Positions 1 to 64,000 of a stretch of 64,000 bases of DNA are shown here, piece by piece. Positions within the stretch are counted from its first letter, which is position 1; the number at the start of each line of letters is the position of its first letter. The stretch is taken from the NCBI RefSeq assembly GCF_024704725.1, contig NZ_JALIQS010000002.1:806001-870000 (forward strand), written 5' to 3'. The notes under the pieces are model-generated. The model did not search any database and was not told where the DNA came from. It was given only the letters and a program-made list of their open reading frames with translations. This DNA is from Shinella sp. CPCC 101442. GTDB taxonomy: Bacteria > Pseudomonadota > Alphaproteobacteria > Rhizobiales > Rhizobiaceae. The position numbers were made by a program, and so were the translations under genes.

Positions 1-20
1 ACCACAAATTACAAGTCGGG

Positions 21-776
21 TCACTTGCGCGCCATGAAGGCCTCGAACGCGGCGCGCGCTTCCGGGCTTTTCAGCTGGGCCGCGAAATGGCCAGCCTCCT
101 CGTCGATGCGCGACGCGACATCCGCCCGGTCGCCACGGATGAGGTTGCGGGCAATGGACAGCGCCTTCGGCGGTTTTGCAGCCAGGCGCCTGGCGGCCGC
201 AAGCGTCTGCTCCTCCACCGCGCCGGACTCCACCACGGCGTAGACCAAGCCGGCGTCGCGAGCGGCCGTCGCGGAAAAACCGTCACCGGCGGCGAGAAGC
301 GCGAAGGCGCGCTGGTGGCCCATCAGGCGTGGCGCAAGCAGGCTGGAGGCCGCTTCCGGCACGAGCGCCAGATCCACGAAGGGCGTCTTGAACTCCGTGC
401 GGATCGACGCATAGGTCAGGTCGCAATGCAGATGGATCGTCGTGCCGATGCCGATGGCAAGGCCATCGACGCCGGAGACCAGCGGCTTCGTGTGCGCGGC
501 AAGCGCATGCAGAAAGTCGATCACCTCCCGGCCCATCGTGCCGCCCATGGCGAAGGCCATGAAATCGTTGAGGTCGTTGCCGGCCGAAAAGCAGCCCTCC
601 GAACCGAGGAAGACGGTGGCACGCACGGCCTCGTCCGCATCGCCCGCCTTCAGCGTATCCGTCATCGCCTGGTACATGGCCCGCGTGATGGCGTTCTTCT
701 TGTCCGCGCGGTTGAGGCGGATCACCTGGACGCCGGGTGCGCTTTCCGGGCGCTCGATCAGGATGTGGTCGGTCAT
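21..776 (-). CDS. enoyl-CoA hydratase/isomerase (crotonase) family protein
   Basis: A 251-residue crotonase-fold protein that probably hydrates or isomerises an enoyl-CoA in beta-oxidation. The two oxyanion-hole segments are visible as FSAGNDL (about residues 63-69) and GLAIGIG (105-111), and PEAAS (140-144) carries the usual catalytic Glu region. The ATG at 776 gives the normal family length; the frame stays open further upstream but that part reads through the acyl-CoA dehydrogenase gene. It starts 11 bases after the stop of the acyl-CoA dehydrogenase on the same strand, so the two form an operon and presumably act in sequence (dehydrogenation, then hydration). The exact substrate cannot be read from the sequence. 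Confidence 0.93.
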   Translation of the reverse strand: MTDHILIERPESAPGVQVIRLNRADKKNAITRAMYQAMTDTLKAGDADEAVRATVFLGSEGCFSAGNDLNDFMAFAMGGTMGREVIDFLHALAAHTKPLVSGVDGLAIGIGTTIHLHCDLTYASIRTEFKTPFVDLALVPEAASSLLAPRLMGHQRAFALLAAGDGFSATAARDAGLVYAVVESGAVEEQTLAAARRLAAKPPKALSIARNLIRGDRADVASRIDEEAGHFAAQLKSPEARAAFEAFMARK

Positions 777-787
777 GCTCTTTCCCC

Positions 788-2560
788 TCAGCCGAGAACC
801 GTGCGGGCAGCCGCAAGGCTTGCGGCACCGCTGGTGACGCGATCGCGCAGGGCCGCCGTTTCCCCGATGATGTTTTCCGCCGCGAACCGGCAGAGCGCCG
901 CGCGTTCGCCGTTGCGCCCGTCGCCGCCATCGGCGAGCGCGCCCTTGGCGAGATAGGCGCCGGTCAGAACGAGGCCGAAGAGGCGCTGATAGGGTGTCGC
1001 TCCGGCGAGCGCCTCGGCCTGCCTGCCTTCGGCAAGCGTGGCGAGCAGCCATTCGGTGGCGGTTTCGAGGTCTGCGATGCTGGCCTCGAGGCGATCACCG
1101 GTTTCGCCGAGTTCCGGGGCATTGGCGGCGCGGGCCCTGGCGGCGATGCCGCGCAGTTCGGCGATGAAGCCGCGCACGTGGCCGCCATCGGACAAGGGCA
1201 GTTTGCGCATCACGAGGTCGATGGCCTGGATGCCGTTCGTACCCTCGTAGATCGGCGCGATGCGGGCATCGCGGTACAGGCGGGCGGCGCCGGTCTCCTC
1301 GATGAAACCCATGCCACCATGCACCTGCACGCCAAGCGAGGCGACATCGACGCCGGCATCCGTGGCAAAGCTCTTTGCGATGGGCGTGAGCAGGCTGGCG
1401 CGTTCGGCCCAGTGTTTGGCCGCCTCGCCATGCGCCATATCGACCGCATGGGCGCAGGCATAGGTGATGGCGCGCGCGCCCTGGGTCAGCACCTTCATCG
1501 TCAACAGCATGCGCACGACATCCGGATGCTCGATGATGGGGCTCATGCCGGAGCCCTGCCAGCCGGGCGCCTTGCCCTGCGTGCGCTCCCTGGCATAGGC
1601 AATCGCCTTCTGGGTCGCGGCTTCGGCAATGGCCACACCCTGCATGCCGACGGCAAGGCGGGCATTGTTCATCATGGTGAACATGCAGGCGAGGCCGCGG
1701 TTTTCCTCACCCACCAGCCAGCCGATGGCGCCCGGCTCGTCGCCGAAGCGGCCGTCGCCATAGATCATGGTGCAGGTCGGCGAGCCGTGGATACCGAGTT
1801 TGTGCTCGATGGAATGGCAATGGGCGTCGTTGCGGGGGCCAAGCGAGCCGTCTGCCGCGACAAGGAATTTCGGAACGAGGAACAGCGAGATGCCGCGCGT
1901 TCCGGCCGGCGCATCCGGCAGACGGGCGAGCACGAGATGCACGATATTGTCGGTAAAATCGTGTTCGCCGTAGGTGATGAAAATCTTCTGGCCGAAGAGG
2001 CGGTAGGTGCCGTCGTCGCGGCGCTCGGCGCGCGTTTTCATGACACCGAGATCGGAGCCGGCATGCGGTTCGGTGAGGTTCATCGAACCCATCCATTCGC
2101 CCGACACCATCTTCGGCAGGTAGGTGGTCTTCAGGTGACCGGAGCCGTGCGTCGTCAAGGCCTCGATGGCACCGATGGTCAGCGTCGGGCCGATGGCGAA
2201 GGCCATCGAGCCGCTGTTCCACATTTCCAGTGCAGCGACATGCAGCATATGCGGAAGCCCCTGGCCGCCGAAATCCGGCGCGGCGGTCAGCGAGTTCCAG
2301 CCGCCTTCCGCCCAGGCCTTGTAAAGTGCTGGCCAGCCGTCCGGCATCTTCACCGCGCCGTCGACAAGGCGCGCACCCTGCCTGTCGCCGATTTCGGCAA
2401 GCGGAGCGACCTCTTCGGTCGCGAAACGGCCGGCTTCGGACAGAATGGCATCGACGAGGTCGTCCGTGAGGTCGCCGAGATGGCCGCCCTCCAGCGCAGG
2501 CGAAAGCCCCGCGACATGTTTCAGCGTGAACGCAATCTCCTCGACCGGCGCCTTGTACAT
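788..2560 (-). CDS. acyl-CoA dehydrogenase with C-terminal extension
   Basis: A 590-residue FAD flavoprotein of the long acyl-CoA dehydrogenase group (similar in layout to the DmdC-like family), longer than the roughly 380-residue classical enzymes. Visible signatures are NLTEPHAGSD (161-170, substrate/FAD loop), GMGFIEETG and IYEGTNGIQAIDL (near 440), followed by a C-terminal domain of about 130 residues. It oxidises an acyl-CoA to the enoyl-CoA and passes electrons to ETF. Start: a GTG at 2563 directly precedes the ATG at 2560; GGAGGAG lies at a better distance from the ATG. It is the first gene of an operon with the crotonase gene. The chain length of the substrate is unknown. Confidence 0.93.
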   Translation of the reverse strand: MYKAPVEEIAFTLKHVAGLSPALEGGHLGDLTDDLVDAILSEAGRFATEEVAPLAEIGDRQGARLVDGAVKMPDGWPALYKAWAEGGWNSLTAAPDFGGQGLPHMLHVAALEMWNSGSMAFAIGPTLTIGAIEALTTHGSGHLKTTYLPKMVSGEWMGSMNLTEPHAGSDLGVMKTRAERRDDGTYRLFGQKIFITYGEHDFTDNIVHLVLARLPDAPAGTRGISLFLVPKFLVAADGSLGPRNDAHCHSIEHKLGIHGSPTCTMIYGDGRFGDEPGAIGWLVGEENRGLACMFTMMNNARLAVGMQGVAIAEAATQKAIAYARERTQGKAPGWQGSGMSPIIEHPDVVRMLLTMKVLTQGARAITYACAHAVDMAHGEAAKHWAERASLLTPIAKSFATDAGVDVASLGVQVHGGMGFIEETGAARLYRDARIAPIYEGTNGIQAIDLVMRKLPLSDGGHVRGFIAELRGIAARARAANAPELGETGDRLEASIADLETATEWLLATLAEGRQAEALAGATPYQRLFGLVLTGAYLAKGALADGGDGRNGERAALCRFAAENIIGETAALRDRVTSGAASLAAARTVLG

Positions 2561-2670
2561 CACTATTCTCCTCCCGACCGTCCTTCAGGACTCGTGCCCG
2601 ACGGCACTGTGTTCGATGCGAAGATTATTGATTTTTACGTAAACGTCAATCTTTGGAAAATCCTGCAAAC

Positions 2671-2711
2671 GAAAAGAGGCCACCCGGTTGGCGAACCGGA
2701 TGGCCTCTTTT
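2671..2711 (-). terminator. rho-independent terminator after the BA14K gene
   Basis: Long inverted repeat with arms GAAAAGAGGCCA(C/T)CCGGTT and its complement around a 4-base loop. The A-rich left flank gives a U tract on the minus strand, so it ends the BA14K transcript; the symmetric arms could also work in the other direction. It lies upstream of the acyl-CoA dehydrogenase gene and so separates the two transcripts. Confidence 0.85.
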
Positions 2712-2747
2712 CCAGCGCCGGAGTTCTTCCGGCACCGTTATCCGATA

Positions 2748-3254
2748 TCAGCGATAGGGCGAGACGCACTGCCGGCGCGGGCCGCCATAGGGCTGAAAAG
2801 TGTTGTCGTAGGCGCGATACGAGCGATAGCGGTTGGCGCACCAGTTCACATGCGAGCCACCGCCGACATAGCCGCGATCATTGGCAATGGCACCGCCGAT
2901 GATGGCACCAGCGCCAAAGGCGGCAAGCGGGAACCAGTAGCCATTGTGGTGGCGATAGCCGCGACGGGCATGGCGGTAGCCGCGGTGCCCCCGATGCCAG
3001 CCGTGACGATAGCCCCGGTCGCCGCGCCAGTGACGATTGCCGCGATCGGCACGCCAATGGCGATCACCACGCCGTTCACGCCAGTATCGCTGCCCGCTTT
3101 TCCAATCGTTGTTGCGAACGAGCTTGACATCACCCTGCCCGCCTGCCGACTGTGTATTGGCCGAAACCAAAGGCATTGCCCCGGCCGGCACGACCGGCGT
3201 AAAGGCAAAAAGCACGGACATCGCCATGGCAAAACATTTTCCTGAAAATCTCAT
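2748..3254 (-). CDS. BA14K family secreted protein
   Basis: A 168-residue exported protein. It has an N-terminal signal peptide ([18 protein letters not shown], then VPAGA), a central Arg/His/Trp/Gly-rich stretch with repeats of the type RGDRHWR/RGYRH, a short glycine-rich hydrophobic segment ([14 protein letters not shown]) and the C-terminal BA14K signature [16 protein letters not shown] with QCVSPYR. The family is named after the Brucella 14-kDa immunogenic, lectin-like protein and is common in rhizobia; the molecular role is not established. ATG at 3254 is preceded by GGGAGA; the open frame extends upstream but without a signal peptide start. The gene stands alone, divergent from the GH25 gene. 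Confidence 0.88.
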
Positions 3255-3427
3255 GACTGTTCTCCCGAAAATACCGACACTCTGAAACGAGGCTCGGCGT
3301 TTGGCAAGACAATGCATCGCCCGGCCGTTTGTTCCGCCGGCCGCAAAAAGTGCCGTTAGCAAAGCATTAACCACGACTACCGCACCATGATCGTTCGCGC
3401 AGGACCGGGAATCGAACAGGAGCGCCC

Positions 3428-4522
3428 ATGAACCCGAAGCAGCTGGCCGGCCTTGCCGCCCTTCTTTTCTCTGTCGCCCTGCCCTTTTCCGCCGGTGCGG
3501 CCAATGTCACGCCATGGAAAAAACCGGACAATGCCATCGTCATCGACGCCTATGAGCTGAACGAGATCGACTGGTCGGAAATGCTATCCGACAAGCGCAT
3601 CGCCGGGTTCATCTCCAAGGCATCGGACGGCCTGCCGGAAAGCTACAGCTGCAAGGGTGAACACAGTGGCGACACGGTCGCGCATTGCAAGACCATGTGG
3701 CGCAAATACGCGGTCAGCCGTGAACTCTACGAGACACGCCGGCTGCTTGCCCGCTCCAAGGGACTGCTCTGGGGCGCCTATCACCTCGCCCGTCCCGGCA
3801 ATCCGATCGACCAGGCCAATCATTTTCTCGACTATGCCAATCCGCAGGACGACGAGATGATGGTGCTCGACATCGAGGGCATCGATGCCGACAATTACAT
3901 GTCGCTCGAAGATGCGCAGGTCTTCGCCGGGCATATCAAGACGCGCACCGGGCGCTATCCGGTGCTCTACACGAACCACTCCACGGCCCGCACCATCGCG
4001 CTCAACCGCGACAAATACCGCATCCTCTCCCGCCTGCCGCTCTGGTATGCCCGCTACAGGCCGGGCATCGAGGGCGCATTCCCGATGGGTAACTGGGATA
4101 ACTACGCGCTCTGGCAGTTCTCCGCAGGCGTCAACTGCTCCAAGCGCCGTTGCCCCTACCGCGTGAAGGGTGCGGAAAACGATATCGACGTCAATGTCGC
4201 GCCGATGACCAAGGCGGCCCTCGCCAAGACCTGGGCTTTCGGCAGCCTGCTGCCGGAGAAGCCGCTCGAACCCGTCGACAGAATGCTCACCGCCTCGATC
4301 CCCACGGGCGGCGCGGTCAAGGCTACGGCCAAGGCCGAAGCCGCCGCCGGCACCGGCGCGCAGACGGCCGGCGCGATCACGCTCGCCTCCGGCACGACGG
4401 CATCGTTTCCGATTGCCGTGACGGCCGAAGTGCGGGCCGGAATCATGGCAAACGGCACGGCAAGCACGACGGTGGGTCGGCGGATGGTCGAAGTGACGCC
4501 GTTGAATTATCAGGATTTCTAA
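3428..4522 (+). CDS. secreted glycoside hydrolase family 25 lysozyme
   Basis: A 364-residue exported muramidase. A signal peptide occupies residues 1-24 (ending SAGAA). The GH25 domain covers about residues 36-255, with the first catalytic-region Asp in VIDAYELN (D40) and the DxE pair in MVLDIEG (D148, E150), plus GAYHLARP and LWQFSAG, all typical of the TIM-barrel-like fold that cuts the MurNAc-GlcNAc bond. The last ~100 residues are low-complexity Ala/Thr/Gly and look unstructured. GGAG lies 6 bases before the ATG. Convergent with gbcB. A role in peptidoglycan remodelling is inferred from the family. Confidence 0.92.
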
Positions 4523-4582
4523 GGCACGGCACCGCCGGGGCAGCAGAAGCGCACCGGCGGAAGCCCCCCCATCACCCTGCCG

Positions 4583-5686
4583 TCAGGCCTCGATCTGCAC
4601 GTCCCCGACCGGCCGCGAGCAGCAGGCAAGGATGTAGCCCTCTGCGATCTCGTCATCGAGAATGCCGCCGTTGTGATGCATCTCCACTTCGCCCGAGACC
4701 TTCATGACCCGGCACGTGCCGCAGAGACCGCCTTCGCAGGCCGCACCGATGCGCACCCCGGCGGCGCGGGCCGTCTGCAGGATCGTCTGGCCGGGCGGGC
4801 ATTGGCCATCCTTGCCGGCCATGGTGAAGGTCACGGTCGAAACGGCGTTGGCATCGATCTCCTGCTCGCCGGCGCCGGCCCGGATGGCGATCTCCTCCGG
4901 CGCGGGCGCAGCGGCCGGCTGGAAGCTCTCCTCATGGTAGCGGTCCATATTGAAGCCGCAGACCTTCAGCATGTCTCTGACGCCGCGCATGAAGGGTTCG
5001 GGACCGCAGCAGAAGACGGTCCGGTCCCGGAAATCCGGCGCGAGCAGCGAGAGGCGGGCGGCATCGATGCGGCCGCGCAAACCGTGCCAGCCGTCGCGCG
5101 GATTGTGTCCCTCCACGACGAAGCCGAGCGCGAGGTTCGGCATCTGGGCGGCGAGACATTCGAGTTCCGGCTTGAACAGCAGATCCTCGGGCTTGCGGGC
5201 GCAGGAGACGAAGGCGACGTTGGATTGCGGCGCGCAATCGGCCATCCAGCGCGTCATCGACATCATCGGCGTGACGCCGGAACCCGCCGAGATGAACAGG
5301 TATTTCTCCGCGGGATAGCGAACGAAGGAGAAATCACCGAGCGGGCCGAAGGCCTTCAGTTTCATGCCGGGGCGCAGGTTGTCGAACATCCAGCGCGTGC
5401 CGATCGAATTCTTCTGCGCCTTCACCGTCACCGCAACAGAGAACGGCCGCGAGGGCGTCGAGGACAGCGTGTAGGTGCGCATGACAGGCTCGTCTTCCGA
5501 CACCGGCAGTTCCAGCGTGACGAACTGGCCCGGCAGATACCGGAACCAGTTTTTCTGATCGGAGCTGAAGGTGAAGGTCATCACGTCAGCGGTTTCCACG
5601 GTGACGGCGATGCATTCGAGCAGGTTGTGCCGGTCGTGCCACGGATGAAGTTCGTCGAAATGATGGAAATGGCTCGAAATGGTCAT
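4583..5686 (-). CDS. gbcB: glycine betaine monooxygenase reductase subunit (GbcB-like)
   Basis: A 367-residue NAD(P)H:ferredoxin-type reductase. An FAD domain (about 20-125, with RTYTLSSTP) is followed by an NAD-binding domain (SAGSGVTPMMSM, later FCCGPEPFM) and a C-terminal plant-type 2Fe-2S domain with C317, C322, C325 and C355. It passes electrons from NAD(P)H to the Rieske oxygenase encoded just upstream. ATG at 5686 lies one base past the gbcA stop codon, so the two are translationally coupled. The pairing with a GbcA-like Rieske protein supports betaine (or proline betaine) demethylation rather than a hybrid-cluster reductase role. Confidence 0.9.
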   Translation of the reverse strand: MTISSHFHHFDELHPWHDRHNLLECIAVTVETADVMTFTFSSDQKNWFRYLPGQFVTLELPVSEDEPVMRTYTLSSTPSRPFSVAVTVKAQKNSIGTRWMFDNLRPGMKLKAFGPLGDFSFVRYPAEKYLFISAGSGVTPMMSMTRWMADCAPQSNVAFVSCARKPEDLLFKPELECLAAQMPNLALGFVVEGHNPRDGWHGLRGRIDAARLSLLAPDFRDRTVFCCGPEPFMRGVRDMLKVCGFNMDRYHEESFQPAAAPAPEEIAIRAGAGEQEIDANAVSTVTFTMAGKDGQCPPGQTILQTARAAGVRIGAACEGGLCGTCRVMKVSGEVEMHHNGGILDDEIAEGYILACCSRPVGDVQIEA

Positions 5687-5687
5687 G

Positions 5688-6932
5688 TCAGGCCACCCGC
5701 GACAGCGGCGCCTTGGCGCCATCGAGCCGGTCGATCATGAAATTCGAATACCATTCGACGAACTGCATGACGCCACCCTCGTCCTCCGGCGAATAGGGGC
5801 CGGGCTGGTAGGCCGGCGAGCGAATGCCGAAGGCGTTTTCCTCGACGATCTGGCGATCCTGGTCGTTGGTCTCGGTCCAGACATGGGTGAGCTCGTCAAG
5901 CCGGTAATCGACACCCTCGACGGCATCCTTGTTGACCAGCCACTTGGTCGTGACCTGCGTCAGTTCCGGCCCGAGCGGCAGCACGCGGAAGGTGATCGCG
6001 TGGTCGGCCAGCACATGGTTCCACGTCGTCGGGTAGTGGAAGAGCAGCAGCGTGCCGATATGGCTTTCCAGCACGTCGTTCGACAGCGGGCGTGCGACGG
6101 CGCGCGCGCCGGACATGGTGTAGCTCTCGGCATCCTGGATGAGCGGCATGCGGGCGGCGCGAAACTGACCGGTCGGCGAGATCCTGAATTCGCTCGGCAG
6201 GCCCGCTGCCTCGCACTTCGCCCAGTGCGCGGCAATGACCGGATCGTCCTTGGCGCCCTGCACGCCGGTGGCGCTTGGCGCTTCCGGATAGGTGCGGCAG
6301 AGCTCGGGGTGATTGGCGGCGCAGTGGTAGCACTCGCGGTTGTTTTCCCAGACGAGCTTCCAGTTGCCCTTCTCGATGATCGTGCTTTCGAAGGCGATCT
6401 TCGTCTCGCCGAGGCGGTGGCGGGCGAGATAGGGTTCGGCGGTGGCGCGGAAGGTGGAAAAATCCGGTGCCTGGTCGGCCAGGCAGATAAAGATATAGCC
6501 GCCCACCGTCTCGCAGTGGATCGGCTTCAGGCTATGCTGCGTCTTGTCGAAATCCTCGGCCATGTGGCGGGCGAAGAGCAGCGATCCATCAAGTTCGTAG
6601 GTCCACTGGTGATAGGGACAGACGAGCTTGGCCGACGTGCCCTTGTGCTGGGTGCAGACGCGCGATCCGCGGTGACGGCAGGAATTGTGCAGCGCACGAA
6701 CGGTGCCGGTGCGGTCGCGGGTGATGACGACGGGATAATCGCCGACCTGCACCGTGAAATAGTTGCCGGCCCTCGGGATTTCGCAATCATGGCCGATGAA
6801 CAGCCAGTCGCGATACCAGATCGTCTCCATGTCGAGCTTGTAATGGTCGGGGTCGATGTAGAAGGCCTGTTCGAGGCTGTGGCCTTCACGCCGGTTCTTG
6901 AGCTTGCGGAGCACGTCGCTGCGGATATCCAT
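5688..6932 (-). CDS. gbcA: glycine betaine monooxygenase oxygenase subunit (GbcA-like Rieske protein)
   Basis: A 414-residue Rieske non-heme iron oxygenase. The Rieske cluster ligands are C85, H87, C105 and H108 (CRHRGS, CPYHQW), and the mononuclear iron histidines are H203 and H208 in NNRECYHCAANHPE. The block HRGSRVC...LVCPYHQWTYELDG closely matches what I remember of Pseudomonas GbcA. GbcA converts glycine betaine plus O2 to dimethylglycine and formaldehyde, with electrons from GbcB; a related stachydrine (proline betaine) demethylase cannot be excluded. Two in-frame ATGs exist (6944, 6932). AGGA lies between them, 5 bases before 6932, so 6932 is chosen. The leader carries a cobalamin riboswitch. 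Confidence 0.88.
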   Translation of the reverse strand: MDIRSDVLRKLKNRREGHSLEQAFYIDPDHYKLDMETIWYRDWLFIGHDCEIPRAGNYFTVQVGDYPVVITRDRTGTVRALHNSCRHRGSRVCTQHKGTSAKLVCPYHQWTYELDGSLLFARHMAEDFDKTQHSLKPIHCETVGGYIFICLADQAPDFSTFRATAEPYLARHRLGETKIAFESTIIEKGNWKLVWENNRECYHCAANHPELCRTYPEAPSATGVQGAKDDPVIAAHWAKCEAAGLPSEFRISPTGQFRAARMPLIQDAESYTMSGARAVARPLSNDVLESHIGTLLLFHYPTTWNHVLADHAITFRVLPLGPELTQVTTKWLVNKDAVEGVDYRLDELTHVWTETNDQDRQIVEENAFGIRSPAYQPGPYSPEDEGGVMQFVEWYSNFMIDRLDGAKAPLSRVA

Positions 6933-7051
6933 GGCAATCCTCATAGGTCCAGTTTTGGGATGAGGCGCACGGAGGAGACGGCATCCGGGCGGCAGACCGC
7001 ACGGCGTGCACGCTTCCCGGCCGCCCGCCGCAGCCAGTCACGATCTTCTCT

Positions 7052-7232
7052 CCAGGCTGGTTTCCGGGCTGAGGAGTGGTCTTTGCAGGACAAGCCCTGC
7101 GACCTATGCGGCGCCTTCCCAGACAATCCGTCCAGTGGCTTTGTGCCGCGTTATCTCCAACACCGTTGCGGGGGCAGCGCCGGATTTAAACCGGCTTCCC
7201 AATTCTCCGCCCTCCCTTGAAGGCGGCACCTC
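7052..7232 (-). promoter_or_regulatory. cobalamin (B12) riboswitch in the gbcAB leader
   Basis: Read on the minus strand, all conserved blocks of the class I cobalamin aptamer occur in order: GGTGCC (7230 leftward), GGGAAGCCGGTTTAAATCC and GCTGCCCCCGCAAC (the central core), AAGCCACTGG (the B12 box, 7132-7141), GGGAAGGC (7113-7120) and AGCCCGGAAACCAGCC (about 7055-7070). A stem with GCAGGG/CCTGC lies between the last two. The aptamer ends about 120 bases before the gbcA start. The linker contains a GC-rich stem (CGGGCGGC with GCCGCCCG) that may be the expression platform; it has no U tract, so control of translation is more likely than termination. No other gene lies between, so gbcAB is the apparent target. 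Confidence 0.95.
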
Positions 7233-7560
7233 GAGTGTCTTTATCTAAACGCAAGAATCGCTGCTCGACATGCCGGAAAACGACATGACTTCATGATTTG
7301 GCGACAATCCAAAAATGAGATCGAGGCGCCGAGATTCTGAATTTATCACGACATATCAATATACTGCGCCTCGAAATCGAGCACGATGGCGCAACAGGAG
7401 GCAACGCGGCCAGCAAACAGGCAAGTTGTCATATTGCGACCATGAAAATCACACTGCGAGGAATGGGGGCCTGAACGGAAAGGAATGCTTAACGGCGTTT
7501 CCATAAACTTCTGCGATCAGGGCGCGAGCGCATAGCGCCGCGCGAGCATGGGGTACCGGC
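7233..7560. other. non-coding region upstream of the riboswitch
   Basis: About 330 bases between the riboswitch (transcribed leftward) and the next gene (transcribed rightward). It is more A+T-rich than its surroundings and must hold both divergent promoters. I see no convincing coding frame, repeat or conserved RNA in it, and no promoter strong enough to place. Confidence 0.6.
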
Positions 7561-8175
7561 GTGCAGCAGCAGCAGACGAAGTTTCGCTATTACGACGCCG
7601 TCGCCTACAAGCGCGCGAACCCGCCGAAATCCGCCATGCATACGGAGTTCCTGCGAACCGGCCGCATCGACCGCACCGTCGAAAACTGGAGCCCGAGCGA
7701 GAAGCGCTACCTGTCCTACGGGGAAGTGGCCGAACGCACGGGCCGCAAGCTGGAACGCGCCGGCACCGTCACGCACGATCGTATCAACGGCTTTCACCGC
7801 TCGATCCAGTTTCCGAAGCTGATCTTCCATCGCACGCTCGCCGAAACGCCGCATCTCGGCTATTGCCACATCACGGTGGCCAATTCGAGTTTTGCGGATT
7901 TCCAGAACGTGCAATGGGCCTTCTACATGGCCAATTTCTTCGCCGAGATCGGCGAGGAAGAGCAGTTCTTCGCCAGCATTTCAAAAAAGCGGGGCCGCAT
8001 GTATTTCGCCGTCGCCATCACGCCGACGGACCACGAAGGCCGCCTCACGATCGACCGCACGGTGCGCGGCAACGGCGTGATCTTCCGCACGGACGATCCG
8101 AAACTCGCCATGAAGAACGTGCTGATGCTCGGCGCCCGCAACGAGGCGCTGCGCAAGATCATCAGCGCGCTTTAG
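7561..8175 (+). CDS. conserved hypothetical protein, unknown function
   Basis: A 204-residue soluble protein that I do not recognise with certainty. It starts with GTG (reading MQQQQTKFRYYD) and has no signal peptide or membrane segment. The central part is rich in aromatic residues (SIQFPKLIFHRTLAETPHLGYCHITVANSSFADFQ) and the C-terminal part alternates strands and helices (RMYFAVAITPTDHEGRLTIDRTVRGNGVIF), suggesting a compact alpha/beta fold. Codon use matches its neighbours, so it looks like a real chromosomal gene. No clear ribosome-binding site precedes the GTG, so the start could be off. It is convergent with the degenerate GGDEF gene, with a palindromic repeat in the junction. Confidence 0.7.
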   Translation: MQQQQTKFRYYDAVAYKRANPPKSAMHTEFLRTGRIDRTVENWSPSEKRYLSYGEVAERTGRKLERAGTVTHDRINGFHRSIQFPKLIFHRTLAETPHLGYCHITVANSSFADFQNVQWAFYMANFFAEIGEEEQFFASISKKRGRMYFAVAITPTDHEGRLTIDRTVRGNGVIFRTDDPKLAMKNVLMLGARNEALRKIISAL

Positions 8176-8176
8176 A

Positions 8177-8219
8177 GCATTGTCCGACGCCAAAGCGAAC
8201 TCGCTTCGGCTGGAAATAC
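8177..8219. repeat. dispersed palindromic repeat, copy 1
   Basis: A 43-base element that begins GCATTGTCCGACGCC and ends CGCTTCGGCTGGAAAT, with an internal imperfect palindrome (arms GCCAAAGCGA and TCGCTTCGGC). A near-identical element is at 16945-16987. Both copies start within about a dozen bases after a plus-strand stop codon and end just before the stop codon of a convergent minus-strand gene. The hairpin could act as a two-way transcription end or RNA stabiliser. Confidence 0.75.
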
Positions 8220-8231
8220 TCGAGGACAGCC

Positions 8232-9281
8232 TCACGCTCGATACAGCATCCATTCCTTGCCCGCCGGGACCTCGTCGCCGCGGCCGTAGATGACGATCTG
8301 GTCGCCACCCGATGCCTTCGCCTCCATCAGCGCCCGCTCGCAGGCCGAGGAGAGATCGAGCGCGCTATCGGCACGATCCGACATGCACACGCCGGCCGAG
8401 AGCGTGAGATGGCCGAGATTGCGGCCGGTGCGCGGGTCGCGCAGCGCAACCGTCTGGAAAGCGGCCCGCAGGAGATCGACCAGCCGCTCCACCTCCCCTT
8501 CATCGGAGGTGTGGAACAGGAAGCCGAAGCGCAGGCCGTCGAAGCGCACGGCAAGATCGTTGCCCGGGAAGGCCTGGCGGATAAGGCCGCCATAGAAGGT
8601 CACGAGATGGTCGGACAAAGCCTCGATCTGCGCGGCCGAGAAGCGGCGCTCCGCATCCACCTCCGCCACGACGACACCGCAGAGCATCGGCAAGCTGGGG
8701 TTGGAATAGACGCGGGCGAGCGCCTTGTTGAAGGCGCGGCGGTTGCCGAGCCTGGTCGGCGGATCGACGAACTTCATCGCCTCGAATTCCGCCATCTCCT
8801 TCTGGATGCCGTCCATGGCGGCCGATTGCGCGGCAACCTTCTCCGCCATTTCCGCCGTGTGCGTGACGCGCTGCTCCGTGGCGCGCTGCAACGCTTCAAG
8901 CGAGCTTCCAAGCGCGCCGCCGACGCTGCCGATCACCTGCGAGGCCTCTCCGATCAGGCGGCCGTAATCGTTGAGGGACGAGCGTTCCTGGCTCAACAGG
9001 TCCATGAAGTTGCTCATTTCGTTGCTGATCGCGCCGGCCGAGCGCTGCAGCACGCTCGCCTCATGCTGGTGCGGCAGGTATTTGCGGCCGAGTTCGTCGA
9101 GCGCGGCCTGGGTCTTGTATTTGCCGAGCGCGATGAAGTCGCGCACGAGATCCGGATTGCTGCCGGCATAGGCCTCGTAGACCAGTTCGTAATTGCGCGG
9201 CAGGCCGTCGATGCCCATCTGCTTCATGGCCGTTGCAACACGCAGGGCGACGTCGGTGGTCGAGGATTTCTTTGTAGCCAT
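8232..9281 (-). CDS. degenerate GGDEF-domain protein
   Basis: A 349-residue protein. Residues 1-165 are helical and coiled-coil-like, without a recognisable sensor domain. Residues 170-340 align with a GGDEF domain through FVDPPTRLGNRRAFNKAL (usually DxLTGLxNRR), the LTLSAGVC strand and ACERALMEAKASGGDQIVIY. At the active site, however, FDGLRFG (247-253) stands where GGDEF should be, and the metal-binding Asp region reads AEVDAERRF. It is therefore unlikely to make cyclic-di-GMP and may act as a GTP or effector sensor or a binding partner. No membrane segment is visible. Confidence 0.85.
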   Translation of the reverse strand: MATKKSSTTDVALRVATAMKQMGIDGLPRNYELVYEAYAGSNPDLVRDFIALGKYKTQAALDELGRKYLPHQHEASVLQRSAGAISNEMSNFMDLLSQERSSLNDYGRLIGEASQVIGSVGGALGSSLEALQRATEQRVTHTAEMAEKVAAQSAAMDGIQKEMAEFEAMKFVDPPTRLGNRRAFNKALARVYSNPSLPMLCGVVVAEVDAERRFSAAQIEALSDHLVTFYGGLIRQAFPGNDLAVRFDGLRFGFLFHTSDEGEVERLVDLLRAAFQTVALRDPRTGRNLGHLTLSAGVCMSDRADSALDLSSACERALMEAKASGGDQIVIYGRGDEVPAGKEWMLYRA

Positions 9282-9439
9282 GGATATGTGGGACCTGCGT
9301 GCGGGATGTGTCAGCCTATCGATAACAGGCCGGTCTTTCGGCCCCTCTAATCCGGTCGTTCAGATTTTAGACAACCGCCGAACTCTTGGCATTTTCCGGC
9401 AAAGCCCTGTAAAGGAAGCGGCAAAGACGGAAGGGCAAA

Positions 9440-10414
9440 ATGGCTGATATCGTTGATACGCTGAGCGATGCGCAGGCGGCGCTGGCGCGGGCCTCGGAGA
9501 CCCTCGGCCGTGGCGTTCCGGTCGCCATTCCCACCGAGACGGTCTACGGCCTTGCCGCCGATGCCACCAATCCACTCGCCATCACCCGCATTTATGAAAT
9601 GAAGGGCCGGCCTCGCTTCAATCCGCTGATCTGCCATATGGCGGATCTCGCGATGGCGGAAAGACACGCGGTTTTCGACCCGCTGTCGCGAAAAATCGCG
9701 GAAGCCTTCTGGCCGGGACCGTTGACGCTGGTCCTGCCGATCCGGCCGGAAAGCACCATCCATCCTTTGGCGCGCGCCGGGCTCGATACGGTCGGCATCC
9801 GCGTACCCAAGGGATTTGCAAGCCGGCTGCTTGCCGCTTTCGGCCGCCCCCTCGCCGCCCCCAGCGCCAACACGTCCGGCCGCATCAGCCCGACCACCGC
9901 CCGGCATGTCGCAGACGATTTTGGCGCGAAGCTGGAACTGGTTCTCGATGGCGGGCCGGCGGTCGTGGGGCTGGAATCCACGATCATCAAGGTCGAGGAC
10001 GGGACAATCCGCCTTCTGCGGCCCGGCGGGCTCGATGCCGCCGAAATCGAGCGCGTCACGGGCCTGCCCGTTCTTCGCAGCGAGAGCGCCGGCGCGACGA
10101 TCGAAGCCCCCGGCATGCTCGCCTCGCACTATGCGCCCGATGCGCCGGTGCGGCTGAACGCCAGCACTGTGCAGCCGGGCGAAGTGTTGATCCGGTTCGG
10201 CGCTGCCGAGCTTCCCGGCGAGGCGCAGGCCGCGCTGGTGCTCGATCTCAGCCCCACCGGCGATCTCGCGGAAGCCGCCGCCAATCTCTTCGGCTTCATG
10301 AAGCAGGCCGATGCCACAGGCGCGGCGTCCATCGCCTTTTCCCCAATCCCCGCCACCGGTCTCGGCGAGGCGATCAACGACCGCTTGCAGCGCGCGGCCG
10401 CCCCGCGCGGATAA
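9440..10414 (+). CDS. tsaC: L-threonylcarbamoyladenylate synthase (TsaC/Sua5 type)
   Basis: A 324-residue enzyme that makes threonylcarbamoyl-AMP from threonine, bicarbonate and ATP, the first step of t6A formation at position 37 of ANN-decoding tRNAs. The YrdC domain covers about residues 10-200 (PTETVYGLAADATN, KGRPRFNPLICH, RVPKG, APSANTSGRISPT). A C-terminal Sua5 domain (about 230-320, introduced by PGMLASHYAPDAPV) makes it the long Sua5 form rather than the short E. coli TsaC. GGAAGGG precedes the ATG. The FAD dehydrogenase gene follows 14 bases later and is probably co-transcribed. Confidence 0.95.
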   Translation: MADIVDTLSDAQAALARASETLGRGVPVAIPTETVYGLAADATNPLAITRIYEMKGRPRFNPLICHMADLAMAERHAVFDPLSRKIAEAFWPGPLTLVLPIRPESTIHPLARAGLDTVGIRVPKGFASRLLAAFGRPLAAPSANTSGRISPTTARHVADDFGAKLELVLDGGPAVVGLESTIIKVEDGTIRLLRPGGLDAAEIERVTGLPVLRSESAGATIEAPGMLASHYAPDAPVRLNASTVQPGEVLIRFGAAELPGEAQAALVLDLSPTGDLAEAAANLFGFMKQADATGAASIAFSPIPATGLGEAINDRLQRAAAPRG

Positions 10415-10428
10415 CATTGGAGACGACC

Positions 10429-11859
10429 ATGGTTGCGGCACCGCTTTCCTCCGAGCTCATCGCGCGCTTCGCCGCGATCACGGGTCCGGCCCATGCGCTC
10501 GTCGAGGACAAGGACATCGCGCCCTATCTCGTCGAGAGCCGCGGGCTTTACCACGGCACCTCGCCGCTGGTGCTGCGTCCGGGCTCCGTCGCGGAGGTCT
10601 CGGCCATTCTGGCGCTGGCGACGGAAAGGCGCACCGCCATCGTGCCGCAGGGCGGCAATACCGGCCATGTCGGCGGCAGCGTGCCGCGCGAGGGAGCGGC
10701 GGATGTCGTGCTCTCGCTGTCCCGCCTCAACCGCATCCGCGACGTCGATCCGGTCGGCAATGTCATCGTCGCCGATGGCGGCACGGTGCTGGCGGACATC
10801 CAGAAGGCGGCGGAGGATGTCGACCGGCTTTTCCCCCTGTCGCTCGGCTCGGAAGGCTCCTGCCAGATCGGCGGCAACCTCTCCACCAATGCCGGCGGCA
10901 CCGCGGTGCTCGCCTATGGCAACATGCGCCAGCTCTGCCTCGGCCTTGAAGTCGTGCTGCCGACGGGCGAAGTGTGGAACGGCCTGCGTCGCCTCAGGAA
11001 GGACAATACGGGTTATGATCTGCGCGATCTCTTCATCGGTGCGGAAGGCTCGCTCGGCGTCATCACCGGGGCGGTGCTAAAGCTTTTCCCCCGCCCGCTC
11101 GGCCACGAGGTCGCCTTTGCGGGCCTCAGATCCGTAAAGGATGCGCTGACCCTCTTCGAGCGCGCTGCCAGCCGCTGCGGCCCGGCGCTCACCGGCTTCG
11201 AACTGATGCCGCGCCTCGGTGTCGATTTCACCACCCGGCACATTCCCGGCGTGCGCGATCCGCTGGCGACGCGCCATGACTGGTACGTGCTGATCGATAT
11301 CTCGACATCGGATGCCGCCGATACGGCCGGCCGGATGATGGAAGCGCTGCTCTCCGAAAGCATCGAGGCCGGGCTCGTGGAAAACGCCGTCATCGCGTCG
11401 AACGAGGATCAGCGCAAGGCGCTGTGGCATATGCGCGAAAGCATGTCGCCGGCACAGAAGCCGGAAGGCGGCTCGATCAAGCACGACGTTTCCGTGCCGG
11501 TCTCGTCCATTCCCGATTTCATGGCGGAAGCCGATGCGGCCGTCATGGCGGCGATCCCCGGCGCGCGCATCTGCTCGTTCGGCCATATGGGCGACGGCAA
11601 TATCCACTACAATATCTCGCAGCCGGTCGGCGCTGACAAGCAGGCCTTCCTCGACCGCTGGCGGGAGATCAACCACCTCGTGCATGGCATCGTGCTGAAC
11701 TACAACGGCTCGATTTCGGCCGAGCACGGCATCGGCCAGCTGAAGCGCGACGAACTGGCGGCCGTGCGCACGCCGATCGAGATGGACCTGATGTATCGGG
11801 TCAAACGCGCCTTCGACCCGGCCGGCATCATGAACCCCGGCAAGGTCGTCGCGATCTGA
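10429..11859 (+). CDS. FAD-binding 2-hydroxyacid dehydrogenase (D-2-hydroxyglutarate/D-lactate type)
   Basis: A 476-residue flavoprotein of the GlcD/LdhD/D2HGDH family. The FAD PP-loop is PQGGNTGHVGGSVP, followed by GSEGSCQIGGNLSTNAGG and KDNTGYDLRDLFIGAEGSLGVIT. The C-terminal half has the metal/substrate motif GHMGDGNIHYNIS and the final AEHGIGQLKRD...DPAGIMNPGKV. It oxidises a D-2-hydroxy acid to the 2-oxo acid; the D-2-hydroxyglutarate-like C-terminal domain is the best match but the substrate is not certain. ATG at 10429 has GGAG 7 bases upstream; a TTG 12 bases earlier is less likely. It follows tsaC closely and is convergent with the DUF1217 gene (3-base gap). Confidence 0.9.
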   Translation: MVAAPLSSELIARFAAITGPAHALVEDKDIAPYLVESRGLYHGTSPLVLRPGSVAEVSAILALATERRTAIVPQGGNTGHVGGSVPREGAADVVLSLSRLNRIRDVDPVGNVIVADGGTVLADIQKAAEDVDRLFPLSLGSEGSCQIGGNLSTNAGGTAVLAYGNMRQLCLGLEVVLPTGEVWNGLRRLRKDNTGYDLRDLFIGAEGSLGVITGAVLKLFPRPLGHEVAFAGLRSVKDALTLFERAASRCGPALTGFELMPRLGVDFTTRHIPGVRDPLATRHDWYVLIDISTSDAADTAGRMMEALLSESIEAGLVENAVIASNEDQRKALWHMRESMSPAQKPEGGSIKHDVSVPVSSIPDFMAEADAAVMAAIPGARICSFGHMGDGNIHYNISQPVGADKQAFLDRWREINHLVHGIVLNYNGSISAEHGIGQLKRDELAAVRTPIEMDLMYRVKRAFDPAGIMNPGKVVAI

Positions 11860-11862
11860 GGC

Positions 11863-14184
11863 TTAGCCGCCGGTGCGCAATTGCGCCAGCGACATCATGG
11901 TTTCGGCGCTGATACCGGACGAACCGGAACTGGTCAGCACCGACAGGGCCGGGTTCGGGGTCGACTGGTTGTCGAGATCGTAAAGCACCGAGAACTTCAC
12001 GATCATCTTGGCGACCTTTTCCGGGTCCTGCAGGTCTTCCAGTTCGAGGTATCGATTGACCATGTCGGCCTGCGCGTCGATGTCGGCGCTGCCCACTTCG
12101 TCCGGCAGCTGGAAGAGTACCTTGAACACCTCGAAGAGCGCGTCGTCGGCCAGGATGTCATAGGCGCTGGAGACCGTGTCGGCCTTGCGTTCGAAGTAGA
12201 GCGCGAGGCGCACGCCGGCATTGTCGTTGCCCGCTTCCTCTTCCAGCATCTGGCGCAGATAGCTGTCGATCGTCTCGTAGATGCCGCGCCGCGACTGGAT
12301 CTGCGCGTCGTCAGGCTCCTCGACCTTGCCCTCGGCGTTGAAATTGAACGAGGCGACGATCTTGCGGTAGGAGCGGTCCGCCTGCTGGTTCGCGAAGCTT
12401 TTGGGATCGTCGAGATCGGAAGCGAAGATCTTCTTCAGGAATTCGCTGTCGACGCTCTCCGGCTTGATGTCATTCGCTTCGAGCACGAAATTGACGAGGC
12501 GCTTGTCGGACAGCAGTTCATCGACGGATTCGATCTTCTGCATCTGGACGGAGTAATATTTCGCTTCCTCCTGGGCCGCCGTCTTGTCGTCCTCCGTTCC
12601 GAAACGGGACTTTTCCGTCACATAGGCACGGGACGTTACAATGATCTCGGCCTCGGACTGCGCCAGCTTCGGCGCGGAGATGTTGCCCTTCGCATCGAAA
12701 TTGAACGCCTTGGCGAGCTCGACATAGCGCTCGTCCTTCAGCTGGTACACATAGCTCTTGGGATCGTTGAGGTCGCTTTTCAGCACGTTCTTGATCGTCA
12801 GCACGGAAACCTTCGTCGGATCGATGCCGAAGGCCTTCAACGCGAAGTCGTAGATCGTCGCCTCGTTGACGAAATCCGTCACCGTCTTGACCGCGCTGAT
12901 CTGGCTCTTGAAGCGCTTGATGGCGGTGGCGTCGGCTTCCTCGTCCTTGTCGTTGTAGGTGTTCATGTAGGCGCGCCCGGTGGTCGCGGTCTGCGCGGCC
13001 GTCTGGGCGGCATCACCGGCGGCCAGCGTGCCGTCCTCCTGGAAGTTGAAGACATTACGCAGCGCAAAATACGCCGCCTTGTCCTCGGCGCCAAACACGT
13101 TGATGTAGCTCGTCGTGTCGCTCGGATCCGCGCTGCTCGTCAGGATATTGGTGATGGTCGAGCTCACGACCGAGAGCTTGTCGAGCCCAAAGGCCGTCTT
13201 GAGGTAGCTCACCACGCGCGCGTCGCTGACAAGCTCGCTCACCGTGGAGATGGAACCGATCTTCTCCTCGAAATAGGCCTGGTTGAGGAGTGCCGCCGCC
13301 GATGTCACACGCGGATTGGAGAGCGTGTAGAGTTGGTTCGTCCCGGCCTTCTGGCTGGCGCTCTGCACGGTGCCGGCCGTCGCGGTGCCATCCGTGTTGA
13401 AGTTGTAGGCTTCAGCGAGAATGCGGTACTTCTCGACACCGGTGATGACGGCGTTCTGCTTGGTGATCTCCGCCTTGAGCTGCGCGATGCGGGCGGCATT
13501 GGTGGCATTGTTCGTCAGCGTGGAAAGCTCGTCCGCCGCTGTCTGGATCGCCGCCACGGCCACGGTCTTCTTGGCTTCGAACTGCGTGTTGAAATAGCTC
13601 GCGGGGTCGTTGAGATCACTCGTCAGAACCCCCCGGATCGTCGCGCGCGAATAGGTGCCCGGGTCGATGCCATAGGACGTGAACATGTAGTTGCGCATGC
13701 GCTCGTTGTTGATGAACTGATCGACATTGGTCGTGCTGTCGATGACGATATTGTAGTAGCGCGTCTCTTCCTTGATGCCGTCGCCGGCATTGTTGGCGGT
13801 GGCGGTGTAGAGACCGATCGTCTCGTCAAGCTGCACTTCGGTCTGGGCGGAAGCGGTCGATGCGGCGAAGCTGAAGGCGGCGGCGAAATTGCGGTAGCGC
13901 TCGTCCGTCAGGCTGTTGGCGAAGCTCGCGCTGTCCGTCAGGTCGCTGTCCAGCACCTTCTTCATGAAGGCCTTGGCGTAGGTCATCTCTTCGAGACCGA
14001 AGGCCTTCACGGCATAGGAATAGAGCCTGTAGTCGTCGAGGAACTCATCGACCGAGGCAACCTTGCCGATGTTTTCCTTGTAGTAAGCCGCATCGCGGGC
14101 GTTGACCGTCTCGGTCGCCGTCCGGTTCAACGACTTCAGCATGTCGTTCGCGATGAGGTTGTAGCTCGTATAGGTCGACAGCAT
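11863..14184 (-). CDS. multi-repeat DUF1217 protein (flagellar-associated family)
   Basis: A 773-residue protein built of six tandem DUF1217-like units of about 130 residues. Each unit reads roughly YYxxxIxxVxSVDEFLxDxRLxxYxxKAFGLxxxxxxxxxxxxVLxSDLxDPxSFxNxxxDxRYxxxAxAFxF, seen at residue starts near 32, 165, 300, 430, 560 and, more degenerate, 670. Proteins with this domain occur near flagellar genes in rhizobia and are thought to be flagellum-related, but no function is settled. No signal peptide is visible, fitting export through the flagellar apparatus or a cytoplasmic role. No flagellar genes are nearby. ATG at 14184 is chosen over a GTG at 14193, though AAGGA spacing is not decisive. 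Confidence 0.88.
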   Translation of the reverse strand: MLSTYTSYNLIANDMLKSLNRTATETVNARDAAYYKENIGKVASVDEFLDDYRLYSYAVKAFGLEEMTYAKAFMKKVLDSDLTDSASFANSLTDERYRNFAAAFSFAASTASAQTEVQLDETIGLYTATANNAGDGIKEETRYYNIVIDSTTNVDQFINNERMRNYMFTSYGIDPGTYSRATIRGVLTSDLNDPASYFNTQFEAKKTVAVAAIQTAADELSTLTNNATNAARIAQLKAEITKQNAVITGVEKYRILAEAYNFNTDGTATAGTVQSASQKAGTNQLYTLSNPRVTSAAALLNQAYFEEKIGSISTVSELVSDARVVSYLKTAFGLDKLSVVSSTITNILTSSADPSDTTSYINVFGAEDKAAYFALRNVFNFQEDGTLAAGDAAQTAAQTATTGRAYMNTYNDKDEEADATAIKRFKSQISAVKTVTDFVNEATIYDFALKAFGIDPTKVSVLTIKNVLKSDLNDPKSYVYQLKDERYVELAKAFNFDAKGNISAPKLAQSEAEIIVTSRAYVTEKSRFGTEDDKTAAQEEAKYYSVQMQKIESVDELLSDKRLVNFVLEANDIKPESVDSEFLKKIFASDLDDPKSFANQQADRSYRKIVASFNFNAEGKVEEPDDAQIQSRRGIYETIDSYLRQMLEEEAGNDNAGVRLALYFERKADTVSSAYDILADDALFEVFKVLFQLPDEVGSADIDAQADMVNRYLELEDLQDPEKVAKMIVKFSVLYDLDNQSTPNPALSVLTSSGSSGISAETMMSLAQLRTGG

Positions 14185-14470
14185 CGGAGGCACTCTTCCT
14201 TCGGGTCACACGTAGGCCGATTGGAAGCCATTTTCGCGCGCGAGGCTTGTCCCGGCCTGTCCGGCCGACACGTCAAATGCTTCGAGCGATGTTCACCTCT
14301 CCTAAACCCTAGCCCGTGCGGTTTTGCTAACCATCAGGAACTGCAAAGTTTTCTTAACCGCAATTTTTAAGCGGCGAGGAAGGGGCAGCACCTATTCTCG
14401 CCCTCAGAGGACGAAAAGTCCCGATGAGAAGACCGCACAGCGGCTCTCAAGGAAAACAAGGGCGAAAGAC

Positions 14471-15034
14471 ATGCTGAATACCGTTTCCAAGCCGGCATGG
14501 GCCGGCACCACGCTCCGGCTCGATCCCAAGCGCTTCCCGCAGGCGGTGACTTTCGAGCTGCGCAGCGAGGGAACCGATGCCACCATCACCCTCGACGAGC
14601 GCGGCGCGGTCCTGCGCAAGGTCCTGCCGTCGAGCGGCCTGCCGCTCTCCATCGCGCTGCCGGCCCGTGCCTTCAAGGGTGTCGCTGCCCGCGCCATCGA
14701 TCATGGCAACGGCGACGTGACCGTGACGCTGGAACTGCACCATGACGACCCGGGCCTCTGCATCCCGTTGCTCGTGGCGCATGATCTCTGCGACATCGCC
14801 GCGGACTGGCGCAGCTGGGCGGAAGCCTACCGCATTCCCATGCTGATGGTGGAAGCCGATGGCGTCGCCCGCCCGCTCGACGACCACCTGAGCGGCACGA
14901 ACCGGCCCGCCAAGCCGCGCCGCCGCCACTCCTATTTTGCAGATCGCCGCCCGCGCTTCCTCGTGCGCCGCACGACAGGCAAGCTCGGCGTGCAGATGAA
15001 GATCGACGGCCGGGAGATCATCGCCAGGCGTTGA
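14471..15034 (+). CDS. conserved hypothetical protein (possibly DUF6101 family)
   Basis: A 187-residue soluble protein starting MLNTVSKPAWAGTTLRLDP. It has an N-terminal beta-rich part (VTFELRSEGTDATITLDERGAVLRK, and LSIALPARAFKGVAARAI), a middle part with VTVTLELHHDDPGLCIPLLVAHDLCDIAADWRSWAEAY, and a basic tail (RRHSYFADRRPRFLVRRTTGKLG). It resembles proteins I recall as DUF6101 in rhizobia, but that is from memory. No catalytic motif is recognisable. It is monocistronic: a strong terminator follows at 15151. Confidence 0.75.
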   Translation: MLNTVSKPAWAGTTLRLDPKRFPQAVTFELRSEGTDATITLDERGAVLRKVLPSSGLPLSIALPARAFKGVAARAIDHGNGDVTVTLELHHDDPGLCIPLLVAHDLCDIAADWRSWAEAYRIPMLMVEADGVARPLDDHLSGTNRPAKPRRRHSYFADRRPRFLVRRTTGKLGVQMKIDGREIIARR

Positions 15035-15150
15035 ACATGCGATGACGACATGAGCCCGTAGGGCGTCCGCGCTTTCCTCCAGTCGCGCCGATGCCCTGTC
15101 CCCTTGGCCGTTCCGTGCGCGACCGCCTCGCGCTTCAGGAACTGCCCCAA

Positions 15151-15180
15151 AGCCGGCCGTCCCCTGCGGCCGGCTTTTTT
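15151..15180 (+). terminator. rho-independent terminator
   Basis: Perfect stem AGCCGGCCG/CGGCCGGCT with a 7-base loop followed by six T residues. It ends the transcript of the gene at 14471-15034, about 115 bases after its stop codon. Confidence 0.92.
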
Positions 15181-15282
15181 CGTGCCCTGTTCCCTCCGGA
15201 ACACTTTCGCCGCGCCCGGCGTGGGAAAGAGCGTTCAACACGAGCGGCCGAAGCCGCAGCGAACGCAAGGGACACGACGACA

Positions 15283-15453
15283 ATGGCAAAGCTCTTCACC
15301 ACCCTCCTTGTCCAGATCCGCAAGGCCGACGCGGCGCTGATCGAGCGCGGTCGCCCGCCGCGCCGCGGTTTCGAACTGGCGATGCACCCCGCCACGCTCC
15401 GGCGTGCCGAAGAGCGGCCGGCCACCGGCGCACGCTCGCCGCGCTACCGGTAG
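15283..15453 (+). CDS. small basic hypothetical protein
   Basis: A possible 56-residue protein starting MAKLFTTLLVQIRKADAALIERG and ending in an Arg/Pro-rich tail. AAGGGA lies about 10 bases before the ATG. It sits between the terminator at 15151 and cfa, in the same direction as cfa. The N-terminal amphipathic helix and basic tail are plausible for a small DNA- or membrane-associated protein, but nothing identifies a function and such a short frame in GC-rich DNA could be chance. Confidence 0.4.
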   Translation: MAKLFTTLLVQIRKADAALIERGRPPRRGFELAMHPATLRRAEERPATGARSPRYR

Positions 15454-15562
15454 AACAGGCCTTCGAGCTTCGGCCTTTGCCCCTCATTTCCCCCCGGCGG
15501 TTGACAACAGGTAGTGAAACAGCACATTGCACTCCGGTTTTAAACGTCGGGAAAATCTCTCT

Positions 15563-16933
15563 ATGTCGCGTGAACTTGGTACTGATCGTGAATTGCAAGC
15601 AACCAAGGCCGTCATCGGAGAATTGGCGAAGCATCTCGACGTCAATATCTGCCTGGAGCTTTGGGACGGCACGATCATCCCGCTCGGCACCGGCGCACAG
15701 GAAGAGATCCGCTTCGTCATCGCGTCTGCCAACGTGCTGCGCCGCCTGCTGCGCCAGCCCTCGCTGATCAGCGTCGCCGAACTCTATGCGACTGGCGACC
15801 TCGACATCGTCGGCGCCAATCCGGTCGATGCGATGCGCAATGTCGATCACCTGCAGTTCCTTGCGCTGCCGCGCAAGATCAACAAGGTGCGCATGCTGAA
15901 GGTGGCCCTGCCCATCCTTCTGAAAAGCTATTCCGTCTCCTCCTTCGTCAAGCGCTTTTCCAAGAAGGCCGGCGTTACGCCGACCAGCGGGCGCGACGAC
16001 AAGGAGATGATCGGCTTCCACTACGACCTTTCCAACGAGTTCTACGAACTCTTCCTCGACAAGGAGATGGTCTATTCCTCGGCCTATTTCCCGACGCCGG
16101 ACAGTTCGCTGGACGAAGCCCAGATCAACAAGCTCGACCTCATCTGCCGCAAGCTGCGCCTGGCGCCCGGCGACAAGCTGTTCGATCCCGGCTGCGGCTG
16201 GGGTGGCCTGTTGTGCTATGCCGCCCAGCATTATGGCGTGGAAGCCTACGGCACGACCCTGTCGGAAGAGCAGTTCGCCCATGTGAAGACCAAGGTCGCC
16301 AATATGGGCCTCGGCGACCGGGTGAAGGTGGAACTGCGCGACTGCCGCAGCCTTGCCGACGACCAGATCTTCGACAAGATCGCCCAGGTCGAGATGATCG
16401 AGCATGTCGGCATCGCCAACCACCAGGATTTCTACAAGTATCTGCGCAAGCACATGCGCCCGCGCGGCGTCTATTTCGGCCAGGCCAGCTTCCGCCGCAA
16501 CACGGCGCGCCCGGAAGATTTTCCGCGGCTGACCCCCTACATGCAGTTCATCATCAAGTACATCTTCCCCGGTGGCGAGCTGGATCATATCGGCATGACC
16601 ACGGGCGCGCTCGAGCAGGCCGGCTTCGAAGTGCACGAAGTCGAGGCCGTGCGCGAGCATTTCGGCTATACGACGGAACACTGGGTGCGCCGCCTCTACG
16701 ACCGCAGGCAAGAGGGTGCTGCGCTCGTCGGCATGCCGCAGACCCGCATCTGGCTGCTTTATCTGTCGCTCTGCGCCCTGTCCTTCCACCGTGGCGCGCT
16801 CAATGCGTTCCAGGTGGTGGCCACCAGCCGTCGCTCCGGCGCCTCCGGCATCGGTTTCGACCGCACGACGGAGTATGGCGGGGCACGCCGGATCGACGCC
16901 GACGCGCCGGCAAATGTGCTGAAGTCCGCCTGA
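15563..16933 (+). CDS. cfa: cyclopropane-fatty-acyl-phospholipid synthase
   Basis: A 456-residue SAM-dependent enzyme that adds a methylene bridge to unsaturated acyl chains of membrane phospholipids. The SAM site reads FDPGCGWGGL, with the family motifs FHYDLSNEFYELFLDKEMVYSSAYF, AYGTTLSEEQ, EMIEHVG and FPGGELDHI. An N-terminal domain of about 130 residues precedes the methyltransferase core, as in the classic enzyme. ATG at 15563 is preceded by GGGA; an earlier TTG is less likely. A TTGACA at 15501 could be the -35 of its promoter, although the -10 at the right spacing is poor. It is convergent with ubiA. Confidence 0.95.
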   Translation: MSRELGTDRELQATKAVIGELAKHLDVNICLELWDGTIIPLGTGAQEEIRFVIASANVLRRLLRQPSLISVAELYATGDLDIVGANPVDAMRNVDHLQFLALPRKINKVRMLKVALPILLKSYSVSSFVKRFSKKAGVTPTSGRDDKEMIGFHYDLSNEFYELFLDKEMVYSSAYFPTPDSSLDEAQINKLDLICRKLRLAPGDKLFDPGCGWGGLLCYAAQHYGVEAYGTTLSEEQFAHVKTKVANMGLGDRVKVELRDCRSLADDQIFDKIAQVEMIEHVGIANHQDFYKYLRKHMRPRGVYFGQASFRRNTARPEDFPRLTPYMQFIIKYIFPGGELDHIGMTTGALEQAGFEVHEVEAVREHFGYTTEHWVRRLYDRRQEGAALVGMPQTRIWLLYLSLCALSFHRGALNAFQVVATSRRSGASGIGFDRTTEYGGARRIDADAPANVLKSA

Positions 16934-16944
16934 TCCTGTCTACC

Positions 16945-16987
16945 GCATTGTCCGACGCCGAAGCGATCCCGCTTCGGCTGGAAATGC
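16945..16987. repeat. dispersed palindromic repeat, copy 2
   Basis: Second copy of the element at 8177-8219, sharing GCATTGTCCGACGCC and CGCTTCGGCTGGAAAT; its inner palindrome is better (GCCGAAGCG, 4-base loop, CGCTTCGGC). It fills the junction between the convergent genes cfa and ubiA, ending one base before the ubiA stop codon. Confidence 0.75.
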
Positions 16988-16988
16988 C

Positions 16989-17942
16989 TCAGGCGAATGG
17001 CAGCGCGCCGATGAGCCCGACAAACAGGATCAGACCGACGACCCCGTTGAACTTGAACAGTGCCAGGCACTGTTCGGGGTCGTCGATTTCGAGCGAGCCG
17101 ATCTGCCGCGCGAGCAACAGCGCGACGATAGCCAAGCCAAGCCAAGCCACGAGGCCGACGCCGGCCAGCCAGAAGGCGACAGCGATCATGGCGACCGTCA
17201 GGCCATAGAGACCCATGAGCCATTGCGCGGTCTTCTCGCCGAACAGGCGGGCGGTGGAGCGCACGCCGATCAGTGCATCGTCTTCCTTGTCCTGATGGGC
17301 GTAGATCGTGTCATAGCCGATAGTCCAGGCGATGGCGGCGATGTAGAGCGCGACGGGCGCCGCCGAAAGCGTACCGAACTCCGTCGCCCAGCCCATCAGC
17401 GCGCCCCAGGAAAAGGCCATGCCGAGGAAGAACTGCGGCCAGTCGGTAAAGCGCTTGGCGAAGGGGTAGATCGCCACGATGGCGAGCGATGCGACGCCGA
17501 GCACCATCGAGAAGAGATTGAATTGCAGCAGCACGAGAAGGCCGGCGAGCGCCTGCAGCAGCATGAAGATTTTTGCCTGCTTGCGCGTGACGCGGCCCGA
17601 TGGCAGCGGACGCGAGCGGGTGCGCGCCACCGCCTGGTCGATCTCGTGGTCGACGAGATCATTGTAGGTGCAGCCGGCGCCACGCATGGCGACGGAGCCG
17701 ACGAAGAACAGGAAGAGATGCCAGACAAGGCGTGAGGCGCTGAACGTGCCGGCCGATGCCGCGACATTGGCGGCAAGCGCCGCCGACCAGAAACAGGGCA
17801 ACATCAGCAGCTGCCAGCCGATCGGCCGGTCCCAGCGGGCGAGCTGGGCGTAGGGCCAGAGACCGCGCGGCAGGACGCGATAGACAAAGTTTTGCGAGGG
17901 GGCATCGGCAACACGGCCGGAATCGGGTGTCTGGCTCATCAT
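16989..17942 (-). CDS. ubiA: 4-hydroxybenzoate polyprenyltransferase
   Basis: A 317-residue integral membrane prenyltransferase that attaches the polyprenyl tail to 4-hydroxybenzoate in ubiquinone synthesis. Both Asp-rich motifs are present: NDLVDHEID in the first half and AHQDKEDDALIG in the second, together with RPIGWQLLMLPCFW near the N-terminus and 8-9 hydrophobic segments. The tail donor would come from the IspB product encoded at 31547-32563. Two ATGs (17942, 17939) are adjacent; no strong ribosome-binding site separates them. Monocistronic. Confidence 0.95.
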   Translation of the reverse strand: MMSQTPDSGRVADAPSQNFVYRVLPRGLWPYAQLARWDRPIGWQLLMLPCFWSAALAANVAASAGTFSASRLVWHLFLFFVGSVAMRGAGCTYNDLVDHEIDQAVARTRSRPLPSGRVTRKQAKIFMLLQALAGLLVLLQFNLFSMVLGVASLAIVAIYPFAKRFTDWPQFFLGMAFSWGALMGWATEFGTLSAAPVALYIAAIAWTIGYDTIYAHQDKEDDALIGVRSTARLFGEKTAQWLMGLYGLTVAMIAVAFWLAGVGLVAWLGLAIVALLLARQIGSLEIDDPEQCLALFKFNGVVGLILFVGLIGALPFA

Positions 17943-17999
17943 GCAGCCTAGATCGCAAGCGGCTTGACCGGGGTCAAGCCGCCACGAGGCCGCAGCGTC

Positions 18000-18809
18000 T
18001 TACCGCAGCGAGAAATCGAAGCGGTAGGTCGCCGAAAGACCGATGAGGAACTGGTCGCGGTCGCCACGCTGTTTGACGAGGCTCGAATCCGCCGCCGGGC
18101 CGACGAGGCGCTTGTATTCGGCAAACGCGCTGGTCTCGATCTTCTCGTTGACCTGCCAGGTGATCGCGGCGCCCACGCCAACAGATTCGACACCGCCGTC
18201 CGGATTGTAGGCGGCAAGACCGGACTTGGCGGTCTGGCTCGGCTTCACGCCATAATAGGCGTTCATATAGTCCTTCGAGGCCAGCGTCATGCGCGGGCCG
18301 GCGGAAATCCGCACGTCCGGGCGGACATCCACGAAGGCATCGGCCGAAATATCGGCGACGACGCCGTGATGGCTGCGGATGCCGTGACGCACCTCGCCGC
18401 GCACGCGCAGCCAGTCGGTCGGGTAGGCCTCGGCGAAGGCGCCGAGTTCGCCGCCGAGCTTGACCGGCGTCAGGCCCTTGAGATCCTCGGAATCGTCCTC
18501 GTCGCGCGGCATGACCAGCTTGCCGGTGGCGCCGGCGCGAAAAGCGCCATTGTCGATGAGCGCGAAGGCCGGATTGTCGTTGCGCGAGGAGAAGCGCACC
18601 GTGCTGCCCGCCTTGCCCAGCGAGATCATCGGCGTGACCTGGAACAGATATTTCTTGGCACCTTGATAGCGCGGCGCGGCAAAGCCGGCGGCGCCGACCT
18701 TCAGATACCAGTCGCCGGACCAGAAATGCTCGCCGTCGCCGGCAAAGGCGGAAACGGGCGCAAGAATGAGGGCGACCGCAGTCATTGCGGTCGGGATACG
18801 GATACGCAA
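18000..18809 (-). CDS. MipA/OmpV family outer-membrane protein
   Basis: A 269-residue outer-membrane beta-barrel protein. A signal peptide (residues 1-23, ending AFA) is followed by alternating amphipathic strands and a C-terminal barrel strand ending in Phe-Ser-Leu-Arg. Typical MipA/OmpV stretches are DWYLKVGAAGFAAPRYQGAKKYLFQVTPMISL and SHHGVVADISADAFVDVRPDVRISAGPRMTLASKDYMNAYYGV. MipA is linked to murein-synthesising complexes in E. coli, but most members have no tested role. Divergent from the stress-type 79-residue gene. Confidence 0.9.
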   Translation of the reverse strand: MRIRIPTAMTAVALILAPVSAFAGDGEHFWSGDWYLKVGAAGFAAPRYQGAKKYLFQVTPMISLGKAGSTVRFSSRNDNPAFALIDNGAFRAGATGKLVMPRDEDDSEDLKGLTPVKLGGELGAFAEAYPTDWLRVRGEVRHGIRSHHGVVADISADAFVDVRPDVRISAGPRMTLASKDYMNAYYGVKPSQTAKSGLAAYNPDGGVESVGVGAAITWQVNEKIETSAFAEYKRLVGPAADSSLVKQRGDRDQFLIGLSATYRFDFSLR

Positions 18810-18923
18810 AACACAATCCTCGCTTTGCCGGCAACCCGCCGCGGGCCGCCGAAACCTTCAATTTCGCTAGGTTTAGCCCTGTTTCATTACCGTTTCGCTA
18901 ACCATCCGCCGGCAGCGGCATCC

Positions 18924-18948
18924 GGAACGATTCGCATGCGGAAGCGTT
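18924..18948 (+). promoter_or_regulatory. EcfG-type general stress promoter
   Basis: GGAAC at 18924-18928 and CGTT at 18945-18948 with a 16-base spacer, matching the alphaproteobacterial EcfG/RpoE2 consensus. The -10 element ends 27 bases before the ATG of the 79-residue protein, so a short leader with its AAGGAG site fits well. Confidence 0.75.
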
Positions 18949-18975
18949 TTGCAGGGAACGACAAGGAGTATCCCG

Positions 18976-19215
18976 ATGACCGTCAGCACGATGGAACTGA
19001 AACTCAACGCGATCCGCGACGACACCGGCCTTTCCCGCGCGGAAAAGATCGCCAAGGTCGAAAGGCTGCGCAACGAGGCCCGCGCCCTCCAGCGCGCCGC
19101 CACCGAAAGCGCCATGGTGGAGGACGACGGCTGGTACGAGGACGTGCACCTGATCGACACCGAACTGGAAAACCTCGGCCGCACCGTGGAGGAAAAGGGT
19201 GCGGCGACGCTCTGA
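18976..19215 (+). CDS. small hypothetical protein under an EcfG-type promoter
   Basis: A 79-residue, mostly helical acidic protein starting MTVSTMELKLNAIRDDTGLSRAEKIAKVERLRNEARALQRAA. It has no Cys, no membrane segment and no known domain that I recognise. AAGGAG lies 8 bases before the ATG, and a GGAAC-N16-CGTT promoter lies directly upstream, so it is most likely induced by the general stress response. It precedes purD by 77 bases on the same strand; purD has its own ribosome-binding site and probably its own promoter. Confidence 0.8.
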   Translation: MTVSTMELKLNAIRDDTGLSRAEKIAKVERLRNEARALQRAATESAMVEDDGWYEDVHLIDTELENLGRTVEEKGAATL

Positions 19216-19292
19216 CGCCCGGCGACCCTTGACCTTTCGGCCCCATCCCCTTAACCCGCCCAGATAACCAAGGACGGATCGAGGGTACGGGC

Positions 19293-20564
19293 ATGAAGGT
19301 TCTGTTGATCGGATCGGGCGGACGCGAGCACGCCCTTGCCTGGAAACTGGCGCAGTCCCCTCTCCTCGATACGCTGTATGCGGCACCCGGCAATCCCGGC
19401 ATTGCCGAATGCGCGACGCTGATTTCCCTCGACATCGACAATCATGCCGACGTCGTTGCCTTCTGCAAGGAAAACGGCGTGGGCTTCGTCGTCGTCGGCC
19501 CGGAAGCGCCGCTGGTCACCGGCATCGCCGATGTGCTGCGCACCGAAGGCATCGCCGTGTTCGGACCGTCCGCCGCCGCCGCGCAGCTCGAGGGATCCAA
19601 GGGTTTCACCAAGGATCTTTGCGCGAAGTACGACATCCCGACCGGCGCCTACCAGCGCTTCACGGACGCCGCTGCCGCCAAGGCCTATATTCAGGCCCAG
19701 GGCGCGCCGATCGTCATCAAGGCCGACGGGCTTGCCGCCGGCAAGGGCGTGACCGTCGCGATGGCACTCGACGAGGCGCTGGCTGCGGTCGATGACTGCT
19801 TCGATGGGGCTTTTGGCGCAGCCGGCGCGGAAGTCGTGGTCGAAGCCTTCCTCGACGGCGAGGAGGCGAGCTTCTTCTGCCTGTGCGACGGCGTGAACGC
19901 GCTGCCGCTCGCCTCCGCGCAGGATCACAAGCGTGTCGGCGACGGCGATACCGGCCCCAACACCGGCGGCATGGGCGCCTATTCGCCCGCGCCCGTGATG
20001 ACGCCCGACATGGTCGAGCGCACGATGAAGGAAATCATCGAGCCGACGATCCGCGGCATGGCGGCCGATGGGCATCCCTTCCAGGGCGTGCTCTTCGCCG
20101 GCCTGATGATCACGGCCAAAGGCCCCGAACTCATCGAATACAATGTGCGTTTCGGCGATCCGGAATGCCAGGTGCTGATGATGCGGCTCGACAGCGACCT
20201 GCTGCCCATCCTGCATGCGGCCGCCATCGGCCGGCTCGACAAGGTCTCGGCCGAATGGCGCGACGCGCCTGCGCTGACCGTCGTCATGGCCGCCAGGGGC
20301 TATCCGGCCTCCTACGAGAAGAACACGCCGATCCTGTCCATCCCCGCCGACGATGCCGCGACCAAGGTGTTTCATGCCGGCACAGCCCTGAAGGACGGCC
20401 AGCTGGTCGCGACCGGCGGGCGCGTGCTGAACGTCACCGCCGTGGCACGGACGGTCGCCGAAGCGCAGGCTGCGGCCTATCAGGCGCTCGACAAGGTGGA
20501 ATGGGACAACGGCTTCTGCCGCCGCGATATCGGCTGGCGCGCCGTCGCCCGCGAGCAGGCCTGA
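19293..20564 (+). CDS. purD: phosphoribosylamine-glycine ligase
   Basis: A 423-residue ATP-grasp enzyme of purine synthesis that joins glycine to 5-phosphoribosylamine. The N-terminal part begins [19 protein letters not shown] and includes VVGPEAPL; the ATP-grasp core has [33 protein letters not shown] and [25 protein letters not shown], then [12 protein letters not shown]. Length and motifs are canonical. GAGG lies 8-9 bases before the ATG. A GC-rich hairpin follows the stop codon. Confidence 0.97.
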
Positions 20565-20565
20565 A

Positions 20566-20587
20566 CCGGGCGGGCAAAACGCCCGGT
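20566..20587 (+). terminator. possible terminator hairpin after purD
   Basis: Stem ACCGGGCG/CGCCCGGT with a 7-base A-rich loop directly after the purD stop codon. No T tract follows, so it may only slow polymerase or protect the 3' end. Confidence 0.4.
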
Positions 20588-20668
20588 AGTTCAAAGTTTA
20601 CCATTTCCCCTGACGGGACCGTAACCGACTGGCGCTATTCTCCCTGCAACCATGAGGGAGAACCTTTG

Positions 20669-21133
20669 ATGCGTACCCTGCTGCCGACCCTTGTTTTGGT
20701 GCTCGCCGCCGCCCCCGCCTTTGCCGGTTCGTTCGAACCCGTGGCCGGAACCGTATCGGCCGGAAGCATCGCGACCGTAAACTGCACCGGTTGCCCGGCG
20801 CTGAAGCCGAAACGTGAGACGAACAGCTACCACGTCGATACGATCGAACCCGGCACGCAGAAGGTCGAGATCCGCGAAGCCGATGGCGAGCGCAAGATTT
20901 TCCGCACCGAGGCCTGGATGGGCGGCTCGCCCGTGCTCTTCGTCAGCAAGGCGCCGGCCGAGGCCGTGCAGGCCGCAGATGCTGCGCCACCGGAAGGAGA
21001 CACCACCGTCGCCGTCGATGCCACCGCCAAGACGAGCGCGCTCGATGGCGATGCGGCGCATGACGCCCAAACGGCTTCGATGGCCTCTTCACGGGAGTTT
21101 GATCCGGCTGGGTTTGAATTGCGGGTCAACTGA
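20669..21133 (+). CDS. secreted hypothetical protein (HPE1-like annotation possible)
   Basis: A 154-residue exported protein with a signal peptide (MRTLLPTLVLVLAAAPAFA). The mature part contains a Cys pair (NCTGCP) and the conserved-looking run SYHVDTIEPGTQKVEIREADGERKIFRTEAWMGGSPVLFVSK, then an Ala/Asp/Thr-rich tail. It resembles rhizobial proteins that I recall as annotated with a plant virulence effector HPE1-like domain; that name is from memory and no virulence role should be assumed. The Cys pair may be oxidised in the periplasm. Convergent with the DUF523 gene. Confidence 0.8.
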   Translation: MRTLLPTLVLVLAAAPAFAGSFEPVAGTVSAGSIATVNCTGCPALKPKRETNSYHVDTIEPGTQKVEIREADGERKIFRTEAWMGGSPVLFVSKAPAEAVQAADAAPPEGDTTVAVDATAKTSALDGDAAHDAQTASMASSREFDPAGFELRVN

Positions 21134-21212
21134 CCCCATATTGTGGGGACCCTGCCTCTCGGTCCCTCCAGACTGACAGGACTCCGCGCAAGCGGACGTT
21201 GCGCCCCTGACC

Positions 21213-21719
21213 TCAAGCAGGGGCGTAATCGTGTCGGTCGATATCGTCGACAAGCTGGTCGATTTCGCGGTCCGAATAAACGGCAATGCCGTTCCGGCGC
21301 AGAAACGCCGCCGTCACCCCCTGCCCCGCATGCCTTTTGCCGGAAAACGAGCCGTCATAGACGAAACCGGAGCCGCAGGACGGGCTACCGTCGATCAACA
21401 GCGCGTGGCGGCAATCGTTCTGACGGGCCACATCGAGCGCGATGCGCGCGCCGTCGATATAGGCGGCGGAGACATCCCCACCCGAGACCTCGAGAACCCG
21501 TGCGCGCCCGTCGAGCACATCGGCGCCATCAAGACCGTTTTCGATTTCCGCCGGCGGGCGCGGCACCTGGAAGCCGCCCGCTAGTTCCGGGCAGAGTGTT
21601 ACAAGCCGCCCTTCCGCCTTCCAGCGTTCAACGGCGTCATGCAGAAGCGGCTTGGCCGATCCGTTGTAACGCACCGGCAGACCGGCCAGACAGGCGCTGA
21701 TGAGGATTTTCCCGGCCAT
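21213..21719 (-). CDS. DUF523 family protein
   Basis: A 168-residue cytoplasmic protein that starts MAGKILISACLAGLPVRYNG and carries the family signature CPELAGGFQVPRPPAEI, AYIDGARIALDVARQ and LLIDGSPSCGSG. Three Cys residues (CL, CPE, SPSCGSG) are the conserved ones and suggest a metal or thiol-based site; the function is unknown. The ATG at 21719 lies 14 bases after the glyS stop codon on the same strand, with AAGGA upstream, so it is probably in the glyS transcript. Confidence 0.9.
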   Translation of the reverse strand: MAGKILISACLAGLPVRYNGSAKPLLHDAVERWKAEGRLVTLCPELAGGFQVPRPPAEIENGLDGADVLDGRARVLEVSGGDVSAAYIDGARIALDVARQNDCRHALLIDGSPSCGSGFVYDGSFSGKRHAGQGVTAAFLRRNGIAVYSDREIDQLVDDIDRHDYAPA

Positions 21720-21732
21720 CAGCGCCCGTTCC

Positions 21733-23847
21733 TTACCCCGTGATCTTGGAGAAGTCGGCAACCGTACCCGTCGCCGAACGGATGGCGGCCAACAATGCAA
21801 GACGGTTGGCGCGAATCGCCGGGTCCTCGTCATTGACGAGCACGTCGGTGAAGAACTGGTCGACCGGGGCACGCAGCGTGGACAGCGCTTCCATGGCAGA
21901 GCGGAAGTCTTCCTTGGCGACAGCGGCCGCGGCATCCTTCGAGGCGCTTTCCACGGCGGCGTACAACGCCTTTTCCGCATCGAGCAGCAGGAGATCAGGC
22001 GAAACCGCGCCATCGACGACGGTGCCCTTCTTCTCCTCTGCGGCGAGAAGCTGCGTGGCGCGCTTGGTGCCGGCGAGCAGGTTCAGCCCCTCTTCCGAGG
22101 TGATGAAGGCCGTCAACGCCTCGACGCGGCGGGCGACCATCAGGAGATCGTCGGCCTCGGGCGTCAGCACGGCGTCGATCAGGTCGTGGCGCGCGCCCAT
22201 GTCGCGCAGGTAGACCTTCAGGCGGTCGTGGAAGAAGGCGACGAGATCCATATCCCTGGCGACCGAGCCGAGCGGCAGGCGGACATTCTTTTCGAGCAGC
22301 ATGCGGATGACGCCGAGAGCGGCACGGCGCAGCGCATAGGGGTCCTTCGAGCCGGTCGGCTTTTCGTCGATCGCCCAGAAGCCGATCAGCGTGTCGAGCT
22401 TGTCGGCCAGCGCGACGGTCAGGCCGACCTTGCCGGCCGGCACACGGTCGGACGGACCCTGCGGCTTGTAATGGTCTTCGATGGCTTCCGCGACGGCGGC
22501 ATCCTCGCCCTGCAGCACCGCGTATTTGCGGCCCATGATGCCCTGCAGTTCCGGGAATTCGCCGACGGCTTCGGTACGCAGGTCCGCTTTCGCGAGCACC
22601 ACCGCGCGGTCGACGAGCGCGGCATCGGCACCGATGACAGGCGCGAGTTCGGCGGCGAGCGTGCGGATGCGCGAGACGCGTTCGCCCTGCGTGCCGAGCT
22701 TGGCATGGAAGGTGACATTCAGCGCGTCGAGCTTGGCCATGCGCTGGTCGAGCGGCTTTGCGAGGTCGAGGTCGAATTTGTCGGCCGAGGCTACGAGCGT
22801 TTCGAGGTCGGGCAGATTGCCCTGGTCGCGCAGCCAGAAGTGTTTTGCGTCCGACAGGCGGGCCCGCACGACCTTGCCGTTGCCGTGCACGATCTCCTTG
22901 CCGCCATCCTTCGCCTCGATGTTGGAGATGAGGATGAAGTGGTTGGAGAGCATCTCGGCGCCCGGCTTGCGGGTCACGAAGCACTTCTGGTTCGTCTTGA
23001 TGGTGAGGCGGATGATTTCCGAGGGGATGGCAAGGAACTCTTCCTCGAACGTGCCCATCAGCACCTGCGGCCATTCGACGAGGCCGGAGACTTCCTCCAG
23101 CAGGCCCTCGTCCTCGACGACTTCGAGACCATTGGCGAAGGCGACGGTGTTGGCATCCGTCGCGATGATCTGCTTGCGGCGCTCGGCATCGAGCATGACC
23201 TTGGCCTTTTCGAGGTTCGCCACGTAGTCGTCGAAGCGGCGCACGGTGATGGCTTCCGGCGCATGGAAGCGGTGGCCGTAGGTGACATTGCCGGCAACGA
23301 GCCCGTCGACCTCGAAGGGCACGACGCGGGTTTCCTCGGTTTCCGAGCCGAAGGTGCAGACGATCGATTGCAGCGGACGCACCCAGCGCAGCGCACCGGG
23401 CTTCGCGGATGCCGCGCCCGATCGCATGGATTTCGGCCAGGGGAAGTTCCGGATGATGCCGGGCATGACTTCGGCAATGATCTCGTCTGCCGGGCGGCCG
23501 GGCTTGACGACATGGGCGACGTAGAAATCGCCCTTCTTGGGATCGCTGTGGACATGGGCTTCGGAGATCGAGGCGAGCCCCGCCTTGCGCAGGAAACCCT
23601 GGATCGCCTGTTCGGGCGCCGACACCGCCGGTCCCTTGATATCCTCGCGCACGTCGCTCGAGCGGGCATTGAGGCCACGGATATCGAGCGTCAGGCGGCG
23701 CGGCGTCCAGTATTCGCGCGCACCCTCATAGGTCAGGCCCGCTTCCACCAGCGCATCGGTCAGGAGCTTCTTCAGGTCGCCGGCCGCCTTGCGCTGCATG
23801 CGGGCGGGAATTTCCTCGGAGCGGAGTTCAAGCAGAAGATCGGGCAT
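21733..23847 (-). CDS. glyS: glycine-tRNA ligase beta subunit
   Basis: A 704-residue beta subunit of the bacterial alpha2-beta2 glycyl-tRNA synthetase, needed for tRNA recognition. It begins [25 protein letters not shown], the diagnostic N-terminus, and contains [19 protein letters not shown]-like sequence (here [24 protein letters not shown]), an HD-like middle domain and the C-terminal anticodon-binding region ending [27 protein letters not shown] 12 bases upstream of the chosen ATG is in frame but adds nothing conserved. It lies about 3 kb downstream of glyQ, with DUF2207 and LemA genes between. Confidence 0.96.
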
Positions 23848-23932
23848 GGGCTTCAACAAACATCTGGATTTTCAACTGGTCGGGGACTTAGCAAGCCCTA
23901 GCGCACTTGTCATCCGCTCAATGCCGAAAAGT

Positions 23933-25867
23933 CTACCAGCCGCCACCACCGCCGCCGCCACCGCCCCCACCGGAGGAGCCGCCGCCCGAGGAGAAGCCGG
24001 AGGACGAGCTTTTCGGCGGGTCGGGCAGCGAGGAGGTCATGGTATCGGCCATGGAGCCGGCAAAGCCGCCCATGCGATCGGAGAAGCTGCCGGAGGAAAA
24101 ACTGTCGCCGTGATACCAGGCAGGCTGGTAGGCAGCGGCGGCTCCGGCCGCGGCGGCAGTCAGCAACCAGCGATCGAAGGTCTGCGACCAGGGCTTTTCC
24201 ACGCCGAGCGCCACGGCGTAGGGCAGCAGGGTCTCGAAATGGCGCGGCGACATTTCGGGCGCGCCGGCCATGTTCATGCGGTCCTTTTCGGCGAGCGTCA
24301 GATATTGGCGCAGGCCCGCAATGCCATCCATCATCCTGCGGCCGAGCGGTGTCGGCGCGCCCATCAGGAAAAAGAAGACGAGATTGGCGACGACGATGCC
24401 GCCGATGGCGGAAAACAGCGGCAGGTGGCCGTTGGCCGCCCCCGTCGCGAAGAGCGCGAGCGCGATGCCGCCGAACATCGTGAAGAAGACGAAGCCGGCA
24501 AAGGCGATGATGGCGACCGCCACGATGCGCGCGCCGAGCGATTTCGCCCGCCGCAAATTCTGGCCGAGCGCCAGCGCGAAGATCGACACGAAGACGGAGG
24601 CGAAAACCGGCAGGATGACCAGCACGATACCCTCCTCCGGCAACGAGCCGAAGAGGATGAGGGCGGCAAGGCAGGCGATCGAGAGGAGGACGCCGCCGAT
24701 GATCTGCGGCCAGTTGGCGAGGTAGTATTTGCGCCGGTGTTCCTTTTCCATCGCATCGCGAAAATTGTTGCCCAGCGTCTGCACGCGCTTGCCGTTCGAC
24801 TTGTCGATGACGAGGCTCGAACCGGCAGCGCCAAGCGAAGCGAGCAGCGTCTTCTCACCGGTCGGCGGGTCGCCTGCCACCGCCTTGTCCGTGCGGGTGA
24901 CGACGATGGAGGTCTTGAGATCCTCAAGGTTGACCAGCCCCTTGACCGCCAGATTGAGGAACGAGGCCGACACCGCCGTCCACCCCCGCCCGCCAAACCC
25001 CTTCTCCTCGATATAGTTGACGAGGGCGGGCGACAGGCCCTCCGGCGCATCCCAGCGCGGCACGACGACACCGGCGGGCGGATCGCGGCCGACAGAGACC
25101 CAGGCCCAGAGATAATAGCCGACGACGAGGATGAGACCGCCGAAGGCGAGGAAGAGGTTGCGGTTGTCTCGCAGGAACAGCGCGCGCTCCTCCGCCGCCG
25201 TCGGTTTTGCGATGCTGCCGGCCGGCATTTTCACGCCGATCGTCAGACCCTCCTGCGGGCCAAGCGCACGGGTCGTCTCGAACGTGGCCTGATTGCCGCG
25301 ATTTTGCGCGCGCGCATTCCTGTCCGTCGCGCCGAGCGGGCCGGTGAAATAGATCAGTTCCTCCGCCTTCACGCCCTCGGGCAGGGTGACGGTGGCGGTG
25401 GCGCTGCGGATCGGGAAGGCCCATTCCGTGCCCGTCACGTTCCAGAACAGCTCGTCATGCGTGTCGAAGAAGCGGATCTGCCGCGTCGTCTCGTAGGTCA
25501 GGCGGTATTGATGGAAACCAGGATCGAGCAGCACATCGGCCGAGCCGAAATAGATGCGCACGCCCCGGCGGATGCTTTCCGTGCGATAGGGCTCCGGCTT
25601 GCCGTCCCGCTCGACGCCGAGGATCTTGAAGCCGACCTCCAGCTCTTTCCCGTTCGCATCGACGAAGGTCAGGGGGAAATCGCGGTAGATGCCGCGACGG
25701 ATCTGGTTGCCCTCGGCATGGACGCGGATCGTCTCCGTCACCGTCAGCGTGCCGTTCTTCGCCACGGCGATATCGGAATTGTAGCGGTCGAAATACTCTT
25801 CGGCCTGCGCCGCTCCGCCCACGAGGACGAAGAACCAGAGCGTCAGCAGCGCGGCAATCCGAGACAT
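23933..25867 (-). CDS. DUF2207 membrane protein
   Basis: A 644-residue membrane protein. A signal peptide (to VGGAAQA) precedes an extracytoplasmic beta-rich DUF2207 domain (about 22-245, starting EEYFDRYNSDIAVAKNGTLTVTETIRVHAEG). Then come a transmembrane helix (FLAFGGLILVVGYYLWAWV), a cytoplasmic segment, two more pairs of hydrophobic helices (about 390-480) and a Ser/Gly-rich C-terminus ending in a run of about 14 glycines and a Trp. It sits 14 bases after the lemA-like gene; LemA plus DUF2207 pairs are widespread and thought to be envelope-related, without a proven activity. GGAG lies 6 bases before the ATG. Confidence 0.9.
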   Translation of the reverse strand: MSRIAALLTLWFFVLVGGAAQAEEYFDRYNSDIAVAKNGTLTVTETIRVHAEGNQIRRGIYRDFPLTFVDANGKELEVGFKILGVERDGKPEPYRTESIRRGVRIYFGSADVLLDPGFHQYRLTYETTRQIRFFDTHDELFWNVTGTEWAFPIRSATATVTLPEGVKAEELIYFTGPLGATDRNARAQNRGNQATFETTRALGPQEGLTIGVKMPAGSIAKPTAAEERALFLRDNRNLFLAFGGLILVVGYYLWAWVSVGRDPPAGVVVPRWDAPEGLSPALVNYIEEKGFGGRGWTAVSASFLNLAVKGLVNLEDLKTSIVVTRTDKAVAGDPPTGEKTLLASLGAAGSSLVIDKSNGKRVQTLGNNFRDAMEKEHRRKYYLANWPQIIGGVLLSIACLAALILFGSLPEEGIVLVILPVFASVFVSIFALALGQNLRRAKSLGARIVAVAIIAFAGFVFFTMFGGIALALFATGAANGHLPLFSAIGGIVVANLVFFFLMGAPTPLGRRMMDGIAGLRQYLTLAEKDRMNMAGAPEMSPRHFETLLPYAVALGVEKPWSQTFDRWLLTAAAAGAAAAYQPAWYHGDSFSSGSFSDRMGGFAGSMADTMTSSLPDPPKSSSSGFSSGGGSSGGGGGGGGGGGW

Positions 25868-25881
25868 GAAATACTCCGGGA

Positions 25882-26430
25882 TCAGAATTTTACAGTCGGC
25901 ACGGCACGGTCGGCCGGGTTGTCGATCTCGAAATAGGGCGCCTTGATGAATTTGAAGACGCTCGCCACGAGGTTCGAGGGAAAGCTCTCGACCTTGACGT
26001 TGAGATCGCGCGCAGCACCGTTGTAGTAGCGCCGCGACATCTGGATTTCTTCCTCGATCGTCTCCAGCGATTGCTGCAGTTCCGAAAAATTCTGGTTGGC
26101 CTTGAGATCGGGATAGGCTTCGGCCAGGGCGAAGATGCGGCCAAGCGCCTGGCTCAGCAAACCTTCGGCCTGCGCGCGCCCGGCAATATCGCCCGCCGGC
26201 ACCGCCTGCGCGCGGTTGCGCAGTTCCACGACCTTTTCCAGCGTCTCCTTTTCGTGCGCGGCGTAACCTTTCACCGTCTCAAGAAGGTTCGGGATGAGGT
26301 CGGCGCGACGCTTCAGCTGCACGTCGATGCCCGACCAGGCTTCTTCCTTGACCTGCCGTGCGCGCACCAGGCCGTTGTAGATGATGATGGCGTAGATGAC
26401 GACCACCGCCGCAATTGCCAGACCGATCAT
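25882..26430 (-). CDS. LemA family protein
   Basis: A 182-residue protein with one N-terminal transmembrane helix (MIGLAIAAVVVIYAIIIYNGLV) followed by the long-helix LemA domain: VKEEAWSGIDVQLKRRADLIPNLLETVKGYAAHEKETLEKV, EAYPDLKANQNFSELQQSLETIEEEIQMSRRYYNGAARDLN and a C-terminal FPSNLVA. The helical domain faces the periplasm in relatives. It forms an operon with the DUF2207 gene directly downstream. GGAGCGGAGA lies before the ATG. Function unknown beyond the family link to envelope processes. Confidence 0.94.
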   Translation of the reverse strand: MIGLAIAAVVVIYAIIIYNGLVRARQVKEEAWSGIDVQLKRRADLIPNLLETVKGYAAHEKETLEKVVELRNRAQAVPAGDIAGRAQAEGLLSQALGRIFALAEAYPDLKANQNFSELQQSLETIEEEIQMSRRYYNGAARDLNVKVESFPSNLVASVFKFIKAPYFEIDNPADRAVPTVKF

Positions 26431-26629
26431 GGGGTTCTCCGCTCCTTCTCTTCGTTGCCTGCGAACTTAGCACTCGCCGCGCGGCAGGAAAGCCCTTTCC
26501 GGGCCAATGCCTGTGGCCATTCCACCAATAGCATCAACACTCTCCCGGCCTGTCACCGGGGGAACCGCGCGCGGACGCGCTTTGGCCGATAGTCGCTTCA
26601 TCGCCAACACGAACCTTGAAGCCACCGCC

Positions 26630-26827
26630 ATGAAAGCCCTCATCTTCACCCTCAACGTCCTCGGTTTCACCGCCCTGTTCTTCGCCTACACGATGGGCGC
26701 TTCGGTCGACCGTCCGACGGGTGTACGCCGGGCTCTCCAGACCTATGCCGGCCAGCTTCCCACCGGCGCCTTCCCCACCCTGAAGCCCGTCTGGGAACTC
26801 GGCGTGAAGGTCTCCTCGCAGGCTTGA
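26630..26827 (+). CDS. small membrane protein, hypothetical
   Basis: A possible 65-residue protein with one hydrophobic helix (MKALIFTLNVLGFTALFFAYTMGA) and a short polar tail (LKPVWELGVKVSSQA). The ribosome-binding site is poor, and the frame is open further upstream, so the start is uncertain. It is divergent from lemA and convergent with glyQ; the bidirectional hairpin at 26852 follows it. The clean signal-anchor profile favours a real gene, but it could be a chance frame. Confidence 0.45.
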   Translation: MKALIFTLNVLGFTALFFAYTMGASVDRPTGVRRALQTYAGQLPTGAFPTLKPVWELGVKVSSQA

Positions 26828-26851
26828 GGTTTTCTCCCCGCAAACAAAAAA

Positions 26852-26877
26852 GCCATCCGGCAGGTCCGGATGACTTT
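26852..26877 (-). terminator. terminator after glyQ (probably bidirectional)
   Basis: Stem GCCATCCGG/CCGGATGAC with a short loop. On the minus strand it is followed by a run of T residues (AAAAAA on the plus strand at 26846-26851), so it ends the glyQ transcript about 30 bases after its stop codon. The plus-strand side has TTTT, which would serve the small gene at 26630. Confidence 0.85.
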
Positions 26878-26903
26878 TGCATTGAGAGACTTGCGGAAGC
26901 GGA

Positions 26904-27866
26904 TCAGGCCGCGTCCTTGGTCCAGTTCACGCCGCCGGCATCCGTCAAAAGGAAGGCCTCGCCGCAGGCCTTGGCCAGCGTGCGCACGCGCAGAATATAA
27001 CTCTGGCGCTCGGTGACGGAGATCACGCCGCGTGCATCGAGCAGGTTGAAGACGTGGGACGCCTTGATGCACTGGTCATAGGCCGGCAGCACGCATTTGT
27101 GCAGGCGCTGGTTATCGGCATCACCAGGCGCACCGGCGGCGAGCAGCGCCAGGCACTCCTTCTCCGCGTCGATGAAATGGCGGTGCAGCATCGCGGTATC
27201 GGCGAATTCGAAATTGTGGCGGGAATATTCCTGCTCGGCCTGCAGGAAGACGTCGCCATAGGTGATCTTCTCGTCGCCCTCGCGGCCGTTGAAATTGAGG
27301 TCATAGACATTGTCGACGCCCTGCACATACATGGCGAGGCGTTCGAGACCGTAGGTCAGTTCGCCGGCAACCGGCGAGCATTCGATGCCGCAGACCTGCT
27401 GGAAATAGGTGAACTGCGAGACCTCCATACCGTCGCACCAGCACTCCCAGCCGAGACCCCAGGCGCCGAGCGTTGGGCTTTCCCAGTCGTCTTCCACGAA
27501 GCGCACGTCATGCAGCAACGGGTCGAGGCCGATGGCGGCGAGCGAACCGAGATAAAGCTCCTGCAGGTTCGACGGGTTCGGCTTCAGGATGACCTGATAC
27601 TGGTAATAGTGCTGAAGACGGTTCGGGTTTTCGCCATAGCGACCGTCGGACGGGCGGCGCGAGGGCTGCACATAGGCCGCGCGCCACGGGCGGGGGCCGA
27701 GCGCACGCAAGGTGGTTGCCGGGTGGAACGTGCCGGCGCCGACTTCCATGTCATAGGGCTGGAGAACCGCGCAGCCCTTGTCCGCCCAGTAATTGTGCAG
27801 CGTCAGGATCAGCCCCTGGAAGGAGCGCGTCGGATTCATGTGGTCAGGCAGGGCGGCAGAGGTCAT
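26904..27866 (-). CDS. glyQ: glycine-tRNA ligase alpha subunit
   Basis: A 320-residue catalytic subunit of the alpha2-beta2 glycyl-tRNA synthetase. Diagnostic sequence: [76 protein letters not shown] and [24 protein letters not shown], the class II core. It forms glycyl-AMP and charges tRNA-Gly together with GlyS. ATG at 27866 gives [16 protein letters not shown]; the second ATG (27839) is possible, and neither has a strong ribosome-binding site. Confidence 0.96.
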
Positions 27867-27959
27867 CGGCGTCTATCCGGGCATTCTTTGAAAAGCTGGC
27901 GGACTGGTGCCACGATGTGCCCTGGGGGTCAAGGGTTTCGGGCGCCGGCCCGCAACCCG

Positions 27960-29039
27960 TCAGTGCCGCTCGAGCGAGCGGAAGAGACCGGAACCGGCAG
28001 CCTGCGTGACGGCCTGCACACGCTGCGGCGCCAGGTCCGGCACGTTGCGGATCTGGCGGCGCAGGCCGGCGGGAACGCGCGCGCCATACCAGGCGGCAAG
28101 GGCGGGCAGTTCACGGCGAAGCGAGCCCTTCGCCTGCCAGCCGAGCGCCTTCAGCGCCTGCGTATCGAGCTTCGGACGGTTGGCATTGTCGGGGCGGCCG
28201 CCCACGAAATTCACGCCGGATACCGGCTCCTGCACGGCATCGAGCACCATGCGGGCGACCGTCAGGATATCGAAGAAGTCATCACCGGCGACGTTGTATG
28301 TGGCGTTCTCCGTCCCGCCGGTCACCACCGAGCGCAGCGCCGAGCAAAAATCCGCCATAGTGACGAAGGCGCGCATCTGGGCGCCGTCGCCATGCACCGG
28401 CAGGGGCCGGCCGACGGTGGCGAGTTCCAGGAAGCGCGGCAGCAGCTTTTCCACGTTCTGGCGCGTGCCGATGACATTGACCGGCCGCAGCACGCGGATA
28501 TCGAGGCCGAAGGAGCGGGTGAGGCCCGCGATCAGCATTTCGGCGGCAGCCTTGGAGGCGCCATGCGGATTATCGGGCAGGAGTGGCGCAAGCTCGCCGA
28601 CCGGCGCGCCATTGCCGCCGGTGCCGGCGCCGTAGACTTCCGCCGAGCTGATATGAATCATCAGCGGCACGCGGCGGCGGCCCATCGCCTCCACCAGAAC
28701 CTGCGTGCCCAGCGCATTGGCGAGCGTAAAACGTTCCGGCACGGAAAAGGCGCGCTCGACATGGCTTTCGCCGGCCGCATGCACGACGAGGTCGACATCC
28801 TTCAAGACCTCGGTGACGAGATCGAGATTGCCGACATCGCCTTCCTGCAGCGTCACGCGGCCGGAGCGGAAGGCGGCATCGAGATGCGCCATGTCGGCGG
28901 CATAGGTGAAGCTGTCGAGCACGCGGATGCGGGCATTCGGGCAGTGGTGAAGCAAGTCGTCGACGATATGCGAGCCGAGGAAGCCTGCGCCACCGGTCAC
29001 GACGATGGTGCGGATCCGGTTGAGGTCGAGCGAGGCCAT
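27960..29039 (-). CDS. NAD-dependent epimerase/dehydratase with altered active site
   Basis: A 359-residue extended short-chain dehydrogenase/reductase. The Rossmann motif is VTGGAGFLGSH (14-24) and the nucleotide-sugar epimerase pattern continues with DSFTYA, VVHAAGESHVERAF and HISSAEVYGAG. The expected YxxxK catalytic pair reads PHGASK: His159 replaces Tyr, while Lys163 and Ser131/132 remain. The sugar substrate is unknown and activity may be altered or lost. GGAG lies 7 bases before the ATG. Monocistronic, behind a CATTAACC/GGTTAATG inverted repeat at 29158-29184. Confidence 0.85.
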   Translation of the reverse strand: MASLDLNRIRTIVVTGGAGFLGSHIVDDLLHHCPNARIRVLDSFTYAADMAHLDAAFRSGRVTLQEGDVGNLDLVTEVLKDVDLVVHAAGESHVERAFSVPERFTLANALGTQVLVEAMGRRRVPLMIHISSAEVYGAGTGGNGAPVGELAPLLPDNPHGASKAAAEMLIAGLTRSFGLDIRVLRPVNVIGTRQNVEKLLPRFLELATVGRPLPVHGDGAQMRAFVTMADFCSALRSVVTGGTENATYNVAGDDFFDILTVARMVLDAVQEPVSGVNFVGGRPDNANRPKLDTQALKALGWQAKGSLRRELPALAAWYGARVPAGLRRQIRNVPDLAPQRVQAVTQAAGSGLFRSLERH

Positions 29040-29157
29040 GGGTTTACTCCGTTCACTGCACGCATAGGCGGGCCGCATCATGCGACCTTTGCCGTTAAAT
29101 CGGCCTTCCTGCGCGCGGGAGCAAGCAAAACCCTGGGATGCACCAGTGTAAATCCGG

Positions 29158-29184
29158 CATTAACCTTACGGGGTTTGGTTAATG
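29158..29184. promoter_or_regulatory. inverted repeat CATTAACC-N11-GGTTAATG
   Basis: An 8-base perfect inverted repeat with an 11-base spacer, 119 bases upstream of the epimerase-like gene. The same arms with a 9-base spacer occur upstream of the SleB gene at 45403-45431. It could be a transcription-factor operator or a hairpin. Confidence 0.5.
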
Positions 29185-29200
29185 TACCAAGCCGATACGA

Positions 29201-29218
29201 AACCGGCTTTTGCCGGCT
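29201..29218 (-). terminator. possible terminator after the 63-residue gene
   Basis: Short stem GCCGGC/GCCGGT with an AAAA loop on the minus strand, followed by TTT. It lies about 30 bases after the stop codon of the small membrane protein gene. The stem is short, so this is tentative. Confidence 0.35.
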
Positions 29219-29247
29219 CCCGGAACGGTACGGATCGTACCGGAAAA

Positions 29248-29439
29248 CTACTCGTCGTCACGGCGCAGGCGGTACTCGCCGGTTTCCGGATCCTTCACCA
29301 GCGTACCCGTCGCGCCGGTCTGGCGTTCCTCTTCGGCACGCTTGCGCAACCGGCTGAGTCGCTCGGCGTCAGCCACGAACTTGCGGTAGCCGAACCAGGC
29401 AAGGCCGACGACCAGAAGCAGAAAGATGATCTGGGCCAT
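29248..29439 (-). CDS. small single-pass membrane protein
   Basis: A 63-residue protein with an N-terminal membrane helix (MAQIIFLLLVVGLAWFGYRKF) and a charged cytoplasmic tail with EEERQTGATGTLVKDPETGEYRLRRDDE. The DPETGEYR motif recurs in small rhizobial proteins of this kind, in my recollection. It follows the S49 peptidase gene by 33 bases on the same strand and is probably co-transcribed, so it may be a partner or regulator of that peptidase (inference from position only). Confidence 0.8.
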   Translation of the reverse strand: MAQIIFLLLVVGLAWFGYRKFVADAERLSRLRKRAEEERQTGATGTLVKDPETGEYRLRRDDE

Positions 29440-29472
29440 CGCCCCTCCCCCAGGTTTGTTCCATGCGCCTTG

Positions 29473-30345
29473 TCAGGAAAGACCGAAACGGCCCCACAGC
29501 GCTTTTTCTTCCGCGAGATCGGCCACCGCCGCGACGCCAGCCGAACCTATACGCCCGGCCATGTCGTCGGAAAGCCCCCCGATGCCCGGCGACTTGCGAC
29601 CAAACAGCCCTTTTGGCGCGGAGACAAGTTCGAGGCGGGTCTTTTCGCCATAGCGTTTCTTCAATTCGGAACGCATATCGCCGAGACCGTCGATGAGGCC
29701 GAGCGACAGGCCGCGGCCACCGGTCCAGAACAGGCCGGAGAAAATATCCGGATCGTCGGCAAGCTTGCCCGCCCGGCGCGTCTTGACCATGTCGATGAAG
29801 ACCTGGTGGATTTCGAGTTGCAGCGTCTTGAGATAATCGATCTCGTTTTCCTTCTCCGGCTGGAACGGATCGAGGATCGCCTTGTTGGTGCCGGCCGTGT
29901 AGACGCGGCGCTCGACACCGATCTTCTTCAACATTTCCGGGAAGCCGAAGCCGCCGGAGACGACGCCGATCGAGCCGACGATGGAGGTCGGGTCGGCAAA
30001 AATCTCGTCGCCGGCCAGCGCGATCATGTAGCCGCCCGAGGCCGCGACATCCTCGACGAAGACGAGCACGCGCTTCTTCTTCTCTTCCGCCAGGTCACGG
30101 ATACGCTGGAAAATCAGGCGCGACTGCACCGGCGAGCCGCCGGGCGAATTGATGGAAATGGCGACGGCCGGCGCATCCTTGTAGGAAAACGCCTTCTCGA
30201 GTGCTGCGGAAGCAGTTGCAATATTCAACGCCGGCCGGAACTGGCTGCCGCCGGTCATGATCGCGCCATGCAGCCTGACGACCGGGATCGCCACGCCCTG
30301 CTTGCGAAACCTCTTCGGCACCAGCGTTCTCAAAAATCCGGCCAT
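29473..30345 (-). CDS. S49 family serine peptidase (SppA-like)
   Basis: A 290-residue signal-peptide-peptidase-like enzyme of the short SohB/SppA type. The catalytic dyad appears as Ser103 in EDVAASGGYMIAL and Lys153 in AGTNKAILDPFQPE, with SINSPGGSP and VGSIGVVSGGFGF around them. Relatives cleave signal-peptide remnants or membrane-protein fragments. No long N-terminal anchor is visible, so the membrane link may be weak or through the downstream small membrane protein. Start: ATG at 30345 (GGAG 10 bases upstream) is favoured; an in-frame ATG at 30369 is the alternative. Confidence 0.92.
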   Translation of the reverse strand: MAGFLRTLVPKRFRKQGVAIPVVRLHGAIMTGGSQFRPALNIATASAALEKAFSYKDAPAVAISINSPGGSPVQSRLIFQRIRDLAEEKKKRVLVFVEDVAASGGYMIALAGDEIFADPTSIVGSIGVVSGGFGFPEMLKKIGVERRVYTAGTNKAILDPFQPEKENEIDYLKTLQLEIHQVFIDMVKTRRAGKLADDPDIFSGLFWTGGRGLSLGLIDGLGDMRSELKKRYGEKTRLELVSAPKGLFGRKSPGIGGLSDDMAGRIGSAGVAAVADLAEEKALWGRFGLS

Positions 30346-30422
30346 CGCGCGCTCTATCTCCAGTTTCATTGCTCGGCTGATGTATGCACGAGCGGAGAAA
30401 ACACAATGGCGTTGCTGAAAAA

Positions 30423-31220
30423 TCAGGCTCTGGGCAAGCGCGGATAGGTGGCGAGGCCGTTGTTGAGGGCGTCGACGAAGGGGGTGAAGTCGTGCTGGCC
30501 GGGTTCGTGCATGACGAGCGGCATGCGTAGCGCCAGCCTGGTGCGCGAGCCCTTGACGGCAGTGACGAGGATGCGCAGCGCCGGCTCGCCGTTACGGGCG
30601 TGCAAAGCGGTGATCTCGATGCCGCCGAAGCGCCGGCCGCAGGCGGCGATGATTTCGGCGATCGATTGCGGGCGGGCGATCAGCGAGAGCTGGCCGCCCG
30701 GTTTCATGATGGCGCCCGCCGTCTTGATCCAGCGCTCGAAAAGATCGTTCTCCATGGCATGGGCCTCGGCCTTCAGGGCATCGGGCGTACGGCTGTCGAC
30801 GCGGTCGTTGAAGGGCGGGTTCATGATGACGTGATCGTAGGCACCATCCGCAAGACCTGCTTCGATGCGCGCCTTGCCGGAGAGGCCGACATCCGCTTCC
30901 AGCACGCAAACACGCGGGGCGAAAGCGGCGTTGACGGCAAGCGCCAGTGTCTTGCGGGCGAAACCGGCCATCAGCGGCGAGCGCTCGACAAGCAGCACCT
31001 CGGCCTTTTCGAGGCGTGCGGCGATGGCAAGGCCGGCAGCACCCGCGCCCGCGCCGAGATCGGCGACGCGCATCGGGCCCTCACCGGCGACGAGGGCGGC
31101 AAGCAGCATGGCATCCATGCCCGACCGATGCCCGATACCCTTCGGCTGCACCAGATGGAAGCGGCCGTAATGGAAGGCGTCCACGGTTTCGGTGACAGGC
31201 TTTTGCGCCGTTTCGCTCAC
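30423..31220 (-). CDS. class I SAM-dependent methyltransferase (TrmN6/small-domain type)
   Basis: A 265-residue methyltransferase. The SAM site is VADLGAGAGAAGLAIAARL and the N6-adenine/N5-glutamine-type catalytic motif is NPPFND, as in TrmN6 (tRNA1-Val A37 methylase) and related enzymes; that specific substrate is an inference from the family. The start is GTG at 31220 (VSETAQKPVTETVDAFHYG), which overlaps the DUF2007 stop in a GTGA, indicating translational coupling. The frame is open further upstream but only through the DUF2007 gene. Confidence 0.88.
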   Translation of the reverse strand: MSETAQKPVTETVDAFHYGRFHLVQPKGIGHRSGMDAMLLAALVAGEGPMRVADLGAGAGAAGLAIAARLEKAEVLLVERSPLMAGFARKTLALAVNAAFAPRVCVLEADVGLSGKARIEAGLADGAYDHVIMNPPFNDRVDSRTPDALKAEAHAMENDLFERWIKTAGAIMKPGGQLSLIARPQSIAEIIAACGRRFGGIEITALHARNGEPALRILVTAVKGSRTRLALRMPLVMHEPGQHDFTPFVDALNNGLATYPRLPRA

Positions 31221-31438
31221 GCGCGCAGCTCCGCTTCCAACCCCGCATCCTTGAGGATCCGGCGGGCCTCGTCTTCCCGGTCGATTTCGACCAGGAAGCG
31301 GCGCGGCAGCATGCCGAGCGAGCCTTCGAGGATACTCATGCCCTGGTCGGCTATCAGGCAATGGATGCCTGCTTCTTTCATCAGGCTTTCCGCGAAGGAG
31401 AGCAGGACGGCGTCGTTGGTGCGGATCAGTTCGATCAT
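31217..31438 (-). CDS. DUF2007 family protein
   Basis: A 73-residue protein: MIELIRTNDAVLLSFAESLMKEAGIHCLIADQGMSILEGSLGMLPRRFLVEIDREDEARRIL. This is the whole DUF2007 (putative signal-transducing, PII-like ferredoxin-like fold) domain: beta strand, helix, strand and final strand-helix. It overlaps the methyltransferase gene by 4 bases and is the first gene of that operon. Divergent from ispB. No biochemical role is established. Confidence 0.9.
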   Translation of the reverse strand: MIELIRTNDAVLLSFAESLMKEAGIHCLIADQGMSILEGSLGMLPRRFLVEIDREDEARRILKDAGLEAELRA

Positions 31439-31546
31439 TCCGGTCGTTTTCCAGCCATAATTGGGGAGGCGGGACAATTCGCCTCTTGCCGCATGGAGCC
31501 CCGCTTTCTATTGTCTTTCAACAAAAATGAACAGGAGTCCGGGCAT

Positions 31547-32563
31547 TTGGGCGTCGTGATACCGCTTGAAGAAGGCAAAAACAAACAGGCATCGGTGAAG
31601 CCGCTGGTGGACCTGACCAAGGCCGACATGGAGCGGGTGAACCAGCTGATCCTGTCGAAAGCCGGTTCCGACGTGCAGATGATCCCGGAGGTCGCCAACC
31701 ACCTGATCTCCTCGGGCGGCAAGCGCCTGCGCCCCATGCTGACGCTCGCATCCGCCTCGATGTTCGGCTATGACGGCGACCATCACATCAAGCTCGCGAC
31801 CAGCGTCGAGTTCATGCACACGGCGACGCTTCTGCATGACGACGTGGTGGATGAAAGCGACCTTCGCCGCGGCAAATCCACCGCCCGCATGATCTGGGGC
31901 AACCAGGCAAGCGTGCTCGTCGGCGATTTCCTGCTCGGCCAGGCCTTCAAGATGATGGTCGAGGTCGGCTCTCTGGAAGCCCTCGACGTGCTCTCGACGG
32001 CCGCCACCGTGATCGCGGAAGGCGAAGTGCTCCAGCTCTCCGTCGCCAAGAACATGGAAACGACCGAAGACGACTATCTTCAGGTCATCCGCGCCAAGAC
32101 GGCCGCGCTCTTCGCCGCTGCCGCCGAAGTCGGACCGATCGTCTCCAACACGAGCAAGGCCGAGCGCAACGCGCTGAAATCCTACGGCATGAATCTCGGC
32201 CTCGCCTTCCAGCTCGTCGACGATGCGCTGGACTATGGCGGCAAGGCGGCCGACCTCGGCAAGAACACCGGCGACGATTTCCGCGAGGGCAAGATCACGC
32301 TGCCGGTCATCCTCGCCTGGCGGCGCGGCACGGCGGAAGACCGCGCCTTCTGGCGGGAAGCCATCGAGGGCGGCAAGAGCGACGATGCCAACCTCGAGCG
32401 CGCCTTCGGCCTCATCTCGCGCTACAACGGCCTCAGCGATACCATTGCCCGCGCGCAGCACTACGGCATGATCGCCCGAGATGCGCTGGCGCCGCTTCCG
32501 GCGTCGCCCTGGAAGGATGCGCTGCTCGAAGTCATCGACTTCTGCATCTCGCGCGTCAGCTGA
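31547..32563 (+). CDS. ispB: polyprenyl diphosphate synthase (octaprenyl type)
   Basis: A 338-residue trans-prenyltransferase that builds the long isoprenoid tail for ubiquinone. The two Asp-rich motifs are LLHDDVVDESDLRRG and FQLVDDALDYGG, with GGKRLRPML and the KTAALF, GKNTGDDFREGKITLP blocks. The start is TTG at 31547 with AGGAG about 9 bases upstream, giving the usual N-terminus (x)GVVIPLEEGKNKQASVKPL; a GTG three codons later is an alternative. It faces the DUF2007 operon divergently. With ubiA in the same window it supplies the quinone pathway. Confidence 0.95.
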   Translation: MGVVIPLEEGKNKQASVKPLVDLTKADMERVNQLILSKAGSDVQMIPEVANHLISSGGKRLRPMLTLASASMFGYDGDHHIKLATSVEFMHTATLLHDDVVDESDLRRGKSTARMIWGNQASVLVGDFLLGQAFKMMVEVGSLEALDVLSTAATVIAEGEVLQLSVAKNMETTEDDYLQVIRAKTAALFAAAAEVGPIVSNTSKAERNALKSYGMNLGLAFQLVDDALDYGGKAADLGKNTGDDFREGKITLPVILAWRRGTAEDRAFWREAIEGGKSDDANLERAFGLISRYNGLSDTIARAQHYGMIARDALAPLPASPWKDALLEVIDFCISRVS

Positions 32564-32728
32564 TCCCACGGACCCAAAAGAGTGCGGCAGGATTTTCTTG
32601 CCGCACCGCGCCAAAAAAGCCATTCTCTGCCGTCATGAGTCCATGCATGATTTGGGCGCCATCGTGGCATGAATTGTCATGCGTGGTTTCCGGGGCTTCT
32701 TTCATACCTGCTGGCGAAAGGCATTTTG

Positions 32729-34582
32729 ATGCGGCATTCCTTCCTCCTTCGGCTCCTTTCCGGCGTCGCGCTCGCGGCCAGCATCGCGCTTGCCGGTTCC
32801 TTGGCCGGCCCTCTCGCGGCTCACGCGGAGGATAAGCCTGCCGTGGCGGCCGCCGAAGAAACGCCGTTCGACCCCTTGAGCGTCAACACCTTCTCCGGCG
32901 CCTTCCTCGCCGCCCGCACGGCGGATTTCGACAAGGACTATGAGACCGCCGTCGCGCTCTACAAGATCGCGCTGCAGTTCGACGCCACCAATGCCGACGT
33001 CAAGCAGCGCCTGATGGTGACGCAGCTGATGAACGGCGACTTCGAGGAAGGCGTGAAGCTCGCAGACGCCCTCAAGAACGACCCGGCCGTCGAGCGCATC
33101 ACCGCTGTCGTTCGCGGCATGGAAGCGATCCGCAAGCGCGAGTACAAGTCCGCCGAAAAGATCCTCGTCTACAAGGGCCCGAACGATCTCGACAAGATGA
33201 TGAACGACCTTCTCCTTGCCTGGGCCAAATTCGGCGACGGCAAGCCGAAGGACGCGCTCAAGCTGATCAGCGGAATGGAAGGGCCGGAATGGCTCGCCAT
33301 CTTCAAGAACTATCATGCCGGCGCGCTCGCCGCCGCCGCCGGTGATAAATCGACAGCCCGTGCGCGGTTGAACGAAGCGATCCTCGATCGCAATGGCGCT
33401 AGTGCCGCGCCCGACACATTCCTGCGCGCCGTGATGGCGCTGGCGCGTCTTGAAGCCCGCGATGGCAACAAGCAGAAGGCGCTCGACGCGGTCGCCGTCG
33501 GCGACAACTTCATCACCAGCTATGCGCCGCTCAAGGCGCTGCGCCAGAGCATCGAATCGGGCGAAAAGCAGGAACAGCAGGTCCGCACGGCCGCGCAGGG
33601 TGCCGCCGCCGTACTCTTCTCCATCGGCGGCGCACTCAACCGCGACGGCGCGGAAGACATCGTCTCGCTCTACCTGCAGACGGCGCGGGCGCTCGACCCC
33701 GACAGCGACGACATGCTGGTTCTGCTCGGCGGCCTTGCCGAGAACCAGAAAAAGCCGGAACGCGCGATCGAATATTACCGCGCCGTGCCCGAGAAATCGC
33801 CGATGCGCCGCATTTCCGAGCTGCAACTCGGCCTGAACCTCGCCGATACCGGCAAGGTTGCCGAGGCCAAGAAGCACCTGCAGGAGCTGATCGACGCCGA
33901 TCCGTCCGACCTGCGCAGCTATCTGGCGCTCGGCAGCGTGTATTCCGACGCCAAGGACTACAAGGCGATGGCCGCGCTCTACGACAAGGCGGCCGATGTC
34001 ATCGGCGCCGTGCCGCAGCGCAACCATTGGAGCATCTTCTTCCAGCGCGCCATCGCGCATGAGCGGCTGAAGGAGTGGGACAAGGCAGAGCCGAACTTCC
34101 GCAAGGCGCTGGAGCTCAATCCCGACCAGCCGCAGGTGCTGAACTATCTCGGCTATTCCTGGGTCGACATGAACAAGAACCTCGATGAGGGTCTGGACAT
34201 GATCCGCAAGGCGGTGAGCCTGAAGCCGGATGATGGCTACATCGTCGATTCGCTCGGCTGGGCCTATTTCCGCCTTGGCCGTTTCGACGACGCGGTAGCC
34301 GAACTCGAGCGCGCCGCCGAACTGAAGGCCGGCGATCCGACCATCAACGACCATCTTGGGGACGCCTACTGGCGTGTCGGCCGCAAGCTGGAAGCGACCT
34401 TCCAGTGGAACCGCGCGCTCGGCCTAAAGCCGGAAGAGGCGGAAATCCCGAAGATCAAGCTGAAGGTCGAGAACGGTCTGCCGGAGCTGAAGAAGACCGA
34501 GCCGGCCTCGGCCGAAGCCAAGGACGAAAAGCCGTTGCAGAACCCCTCGCCCGAGGGCACGGCGGTCGATCGCAAGTCCTGA
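32729..34582 (+). CDS. exported tetratricopeptide-repeat protein
   Basis: A 617-residue protein with a signal peptide (MRHSFLLRLLSGVALAASIALAG to AAHAE) and TPR-type helical repeats through most of its length: ADFDKDYETAVALYKIALQFDATNADVKQRLM, the clearer pair near the C-terminus (AEPNFRKALELNPDQPQVLNYLGYSWVDM, LDEGLDMIRKAVSLKPDDGYIVDSLGWAYFRLGRFDDAVAELERAAEL) and a final repeat. The tail is Glu/Lys/Pro-rich. It likely scaffolds protein complexes in the periplasm. AAGG lies 7 bases before the ATG. ispE follows after 4 bases, so the two form an operon. Confidence 0.92.
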   Translation: MRHSFLLRLLSGVALAASIALAGSLAGPLAAHAEDKPAVAAAEETPFDPLSVNTFSGAFLAARTADFDKDYETAVALYKIALQFDATNADVKQRLMVTQLMNGDFEEGVKLADALKNDPAVERITAVVRGMEAIRKREYKSAEKILVYKGPNDLDKMMNDLLLAWAKFGDGKPKDALKLISGMEGPEWLAIFKNYHAGALAAAAGDKSTARARLNEAILDRNGASAAPDTFLRAVMALARLEARDGNKQKALDAVAVGDNFITSYAPLKALRQSIESGEKQEQQVRTAAQGAAAVLFSIGGALNRDGAEDIVSLYLQTARALDPDSDDMLVLLGGLAENQKKPERAIEYYRAVPEKSPMRRISELQLGLNLADTGKVAEAKKHLQELIDADPSDLRSYLALGSVYSDAKDYKAMAALYDKAADVIGAVPQRNHWSIFFQRAIAHERLKEWDKAEPNFRKALELNPDQPQVLNYLGYSWVDMNKNLDEGLDMIRKAVSLKPDDGYIVDSLGWAYFRLGRFDDAVAELERAAELKAGDPTINDHLGDAYWRVGRKLEATFQWNRALGLKPEEAEIPKIKLKVENGLPELKKTEPASAEAKDEKPLQNPSPEGTAVDRKS

Positions 34583-34586
34583 CCGC

Positions 34587-35486
34587 ATGCAGGCCGCAGA
34601 CAGCCTTTCAGGCTTTGCCGTCGTCGAACAGGCGCCGGCAAAGATAAACCTCGCGCTTTCCGTCGTCGGGCGGCGCGAGGATGGCTATCATCTGCTCGAC
34701 AGTCTCGTCACCTTCACCGCCTTCGGTGATCGTCTCGGCTTTTCTCCCGCTCCGGAAGACCGCTTCACCATCTCCGGCCGCTTCGGCGCAGCCCTTGATG
34801 CCGACGGCGACAACCTCGTGACCCGTGCCCGCGACCGGCTGCGCGCTGCCCTTGCCGAACAGGGGCAAGACGCCCCGCCCGCTCGCATCCATCTCGAAAA
34901 GAACCTGCCGATCGCATCGGGCATCGGCGGCGGCTCGGCGGATGCGGCGGCGGCGCTGCGCGGTCTCCTCACCCTCTGGCAGGGCGGTTTGCCGCAAGGC
35001 GCACTCGACGCCATCGCCGTCGGCCTCGGCGCCGACGTGCCGATGTGTCTTGCCGGCCGCCCGCTCATCGCCCGCGGTATCGGCGAGGACATCACGCCCG
35101 TCGCCCTGCCGGCGATGTCCGTCGTGCTCGCCAACCCGCTGGTCGGCGTCTCGACGCCCGCCGTTTTCAAGGCACTCGCCTCCCGAAACAACCCGCCGCT
35201 GGATCTGGAAACACATCCTGCGGACTGGCTGAGCGCCATCGCGCGCCTGCGCAACGATCTGGAACCTCCAGCGCGCCAGCTCTGCCCGGAAATAGCAATC
35301 ATCGCCGAAGGTCTTGCCGCGACCGATGCGCGCGTCGTGCGCATGTCCGGTTCCGGAGCGACCTGCTTCGCGCTATATCTTTCGCCAGAGGCGGCGGAAG
35401 CGGCGGCGGCAGCGCTCTCGCGAAAACATCCGCGCTGGTTCTTCGCCGCCACGACGACGCTGGGAGACGCAGATGGCGAAGCTTGA
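34587..35486 (+). CDS. ispE: 4-diphosphocytidyl-2-C-methyl-D-erythritol kinase
   Basis: A 299-residue GHMP kinase of the MEP isoprenoid pathway. The N-terminal AKINLALSVVGRREDGYHLLDSL carries the active-site Lys, and the ATP loop is PIASGIGGGSADAAAALRGL; VRMSGSGATCFALY is the third GHMP motif. It supplies precursors that IspB elongates. It follows the TPR gene by 4 bases and overlaps moaB by 14 bases. Confidence 0.96.
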   Translation: MQAADSLSGFAVVEQAPAKINLALSVVGRREDGYHLLDSLVTFTAFGDRLGFSPAPEDRFTISGRFGAALDADGDNLVTRARDRLRAALAEQGQDAPPARIHLEKNLPIASGIGGGSADAAAALRGLLTLWQGGLPQGALDAIAVGLGADVPMCLAGRPLIARGIGEDITPVALPAMSVVLANPLVGVSTPAVFKALASRNNPPLDLETHPADWLSAIARLRNDLEPPARQLCPEIAIIAEGLAATDARVVRMSGSGATCFALYLSPEAAEAAAAALSRKHPRWFFAATTTLGDADGEA

Positions 35487-36021
35487 CGAAACACGGCCCT
35501 TCCTTCCGGTCGGCATTGCCGTGCTCACCGTTTCCGACACGCGCAGCCTTGCCGACGACCGCTCCGGCGACATGCTTGCCGCCCGCATCACGGAGGCCGG
35601 CCATCGGCTTGCCGCCCGCGCCATCGTCAAGGACGACGTAGCCGAGATCCGCGCGCAGGTGGAAACCTGGACGCGCGACGACGCCATCGACGTCGTCATC
35701 ACGACCGGCGGCACAGGCTTCACAGGTCGCGACGTGACACCGGAAGCGCTGGAACCGATCTTCGAAAAGCGCATGGATGGCTTCTCCGAAGTGTTCCACC
35801 GCATTTCCTACGACAAGATCGGCACCTCGACGATCCAGTCCCGCGCGACGGGCGGCGTTACCAACTCCACCTTCATCTTCGTGCTTCCCGGCTCGCCGGG
35901 CGCCTGCAAGGATGCCTGGGACGGCATCCTGAAGGCGCAGCTCGATTATCGCCACATGCCGTGCAACTTCGTGGAAATCATGCCGCGCCTCGACGAACAC
36001 CTGAAGCGTTCGGCTGTCTGA
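35473..36021 (+). CDS. moaB: molybdenum cofactor biosynthesis protein B
   Basis: A 182-residue MoaB/MogA-fold protein: VGIAVLTVSDTRSLADDRSGDMLAARI, then DVVITTGGTGFTGRDVTPEALEPIFEKRMDGF and TNSTFIFVLPGSPGACKDAWDGIL. These proteins bind molybdopterin and adenylate it or assist metal insertion. The ATG at 35473 lies inside the last codons of ispE (14-base overlap), so translation is probably coupled. No other Moco gene is in the window. Confidence 0.94.
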   Translation: MAKLDETRPFLPVGIAVLTVSDTRSLADDRSGDMLAARITEAGHRLAARAIVKDDVAEIRAQVETWTRDDAIDVVITTGGTGFTGRDVTPEALEPIFEKRMDGFSEVFHRISYDKIGTSTIQSRATGGVTNSTFIFVLPGSPGACKDAWDGILKAQLDYRHMPCNFVEIMPRLDEHLKRSAV

Positions 36022-36100
36022 CCTCTGTTCCATAGGAAACTGCGCGTTCTGCGAGCCTGCTCTATGAATTCTCCAACACGGAGAGTGAAGGAGAGAGACC

Positions 36101-37093
36101 ATGGCACGCACGATCACCGGAACCGCAGGCGCCGACCGCATCGTCCAGGGCGGCAACATCAACAACACCGAGCTGACGATCCGCGCGCTTGGCGGCAACG
36201 ACACCATCATCCTCAACCGTTCCGACGATTTCGGCGGCCGCAACTTCGTCAATGCGAGCTCAGGCAATGACAGTGTTGTCAATGTCAAGGAAGACGGCAA
36301 CCTCATTCTGCTCGGCAGCGGCAAGGATACCTATGTCGGCACGGGTTTCGCCTCGTTTTCCAACGAGCGCGCAGACCTCATCAAAGCCGGCGCCGGCAAT
36401 GACAAGATCGTCGTCAGCACCTTCAAGAGCACCTATCTGGGCGAGAGCGGCAATGACCGCTTCTTCTCCGTCGGCCAGCAAAACACCTTCAACGGCGGCA
36501 AGGGCGTCGATTCGATCAGCTATCTGCCCCGCGATGACGACAACGTCGTCGGCGGCTCCGGCGTCGGCATCGACCTTCAGCAAGGGATCGCCCAGACCGG
36601 CGCCAACCGCTTCGAGCAGCTGATCAGCATCGAGAGGGCGGAAGGCACCAATGCCGACGACGTCATCTTCGGCTCGCGTGTCGCCAATGTGCTGAAAGGT
36701 CTTGGCGGTGACGACGCGCTCGCCGGCCGCGCCGGCAATGACGTGCTCGTCGGCGGGCGCGGCACGGACCTGCTGCAGGGAGATGCCGGCGCCGACCGTT
36801 TCGACTTCAACTCCCGCTTGGAAAGCGTCCGCGGCGACGGCCGCGACGTGATCCTCGACTTCAACCACGGCGAACGCGACAGAATCGACCTGCGCGACAT
36901 CGACGCCATATCCGGGCAAACCGGCAACCAGGCCTTCAGCTTCATCGGCGCAAACGCCTTTTCCGAAAAGGCCGGCGAACTGCGCTTCAAGAACGGCATC
37001 GTCTCCGGCGACACCAACGGGGACGGCCGTGCCGACCTGGAAATCGAAATACGCGGCGTGGACAGCCTGCTGAAGGGCGACTTCCTGCTCTGA
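36101..37093 (+). CDS. RTX-type calcium-binding protein
   Basis: A 330-residue secreted-type protein with glycine/aspartate nonapeptide repeats: GTAGADRIVQGG, ALGGNDTIILN, SSGNDSVVNV, AGAGNDKIVV, ESGNDRFF, FNGGKGVDSISY and, clearest, LGGDDALAGRAGNDVLVGGRGTDLLQGDAGADRF, which would form a calcium-binding beta-roll. The C-terminus (VILDFNHGERDRIDLRDIDAI ... DLEIEIRGVDSLLKGDFLL) matches the serralysin-type C-terminal domain that serves as a type I secretion signal. No enzyme domain and no secretion genes are nearby. AAGGAGAGAG precedes the ATG. Confidence 0.92.
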   Translation: MARTITGTAGADRIVQGGNINNTELTIRALGGNDTIILNRSDDFGGRNFVNASSGNDSVVNVKEDGNLILLGSGKDTYVGTGFASFSNERADLIKAGAGNDKIVVSTFKSTYLGESGNDRFFSVGQQNTFNGGKGVDSISYLPRDDDNVVGGSGVGIDLQQGIAQTGANRFEQLISIERAEGTNADDVIFGSRVANVLKGLGGDDALAGRAGNDVLVGGRGTDLLQGDAGADRFDFNSRLESVRGDGRDVILDFNHGERDRIDLRDIDAISGQTGNQAFSFIGANAFSEKAGELRFKNGIVSGDTNGDGRADLEIEIRGVDSLLKGDFLL

Positions 37094-37096
37094 ACC

Positions 37097-37630
37097 CTAG
37101 CGGGCCATCTCGGCCCGCAGGGCCTTCACCGCCCAGGCCGGCACGATCTCGGCAACGAGCGCACGTACGCCGGCCCCCTTTGCCATATCCGCAAGCGCCA
37201 TGCCCGAACGCACCACCGCGGAGGCTTGGCGCTTGCTGACGAGATAACCGAGCTCCAGCGGCGCCTTGCGACGGCCGAGCCGCTGGAGGAACGGCCGGCG
37301 ATGACTGCGGGAGCCGAGAAACCGCGCGGGATTGCCGTTGATCGCCACATGATCGACGACCGCATCCACCCAGCCGGCAAGCGGTCTGGCGCCAGGCTCC
37401 AAAAGCAGCAGCCAGTCGCCGCGCGCCGAGCGCACCACATCCGTCATGTCCCAGCTCGTCAGGAAACGGCAGCCGGCAGCATCCGCCACTCTGGGCGACC
37501 CATCGCGGGAGCCATGGTCGAGCACGATCACATCGCGCACCACCCCCTCGACGGCGCCGGCCACCAGCGCCGAAAGGGTCTGCGCCAGCTCTGCCTCGTT
37601 GTCCCGGCATTCCATGATAATTGTCAGCAT
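37097..37630 (-). CDS. short glycosyltransferase family 2-like protein
   Basis: A 177-residue protein with the GT-A start of family 2: MLTIIMECRDNEAELAQTLSALVAGAVEGVVRDVIVLDHGSRDGSPRVADAAGCRF, then ARGDWLLLLEPGARPLAGWVD. The usual DxD metal motif at that place reads EPG, and the protein is shorter than typical enzymes (over 220 residues), so catalysis is uncertain. It ends LVAEIVPAWAVKALRAEMAR. No membrane helix. It is convergent with the RTX gene (3-base gap) and divergent from the radical SAM gene. Substrate unknown. Confidence 0.8.
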   Translation of the reverse strand: MLTIIMECRDNEAELAQTLSALVAGAVEGVVRDVIVLDHGSRDGSPRVADAAGCRFLTSWDMTDVVRSARGDWLLLLEPGARPLAGWVDAVVDHVAINGNPARFLGSRSHRRPFLQRLGRRKAPLELGYLVSKRQASAVVRSGMALADMAKGAGVRALVAEIVPAWAVKALRAEMAR

Positions 37631-37716
37631 TCTCCTTCAGTACCGCATTGCAGCATGGATTTCCATCGTTCACTCCCCGCCGATATCAGGTGTGGTTAGC
37701 AGCGGAGTGGAATTTT

Positions 37717-37731
37717 GTTCTTGCAATGTTC
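37717..37731 (+). promoter_or_regulatory. candidate LexA (SOS) box before the radical SAM gene
   Basis: GTTC-TTGCAAT-GTTC, an exact match to the alphaproteobacterial LexA site GTTC-N7-GTTC. It lies 61-75 bases upstream of the ATG and overlaps the -35 position of a TATAGT at 37750-37755 (17-base spacing), where a repressor would block RNA polymerase. By base composition one or two such matches are expected by chance in 64 kb, so the position is the main support. Confidence 0.6.
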
Positions 37732-37791
37732 TCATTCCGGCGATAGGAATATAGTCATTGAATCGGAGCCCCACAGCTCCCGGAGACAGCC

Positions 37792-38949
37792 ATGAACGAT
37801 CTTGTGAGCCTCAGGCAGGGCGCGCTTGCGCCCGGCCACACGAAAGACGTTGCCGACGCGCTGCTGGCTGAAACGGGCATGCGTATCGATGGAGATCGCC
37901 GGCGTGGTCGCGGGGCCGGGCTGAATTTTACCGGCCGCTTCGAACCGCTGACGCGGGAAGGTTTCGACGACGGCTGGCAGACGCTGGAAGAGTTGCCGCC
38001 TTTCCGCACGGAAGTACAGGTCGAGAAGCCACGCACGATCATCACCCGCAACGAATCGCCCGACATCCCCTTCGATCGCTCGATCAATCCCTATCGCGGC
38101 TGCGAGCATGGTTGCATCTACTGCTTCGCCCGGCCGACACACGCTTTCATGGGGCTTTCCGCCGGCCTCGATTTCGAAGCGAAGCTGTTTGCCAAGCCCG
38201 ATGCGCCAAAACTTCTGGAGCGCGAACTTTCCAAGCCCGGCTACAAGCCACGCGTCATCGCCATCGGCACCAATACCGATCCCTACCAGCCGATCGAAAA
38301 GGAATGGCGGATCATGCGCCAGATCCTCGAGGTGCTGGACAAGGCCAACCATCCGGTCTCCATCGTCACCAAATCGGCGCTTGTCATGCGCGACATCGAC
38401 ATTCTCTCGCGCATGGCCACGCGTGGCCTTGCCTGGGTCGGCCTGTCCGTCACGACGCTCGACCGCAAGCTGGCGCGCACCATGGAACCGCGCGCCGCAA
38501 CGCCGCCGCGCCGGCTGGAGGCGATCCGCGCGCTTTCCGAGGCCGGCATCCCGACCGCCATCATGATGGCGCCGATCATTCCCGGCCTCAACGATCACGA
38601 GATCGAGCGGGTGCTCGATTCGGGCAAGGCGGCCGGCGCATTGGAAGCGAGCTACGTGCTGCTGCGCCTGCCGCTGGAGGTCAGCCCCCTCTTCCGCGAC
38701 TGGCTGCTGCGCAACTATCCGGACCGCTACCGTCACGTCATGTCGCTGGTGCGCTCGATGCGCGACGGCAAGGATTACGACGCGGAATTCGGCAAGCGCA
38801 TGAAGGGTGCGGGACCCTATGCCTGGCAGATCGCCCGTCGCTTCGAAATGGCATCCAAACGGCTGGGGCTGACCCGCACCCGCCGCAGCCTCGCCAGCGA
38901 CCAGTTCATACCGCCGTCCGGCAGCGGCGTGCAGCTTTCGCTGCTGTGA
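37792..38949 (+). CDS. PA0069 family radical SAM protein
   Basis: A 385-residue radical SAM protein related to spore photoproduct lyase (SplB-like). The 4Fe-4S motif is RGCEHGCIYCFARP with C104, C108 and C111. Family signatures are SINPYRGCEHGCIYC, FMGLSAGLDFEAKLFAK, AIGTNTDPYQPIEKEWRIMRQIL and TKSALVMRDIDIL. The reaction of the PA0069 group is unknown; a role in nucleic-acid repair is suggested by the relation to SplB and, here, by the SOS-type box in its promoter region. Monocistronic; GGAG precedes the ATG. Confidence 0.92.
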   Translation: MNDLVSLRQGALAPGHTKDVADALLAETGMRIDGDRRRGRGAGLNFTGRFEPLTREGFDDGWQTLEELPPFRTEVQVEKPRTIITRNESPDIPFDRSINPYRGCEHGCIYCFARPTHAFMGLSAGLDFEAKLFAKPDAPKLLERELSKPGYKPRVIAIGTNTDPYQPIEKEWRIMRQILEVLDKANHPVSIVTKSALVMRDIDILSRMATRGLAWVGLSVTTLDRKLARTMEPRAATPPRRLEAIRALSEAGIPTAIMMAPIIPGLNDHEIERVLDSGKAAGALEASYVLLRLPLEVSPLFRDWLLRNYPDRYRHVMSLVRSMRDGKDYDAEFGKRMKGAGPYAWQIARRFEMASKRLGLTRTRRSLASDQFIPPSGSGVQLSLL

Positions 38950-39174
38950 TCGCAAACCGAGGGACGGCCTAAACACCCCTCACGGCACCCGCTGCCCTAT
39001 CGAGACGGGCGGCGTGATGATGAGTTGAAACAAGCGTGACCCGAACCGGTTCCGGCGGGTCTCGCAAGACCTCTTCCGGCAGCGTCAGCCCCTGGGCGCG
39101 CCGGGTGTTCCTCCGACCCGCCGCAAGCGTCGGAGGACTTGCAGGGAATCGGACGGATGTGCAAGGTCGCCGCC

Positions 39175-39828
39175 ATGGCCAAAAGCGCATCCTCCGATTC
39201 CCGCCTTCTTTTCGACCTGCCCAAAGGGCCGGATTTTGCGATGGAGATTGCTGCCCGCAAGCGCGGCCTCTGGCCGGTGGCCGGCACCGACGAGGCCGGG
39301 CGCGGGCCGCTTGCCGGCCCCGTCGTGGCCGCCGCGGTGATCCTCGATCCGGAGAACATTCCCGAGGGGCTGAACGATTCCAAGCAGCTGAGCGCGGCGA
39401 AACGCGAGGCGCTCTTCACGCTCATCCTGCAATCCGCCTTCGTTTCCATCGCTTCCAGCGGTTCGCGCCGCATCGATGACACCGATATCCGCAAGGCGAG
39501 CCTCGACGCCATGCGCCGCGCCGTCGCCGGACTGGAGATCGCACCGAAGCTCGTGCTGACGGATGGTCGTGACGTGCCGCCGGGTCTCGCCTGCGAGGGT
39601 CGCGCCGTCGTCAAGGGCGACGCGCTCTCGGTCTCCATCGCCGCCGCCTCCATCGTCGCCAAGGTGACGCGCGACCGGATGATGGCCCGTGCGGAAGGCA
39701 CCTTTCCAGGCTACGGCTTTGCCGTCCACGCCGGCTACGCCACGCAAGTGCATCGCGACGCCATCCAGAGCCTTGGCCCCTGCCGCCTCCATCGCATGAG
39801 TTTTCGACCATTGCGACGGGACGATTGA
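39175..39828 (+). CDS. rnhB: ribonuclease HII
   Basis: A 217-residue RNase HII that cuts RNA in RNA-DNA hybrids, including single ribonucleotides. Catalytic residues are visible in [14 protein letters not shown] (D39, E40) with [24 protein letters not shown] and [17 protein letters not shown]. It ends [12 protein letters not shown]. Start uncertain: ATG at 39175 (AAGG 9 bases upstream) gives [16 protein letters not shown]; an ATG at 39157 is also in frame. Confidence 0.95.
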
Positions 39829-40129
39829 CGCCCGGCTTGAAGGCTCGCCCTGGTGCCGGGCAATGCGCGCGCCGCACCCCATCGTGCCCGGGAATGTGAG
39901 GCGCACACCCGGACGCTCCTCCGCGCGACCCGCGTTCGGGACGATGGGATCGAGGCCGACTATCCAGATGCTGTGTAAATCCGCGGCTTGACGCAGCGCG
40001 GTTGTGACAACATCACGAGGACGGACTTTTCCAGTCGTGCGGCTATGCGCTTCAAGACCGATCTCGCGGTGGCGCGCCAGCGGCCTCGCCCTTTCATCGT
40101 CCCGCAATCCGCTTGGGGCCACGCCTCAC
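39829..40129. other. 301-base intergenic region
   Basis: Between the convergent genes rnhB and the VOC protein. Open frames cross it on both strands, but their translations are Arg/Pro/Ala-rich and look like by-products of base composition. Parts read like debris (several direct and inverted GC-rich words), but I see no insertion-sequence end, RNA gene or clear terminator. Confidence 0.5.
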
Positions 40130-40558
40130 CTAGAACGCGATCTTCACTGAAGGCGCGCTGCGTTTCGCCTCGCCGTGATAGACCGCCTCGATGTTGTTGC
40201 CATCGGGATCGATCAGGAAGGCGGCGAAATAGCCGGGATGATACGGCCGTTCGCCAGGCCCGCCATTGTCCTTGCCGCCGGCAGTAAGGCCCGCCTCGTG
40301 GAACGCCGTCACCATGGCGCGGTCCGCCGCCTGAAAGGCGAGGTGATGGCGCCCGGTCAGTTTTCCCGCGGCCGCCTGGCTGTCGACGCTCGAGATGAAC
40401 AGCTCGTCCACCCAGAAATAGTCGGCGCCGGTGCCGCCGATCGGGATTTTTAGCGCGTCGAAAATGGCCTCGTAGAAGCGGCGGCTCGCCGCGAGATCGC
40501 GCACGACCAGCTGGATGTGGTCGATGAGACGGCCGCGATGGAGTTCCTGCGTTTCCAT
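40130..40558 (-). CDS. VOC family (glyoxalase/bleomycin-resistance fold) protein
   Basis: A 142-residue metalloprotein-fold member: LIDHIQLVVRDLAASRRFYEAIFDALKIP at the start, GTGADYFWVDELFISS, HHLAFQAADRAMVTAFHEAGLTAGGKDNGGPG and YFAAFLIDPDGNNIEAVYH at the end. Probable metal ligands are the His in DHIQL, the His in HHLAF and the Glu in NIEAVYH. Substrate unknown. GGGAGAGCAGGC precedes the ATG. Monocistronic. Confidence 0.9.
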   Translation of the reverse strand: METQELHRGRLIDHIQLVVRDLAASRRFYEAIFDALKIPIGGTGADYFWVDELFISSVDSQAAAGKLTGRHHLAFQAADRAMVTAFHEAGLTAGGKDNGGPGERPYHPGYFAAFLIDPDGNNIEAVYHGEAKRSAPSVKIAF

Positions 40559-40714
40559 GCCTGCTCTCCCTTGAAGAGGAAAGCCTTCTAGCTAGGTCGC
40601 CGGCCCTCGCCGTCAACACCCTGTTCCATCAGGAACAGCGGCTAGCCCAGCGTTGTGGGAAAGTCTGATCACCGGATGAGAGAGGCTCATCCTAAACCGA
40701 TCAGGAGAGACCCC

Positions 40715-40891
40715 ATGCGCAAGATCATCGTTTCCGCCACTGTCGCCCTCGTCGCCGCCGTCTCCTTCGCGGCGCCTTCCCAGGCTGGCTATTACAGCTA
40801 TGACTACCAGCCTTACTGCTTTATCAAGAAGATCAAGTCCTACGATTACTACGGCAACATCGTCATCAAGCGCATCAAGGTCTGCCGCTAA
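40715..40891 (+). CDS. small secreted protein, hypothetical
   Basis: A 58-residue protein with a clear signal peptide (MRKIIVSATVALVAAVSFAAPSQA) and a 34-residue mature part rich in Tyr, Lys and Ile (GYYSYDYQPYCFIKKIKSYDYYGNIVIKRIKVCR) with two Cys that could form one disulfide. AGGAGAGA precedes the ATG and a strong terminator follows, so it is a complete single-gene unit. Similar Tyr/Cys-rich tiny exported proteins occur in rhizobia, but I know of no function. Confidence 0.82.
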   Translation: MRKIIVSATVALVAAVSFAAPSQAGYYSYDYQPYCFIKKIKSYDYYGNIVIKRIKVCR

Positions 40892-40916
40892 ACGATCCTG
40901 TCACTGACCTCCCTGA

Positions 40917-40948
40917 AGACCCGGATGTTCCCCTGCATCCGGGTCTTT
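40917..40948 (+). terminator. rho-independent terminator
   Basis: Stem AGACCCGGATG/CATCCGGGTCT with an 8-base loop, followed by TTTG. It ends the small secreted protein transcript about 25 bases after its stop codon. Confidence 0.85.
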
Positions 40949-41007
40949 GCCGTGCGGGCGTGCAGCGCGCGGCGACCAGCTTCTTCACCGCCCTGTGCGG
41001 CAAAGCA

Positions 41008-41036
41008 AAAAGGCCGGCGTTTCCGCCGGCCTTTTC
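41008..41036 (-). terminator. terminator of the atp F0 operon
   Basis: Stem AAAAGGCCGGCG/CGCCGGCCTTTT with a 3-4 base loop. On the minus strand the T run follows the stem, so it ends the atpIBEF'F transcript about 20 bases after the atpF stop codon. The A/T flanks make it usable in both directions. Confidence 0.9.
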
Positions 41037-41057
41037 AAATCATTCCCTGAAAACCGC

Positions 41058-41543
41058 TCAGTTCAGGCGGGTCTTCACTTCGCCGATGGCGTTGTCGAAG
41101 AGAGCCTTGCCGGTGGCGGCGTCGGACTTGGAAGCGATCACCTTTTCGGCAGCCGCGACAGCGAGGTCGACGGCGGCGGCGCGGACGGCGTTGATCGCGT
41201 CGACTTCCGCCTGCTTGATCTTCTGCTCGGAGAGCGCCGTACGGCGGGTAACGTATTCTTCGGTCTTCTGCTTGGCGTCGGCGGTCAGCGCGCTTGCTTC
41301 GCGTTCAGCGGCAGCGACGATGCTGGCGGCTTCCGCTTCGGCATCCTTGCGCTTGCGCTGGTATTCGGCGAGCAGGTGCTGGGCTTCCTCGCGAAGACGC
41401 TTGGCTTCCGCCAGTTCGTTCTGGATCTTTTCCGCGCGGGCGTCGAGACCCTTTGCCATCATGCCAGGAACTTTGAGGTAGGCGATGAGGGCGAGGAACA
41501 GCAGGAGGCCGACAAAGGCGTAGAATGTTGCGTCGAAATGCAT
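41058..41543 (-). CDS. atpF: F0F1 ATP synthase subunit b
   Basis: A 161-residue peripheral-stalk subunit: an N-terminal membrane helix (FYAFVGLLLFLALIAYLKVPGMM) followed by a long charged helix (ARAEKIQNELAEAKRLREEAQHLLAEYQRKRKDAEAEAASIVAAAEREA) that dimerises with b'. Last gene of the atpI-B-E-F'-F operon, 11 bases after b'. GGAGG precedes the ATG. The F1 genes are not in the window, as usual for rhizobia. Confidence 0.95.
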   Translation of the reverse strand: MHFDATFYAFVGLLLFLALIAYLKVPGMMAKGLDARAEKIQNELAEAKRLREEAQHLLAEYQRKRKDAEAEAASIVAAAEREASALTADAKQKTEEYVTRRTALSEQKIKQAEVDAINAVRAAAVDLAVAAAEKVIASKSDAATGKALFDNAIGEVKTRLN

Positions 41544-41554
41544 CGAAACCTCCC

Positions 41555-42208
41555 TTACTTGCCTGCGACCGACTTCACGGCGGAAGCGATCTCGGCCTTG
41601 GTAGCCTTGGAGCCGATGAGCTGCTCGACGAGAGCAGTCGTCGTTTCCTCGGCGATCGTGCCGACATCGGCAAGCGCCTTGGCCTTGATTTCGGCGATGC
41701 GGGTTTCGGCACCGGCGATCTTGTCCTGCAGCGAGGCTTCGATCTTGGCGCGTTCCGCGTCGGCCTTGGCCTTGGCTTCGTCGCGGGCGGCCGAAGCGAT
41801 CGCATTGCCCTTGGTGCGGGCGGACGCGAGGTCCTGCTCGTAGGCAGCAATCGCGGCGTCGGCTTCCGCCTTCAGGCGGGATGCTTCGTCGAGATCCTGC
41901 GCGATGCGATCATGACGCGTCTCGAGGATGCCGCCGATGCGCGGAATGACGACCTTCGACATGAGAAGGTAGAAAAGACCGAAGGTGATCGCAAGCCACA
42001 GGAGCTGCGATGCGAACGTGGTCTGGTCGAAAGGCGGGAAAACGCCGGAACCGGCTTCCTCACCATGGGCAACACCGGTTTCGGTGTGCACTTCGCCTGC
42101 CGGCTGAGCCGCATGCGCATCCGCAGGGGTCTCATGCGCATCCGCAGGAGTTTCCGCCTGGGCGATTTCGAAAGGGGTGGACTCGGCCGATGCCAAGGTC
42201 ACAGACAT
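41555..42208 (-). CDS. atpF2: F0F1 ATP synthase subunit b'
   Basis: A 217-residue b'-type stalk subunit, as in photosynthetic and other alphaproteobacteria. An Ala/Glu/Thr-rich N-terminus (about 50 residues, [27 protein letters not shown]) precedes the membrane helix ([26 protein letters not shown]) and a long alpha-helical stalk. The unusual N-terminal stretch is a known extra of rhizobial b' proteins. GGAGG precedes the ATG. Between atpE and atpF. Confidence 0.94.
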
Positions 42209-42298
42209 GCTGACCTCCAGGGGGCACTCTCAGATCATGTACGAAACGTACGATGGACCACGGCCCTTAGAGGGCCATGGTCCAGTCCTCAGCCGGTA

Positions 42299-42526
42299 TT
42301 AGACGGCGAAGAGGAGAAGGAGAGCGATGAGCAGCGAGAAGATGCCCAGAGCTTCCGTAACGGCGAAGCCGAATACGAGACGGCCGAACTGGCTGTCAGC
42401 AGCAGACGGATTGCGAAGAGCGCCGGCCAGGTAGTTGCCGAAGATGTTGCCGAGGCCGAGAGCCGTGCCGGCGAGACCGAACGTGGCAAGACCTGCGCCG
42501 ATGTACTTTGCTGCTTCCGCTTCCAT
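42299..42526 (-). CDS. atpE: F0F1 ATP synthase subunit c
   Basis: A 75-residue proteolipid: two membrane helices ([30 protein letters not shown] and [26 protein letters not shown]) joined by a polar loop. The proton-binding Glu is in FAVTEALG. It forms the rotor ring. AAGGAG precedes the ATG. Third gene of the operon. Confidence 0.96.
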
Positions 42527-42592
42527 GTTGAACTCCTTGAATGGGTTGTTGCGGCTTATGAGCGACGCCCGAGGGCGCCGGCGACTTTTTCC

Positions 42593-43345
42593 TTAGTGAC
42601 CGCCCGGATGCACGGCATCGTTCAGGTACATGCATGTCAGAACTGCGAAGACATAGGCCTGCAGGAACGACACGAGGAATTCGAGACCGGTCAGGGCGAC
42701 GGTCATGAAAAGGGGCAGGATCGCACCGGCGACACCGACGGCGCCAAGGGCGCTGAGCGAGGTGACGAAGCCGGCGAAGACCTTGAGCGTGATATGACCC
42801 GCCAGCATGTTGGCGAAGAGACGGATCGAGAGGCTGATCGGACGCGAGAGGAACGAGATGACCTCGATCGAGACAACCAGCGGCAGAAGCGCACCGGGAA
42901 CACCCGCCGGCACGAAGAGCTTGAGGAAGCCGAAACCGTGCTTGTAGAAACCGTAGACCACGACCGTGCCGATGACGAGCATGGCAAGCGCGAAGGTGAC
43001 GATGATCTGGCTGGTGATGGTGAAGAAGTAGGGCATCATGCCGAGCAGGTTCGCGGTCAACACGAACATGAACAGCGAGAAGACGAACGGGAAGAACTTC
43101 ATCCCGTGACTACCCGCCCCTTCCCGGAGCATGGAGGCGATGAATTCGTAGGACATTTCCGAGACCGACTGCATGCGGCTCGGAACCAGACCGCGCTGGC
43201 CGGTCGTGAAATAGAGGAAGCCCGTGGCGACCGCGACGGTGGCGACCATGAAGAGCGATGCATTGGTGAACGAGAAATCGATACCGCCGATTTCGATCGG
43301 AACAATCTTGTTGACCAGGAACTGGTGGGTCGGATCGTTGGACAC
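42593..43345 (-). CDS. atpB: F0F1 ATP synthase subunit a
   Basis: A 250-residue integral membrane subunit with the proton channel. The essential Arg lies in [13 protein letters not shown]; other conserved stretches are [23 protein letters not shown] and [17 protein letters not shown]. The start is GTG at 43345 ([14 protein letters not shown]), with GAGAGA upstream. Second gene of the operon, after atpI. Confidence 0.96.
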
Positions 43346-43405
43346 CGTTTATCTCTCTCGCTTGCCCGCCTTGCGGCGGAAGTCACCCAATGTGGGATAT
43401 CGCCG

Positions 43406-43801
43406 TCAGGCGTCATCCCTCGTGTCGGTCTCGTCCTGCCCGCTCGCCGGCTTTTGGAGCTCTCGCCCCGCCAGCCTGTCGACCGGATGGGGCGATGCCA
43501 CCATGCCTGCCGCGCGCATGACGTTCAGAACGCCGGCACAAAAGCCGAGGAGAAGAAGAACGATCATCCCCCAGGGCCCTGTACCCGCAAAATGGTCCAA
43601 AAGATAGCCCAGAAGCGCCCCGACGATGACGGCTGCGACGAACTCGCTCGAGAGCTTCATGGCAACCGCATAGCCTTTACGGCTTTCCGATGCCCGCGCC
43701 TCGGCGGCTGCTTCCGCCCCGTCATCCTTGCGCCTTTCCGCGAGTTCCGCGTCAAGGCGTTTCAGCCGGTCTTCCAGACTTGTCTTTTGATCGTCGGCCA
43801 T
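43406..43801 (-). CDS. atpI: ATP synthase protein I (AtpZ/AtpI family)
   Basis: A 131-residue small membrane protein: a charged N-terminus (EDRLKRLDAELAERRKDDGAEAAAEA), two membrane helices (MKLSSEFVAAVIVGALLGYLLDHFAG and WGMIVLLLLGFCAGVLNVMRAAG) and a short polar tail. AtpI-type proteins assist c-ring assembly or carry Mg2+/Ca2+. First gene of the F0 operon; the promoter must lie in the 268 bases upstream. Confidence 0.92.
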   Translation of the reverse strand: MADDQKTSLEDRLKRLDAELAERRKDDGAEAAAEARASESRKGYAVAMKLSSEFVAAVIVGALLGYLLDHFAGTGPWGMIVLLLLGFCAGVLNVMRAAGMVASPHPVDRLAGRELQKPASGQDETDTRDDA

Positions 43802-43961
43802 GGCGCTTCCCGTTTCTCTTTCCGCGGCGCTTTCGCCCCATTGCGGACATATTGAAGGCTAGGATTCAAGCCATACCGACCCCTTTCGAAGTCGGCCGCA
43901 ACATAGTTTTAGGTGCCCGCATAGTCAAGGCATGGCGAAGCTTTGTGCAAGGCCAAATATA

Positions 43962-43975
43962 TTGAGATAAATCAA
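43962..43975 (-). promoter_or_regulatory. FixK/FNR-like half-matching site upstream of atpI
   Basis: TTGAG-ATAA-ATCAA, one base away from the anaerobox TTGAT-N4-ATCAA. It is 160 bases upstream of atpI in an AT-rich patch of the 268-base gap. One arm is imperfect, so this is only a suggestion. Confidence 0.3.
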
Positions 43976-44069
43976 TGATTTGTGCGGATCGACGCGCCAT
44001 GCGCGACTTCTCGTCCCGGGAATCGTTTACACGATCGCGCGGACTCACCGCAGCCTGAAGGACGAAGCC

Positions 44070-45260
44070 TCAGCTCCAGCCACCGCCATAGGTGCGGTAG
44101 AAGATGTGTTTGCCGATCTTGGCGACGCGCTTCATCGTGCGGCCCCAGGGCGGGTTCACATAGGTGGCGTGGTAGTGCGTGGATGAGCCAACGTCGTCGA
44201 ACCAGATCTTGCCGGCCGTCACGGCCATGGCGATCTCCTTGGCGGTTTTCCAGTGCCAGGGCGAGAGGATCAGGTCGGGAATGCGGTCGCAGGCAAAGGA
44301 GAACTGGCAGCGGTTGCGCCAGTTTTCGTTCTGGTAGACGACCCCGCAGATGGTTTTCGGATAGGACGGGTTGCGCACACGATTGAGGATGACCTGCGCG
44401 ACGGCGGCCTGGCCCTTGACCTCTTCGCCGCGCGCCTCGAAGTAGATGCCCTCGGCAAGGCACTTCTGCTCCTTGGCGGAAAAAACCTCCGCCGGCAGCG
44501 CGGTTGCCGCCCAGGCGTGATCCTCCGGCGATATTTCGGGGATGAAACGGCCGAGCTCGGTCTTCGGTTTCAGAATCGAATCGAAGGGTGATTCCCGGGC
44601 ATAGTCCGGCTCGACGCGCGCATAGGCCGTGGCGAGGACATCCGCCTTGTCGTTCGTCACGAGGCCGGCAATGACCGAGGACATGCCGATATCCTTGCGG
44701 ACGGGCGTCTTCTTGTAGAACGCGGTGGCGATCTCGATTTCCTTGCCCTTGATCTCGGCCCTGGCGAAGGCCATGCGCTGGCCGGTGTCGAAAACCGGAG
44801 AGAGAAGCGAGCTGGTACGTTCGAGAATCGACCCCGCGGTAAAATCCTTCGGCGGCAGGACCGGCATCACGGCGACGATGCGGCCCTTCTTGTCGCGGCG
44901 GTTGACACGGTCCTCGTCGGGAATTCCGCCTTTGCCCTTGTTCTCGCTGCGCAGGGCGGCCGTCATTCCGCCGGGCAGTTCCACCCCTGCCCCGCTCTCG
45001 ATGCCGCCGGTGATCATGGCGTCGGCGAATTCGATCTCCACCTCGTGCACGGAGCCGGCGGGCGAACGGGTGAGCACCATGGTCTGGTTGCCGCCCTTGC
45101 GGTTGAGACCGGCGAGATAGGTGGCAAGGTCGGTATGGGCCGACTGGGTCGGCATCACGGCGGCGAGGCCGAGGCCTAGCGCCAGGGGGATTTTCCATTC
45201 CCGCTTCAGATACGCGAGGAAGCGGCCTGCACCTGCATGACGAATGCTACGCTTACGCAA
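44070..45260 (-). CDS. SleB-type cell-wall hydrolase
   Basis: A 396-residue exported protein. A signal-anchor (WKIPLALGLGLAAVMPTQSA, residues about 23-42) is followed by a linker region of about 220 residues and a C-terminal Hydrolase_2 (SleB) domain (about 255-396): EQKCLAEGIYFEARGEEVKGQAAVAQVILNRVRNPSYPKTICGVVYQ, with the catalytic Glu in AEGIYFEARGE, then CQFSFACD and HYHATYVNPPWGR. SleB-like enzymes are peptidoglycan lytic transglycosylases. Start: TTG at 45260 with GGAG 7 bases upstream (LRKRSIRHAGAGRFLAYLKREWKIPL). It has an inverted repeat about 145 bases upstream. Confidence 0.9.
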   Translation of the reverse strand: MRKRSIRHAGAGRFLAYLKREWKIPLALGLGLAAVMPTQSAHTDLATYLAGLNRKGGNQTMVLTRSPAGSVHEVEIEFADAMITGGIESGAGVELPGGMTAALRSENKGKGGIPDEDRVNRRDKKGRIVAVMPVLPPKDFTAGSILERTSSLLSPVFDTGQRMAFARAEIKGKEIEIATAFYKKTPVRKDIGMSSVIAGLVTNDKADVLATAYARVEPDYARESPFDSILKPKTELGRFIPEISPEDHAWAATALPAEVFSAKEQKCLAEGIYFEARGEEVKGQAAVAQVILNRVRNPSYPKTICGVVYQNENWRNRCQFSFACDRIPDLILSPWHWKTAKEIAMAVTAGKIWFDDVGSSTHYHATYVNPPWGRTMKRVAKIGKHIFYRTYGGGWS

Positions 45261-45402
45261 CTGATTACTCCGCAACCCTGATGCGCGCGCAGGCCCCACC
45301 GCCAGCTTTCACCGGCGTGACCTCCTGCCCGGAATGTTCGTATGGGAGCCTTTCCGCGCCGAAGCACGGGCCTCTTGACGGCTCGTTGTCAGGGTAAAAT
45401 GA

Positions 45403-45431
45403 AGCATTAACCTTGATGCTTGGTTAATGCT
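45403..45431. promoter_or_regulatory. inverted repeat AGCATTAACC-N9-GGTTAATGCT
   Basis: A 10-base perfect inverted repeat with a 9-base spacer between kup and the SleB gene, 143 bases upstream of the SleB start. The arms match those of the repeat at 29158-29184. It could be an operator for SleB or a 3' hairpin of kup. Confidence 0.5.
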
Positions 45432-45444
45432 GATAAACGGCTTC

Positions 45445-45467
45445 AGGGGAGGCCGATCACCTCCCCT
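45445..45467 (-). terminator. possible terminator after kup
   Basis: Stem AGGGGAGG/CCTCCCCT with a 7-base loop, about 70 bases after the kup stop codon. No clear T tract follows on the minus strand. Confidence 0.4.
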
Positions 45468-45534
45468 TCACATTTGCGTCAGTGACCGGCGCGATTGCGG
45501 ACGCAAAACCGCTGCACACTTTTGCTGGAATTGC

Positions 45535-47436
45535 TCAGATGACGACGTGCGAGCCGAGTTCGACGACGCGGTTGGTCGGCAGGCGGAAATAGTCGGACGG
45601 GTCGGTCGCGAGGTTGGCGAGACCGATGAACAGCCGGTCCTGCCACATCGGCATGCCGGACTGGGCATCGGGCACCAGTTTGCGCCGGCCGAGATAGAAC
45701 GAGGTCGACATGATGTCGAACTTGTGCCCCGACTTGCGCATCAGGCCGAGTGCGCTGGAGACGTTCTGCGTCTCCATGAAGCCGAAACGCAATTCGATGC
45801 GCGAGAAGCGCTCGGAGATCTTTTCGACCTTGAAGCGCTCGGCACGCGCGACGCGCGGTGTGTTGGCGGTCTTGACCGTCAGAATGAAGTTCTGGTCGTG
45901 CAACACGTGATTGTGCTTGAGGTTGTGCAGGAGCGCGGCCGGGGCGAAATCGGGGTCGCTCGTCAGGAAGATCGCCGTACCCGTGACCTGCACGGGGGCA
46001 TGGGCGCTCTGCTTTTCCACCGACTTGACGAAAGCCGGCAGAGGAACCTCGATCCGCCGCGTCTTGTCGCGCAGGATGCGCGTCCCGCGCGTCCAGGTCC
46101 ACATCAGAACCACGACCGCGGCAGCGATCGCGACCGGCACATAGCCGCCGTCATGCACCTTGAGGAGGTTCGCGCCGAGGAAGGTCAGTTCGAGCAGGAA
46201 GAGCGGCGTCAGGACCGCAGCGGCGGCGAGCGGCTTCCAGCGCCAGCGCTTGCGCAGGAATTCGAAGGCAAGCACCGTCGTCACCACCATGGCCCCGGTG
46301 ACGGAGATGCCATAGGCCGTCGCCAGCGCTTCGGACGAGCCGAAGATGAAGACGAGCATCATCACGCCGAAGAGCAGCACGGTGTTGACGCCCGGCAGGT
46401 AGATCTGCCCGGTCTGGGTTTCCGACGTGTGGTAGATTTCCATGCGCGGCAGGAAGCCGAGATGGATCGCCTGGCGCGTCAACGAGAAGGCGCCTGTTAT
46501 CACCGCCTGGCTGGCGATGACGGTGGCGAAGGTGGCGAGGATCACCACCGGCAGCAGCGCCCATTTCGGGAACATCAGGAAGAACGGGTTGGCGATCGTC
46601 TCGGGATGGGCGAGGACCAGCGCGCCCTGGCCGAGATAATTGAGCGTGAGGGCCGGAAACACCAGACAGAACCAGGCCCACTGGATGGGCCGGCGGCCGA
46701 AATGGCCGAGGTCGGCATAGAGCGCTTCCGCCCCCGTGACCGTGAGGAAGACGGCGCCCAGCACGACGAGGCCGACATAACCTTCGTTGAGCATGAACAG
46801 AACGGCGTAGTAGGGATTGAACGCCGCGAGAATGCCCAGATCGTCGCTGATGTGGTTGAGACCGGCAACGCCCATGACGATGAACCAGACCGCGGTGATC
46901 GGCCCGAAGAACTTCGAGACGGCGGCCGTGCCCCAGGACTGCACGGCAAACAGCAGGACAAGGATGACCACCGAGATGGGCACGACATAGTCGCCAAGGG
47001 CGGGCGTCACCAGTTCCAGGCCCTCCACGGCCGACAGAACCGAAAGCGCCGGCGTGATCATGGCATCGCCGATGAAGAGCGCCGCACCGATGGCGCCCAG
47101 GAAGAAGAGGATACGGCTATGGTTGCCCGCCGTCTTCGAGAGGAGCGCCAGCAGCGACAGCGTGCCGCCCTCGCCGTGGTTGTCGGCGCGCAACAGGAAG
47201 AGCACGTATTTGAGCGTGACGATGACCGTCAGCGTCCAGATCATCAGCGAGATGAGGCCGATGACCTCCAGGCGTTCCAGGCCATCACGCGCGACGGGGC
47301 GCAGCGCCTCGCGGAAGGCGTAGAGCGGGCTCGTGCCGATATCGCCATAGACGACGCCGACGGAACCGAGCGACAGAAGAAACAGCGTGCGCGCCCGGCT
47401 GTGGGTGTGCGGTGCGCTACCGGCATGTGGTTGCAT
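45535..47436 (-). CDS. kup: Kup family potassium uptake protein
   Basis: A 633-residue transporter with about 12 membrane helices and a C-terminal cytoplasmic domain. Family motifs include [23 protein letters not shown] near the N-terminus, [30 protein letters not shown] and [18 protein letters not shown]. It imports K+ with protons. The next gene upstream (corA) is 13 bases away, so the two cation transporters form an operon. It ends [12 protein letters not shown]. Confidence 0.96.
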
Positions 47437-47449
47437 GGGACGATCAGGC

Positions 47450-48526
47450 CTAAAGCCAGCCTTTCCAGCGGAAGAAGAAGAACGGGAGGATTGCCGAAAG
47501 CACCATCGCGCCGACCGTCAGCGGATAGGCATAGGCAACGCGCAGTTCCGGCATGAATTCGAAGTTCATGCCGTAGATGGAGGCGATCAGCGTCGGCGGC
47601 AGAAGGACGACGGAGGCGATCGAGAAAATCTTGATGATGGCGTTCTGCTCGAGGCTGATAAGGCCGAGCGACGCGTCGAGCAGGAAGGTGATGTTGCCGG
47701 CGACGAAATTGGCGTGTTCCAGCAGCGACTGCACGTCGCGCTGCACCGTGCGGCAGAGTTCGAGGCTCACCCGGTCGGATTGCAGCGCCGGCAGCGCGTG
47801 CAGGAAGGTCAGCATGCGGGAGAGCGACATGAGGCTGTCGCGCGCCTTGGCGAGCAGCCGGTGAAGTGCCGAGACCTGCACGACGCGGTCTTCGAGATAA
47901 CGCGGCGGCCTGCGGGAAAGGTGCCGGTTTTCGCCGAACACTTCCAGCGACAGCTGATCGGCGCGCGCGACGGCGATTTCGAGGATTTCGGCGGTTCGGT
48001 CCGCGATGGTCTCGAGCAGCCGCGTGATCATGACGGTCGACGAGGAACAGCCGCCCGGAATGCGGTGCATCGCGCTCTTGAAAAGCGGAAAGGAGCGCGG
48101 TTCGGCATAGCGCACCGTCAGCAGCTTGCCGGCGGTCAGGATGAAGCCGACATCCGTGAGGTGCGGCAGATCGCCCTCCGCCTTCACGATCAGCGAAGCG
48201 GTCATGTAGGTGGAGGCGCCGTCGGTATAGAGGCGGCTCGACGGCTCGATGTCCTTGAGTTCATCGCGGGTCGGGACTTCCAGGCCGAGCACGCGCTCGA
48301 TCAGCAGTTCCTCCTCGCGGGTTGGCTCGTGCAGATCGACCCACACGGCACCGGCGAGAGCATCGGCGGCGGCAGAATCGGCCTCGGTGGGCAGGGCTTG
48401 CGCCTCGCCGTTGGGACGGAAAACCGTGATCACCGGCGAGTGGCTCCGAAGCGGCCCATCGCTCACACTCCCTCGCGCATATCCTGCACGTGACTGGACG
48501 CCGCCCATCAGCGGTCGGCCGCGCAT
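47450..48526 (-). CDS. corA: CorA family magnesium transporter
   Basis: A 358-residue CorA-type channel. The N-terminal cytoplasmic alpha/beta domain covers about residues 30-260; the C-terminus has two membrane helices separated by the signature [11 protein letters not shown], ending [10 protein letters not shown]. It carries divalent cations, mainly Mg2+. The start is uncertain: ATG at 48526 ([12 protein letters not shown]) has no clear ribosome-binding site, and a GTG at 48466 ([16 protein letters not shown]) preceded by GAGGGAG is an alternative. Upstream gene of kup. Confidence 0.92.
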
Positions 48527-48557
48527 ATTGCGCGGCGCAACATAAAAATCAAGGCCA

Positions 48558-48579
48558 CCGCCCGGAGCGTCCCGGGCGG
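48558..48579 (-). terminator. terminator-like hairpin after mrp
   Basis: Stem CCGCCCGG/CCGGGCGG with a 6-base loop, about 15 bases after the mrp stop codon; on the minus strand a T-rich stretch (GATTTTTATG) follows a short distance later. Confidence 0.5.
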
Positions 48580-48591
48580 CGAAAGAGCCTG

Positions 48592-49806
48592 TTATTCGAA
48601 GACGATGGCGGGCGCGTTGCGCGTACCCTTGCCCTGCACGGTTTCCAGCTCCTGCCAGACACGCGCCGCGATGGCGCGGTAGGCCTTGGCCGAAGCACCT
48701 TCCGGATTGGAGACGACAACGGGCGTGCCGGCATCGGACGTCTCGCGGATGTCCATGGTCAGCGGCACCTCGCCGAGGAAGGGAACGCCGATACGCTCGG
48801 CCTCCTTGCGCGCACCGCCATGGCCGAAGATGTCGTAGCGGTTGCCGGTATCCGGCGCGATGAAATAGCTCATGTTCTCGACGATGCCGAGCACCGGCAC
48901 CTCGACCTTCGAGAACATGTTGAGGCCCTTGCGGGCATCGATGAGGGCAAGGTCCTGCGGGGTCGAGACGATGACGGCGCCGGCAAGCGGCACCTGCTGG
49001 GCCATGGTGAGCTGGGCATCGCCCGTGCCGGGCGGCATATCGACGACGAGCACGTCGAGATCGCCCCAGGCGACTTCGCGCAGCATCTGCATCAGCGCCG
49101 ACTGGATCATCGGCCCGCGCCAGATCATCGCAACCTCCTCGTCGACGAGGAAGCCCATCGACATGACCTTGATGCCGTAGTTCTCCATCGGCTTGATGAT
49201 GCGGCCCTCGATCTGTTGCGGCCGGCCGGAAATCTTCAGGAGCCTGGGCATCGAAGGGCCGTAGATGTCGGCGTCGAGAATGCCGACGCGCAGGCCGTTC
49301 GCCTTCAGCGCGAGCGCCAGGTTGACCGAGGTCGTCGACTTGCCGACGCCGCCCTTGCCGGAGGCGACCGCGATGATGGCGCCGACGCCGGGAATGCCGG
49401 ATTTGGCGCGCTGCTGCGGCTGGGCGGGTGCGGCATGGGCGTGGCCGGCATGATTGTGCCCCGCGTGATTGTGGCCGGCATGGCCGTGATCCGCCGCGCC
49501 TCGGCCGGGCGATGGCGGCGCAGGCGCGCGCGACGTTGCCGGACCGGACGCGGCGCGCTTGTCCGCCGTCAGCGCCACCATGGCGGCCTTGATGCCGGGA
49601 ATTTCCTTGACGACCCGCTCGGCGGCGGCTCGCATGGGATCGAGCTCGCGGGCGCGCTCGGCGGGAACGGTGATCGAAAAATAAGCCTTGCCATCGGAAA
49701 TGAAGACGTCGGAAACCATGCCGAGATCGACGATGTTGCCGTCCATGTCCGGGCCGCGCACCGTGCGCAACCGTTCCAGCACCTGTTCCTTGCTCACGTC
49801 AGTCAT
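48592..49806 (-). CDS. mrp: Mrp/NBP35 family Fe-S carrier ATPase (ApbC-like)
   Basis: A 404-residue P-loop protein involved in Fe-S cluster delivery. Layout: MIP18/DUF59 domain (1-85), a His-rich linker (about 106-125, GHAGHNHAGHNHAGHAHA), then the MRP ATPase with deviant Walker A SGKGGVGKSTTS (149-160), ILDADIYGPSMP and DMPPGTGDAQLT. The CxxC cluster-binding motif expected after NMSYF is replaced by APDT (317-320). Rhizobial relatives, as far as I recall, share this lack. GGGTTTCATG start context: ATG at 49806. It may rely on other ligands, possibly the His linker. Confidence 0.93.
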   Translation of the reverse strand: MTDVSKEQVLERLRTVRGPDMDGNIVDLGMVSDVFISDGKAYFSITVPAERARELDPMRAAAERVVKEIPGIKAAMVALTADKRAASGPATSRAPAPPSPGRGAADHGHAGHNHAGHNHAGHAHAAPAQPQQRAKSGIPGVGAIIAVASGKGGVGKSTTSVNLALALKANGLRVGILDADIYGPSMPRLLKISGRPQQIEGRIIKPMENYGIKVMSMGFLVDEEVAMIWRGPMIQSALMQMLREVAWGDLDVLVVDMPPGTGDAQLTMAQQVPLAGAVIVSTPQDLALIDARKGLNMFSKVEVPVLGIVENMSYFIAPDTGNRYDIFGHGGARKEAERIGVPFLGEVPLTMDIRETSDAGTPVVVSNPEGASAKAYRAIAARVWQELETVQGKGTRNAPAIVFE

Positions 49807-49929
49807 GAAACCCTCATCAACCTGTCACGGGATCGGCCCGCTGCCCTCCCGTAGATAGTGCACAGGAAGGCCGCCGCCAAACAAATTTACCTGCAAGGGA
49901 TAGCGGCAACTTTGCCGGAGATCACAGAG

Positions 49930-50673
49930 CTAGGCGATCAGCCCGCGGCGGATCGCCTTCACCACCGCCTGGGTGCGGTTGACCGCTTCCAGCTTGCGGG
50001 TGACCTGGTTGAGGTAGTGGTTGACCGTGTGTTCGGAGAGGCCGAGGATTTCGGCGATCTCCAGGCTCGTCTTGCCCGCCGCCGTCCAGCTGAGGCACTG
50101 GATCTCGCGCTCGGTGAGCACCACCTGCCCCGACTTCCACGCCGCGCCGATTTCAGCCAGCCGGTTGAAGAGATGGACGGAGATCATCTGTAGCATCAGC
50201 CGGTCATCGCGGCTGAGCACGGCACCGTCACCGCCCCAGACGACCGCGCCGCGATTGCCGAGCGCATCGTGCACCGGAAAGAAGTGGCCGACCAGCATGC
50301 CGTGATTGTTCATCAAGTCGAGCAGTTCGGAAAAATCCGTCGCCTCGGAGGAGTCGCCGATCCATTCGCGCATATCGTAGGAAAAGGGCACCGTCGTCAG
50401 GCGCAGCTTGCGGATACCGGCGCTGTGACGAACCATGCGCAGCGCATCGTACTTGGCGAGAATTTCCTGCGGCCAGTTGCTGACGATGGAATAGGCCGAG
50501 AGCTTCTCCGCCTCGAAGCCCGGCAACGTGAAGACAATAAAAAACTTCAGGCCATACTGTTCGCACTTGCGCCGCATGTAGCGCACGATGTCGAACTGGG
50601 TCTCAAGGGCGGCGATCTCGGCGCCGTCGTCCTGCAGCTGGTTTTCACCGCCGCTTGTTTCGTCAGTTGTCAT
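49930..50673 (-). CDS. orphan LuxR-type regulator with autoinducer-binding-like domain (1)
   Basis: A 247-residue regulator. The N-terminal PAS-like ligand domain (about 20-165) has YGLKFFIVFTLPGFE, SNWPQEILAKYDALRMV and PVHDALGNRGAVVWGG, the pattern of acyl-homoserine-lactone receptors; the C-terminal LuxR HTH is LTEREIQCLSWTAAGKTSLEIAEILGLSEHTVNHYLNQVTRKLEAVNRTQAVVKAIRRGL. No luxI gene is in the window. The ligand cannot be stated. ATG at 50673 follows GGGGA. It shares a highly similar HTH with the next gene, so the two probably arose by duplication. Confidence 0.92.
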   Translation of the reverse strand: MTTDETSGGENQLQDDGAEIAALETQFDIVRYMRRKCEQYGLKFFIVFTLPGFEAEKLSAYSIVSNWPQEILAKYDALRMVRHSAGIRKLRLTTVPFSYDMREWIGDSSEATDFSELLDLMNNHGMLVGHFFPVHDALGNRGAVVWGGDGAVLSRDDRLMLQMISVHLFNRLAEIGAAWKSGQVVLTEREIQCLSWTAAGKTSLEIAEILGLSEHTVNHYLNQVTRKLEAVNRTQAVVKAIRRGLIA

Positions 50674-50757
50674 TGTTCCCCGCATTTCTTTTTATCGCCT
50701 TGGGCATTTGGAGCGGGACCGTACGCATTCCAGACAATCTCAAGGTTATTTTATGCA

Positions 50758-51495
50758 TCAGTTCAAAAGTCCGGCGCGGATCGCCTTGGCGACCGCCTGT
50801 ACCCGGTTGACCGCATCGAGCTTGCGCGTCGCCCGGTTCAGATAATGATTGACCGTATATTCGGAGAGGCCGAGGATTTCCGACATTTCGACGCTCGTCT
50901 TGCCGGCCGAGGCCCAGGACAGGCATTCGATCTCGCGCCGCGACAGGGGCGCGTGCTGTCCCACCCCGGCCTTGATCTCGACCATTTCGGTGAAGATGTG
51001 ATTGGCAACGGCGTTGAGTTCGGCCATTTCCCGCGGATCGAGGGCCTCGCGCGTGCCGCCGAAGGCCAGCGCGCCGCGCAGGCCTGCGGAATTGTGCGCC
51101 GGGAAATAGGCGCCGCGCGTCATGCCATGCCTTTCGAAGAGAGACGTGGCAATCGCCGCCTTGCCATCCAGGCGGCGGCGGTTGGTGCCATCGGCATCAT
51201 AGGCGAAGGGATTGGTGCTCTGGCGCAGCCGCTCGATGACGGGGCTCCCGAAGATCAGACCGGCATGGTCATAGGTCTTCAGCATCTCGTCCGGCCACGA
51301 GGTCAAAAGCACGCTCGAAGAGAAGTCCGTCGAGGTTTCCGAGGGTACGTTGATCAGCAGATAGCCGCGCAGGCCATACCGCTTGGCGAGGCCGTCAAGC
51401 GTCTCGGTAATGTCGTCCTGCGAGCCCATCGCCGATAGGCCACGGCCCCAGCGTGTCTGGGATTGCGCAGATGTCGTATGGAATCGATCCACCAT
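50758..51495 (-). CDS. orphan LuxR-type regulator with autoinducer-binding-like domain (2)
   Basis: A 245-residue paralogue of the downstream LuxR protein. Ligand domain: YGLRGYLLINVPSETSTDFSSSVLLTSWPDEMLKTYDHAGLIFGSPVIERLRQS, then FPAHNSAGLRGALAFGG. HTH: LSRREIECLSWASAGKTSVEMSEILGLSEYTVNHYLNRATRKLDAVNRVQAVAKAIRAGL, differing from its partner at about a quarter of positions. AAGGAAGG lies 6 bases before the ATG at 51495. The tandem arrangement (84-base gap) suggests joint expression and possible heterodimers. Confidence 0.92.
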   Translation of the reverse strand: MVDRFHTTSAQSQTRWGRGLSAMGSQDDITETLDGLAKRYGLRGYLLINVPSETSTDFSSSVLLTSWPDEMLKTYDHAGLIFGSPVIERLRQSTNPFAYDADGTNRRRLDGKAAIATSLFERHGMTRGAYFPAHNSAGLRGALAFGGTREALDPREMAELNAVANHIFTEMVEIKAGVGQHAPLSRREIECLSWASAGKTSVEMSEILGLSEYTVNHYLNRATRKLDAVNRVQAVAKAIRAGLLN

Positions 51496-51756
51496 GTCCA
51501 ACCTTCCTTCAGCACGCACGCAACCGCGCGGCAAAACATGCCACACAATGCACTGCTTGCTTCAGGAACCCCCGTATCCCAATGCAAGTATGTTCGATGA
51601 ACCGCGCTCAAGTCCGCGGCAGGCGACGCAACTTCGAAGCTGGTCATCACGGAAGCTAATGGCGGCCCCCAGTCACGTCCAGCGCGATTTTCTAATTTAC
51701 CGTAAAATGGGCCTACAAGACAACCATGCGACCATTCACGGACCAATCGTCACGAC

Positions 51757-52545
51757 CTACCGTTGCGGACCAAGCCGTGCCGACAGTTCCGCCATGATGC
51801 CGCGGGCCGTGTCTTGGACCAGCGGCGCCCACGCGCCGAGTTGCGCCTCGCTGACGCGATAGGCCGGTCCCGTCACCGAAATGCCCGCGACGAGCGAACG
51901 GCCGGCATCGAAGACAGGTGCGGCGACGCAGCGGATGCCCGGCTCGTGCTCCTCCCGATCAAAGGCGATGCCGCTTTGCCTGATGCGGTCGAGTTCGGCC
52001 ATCAGCGACGACCGGTCGGGGATCGTATGCGGCGTGAAACGACGAAACTCCGTTTCGGCGAGAATTTTTTCGAGCGCCGCGCCGTCGAGCGTCGAAAGCG
52101 CAGCTTTGCCGACCCCCGTGCAGAAGGCGGGCGAGGCATTGCCGATCTGCGAGTTCATGCGCACGGCCTGCCGGCTTTCCACCTTGTCGAGATAGATGAT
52201 CTCCCGACCGCGCAGCACGCCGAGATGCACGGTCTCCCCCGTCTCCCGGTGCAGCGCCTCCAGGAAGGGGGCGGCAACCGCGCGGAATTCATTGCGTGCC
52301 CAGCTCGCCGAGGCGAGCTTGAGCAGGCGCAGGCCCGGCACATAGGCGTGGTCGGGCCGAAGCTCCAAAAGCCCCTCCTGCACGAGATGGGAAAGCTGGC
52401 GGTGCAACGTGCCGCGCGGCTGGCCGCTGACGGTGAGCACATCGGTGAAGCGCATGGGCCGGTCGGCGAGCGCCACGGTTTCAAGAATGCCGATGGCCTT
52501 GCCGAGCGTGCCCGTGCTTCCCTCGCCGTCCGCGTCCGATTCCAT
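51757..52545 (-). CDS. IclR family transcriptional regulator of the dgo genes
   Basis: A 262-residue regulator: winged HTH (about 10-75, TLGKAIGILETVALADRPMRFTDVLTVSGQPRGTLHRQLSHLVQEGLL) and the C-terminal IclR effector domain (GETVHLGVLRGREIIYLDKVES, FCTGVGKAALSTL, IAFDREEHEPGIRCVAAPVFD). ATG at 52545 is preceded by AAGG. It faces the galactose-pathway genes divergently and probably represses them, with a 2-oxo-3-deoxy sugar acid as a likely effector by family analogy (KdgR). Candidate operators lie in the shared gap. Confidence 0.93.
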   Translation of the reverse strand: MESDADGEGSTGTLGKAIGILETVALADRPMRFTDVLTVSGQPRGTLHRQLSHLVQEGLLELRPDHAYVPGLRLLKLASASWARNEFRAVAAPFLEALHRETGETVHLGVLRGREIIYLDKVESRQAVRMNSQIGNASPAFCTGVGKAALSTLDGAALEKILAETEFRRFTPHTIPDRSSLMAELDRIRQSGIAFDREEHEPGIRCVAAPVFDAGRSLVAGISVTGPAYRVSEAQLGAWAPLVQDTARGIMAELSARLGPQR

Positions 52546-52587
52546 CGCCTTGCCTCTCGTCCGTCTTGACTTGAAGCTAAAGCTAGC

Positions 52588-52630
52588 GGAATAATTCCAA
52601 ATAATCAAACTCAGTTCCAAATATCGGAAC
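52588..52630 (+). promoter_or_regulatory. candidate IclR operators in the iclR-SDR gap
   Basis: Two inverted repeats: GGAATAATTCC at 52588-52598 and GTTCC-N7-GGAAC at 52614-52630. Both share the TTCC/GGAA core and lie between the divergent starts at 52545 and 52646. The second sits 16 bases before the SDR ATG, where a bound repressor would block transcription. Confidence 0.55.
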
Positions 52631-52645
52631 GCTTTGGAGGAAACG

Positions 52646-53407
52646 ATGGCAGTCGGCTATCCCGACCTTGCAGGACAAGGCGTGCTCGTCACCGGGGGCG
52701 GCTCGGGCATTGGCGCTGCCCTGGTCGCCGGTTTTGCAGCGGCGGGCGCGCGCGTCGCCTTTCTCGACATCGCCGAGGTGGCAAGCCGCACGCTCGTTTC
52801 CGAACTCGAAGGCAAGGTCGCCCATCTTCCCCACTATATAAGGGTGGACCTGCGCGACATCGCAGCCTTGCGTGCGGCCATTGCCGAAGCGGCGGACGTG
52901 CTCGGGAGCCTGCGCGTGCTCGTCAACAATGCGGCGCGCGACGACCGGCACGCGCTGGAGAGCGTCGAGCCCGACGACTGGGACGAGAACCAGGCGGTCA
53001 ACCTGCGCCCTCACTTCTTCGCCGCACAGGCGGTCGCACCCTATATGCGGGCGGGCGGCGGCGGGTCCATCGTCAACTTCTCCTCCATCGCCTACCTGCT
53101 CAATATGGGGGAACTGCCCGGTTATGCCGCGGCGAAGGCGGGCATCGTCGGCCTCACCAAGTCGCTTGCCGGCAAGCTCGGACCGGACAATATCCGCGTC
53201 AACGCCATCCTGCCCGGCATGGTGCTGACCGAGCGGCAGAAACGCCTGTGGATCGACGAGGCCGATATTGCCGGCGGCATCGCGCGGCAATGCCTGAAGC
53301 GCTCGCTCATCGCCGATGACATGATCGGCCCCTGCCTTTTCCTGGCGTCGGACGCTTCCGCCGCCATCACCGCACAAACGCTCATCGTCGATGGAGGCAT
53401 GCTCTGA
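52646..53407 (+). CDS. SDR family sugar dehydrogenase (probable galactose 1-dehydrogenase)
   Basis: A 253-residue classical short-chain dehydrogenase. Cofactor motif VTGGGSGIGAAL (about 17-28), NNAARDD, and the catalytic SS...YAAAK (INFSSIAYLL then GYAAAKAGIVG). GGAGG precedes the ATG. First gene of the SDR-dgoK-dgoA-SMP30 operon, which points to oxidation of a sugar aldose (galactose, or a related aldose) to the lactone in the De Ley-Doudoroff pathway; this role is inferred from context. Confidence 0.9.
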   Translation: MAVGYPDLAGQGVLVTGGGSGIGAALVAGFAAAGARVAFLDIAEVASRTLVSELEGKVAHLPHYIRVDLRDIAALRAAIAEAADVLGSLRVLVNNAARDDRHALESVEPDDWDENQAVNLRPHFFAAQAVAPYMRAGGGGSIVNFSSIAYLLNMGELPGYAAAKAGIVGLTKSLAGKLGPDNIRVNAILPGMVLTERQKRLWIDEADIAGGIARQCLKRSLIADDMIGPCLFLASDASAAITAQTLIVDGGML

Positions 53408-54324
53408 TGACTGAACCTGCATATGTCGCGGTTGACTGGGGAACCTCCAGCTTCCGCCTCTGGCTCATCGGCAAGGATGGCAGCGTGCTCGCCGAGCGCC
53501 GCAGCGACGAAGGCATGACGACCGCCGCCCGCACCGGCTTCGAGGCGGTTCTCGATACCCATCTCCGGGCCATCGGTGCGCCGGAAAACCTGCCCGTCCT
53601 GATCTGCGGCATGGCCGGCGCCAAGCAGGGCTGGGTCGAGGCCGGCTATCTCGATACGCCCGCCGCCCTTCTCGACATTCCCGCTGCAGCCGTGCGCATT
53701 CCCGGCGTCGAGGCCGATATCCGCATCCTGCCCGGCCTGGCCCAGCGCGACGCGACGGCACCCGACGTCATCCGCGGCGAGGAAACGCAGCTGCTCGGCG
53801 CGGCTGGCGAACTCGGCGACGGCGACCACCTCGTCTGCATGCCCGGCACGCACAGCAAGTGGGTGCGCCTCTCCGGCGGCAGGGTCGAAGGTTTTTCGAC
53901 CTTCATGACGGGCGAGCTGTTCGATGCCATCGCCAAAAATACCATCCTCAGCCATTCGATTGCCGAGGCCGGCCCGGTCTCCGGCAACAACGCCGCCTTC
54001 CGTGCCGCCGTCGGCCGGATGGTGAAAAACCCGGCGCTGGCAACGAGCCAACTGTTTTCCGTGCGCGCCGGCGCGCTGATCGCGGGCCTTGTACCTGACG
54101 ACGCGAAAGCGCGTCTCTCGGGCACGCTGATCGGGCTGGAGATTGCCGGCGCATTGTCGCTCGTCGCCGAAGGCACGCCGGTGGCGCTGGTCGTTTCCGG
54201 CGGGCTCGGCGCGCTCTATGGTGAGGCCCTCGCCGCCGCCGGCCTGTCGCCTGTCGTGATCGACGCCGACACGGCCGTAAGAAACGGCCTTGCCGCAGGC
54301 GCCAAGGCGCTCTGGTCCCTCTAG
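53407..54324 (+). CDS. dgoK: 2-dehydro-3-deoxygalactonokinase
   Basis: A 305-residue kinase that phosphorylates 2-oxo-3-deoxygalactonate at C6. It starts AYVAVDWGTSSFRLWLIG, the ATP-phosphate motif of the family, and contains DVIRGEETQLLGA, CMPGTHSKWVRL and GFSTFMTGELFDAI. The start codon overlaps the SDR stop codon by one base (TGATG), indicating coupling. Product goes to DgoA. Confidence 0.95.
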   Translation: MTEPAYVAVDWGTSSFRLWLIGKDGSVLAERRSDEGMTTAARTGFEAVLDTHLRAIGAPENLPVLICGMAGAKQGWVEAGYLDTPAALLDIPAAAVRIPGVEADIRILPGLAQRDATAPDVIRGEETQLLGAAGELGDGDHLVCMPGTHSKWVRLSGGRVEGFSTFMTGELFDAIAKNTILSHSIAEAGPVSGNNAAFRAAVGRMVKNPALATSQLFSVRAGALIAGLVPDDAKARLSGTLIGLEIAGALSLVAEGTPVALVVSGGLGALYGEALAAAGLSPVVIDADTAVRNGLAAGAKALWSL

Positions 54325-54345
54325 TTCCTCCCCACGAAAGCACAC

Positions 54346-54987
54346 ATGATGAGCCGCATTCCCTTTCCCCCGATGAAATATCCGCTGATCGCCATCCTGC
54401 GCGGCCTGAAGCCTGCCGAGACGGAAGCCGTGGTTGGCGCACTGATCGAGACCGGCTTTACGGCGATCGAAATCCCGCTGAACTCGCCCGAGCCCTTCCA
54501 GTCCATCGAGACCGCCGTGAAGATGGCGCCCGAGGGCTGCCTGATCGGCGCCGGCACCGTCCTGACGGTGGGCGACGTGGTCAGGCTCGACTCGGTCGGC
54601 GGAAAGCTGATGGTGAGCCCGAATGTCGAACCCGACGTCATTTCGACGGCCGCGGCCAGGGGCATGGTGACGATGCCCGGCGTGTTCACGCCGACCGAGG
54701 CGCTTGCCGCTGCCCGCGCCGGTGCCACGGGCCTGAAATTCTTCCCGGCGAGCGTGCTCGGCCCGTCCGGCATCCAGGCGATCCGTGCCATCCTGCCTGC
54801 GGAACTGGAGATCGCGGCCGTCGGCGGCGTGTCGGAAAAGAATTTTGGCGACTATGCCGCCATCGGCATCCGCAGCTTCGGCCTCGGCTCCAGCCTCTAC
54901 AAGGTCGGCATGGGCGCCGAAGAGGTTCGCGCCCGCGCCAAGGCAACGATCGAAGCCTATGACGCCGTCTATGGAGCCAGCCGATGA
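54346..54987 (+). CDS. dgoA: 2-dehydro-3-deoxy-6-phosphogalactonate aldolase
   Basis: A 213-residue class I KDPG/KDPGal aldolase, a TIM barrel. The active-site Lys is in TGLKFFPAS and the Glu in AIEIPLNSPEPFQS; also GAGTVLTVGDV and SPNVEPDVI. It cleaves the phosphorylated acid to pyruvate and glyceraldehyde-3-phosphate. It overlaps the SMP-30 gene by 4 bases. The stand-alone form (without fused dehydratase) is the usual rhizobial one. Confidence 0.95.
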   Translation: MMSRIPFPPMKYPLIAILRGLKPAETEAVVGALIETGFTAIEIPLNSPEPFQSIETAVKMAPEGCLIGAGTVLTVGDVVRLDSVGGKLMVSPNVEPDVISTAAARGMVTMPGVFTPTEALAAARAGATGLKFFPASVLGPSGIQAIRAILPAELEIAAVGGVSEKNFGDYAAIGIRSFGLGSSLYKVGMGAEEVRARAKATIEAYDAVYGASR

Positions 54988-55868
54988 CCGAGACCCATTC
55001 CTTCACCGGCCGCATCCTCGATGAGGTCGATTGCCAGCTCGGCGAAGGCCCGACCTACGATCCGGCGACCGACAAGGCGTTCTGGTTCGACATCAAAGGC
55101 CGGAAACTGCACGAACTGCATCTCCCCACCATGAGCAAGGCCGTGCACGACCTGCCCTTCCTCGGCAGCGTTCTCGCCGTCGTGGATGCCGAGCGCCAGC
55201 TCATCGTCTCCGATCAGGGCCTTTTCATCCACAGCGTCGCGGATGGCACGTTGGCGCCCTTTGCCAGGCTGGAAGACAATCCGGTCAACCGCTCGAACGA
55301 CGGACGCGTGCACCCTTCCGGCGCGCTCTGGGCGAGCACGATGGGCCGGCGGGCGGAAAAGCATTCCGGCGCGATCTACCACGTCGCCGGCACGACGGTG
55401 ACAAAACTCTTCTCCAACATCACCATCCCGAACAGCATCTGCTTTTCGCCCGATGGCGGCACCGGCTATTTCACCGATACGGATATCAACCACCTGATGC
55501 GTGTGGCGCTCGATCCGAAAACGGGCCTCCCCGTCGGCGAGCCGGAGCTATTGAGCGACGAGAGCGGGACCTCGGGCGGCGTCGATGGCTCGGTCTGCGA
55601 TGCGGATGGGCTGATCTGGAATGCGCGCTGGGGTTCCAACGCCGTCGATGTCTACAAGCCTGACGGCACCAAGGTCGCGCGCTATCTGGTGCCTGCCTCG
55701 CAGTCGAGCTGCCCGGCCTTCATCGGCAAGAACGCCGACCGGCTGCTGGTGACCTCCGCCTGGCAGGATATGGACGATGCCGCCCGCCTTGCCGATCCGC
55801 ATGCCGGCCGGACCTTCGAGCTCGGCATTGCCGTCAAAGGCCGGTTCGAACCGAAATTCTCGATCTGA
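54984..55868 (+). CDS. SMP-30/gluconolactonase family protein (probable sugar lactonase)
   Basis: A 294-residue six-bladed beta-propeller lactonase. Metal-ligand regions are LGEGPTYDP (Glu), NRSNDGRVHPSGALWASTMG (Asn), NSICFSPDG...YFTDTDINHL and DGSVCDADGLIWNARWG (Asp). By context it opens the galactonolactone made by the SDR enzyme. Overlaps dgoA by ATGA. A galactonate dehydratase, needed to complete the pathway, is not in the window. Confidence 0.92.
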   Translation: MTETHSFTGRILDEVDCQLGEGPTYDPATDKAFWFDIKGRKLHELHLPTMSKAVHDLPFLGSVLAVVDAERQLIVSDQGLFIHSVADGTLAPFARLEDNPVNRSNDGRVHPSGALWASTMGRRAEKHSGAIYHVAGTTVTKLFSNITIPNSICFSPDGGTGYFTDTDINHLMRVALDPKTGLPVGEPELLSDESGTSGGVDGSVCDADGLIWNARWGSNAVDVYKPDGTKVARYLVPASQSSCPAFIGKNADRLLVTSAWQDMDDAARLADPHAGRTFELGIAVKGRFEPKFSI

Positions 55869-55900
55869 GACACCGTCTTTTTCACTGAACGCGCGCATGC

Positions 55901-55933
55901 GGCTCCGGATTCACCGATCCGGGGCCGTTTTTT
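55901..55933 (+). terminator. terminator of the dgo operon
   Basis: Stem GGCTCCGGAT/ATCCGGGGCC with a 6-base loop, followed by six or more T residues. It lies about 35 bases after the SMP-30 stop codon. Confidence 0.9.
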
Positions 55934-55981
55934 ATGCATAGCTTAAGTATCTGGGCGATCAAAAAGAAGGCAATTTTTATC

Positions 55982-56006
55982 GGAACCAAACAAGGGGGGC
56001 GCCGTT
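55982..56006 (+). promoter_or_regulatory. EcfG-type general stress promoter
   Basis: GGAAC at 55982-55986 and CGTT at 56003-56006 with a 16-base spacer, the alphaproteobacterial EcfG/RpoE2 consensus. It lies 82 bases before the PRC-barrel gene, immediately after the dgo terminator, so it serves only that gene. Confidence 0.75.
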
Positions 56007-56088
56007 CTCTAACCATCAGCGGGTGCGGACGGCCTTTCAATCACCGCCGCGCCTTGATGCCAACGAGAGACGAAAAGGCAGGTTCCAA

Positions 56089-56802
56089 ATGACCAACAAG
56101 CTTCTTACTTCCGTTGCCGCCAGTGCAATTTTCCTCGGCGCTGCGCTTGCTCCCGCGGCCTATGCGCAGGACACCACCCAGCCCGCGACCGACCAGACCC
56201 AGACGATGGATCAGCAGCCGGGCATGGCCACCGAAGGCGCCACGGGCACGACACCCGGCGACACCGCCGCCAATCCCGGCACGACGCCGACCGAAGACAC
56301 GGCCCAGACGCCGGCCACCGGCACGGCTACCGAGGATACGGCTCAGACCCCGGCAACACCCATGGAAGACACCGCCCAGGCTCCGGCCGCAGGTGGCGAC
56401 TATCTGACGGCGCAGTCGGATGAACAGATCAGCGCCAACACCTATATCGGCCAGGCTGTCTACAACAGCGGCGATGAAAGCATCGGCAAGATCTCCGATC
56501 TGATCATGGCGAAGAGCGGCGGTGTCGACGCTGCCGTGATCGGTGTCGGCGGCTTCCTCGGCATCGGTGAAAAGTGGGTCGCCGTTCCGTTCGAGAAAAT
56601 CTCGATCACGCAGGTTCCCGACTCCGACGATGTCAAGCTGACGACCTCGGAAACCGCCGAAAGCCTGCAGGCTGCGCCGGAATTCAAGACCAAGTCGCAG
56701 CAGGTCGCCGAACGCCAGGCCAATACCCCGGTCGATACGTCGACGACCGCATCGACGACCGATACGGGCACGGCCCCGGCCACGACCCAGCCGGCCGAAT
56801 AA
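56089..56802 (+). CDS. exported PRC-barrel domain protein
   Basis: A 237-residue protein. Signal peptide MTNKLLTSVAASAIFLGAALAPAAYA (1-26), then a Thr/Ala/Pro/Glu-rich segment with near repeats TEDTAQTPATG (about 60-105), a PRC-barrel domain (about 113-205: TYIGQAVYNSGDESIGKISDLIMAKSGGVDAAVIGVGGFLGIGEKWVAVPFEKI) and a Thr-rich tail. PRC-barrel proteins in rhizobia are often stress-inducible, and here a GGAAC-N16-CGTT promoter lies upstream. The biochemical role is unknown. AGGCAGG precedes the ATG; a strong terminator follows. Confidence 0.92.
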   Translation: MTNKLLTSVAASAIFLGAALAPAAYAQDTTQPATDQTQTMDQQPGMATEGATGTTPGDTAANPGTTPTEDTAQTPATGTATEDTAQTPATPMEDTAQAPAAGGDYLTAQSDEQISANTYIGQAVYNSGDESIGKISDLIMAKSGGVDAAVIGVGGFLGIGEKWVAVPFEKISITQVPDSDDVKLTTSETAESLQAAPEFKTKSQQVAERQANTPVDTSTTASTTDTGTAPATTQPAE

Positions 56803-56829
56803 GCCGACAGGTCTTCTGACTGACCTCCA

Positions 56830-56862
56830 GCCCGGTGGCGCTCCCTGCGCCACCGGGTTTTT
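56830..56862 (+). terminator. rho-independent terminator
   Basis: Stem CCCGGTGGCG/CGCCACCGGG with a short loop, followed by five T residues. It ends the PRC-barrel transcript just before the convergent MttB-family gene. Confidence 0.92.
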
Positions 56863-56869
56863 CATGCGG

Positions 56870-58411
56870 TCAGTACCAGGCGTCGGCCATGGTGGCCTTC
56901 TTGCGCTCCATGTAGTCGCACAGCGCCTCGTCGACGGCGATGTCGAGCGGCGGTGCCTCATACTCGGCGAGCGTCTTCTTCCATTGGCGGTTGGCGCGCG
57001 TCGCGATATCCGTCGAGCCGCCCTCCTGGCTCCATTTCTCGAAGGGCTCGTTATCCGACAGCGTCGAATCCCAGAAGGCCGTCTGGTAGTTGCGCATCGT
57101 ATGATCGCAGCCGAGGAAATGGCTGCCCGGACCGACCTGCAGGAAGGCGTCCATGGCGAGGGTGTTGTCATCGACAACCACGCCCGCGAGATAGGAGTGC
57201 AGCGCGCCGCAGAGATCCGCGTCCATGACGAATTTCTCGTAGGACATGGCAAGCAGGCCGTCGAGAAAACCGGCGGAATGCAGGATGAAGTTCGCCCCGC
57301 AATGCACGGCCGACAGCATGGACATCAGCCCTTCCTGCATCGCCTGCCCGTCCGGCAGCTTCGAATTCGAGAAATTTCCCGCGCAGCGCAACGGAAGCTT
57401 CAGGCGCCGCGCCAGCTGACCGACGACCATGGAACCGATGGCCGGTTCCGGCGTGCCGAAAGTCGGCGAGCCCGAGCGCAGCGACATGGAGGACAGGAAG
57501 TTGCCGAAAATGACCGGCGCGCCCTTGCGCTCCAGCTGCGTCAGCGCGCAACCGGCCAGCGTTTCGGCGAAGGACTGGGCAATGGCGCCGGCATTCGTCA
57601 CCGGCCCCATCGCGCCGCCGAGAATGAAGGGCACGATGACGGCGGCCTGGTTGGCGCGGGCATAGGCACGCAGCGACTTGGTCATCGTGCCGTCCCAGAC
57701 GAGCGGCGAGTTGACGTTGACATTACCGAGGATGACGCAGTTCTTGTCGACGAAATCGGCGCCGAACAGGATGCGCGCCATGTCGATGGAATCCTCCGCG
57801 CGATCTTCCGCCGTGATCGAGCCCATGAAGGCGCGGTCGGAATATTTCATATGGCTGTAGACCATATCGAGGTGGCGCTTGTTGACGGGGATGTCGACCG
57901 GCTCGCAGATCGTGCCGCCGGAATGGTGCAGCCAGGGGCTCGACTGGGCGAGCTTGATGAAATTCCTGAAATCCTCGAGCGAGCCATAGCGCCGCCCCTT
58001 GTCCAGATCCATCACGAAAGGCGAGCCATAGGCCGGCGAGAAGACGACGTTCCTGCCGCCTATCTGCACGTTATTGGCGGGGTTGCGGGCATGTTGCGTG
58101 AACTCGGCCGGCGCGGAGGAGACGATCTCGCGCAGCATGCCGGGTTCGAAGCGCACCAGCAGGCCTTCCACCTTGGCGCCCGCGCGCTTCCAGTGATCGA
58201 GTACTGCGGGATCGTCGCGGAACTCGATACCGACTTCCGCCAGGATGCGGTCGGCCGCACGCTCGACTTTCTGGAGGTTTTCCTCCGACAGCACGTCATA
58301 GGTCGGGATGCCGCGCACGATATAGGGCACGCCAAGCGGCTTTGCGGCATTGTCACGCCGCGTGCCCCTGCCCCGCCGTGCCGGCGCTTCGATCGTTGCT
58401 GCTACACCCAT
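56870..58411 (-). CDS. trimethylamine methyltransferase (MttB) family protein, non-pyrrolysine
   Basis: A 513-residue member of the MttB superfamily. It reads through without an in-frame amber codon, so it is a non-pyrrolysine type like MtgB (glycine betaine:corrinoid methyltransferase). Recognisable regions: LGVPYIVRGIPTYDVLSEENLQKVERAADRILAEVGIEF, GGRNVVFSPAYGSPFVMDLDKGRR, TGAIAQSFAETLAGCALTQL-like sequence and HSAGFLDGLLAMSYEKFVMDADLCGAL. The substrate is probably a quaternary amine, but no corrinoid protein gene is nearby. ATG at 58411 has GGAGG 5 bases upstream; an ATG at 58423 contains that site and is rejected. Divergent from a LysR gene. Confidence 0.9.
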   Translation of the reverse strand: MGVAATIEAPARRGRGTRRDNAAKPLGVPYIVRGIPTYDVLSEENLQKVERAADRILAEVGIEFRDDPAVLDHWKRAGAKVEGLLVRFEPGMLREIVSSAPAEFTQHARNPANNVQIGGRNVVFSPAYGSPFVMDLDKGRRYGSLEDFRNFIKLAQSSPWLHHSGGTICEPVDIPVNKRHLDMVYSHMKYSDRAFMGSITAEDRAEDSIDMARILFGADFVDKNCVILGNVNVNSPLVWDGTMTKSLRAYARANQAAVIVPFILGGAMGPVTNAGAIAQSFAETLAGCALTQLERKGAPVIFGNFLSSMSLRSGSPTFGTPEPAIGSMVVGQLARRLKLPLRCAGNFSNSKLPDGQAMQEGLMSMLSAVHCGANFILHSAGFLDGLLAMSYEKFVMDADLCGALHSYLAGVVVDDNTLAMDAFLQVGPGSHFLGCDHTMRNYQTAFWDSTLSDNEPFEKWSQEGGSTDIATRANRQWKKTLAEYEAPPLDIAVDEALCDYMERKKATMADAWY

Positions 58412-58499
58412 GCTCACCTCCATAATTGGAGATGAGGCTAGGCGTGAAAAAGCCCGCTGTAACGCTGGAAAAATTTATTCGACACTATAATCTCAATTT

Positions 58500-59420
58500 A
58501 TGGAAACCCTGCGCCGCCTACTCCCTTCCGCCTCCAGCCTCATCATCTTCGAGGCTGCCGGGCGGCACCAGAATTTCACCCGCGCCGCCCAGGAGCTTGG
58601 CATGACGCAGGCGGCCGTCTCCTATTCGGTGCGCAATCTGGAGGAACAGCTCGGTGTGGCGCTCTTCCACCGCATCCATCGCGCCGTGGAACTGACCGAT
58701 GCGGGCGAACGCTTCCATGCGGATGTGACGCTCGGCCTGTCGCGCATCCAGAAATCGGCGGAGGATATCCGGGCCAAGGGCCGCGAGGCGAATGTCACAC
58801 TGTCGGCCTCCACCGCCTTCGCCTCGATGTGGATGCTGCCGCGGCTCGCCAAGCTTCGCGCCGACCTGCCGGATATCGACCTGCGCATCCAGACCAGCGT
58901 GCGCGATCTCGATCTCGACGAAGAGACGATCCCGCTCGGCATCCGCGGCGGCGACCCGGCGAAGTGGCCGCGCTACCATGCGGCATTGCTCGCACCGGAG
59001 GTCGTCACCGCCGTCGCAAGCCCCGCCTTCGTGGAAAGCCGCGGGCATCCGAAGACGCCGGAAGAGCTTCTGAAACTGCCGCTCATCCATCTGGAAGAGC
59101 CGGTGCGCGCGGCCTGCGACTGGCCGGAATGGTTTGCCAGCGCCGGCGTGCGCTATCCCGCGCAGGCGCGGCGGCTCGCCATCAACGACTATGTGCTCGT
59201 CATTCAGGCGGTGCTGGCGGGAGAAGGTGTCGCGCTCGGCTGGCGCCACCTCATCGAGGGACAGGTGCGCTCGGGCGCACTCGTTCCTGTCGGCGGCCAT
59301 TCGCTGGAACTCGACGAAGGCTTCTACGTCGTCTGGCCGCGCTCGCGCGAACTCAACGGCCCGGCGCGCCGCGTGCGCGACTGGCTGGTGGAGGAAGGGC
59401 GGCTCAGCCGGGAGGTCTGA
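58500..59420 (+). CDS. LysR family transcriptional regulator (GcvA-like)
   Basis: A 306-residue LysR protein: winged HTH (LIIFEAAGRHQNFTRAAQELGMTQAAVSYSVRNLEEQLGVALFHR, about 17-62) and a periplasmic-binding-fold effector domain. The layout resembles GcvA-type regulators. It is divergent from the MttB-family gene by 88 bases and probably controls it. No Shine-Dalgarno site precedes the ATG, but TATAAT at 58486-58491 lies 8 bases before it, so the mRNA may be leaderless. Confidence 0.93.
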   Translation: METLRRLLPSASSLIIFEAAGRHQNFTRAAQELGMTQAAVSYSVRNLEEQLGVALFHRIHRAVELTDAGERFHADVTLGLSRIQKSAEDIRAKGREANVTLSASTAFASMWMLPRLAKLRADLPDIDLRIQTSVRDLDLDEETIPLGIRGGDPAKWPRYHAALLAPEVVTAVASPAFVESRGHPKTPEELLKLPLIHLEEPVRAACDWPEWFASAGVRYPAQARRLAINDYVLVIQAVLAGEGVALGWRHLIEGQVRSGALVPVGGHSLELDEGFYVVWPRSRELNGPARRVRDWLVEEGRLSREV

Positions 59421-59423
59421 CGG

Positions 59424-59759
59424 CTAGCGCCGCAGCACCGGCTTCACCTCTTCGTGGAAGAAGCGGAAATAGGAATTGATCTGCGCCAGCGCATTGCTCG
59501 ACAGCTTGTACTGGATGCCCAGGCGGCCGTTCGAATACCAGCGCACCGTTCCGCTCAGGCGGCCAAGCTCCTCGCTCTCGATTGTCACCATCTGGCCGGG
59601 CATGGCCTGGAGCGGCTTTTCCAGGTCGAGGGCCATGCCGGTCGATGAGAGATCGACGACGCGCGCCCGCGACGTCTGGTGCATGACGCGGACCTCGGCA
59701 AAAATGCGAACCCTGGAACGATCGTTGCCCCTGACGGGCATGTCCTTGATGGTCGCCAT
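59424..59759 (-). CDS. PilZ domain protein
   Basis: A 111-residue single-domain cyclic-di-GMP receptor. The binding motifs are RSRVRIFAEV (RxxxR type) near the N-terminus and DLSSTGMALD (DxSxxG). The gene lies 116 bases downstream of a GGDEF-EAL gene on the same strand, suggesting it responds to the c-di-GMP pool set by that enzyme (inference). It ends HEEVKPVLRR. Confidence 0.92.
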   Translation of the reverse strand: MATIKDMPVRGNDRSRVRIFAEVRVMHQTSRARVVDLSSTGMALDLEKPLQAMPGQMVTIESEELGRLSGTVRWYSNGRLGIQYKLSSNALAQINSYFRFFHEEVKPVLRR

Positions 59760-59875
59760 CCCTGTTAACCCCCAATTGTTCTTTCTGCTGGGAGCATAGT
59801 CAGGAGTATTTGCCGCCCCGCTAAACCGGACGGTACAATTTTAAGGAAGTGACATATTTGGGGACGCCGGACGCT

Positions 59876-61234
59876 TCAGGCGGAGGCGGCGCGGCCCTCG
59901 ACCGTCACGTAGCGGTCGGCAAGGTAGCGCATGGTGGCGACGGCGTCGGCCGGCTTTCCGTAGAAATAGCCCTGCCCCATGCCGCAGCCGAGCGCCTTGA
60001 GCTTCAGCGCCTCGGAGAAATCCTCGATACCTTCGGCGACGACGGCGAGATTCAGGCCTTCGCACATGGCGACAATCGCCTTGATGATATGCTCCGACGC
60101 CTTGTCGTTGGAGATGCGCGAGACGAAGGCGCGGTCGATCTTGACCTTGTCGAAGGTGAAATCGCGCAGCCGCCCGAGGCTCGATTGGCCAGTGCCGAAA
60201 TCGTCGAGCGAGATGCGCACGCCCGCAGCGCGCAGTTCGCCAACGATCTTCTGGGCGGTGTCGGCATCCGTCATGACGGCGGTTTCGGTGATCTCCAGTT
60301 CCAGCCGGCGCGGATCGAGCCCGACGCGGTTGAGAATCGCCAGCGTGTTGAACGCCGTCTTCGGATCCATCAGCTGAGCGGAGGAAAGATTGAAGGAGAG
60401 AAAGAGTTCCTTCGGCCAGGAGAGTGCTGCCTCTGCCGCCTTGCGCAGCAGCGTATCCGACAGCGCATCGATGAAGCCGCGCTCTTCGGCGAGCGGCACG
60501 AAGGCGGCAGGCGAGACATAGCCGAGATCGGCATCGCACCAGCGGGCGAGCGCCTCAAAGCCGACGACCGTGTCGTCGCGCAGGCTGACGATCGGCTGGA
60601 AATGCACGTCCACCTCATTGGCGATGATGGCATTGCGCAGCGCCTGTTCGAGCTGCGTCGCCCGTTTCATCTCCTGGGCGATTTCCTGCGAATAGACGGT
60701 AATCTGGCCGCGGCCGCGACGCTTGGAACGGTAGAGCGCGGTATCGGCGCTCTTCAAGAGTTCCGTGAAATCCTCGCCGGCGAAGGGATAGATGGCAAAG
60801 CCGAAGGAGGCCGAGAGGCGCACGTTGCGATCGCCGAGATCGAAGGGGGCGGACAGCACCTCGCGCAGCATCTGGCCGATCTTCTCCGCGCCCTTGCGCT
60901 CGAAGACGAGCGGCAGCACGAAGGCGAATTCGTCGCCGCCATGGCGGGTGACGGTGGCGCCATCGGGAATGCAGGCCTTCAGTCGGTGCGCCACCTGGCA
61001 GAGGATTTCATCCCCGGCACGCGGCCCGAAAAGGTCGTTGATCGGCTTGAAGCCGTCGAGATTGGCGATGCCGATGGCGAAGGGAGCCGGGTCCTCCTCA
61101 CGCTCCTTGGCGATCTGGCGAACCTTGTCTCGCAGGCGGTAGAGATTGCCGAGCCCGGTCAACGGGTCGGTGTAGGCCATGGCATGGAGGTCATTCTGGG
61201 AAACATCCAGCGCCGCATGATCAGCAGACTTCAT
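59876..61234 (-). CDS. bifunctional GGDEF-EAL protein
   Basis: A 452-residue soluble protein with no sensor domain. The GGDEF domain (20-185) is intact: YTDPLTGLGN, LDGFKPINDLFG and RHGGDEF (GGDEF 99-103). The EAL domain (190-440) has FEALAR (227-229), FNLSS, ELEITETA, LDDFGTGQSSLG, KIDRAFVS and AEGIE, so both synthesis and hydrolysis of c-di-GMP look possible. No RxxD inhibitory site is seen before GGDEF. ATG at 61234 has GGGAAA upstream; an ATG at 61279 is an alternative. Confidence 0.93.
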   Translation of the reverse strand: MKSADHAALDVSQNDLHAMAYTDPLTGLGNLYRLRDKVRQIAKEREEDPAPFAIGIANLDGFKPINDLFGPRAGDEILCQVAHRLKACIPDGATVTRHGGDEFAFVLPLVFERKGAEKIGQMLREVLSAPFDLGDRNVRLSASFGFAIYPFAGEDFTELLKSADTALYRSKRRGRGQITVYSQEIAQEMKRATQLEQALRNAIIANEVDVHFQPIVSLRDDTVVGFEALARWCDADLGYVSPAAFVPLAEERGFIDALSDTLLRKAAEAALSWPKELFLSFNLSSAQLMDPKTAFNTLAILNRVGLDPRRLELEITETAVMTDADTAQKIVGELRAAGVRISLDDFGTGQSSLGRLRDFTFDKVKIDRAFVSRISNDKASEHIIKAIVAMCEGLNLAVVAEGIEDFSEALKLKALGCGMGQGYFYGKPADAVATMRYLADRYVTVEGRAASA

Positions 61235-61403
61235 CAATGATTTCCCGTACTTGCACCTTACCTCCGAAGACCGATCCACGATGCGCCACGACCGTTAACA
61301 AAAGCATAGCAAGCGATCGTCAGTCCTGCCCACCGCCCTCCCCAAATCTGGGGAGTTGACCTGCACGCCTCAACCTAAGGCTTCTCCCTTTTGCGGAACT
61401 TGC

Positions 61404-63143
61404 CTACGCGACGGATCTCTCCAGCTTCCCGGCGGCATAGCGCCGATAAATGGCTTCAATCATGTCAGGGCTGACCGGCTTGGTGATGTAGTCGTCCATG
61501 CCGGCATCCATGCAGTTCTGCATGTCGACATTGAGCGCCTGGGCCGTGACGGCGACGATGGGCGTATGAGTTCCGGTCAGCTCCTCCGCCCGCCGGATTT
61601 CCTTCGCCGCATCGATGCCGTTCATCACGGGCATGGAGATGTCCATCAGCACGAGACGCGGCTGATGTTTGCGCCAGAGCATGACCGCTTCCTCGCCGTT
61701 TTCGGCGATGCGGTGCGAGATGCCGAGACCTTCGAGGATCTGCGAGAAGACGAACTGGTTGATCTGGTTGTCCTCCGCCACCAGCACCTCCACGTCCCCG
61801 ACGGCGGCGGGCAGCATGGCGGTGATGTCGGTCGCGATGTACCAGTCGTCGGAGAAGGAGACGGGCGTGAGGATATCGCCGAGCGGTGAATCGTTTTCCG
61901 AGAGCAGCTCGTGTTCCTCGACGAGCACGCGCATGAAATCCGGGCCGATGCCATCGGGCGTGATCCGCCGCGTGGCGATGCCATGGCCACGGCCGAGCAT
62001 CGCCTCGTGATCGGGCATGTTGTCATCCAGGATGATGAGATCGATCGTAAGCCCCTGGCGTTCGGCGAGCGTCAGGAAGCCGTCGAACTCGTTGCGGCTG
62101 CGCACCGCGCAGCAGTCGCCGCCGCGCGCCTTGAACTCGCCGACGAGGATCTCCTCGATGCGCGTGTTGGGGGTGGCGACCAGCACGCGCTTGCCGGGAA
62201 CGGCGCGCAGGTCTTCCGCGCCGAGCTGTTCCAGGAGAAGCCGGCGTTCGGCGTCACGCACCGGATCGAAGCAGTTCTGCCCCTCGACGAAGCCGCCCGG
62301 CACGCGCAGCAACGTGTCGCCCTCGTCCGACACCGGTGTCGTGCGCGCAACAAGCGCCGTCACGTCGTCCATGACCGTGACGACGACATGATGGCCCGGC
62401 GCGCCGATTCGGTGTTTGCGGGTGATGACATAGAGGTCCGAGCCGTCGGCGCGTATGACATGCTCGGGCAGCACGAACGGCTCGCCGGTTTCCAGAACCA
62501 TGCGGTCGCTACGCTCGATGCGCTCGGCATTTTCCGCGTCTGCAAGGTCCCAGACCGTGCGGCCGAGAATGCCGTCGGGCGTCGCGTTATAGATGGCGCA
62601 GAAGGCCTTGTTGGCGGCGATATAGGCGAGGTTGCGGTCCTTGACGATCACCGGCGAGGGCACCGTCTGAAGGATTTCCTCGGTCAGCGCGATGCGATCG
62701 AGGTCTGAGCGCCATTGCTCTTCCTGCTTCTTCTGCTCGGAAATATCGACCAGCGTGGTGACGTTGTAGCCGTTCGGCAGGCGGCGCTTGCGGAAATGCA
62801 GCCAGCGGTCGCGGCTCAGGCGTTCGACGGCATCGTATTGTTCGCGCCAGTGCACGGAAATCTGCGCGGAGACCCATTCCTCGCGGTTGACGACCTTGTG
62901 GCGCTGTTCGGGCAGAATGCCGTAGCGCACGCCGGTGTCGAAGATCGCGCCGAGCACGTCGCGCAGGCGTGTGCCGGGTTTGAGCGTATCGGCGGGAATG
63001 GGAAAATAGCGCAGGACTTGGCGACTGGCGAAGACGAGGCAATCGTTCTTGTCGTAGACGATCACGGCGGCGGCGAGGATATCGCACGCAGCCTCGAACA
63101 TTCCCAACCGGATGCTCGCGTCAAGCGACGCTACATCATTCAT
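61404..63143 (-). CDS. PAS-PAS-receiver protein without a kinase domain
   Basis: A 579-residue signalling protein. Two PAS-like domains (about 15-135 with VIVYDKNDCLVFASRQVLRYFPIP and HFRKRRLPNGYNVTTLVDISEQKKQEEQ; 150-265 with PVIVKDRNLAYIAANKAFCAIYN and VWDLADAENAERI) are followed by a degenerate receiver-like domain (about 310-430, RVLVATPNTRIEEIL ... LIILDDNMPD) and a canonical receiver (451-579): AEDN, D501 in LMDISMPVMNG, T and K555 (TKPVS). The layout copies a hybrid histidine kinase, but no HisKA/HATPase is present. ATG at 63143. Confidence 0.88.
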   Translation of the reverse strand: MNDVASLDASIRLGMFEAACDILAAAVIVYDKNDCLVFASRQVLRYFPIPADTLKPGTRLRDVLGAIFDTGVRYGILPEQRHKVVNREEWVSAQISVHWREQYDAVERLSRDRWLHFRKRRLPNGYNVTTLVDISEQKKQEEQWRSDLDRIALTEEILQTVPSPVIVKDRNLAYIAANKAFCAIYNATPDGILGRTVWDLADAENAERIERSDRMVLETGEPFVLPEHVIRADGSDLYVITRKHRIGAPGHHVVVTVMDDVTALVARTTPVSDEGDTLLRVPGGFVEGQNCFDPVRDAERRLLLEQLGAEDLRAVPGKRVLVATPNTRIEEILVGEFKARGGDCCAVRSRNEFDGFLTLAERQGLTIDLIILDDNMPDHEAMLGRGHGIATRRITPDGIGPDFMRVLVEEHELLSENDSPLGDILTPVSFSDDWYIATDITAMLPAAVGDVEVLVAEDNQINQFVFSQILEGLGISHRIAENGEEAVMLWRKHQPRLVLMDISMPVMNGIDAAKEIRRAEELTGTHTPIVAVTAQALNVDMQNCMDAGMDDYITKPVSPDMIEAIYRRYAAGKLERSVA

Positions 63144-63307
63144 TGTGGCAGTCCTCGCCTGTCTGGCATTCCGATGAACATGCTGAACGGCGCGCAAACG
63201 CCTTGGGACATCGGGAATGACAGCGGCCAGCGACGCTGCAATCGTCCACCGGAAAACCCGGCTGGCTTGCGGTCATACAAGCGCAGGAGCACGTTCGCAG
63301 CATTTTA

Positions 63308-63322
63308 TTAAAGCCTGATTAA
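63308..63322. promoter_or_regulatory. candidate CtrA-binding site
   Basis: TTAA-AGCCTGA-TTAA, an exact match to the CtrA consensus TTAA-N7-TTAA, in the 265-base gap between the divergent PAS-receiver gene and mutL. From base composition about 0.1 such match is expected in 64 kb by chance (my rough estimate). Confidence 0.5.
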
Positions 63323-63408
63323 ACGATTTCATGCCGCCGTCATGAAGGAACCGGGATAAGCGGCGGAAGCCACTGGCGGGACGGCGGCGAATCCGCGAAA
63401 ATGGCGGC

Positions 63409-64000
<592 letters not shown>

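Follow-up and report, generated by a model that had tools for sequence, protein, structure and literature searches.

Repression of B12-independent isozymes by B12, acting through cobalamin riboswitches, is described in passages of two earlier papers (PMC545781, PMC3766115). The riboswitches of metE and of the class I/III ribonucleotide reductases belong to the same RNA family (RF00174) as the one analysed here and, on our best reading, follow the same logic. Unlike in those cases, the target belongs to catabolism, being a Rieske demethylase pair, and its B12-dependent partner would be a multi-part Mtg/MttB methyltransferase rather than a single isozyme. The closest described enzymes on the oxygenase side are GbcAB and Stc2, which have the same architecture of Rieske oxygenase plus reductase. 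On the corrinoid side, a paper of 2025 described a B12-dependent glycine betaine route of aerobic bacteria; it ties the mtg gene set to demethylation of glycine betaine in Ruegeria pomeroyi and reports that in S. meliloti these genes are colocalized with the cob operon (PMC12478193). MtgBCDE transfers the methyl group to folate with B12, whereas GbcAB would remove it with O2; the two systems are not homologous and are expected to produce the same net demethylation. The word riboswitch occurs in the text of that paper solely in a reference title.

A cobalamin riboswitch before S. meliloti smc00982 was included in Rfam-based lists of 2007–2008 (PMC2245857, PMC2573895), and the gene is called a likely dioxygenase in a passage of a further paper (PMC2848018). 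The passages of those lists give a location only, with nothing seen in them that would tie the gene to betaine, Mtg or isozyme control. Gene order and the riboswitch found in the L009 locus indicate that smc00982 is probably the orthologue of the gbcA-like gene described below, with its riboswitch in the orthologous position. The first-pass annotation of this DNA had remarked that riboswitch control of an oxygenolytic betaine demethylase would be new. This stands in that no link between a B12 riboswitch and a betaine demethylase was found in the literature searched (sparse in subscription papers, so that an earlier mention may exist), while the riboswitch position itself was already in print. 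A survey of B12 regulation published in J Biol Chem in 2003 reportedly names a dioxygenase-like B12-regulated gene, ardX; the name frdX, considered along with ardX, was met with in an unrelated, ferredoxin use. The locus thus apparently joins a known RNA and a known logic to a new target class.

The window, meaning the whole stretch of 64,000 nucleotides of Shinella sp. CPCC 101442 that was analysed, contains what is, by score and conservation, a complete cobalamin riboswitch before genes for a Rieske demethylase and its reductase (Table 1). The RF00174 model was covered from 1 to 189 of 189 (E 8.5e-27; gathering score 31.5), in agreement with the earlier claim of a complete aptamer on the minus strand, and no other Rfam match in the 64 kb passed its gathering score. 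Its score and conserved position rule out a chance match. The first-pass annotation had given the span as 6932–7232, which takes in the leader and most of the aptamer and falls 16 bases short of the aptamer's 5' end; it had rightly seen no gene between aptamer and gbcA, although the spacer from the aptamer end to the ATG (6932–6930) is 105 nt and not 120. A terminator or separate promoter in this interval, named there as grounds against control, was not detected: a simple scan of 6900–7560, blind to other promoter types, showed neither a sigma-70-like promoter nor a terminator-like site on the minus strand.

Table 1. Positions of the genes and RNA elements discussed, numbered within the window
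Feature	Positions	Strand	Basis
gbcB-like gene, FAD/NAD and 2Fe-2S ferredoxin-type reductase	4583..5686	(-)	NCBIfam GbcB
gbcA-like gene, Rieske oxygenase alpha subunit, 414 aa	5688..6932	(-)	PF00355, PF00848 and NCBIfam
ATGAGG with likely gbcA ribosome-binding site	6939..6944	(-)	position ahead of ATG 6932-6930
CCTCAT, possible anti-ribosome-site segment	6960..6965	(-)	paired with 6944-6939 in minimum-energy fold
Hairpin GGCTGC-GGCGG-GCGGCC	7019..7035	(-)	directly 3' of aptamer; covarying pairs, alignment A1 columns 249-263
Cobalamin riboswitch aptamer RF00174	7038..7248	(-)	Rfam 110.4 bits; compensated pair changes in 21 leaders
GCCACTG core motif	7133..7139	(-)	CCACTG invariant in 21 leaders, leading G variable
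C-rich loop CCCCCG	7169..7174	(-)	invariant columns in alignment; complementary to downstream G-rich loop
MttB-family corrinoid-dependent methyltransferase gene	56870..58423	(-)	PF06253 766.5 bits at G000:C2:862888-864375

Compensated changes were present in 21 of the 51 predicted consensus pairs in an alignment of 21 leaders from two orders. We take the GCCACTG core to be the B12 box, while the CCCCCG loop is presumably L5 and the hairpin behind the aptamer presumably P13-L13-like. This hairpin covaries across the 21 leaders, with its GGYGG loop mostly kept. Contact between L5 and L13 is known for cobalamin riboswitches, and a similar pairing could form here between the G-rich hairpin loop and the C-rich loop, which is invariant. 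Nearer the start codon, the window leader folded with the CCUCAU-AUGAGG pairing was no more stable than shuffled sequences (z -0.39). In a ribosome-site duplex test on 66 leaders, based on mononucleotide shuffles and with L069 and L089 left out, the mean z was -1.0 and 18 of the 66 were at p 0.05 or less; the window leader showed no excess pairing (z +0.39). Given these weak pairing statistics, control of gbcA at the level of translation is put no higher than plausible.

The gbcB-like ATG at 5686 lies one base after the gbcA stop. Family searches were made with a longer reading of the gbcA-like protein, from 6944 (418 aa), and with the same frame of the gbcB-like protein from 5707. The oxygenase scored 512.4 bits on the NCBIfam GbcA model (NF058607; cut-off 670) and the adjacent reductase 383.5 bits on GbcB (cut-off 500), so that the window pair falls under both cut-offs and plain GbcA identity was dropped. 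Canonical GbcA elsewhere in the order was dropped as well, with none of 199 genomes above the NF058607 cut-off. The Stc2-type protein of S. meliloti GR4 scored 496 bits on the same model, near the value of the gbcA-like protein. The nearest solved structures were 3n0q (a putative hydroxylating dioxygenase), 3vca and 4qup; the last, deposited as 'Monoxygenase; demethylase', is 97.7 % identical to the S. meliloti GR4 protein, which has a neighbour annotated as Stc4, stachydrine N-demethylase reductase. In a protein tree reconstructed by a quick method, the gbcA-like protein fell outside the clade of 4QUP/Stc2, and Stc2 membership was also dropped. No riboswitch was found upstream of the Stc2 clade rows examined (L113, L114, L121, L122, L124 and L152), unlike in the window. 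Pfam domains (Rieske and ring-hydroxylating), structural relatives and the GbcA and GbcB scores assign the protein, at the level of sequence, to the quaternary-amine demethylases of GbcA/Stc2 type. The name gbcA given in the first-pass annotation is therefore right as to type and not settled as to the family proper.

Gene neighbourhood in relatives makes glycine betaine the likely substrate. In one genome of the order (L159), riboswitch and gbcAB stand head to head with mtgC-DUF1638-mtgD and a RACo-type corrinoid activator gene, the mtgC start being ~0.6 kb from the gbcA start; the gbcA riboswitch there scored 100.6 bits with Rfam (as L146), and mtgE-like, dimethylglycine-dehydrogenase-like (by similarity alone) and MttB genes lie ~16–22 kb away. 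In L161, a dimethylglycine-dehydrogenase-like and an MttB gene come after riboswitch-gbcAB, and in Cereibacter azotoformans gbcAB adjoins metH. In the window's own genome gbcAB is unlinked to the mtg cluster. A substrate other than glycine betaine is a tentative alternative to which we give distinctly less weight: a quaternary or tertiary amine (stachydrine, hydroxyproline betaine or a trigonelline-like compound), demethylation of which would be balanced against the MttB of that compound and not against MtgB. It would agree with the Stc2-like score on the GbcA model, with 3n0q and Stc2 as nearest solved relatives and with the several MttB paralogues per genome (four here, up to 12 elsewhere), but the gene lies outside the Stc2 clade, whose rows are without the riboswitch, and the neighbours in relatives include the dimethylglycine-dehydrogenase-like genes and the mtg set. 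As a separate observation, an FAD-binding oxidoreductase gene at 10417–11859 (+) of the window occupies, judging from gene order, the place of S. meliloti SMc00985, to which a further paper (PMC9997740) gives the name PdxR and a role in vitamin B6 synthesis in place of PdxB.

Conservation of the pairing was surveyed in two samples. Among the named genomes, the best 80 of 587 relatives were kept (75–96 % identical), and Rfam placed a riboswitch directly upstream of the gene, on the coding strand, in 67 of these 80 Rhizobiaceae-type loci. Scores were 77–117 bits in 63 of the 67 and 56–61 bits in the other four, which form one clade. No riboswitch was detected upstream in 12 of the 79 testable loci of this best-80 sample, L079 having been left out of the riboswitch tests for its 41 nt of upstream sequence. 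The orthologues of S. meliloti Ak57 and Shinella sp. PSBB067 are also preceded by a riboswitch. The wider sample was drawn from 297 genomes of the order, of which 37 matched at 1e-120; the 29 best-scoring loci were kept together with the window's own. With the 63 strong riboswitch sequences and that of the window made into a profile HMM, a riboswitch was detected in 16 of these 29, and Rfam agreed with the HMM in all 13 loci tried (nine with, four without). Riboswitches were present in three of 16 plasmid loci (L109–L124), all from Rhodobacterales (C. azotoformans, Gemmobacter fulvus and Phaeobacter gallaeciensis). The synteny of riboswitch and gbcA that the first-pass annotation had proposed to look for in rhizobia is thus widespread among these best-scoring relatives.

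Where the riboswitch is missing, its surroundings are mostly retained. A DUF6656 gene stands upstream, as in the window, in ten of the 12 riboswitch-less named loci (best 80 of 587); in L083 it is on the other side, and L039 has none in the stretch examined. A riboswitch fragment of ~50 nt remains in L087 and L090. Other RF00174 copies were found in all 15 genomes searched (the 12 without a gbcA riboswitch and three of the weak clade). Genomes in which the gbcA riboswitch is absent or weak were also searched for CobN, which was present in 20 of 21; the one without it is a 3.4 Mb MAG. Loss of the riboswitch is therefore local and mostly in place. These losses and remnants, along with the weak ribosome-site pairing in the window, could be expected of a decaying riboswitch with little effect on gbcAB, a neutral leftover. 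This is very unlikely, because pairing in both aptamer and hairpin has been kept by compensated changes across two orders and 63 of the 67 positive loci among the best 80 retain strong scores. Two further observations were made in this survey. The four genomes of the weak clade (L059, L060, L063 and L076) have an altered leader, with the conserved post-aptamer loop motif absent in three, and no MttB was found in them. In L144, a second, divergent riboswitch (136 bits; 813–1017, (-)) lies opposite that of gbcA, with a frame of ~100 aa after it.

The same genome provides a precedent for the arrangement. RF00174 matches numbered eight in 6.1 Mb, with the gbcA aptamer included. One precedes metE (NCBIfam PRK05222, 1157.8 bits) and another the class Ib reductase set nrdHIE, in which NrdH and NrdI were named by reading of the ORFs and the NrdE frame gave a partial match only to the NrdJ model (218 bits). 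Further riboswitches precede a Peripla_BP_2 protein gene, a nitroreductase-family gene (BluB by reading) and cbtA. B12-dependent MetH and NrdJ are both encoded as well, so two B12-independent isozymes, metE and nrdHIE, are already behind B12 riboswitches in this genome.

Several riboswitch-associated frames were seen alongside. On the L020 stretch of the window's genome, a B12 riboswitch (5555–5771, (-)) is followed by a 72-aa ORF and then metH, with ~360 nt between riboswitch and metH. In L069 a second riboswitch (882–1083, (-)) is followed by a frame with a stretch similar to this ORF; the two may belong to a small family of proteins under riboswitch control. The window's genome also has, behind metE, a riboswitch close to the gbcA type (L018, 18182–18351, (+)), and directly next to it a fragment resembling glutathione-independent formaldehyde dehydrogenase by reading; in L110 and L123 an annotated fdhA comes after gbcAB. 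L018 also contains a second Rieske oxygenase (14213–15442, (+); C1:1076k), which is 36 % identical to that of the window and scored 273 bits on the GbcA model. This paralogue was dropped as a target of the metE riboswitch, since the gene stands just before the riboswitch and not behind it.

A B12-dependent counterpart is also present in the genome, in the form of the mtg genes and four MttB genes. One MttB gene belongs to the set mtgB-mtgC-DUF1638-metF2-mtgD, which encodes corrinoid, DUF1638, MetF-like and pterin-binding proteins. The MttB gene of the window, one of the four, is a possible B12-dependent counterpart of GbcAB; a LysR-type-like regulator gene (by reading) is divergent from it at 58500–59420 (+). 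MttB was counted in all 80 named genomes (best 80 of 587) and the 29 best-scoring outer ones; with the window's own genome added and L079 removed, the comparison covered 109 genomes. Riboswitch and MttB were both present in 80 of these and both absent in 17, with MttB only in eight and the riboswitch only in four. MtgC was searched in 60 genomes, comprising the window's own, 23 of the 29 outer and 36 of the 80 named (all 12 without a riboswitch, four weak and 20 others picked by hand). Here 37 had both and 15 neither, with four cases of MtgC only (L081, L085, L103 and L143) and four of the riboswitch only. The genomes with a riboswitch and neither MtgC nor MttB are the four of the low-scoring clade.

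Since relatives are not independent, pairs were counted on a quick gene (protein) tree. Seven MtgC pairs fell on well-supported branches, with 5.8 on average changing in the same way and none in the other (median p 0.031, range 0.016–0.125). For MttB, 4.8 changed in the same way and none in the other (median p 0.0625, range 0.016–0.5). The window clade alone gave six pairs, with a median p of 0.0625 for MtgC and 0.125 for MttB. The raw association is strong and that on the tree borderline, with exceptions both ways; this is supportive, though short of conclusive, of the riboswitch being kept with the corrinoid system.

These data also bear on a supply model, in which low B12 would switch on betaine demethylation in order to feed glycine and methyl groups (S-adenosylmethionine) into cobalamin synthesis. 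The genome makes B12 (CobN), cob-linked genes are under the same riboswitch class, and betaine is named as a B12 precursor or feed in passages of the fermentation literature (e.g. PMC9699165). The CobN counts indicate, however, that B12 makers lose the gbcA riboswitch freely; its presence tracks MttB and MtgC instead, and the local character of the losses argues against a simple role in supply for B12 synthesis. The oxygenase would also be expected to yield formaldehyde, not methyl-folate, as is known for its Rieske relatives. We regard this model as unlikely.

We favour, with a probability of roughly 70 %, the reading that the leader switches GbcAB, as a B12-independent demethylation isozyme, OFF in response to B12. 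Read directly from the genomes are the aptamer, the hairpin with its covariation, the conservation of the position, the joint occurrence with MttB and MtgC and the linkage in some genomes; what we infer is which ligand is sensed, that the switch is OFF, that it acts on translation and that Mtg/MttB and GbcAB share a substrate, with the chemistry taken from named relatives. When B12 is plentiful, the aptamer would close and the downstream hairpin dock, hiding the gbcA ribosome site so that GbcAB is absent; betaines would then be demethylated by corrinoid-dependent MtgB/MttB with MtgC and MtgD, and the methyl group passed to folate and methionine. Under B12 shortage, the corrinoid enzymes would fail, the leader would open and GbcAB would be produced, removing the methyl group with O2 and releasing formaldehyde. 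The tendency of the riboswitch to co-occur with the B12-dependent machine suggests that the O2 route is probably off when B12 is plentiful. The first-pass annotation had proposed that GbcAB serves as a B12-free route when B12 is scarce; if repression is assumed, this fits the Mtg and MttB genes of the genome, the co-occurrence in 109 genomes and the gene cluster in L159.

Somewhat less firmly, we consider it probable that Alphaproteobacteria choose in this way between corrinoid methyl transfer with B12 and O2-driven Rieske demethylation of betaine without it. If this is true, osmolyte catabolism would form a third branch of the B12 economy, beside methionine and deoxyribonucleotide synthesis, that is kept or lost along with the corrinoid system. 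Betaines are major osmolytes of plants, soil and the sea. If the oxygenase is under a B12 switch, one could predict the route in use where B12 is scarce, and vitamin supply would be linked to the flux of carbon, nitrogen and formaldehyde.
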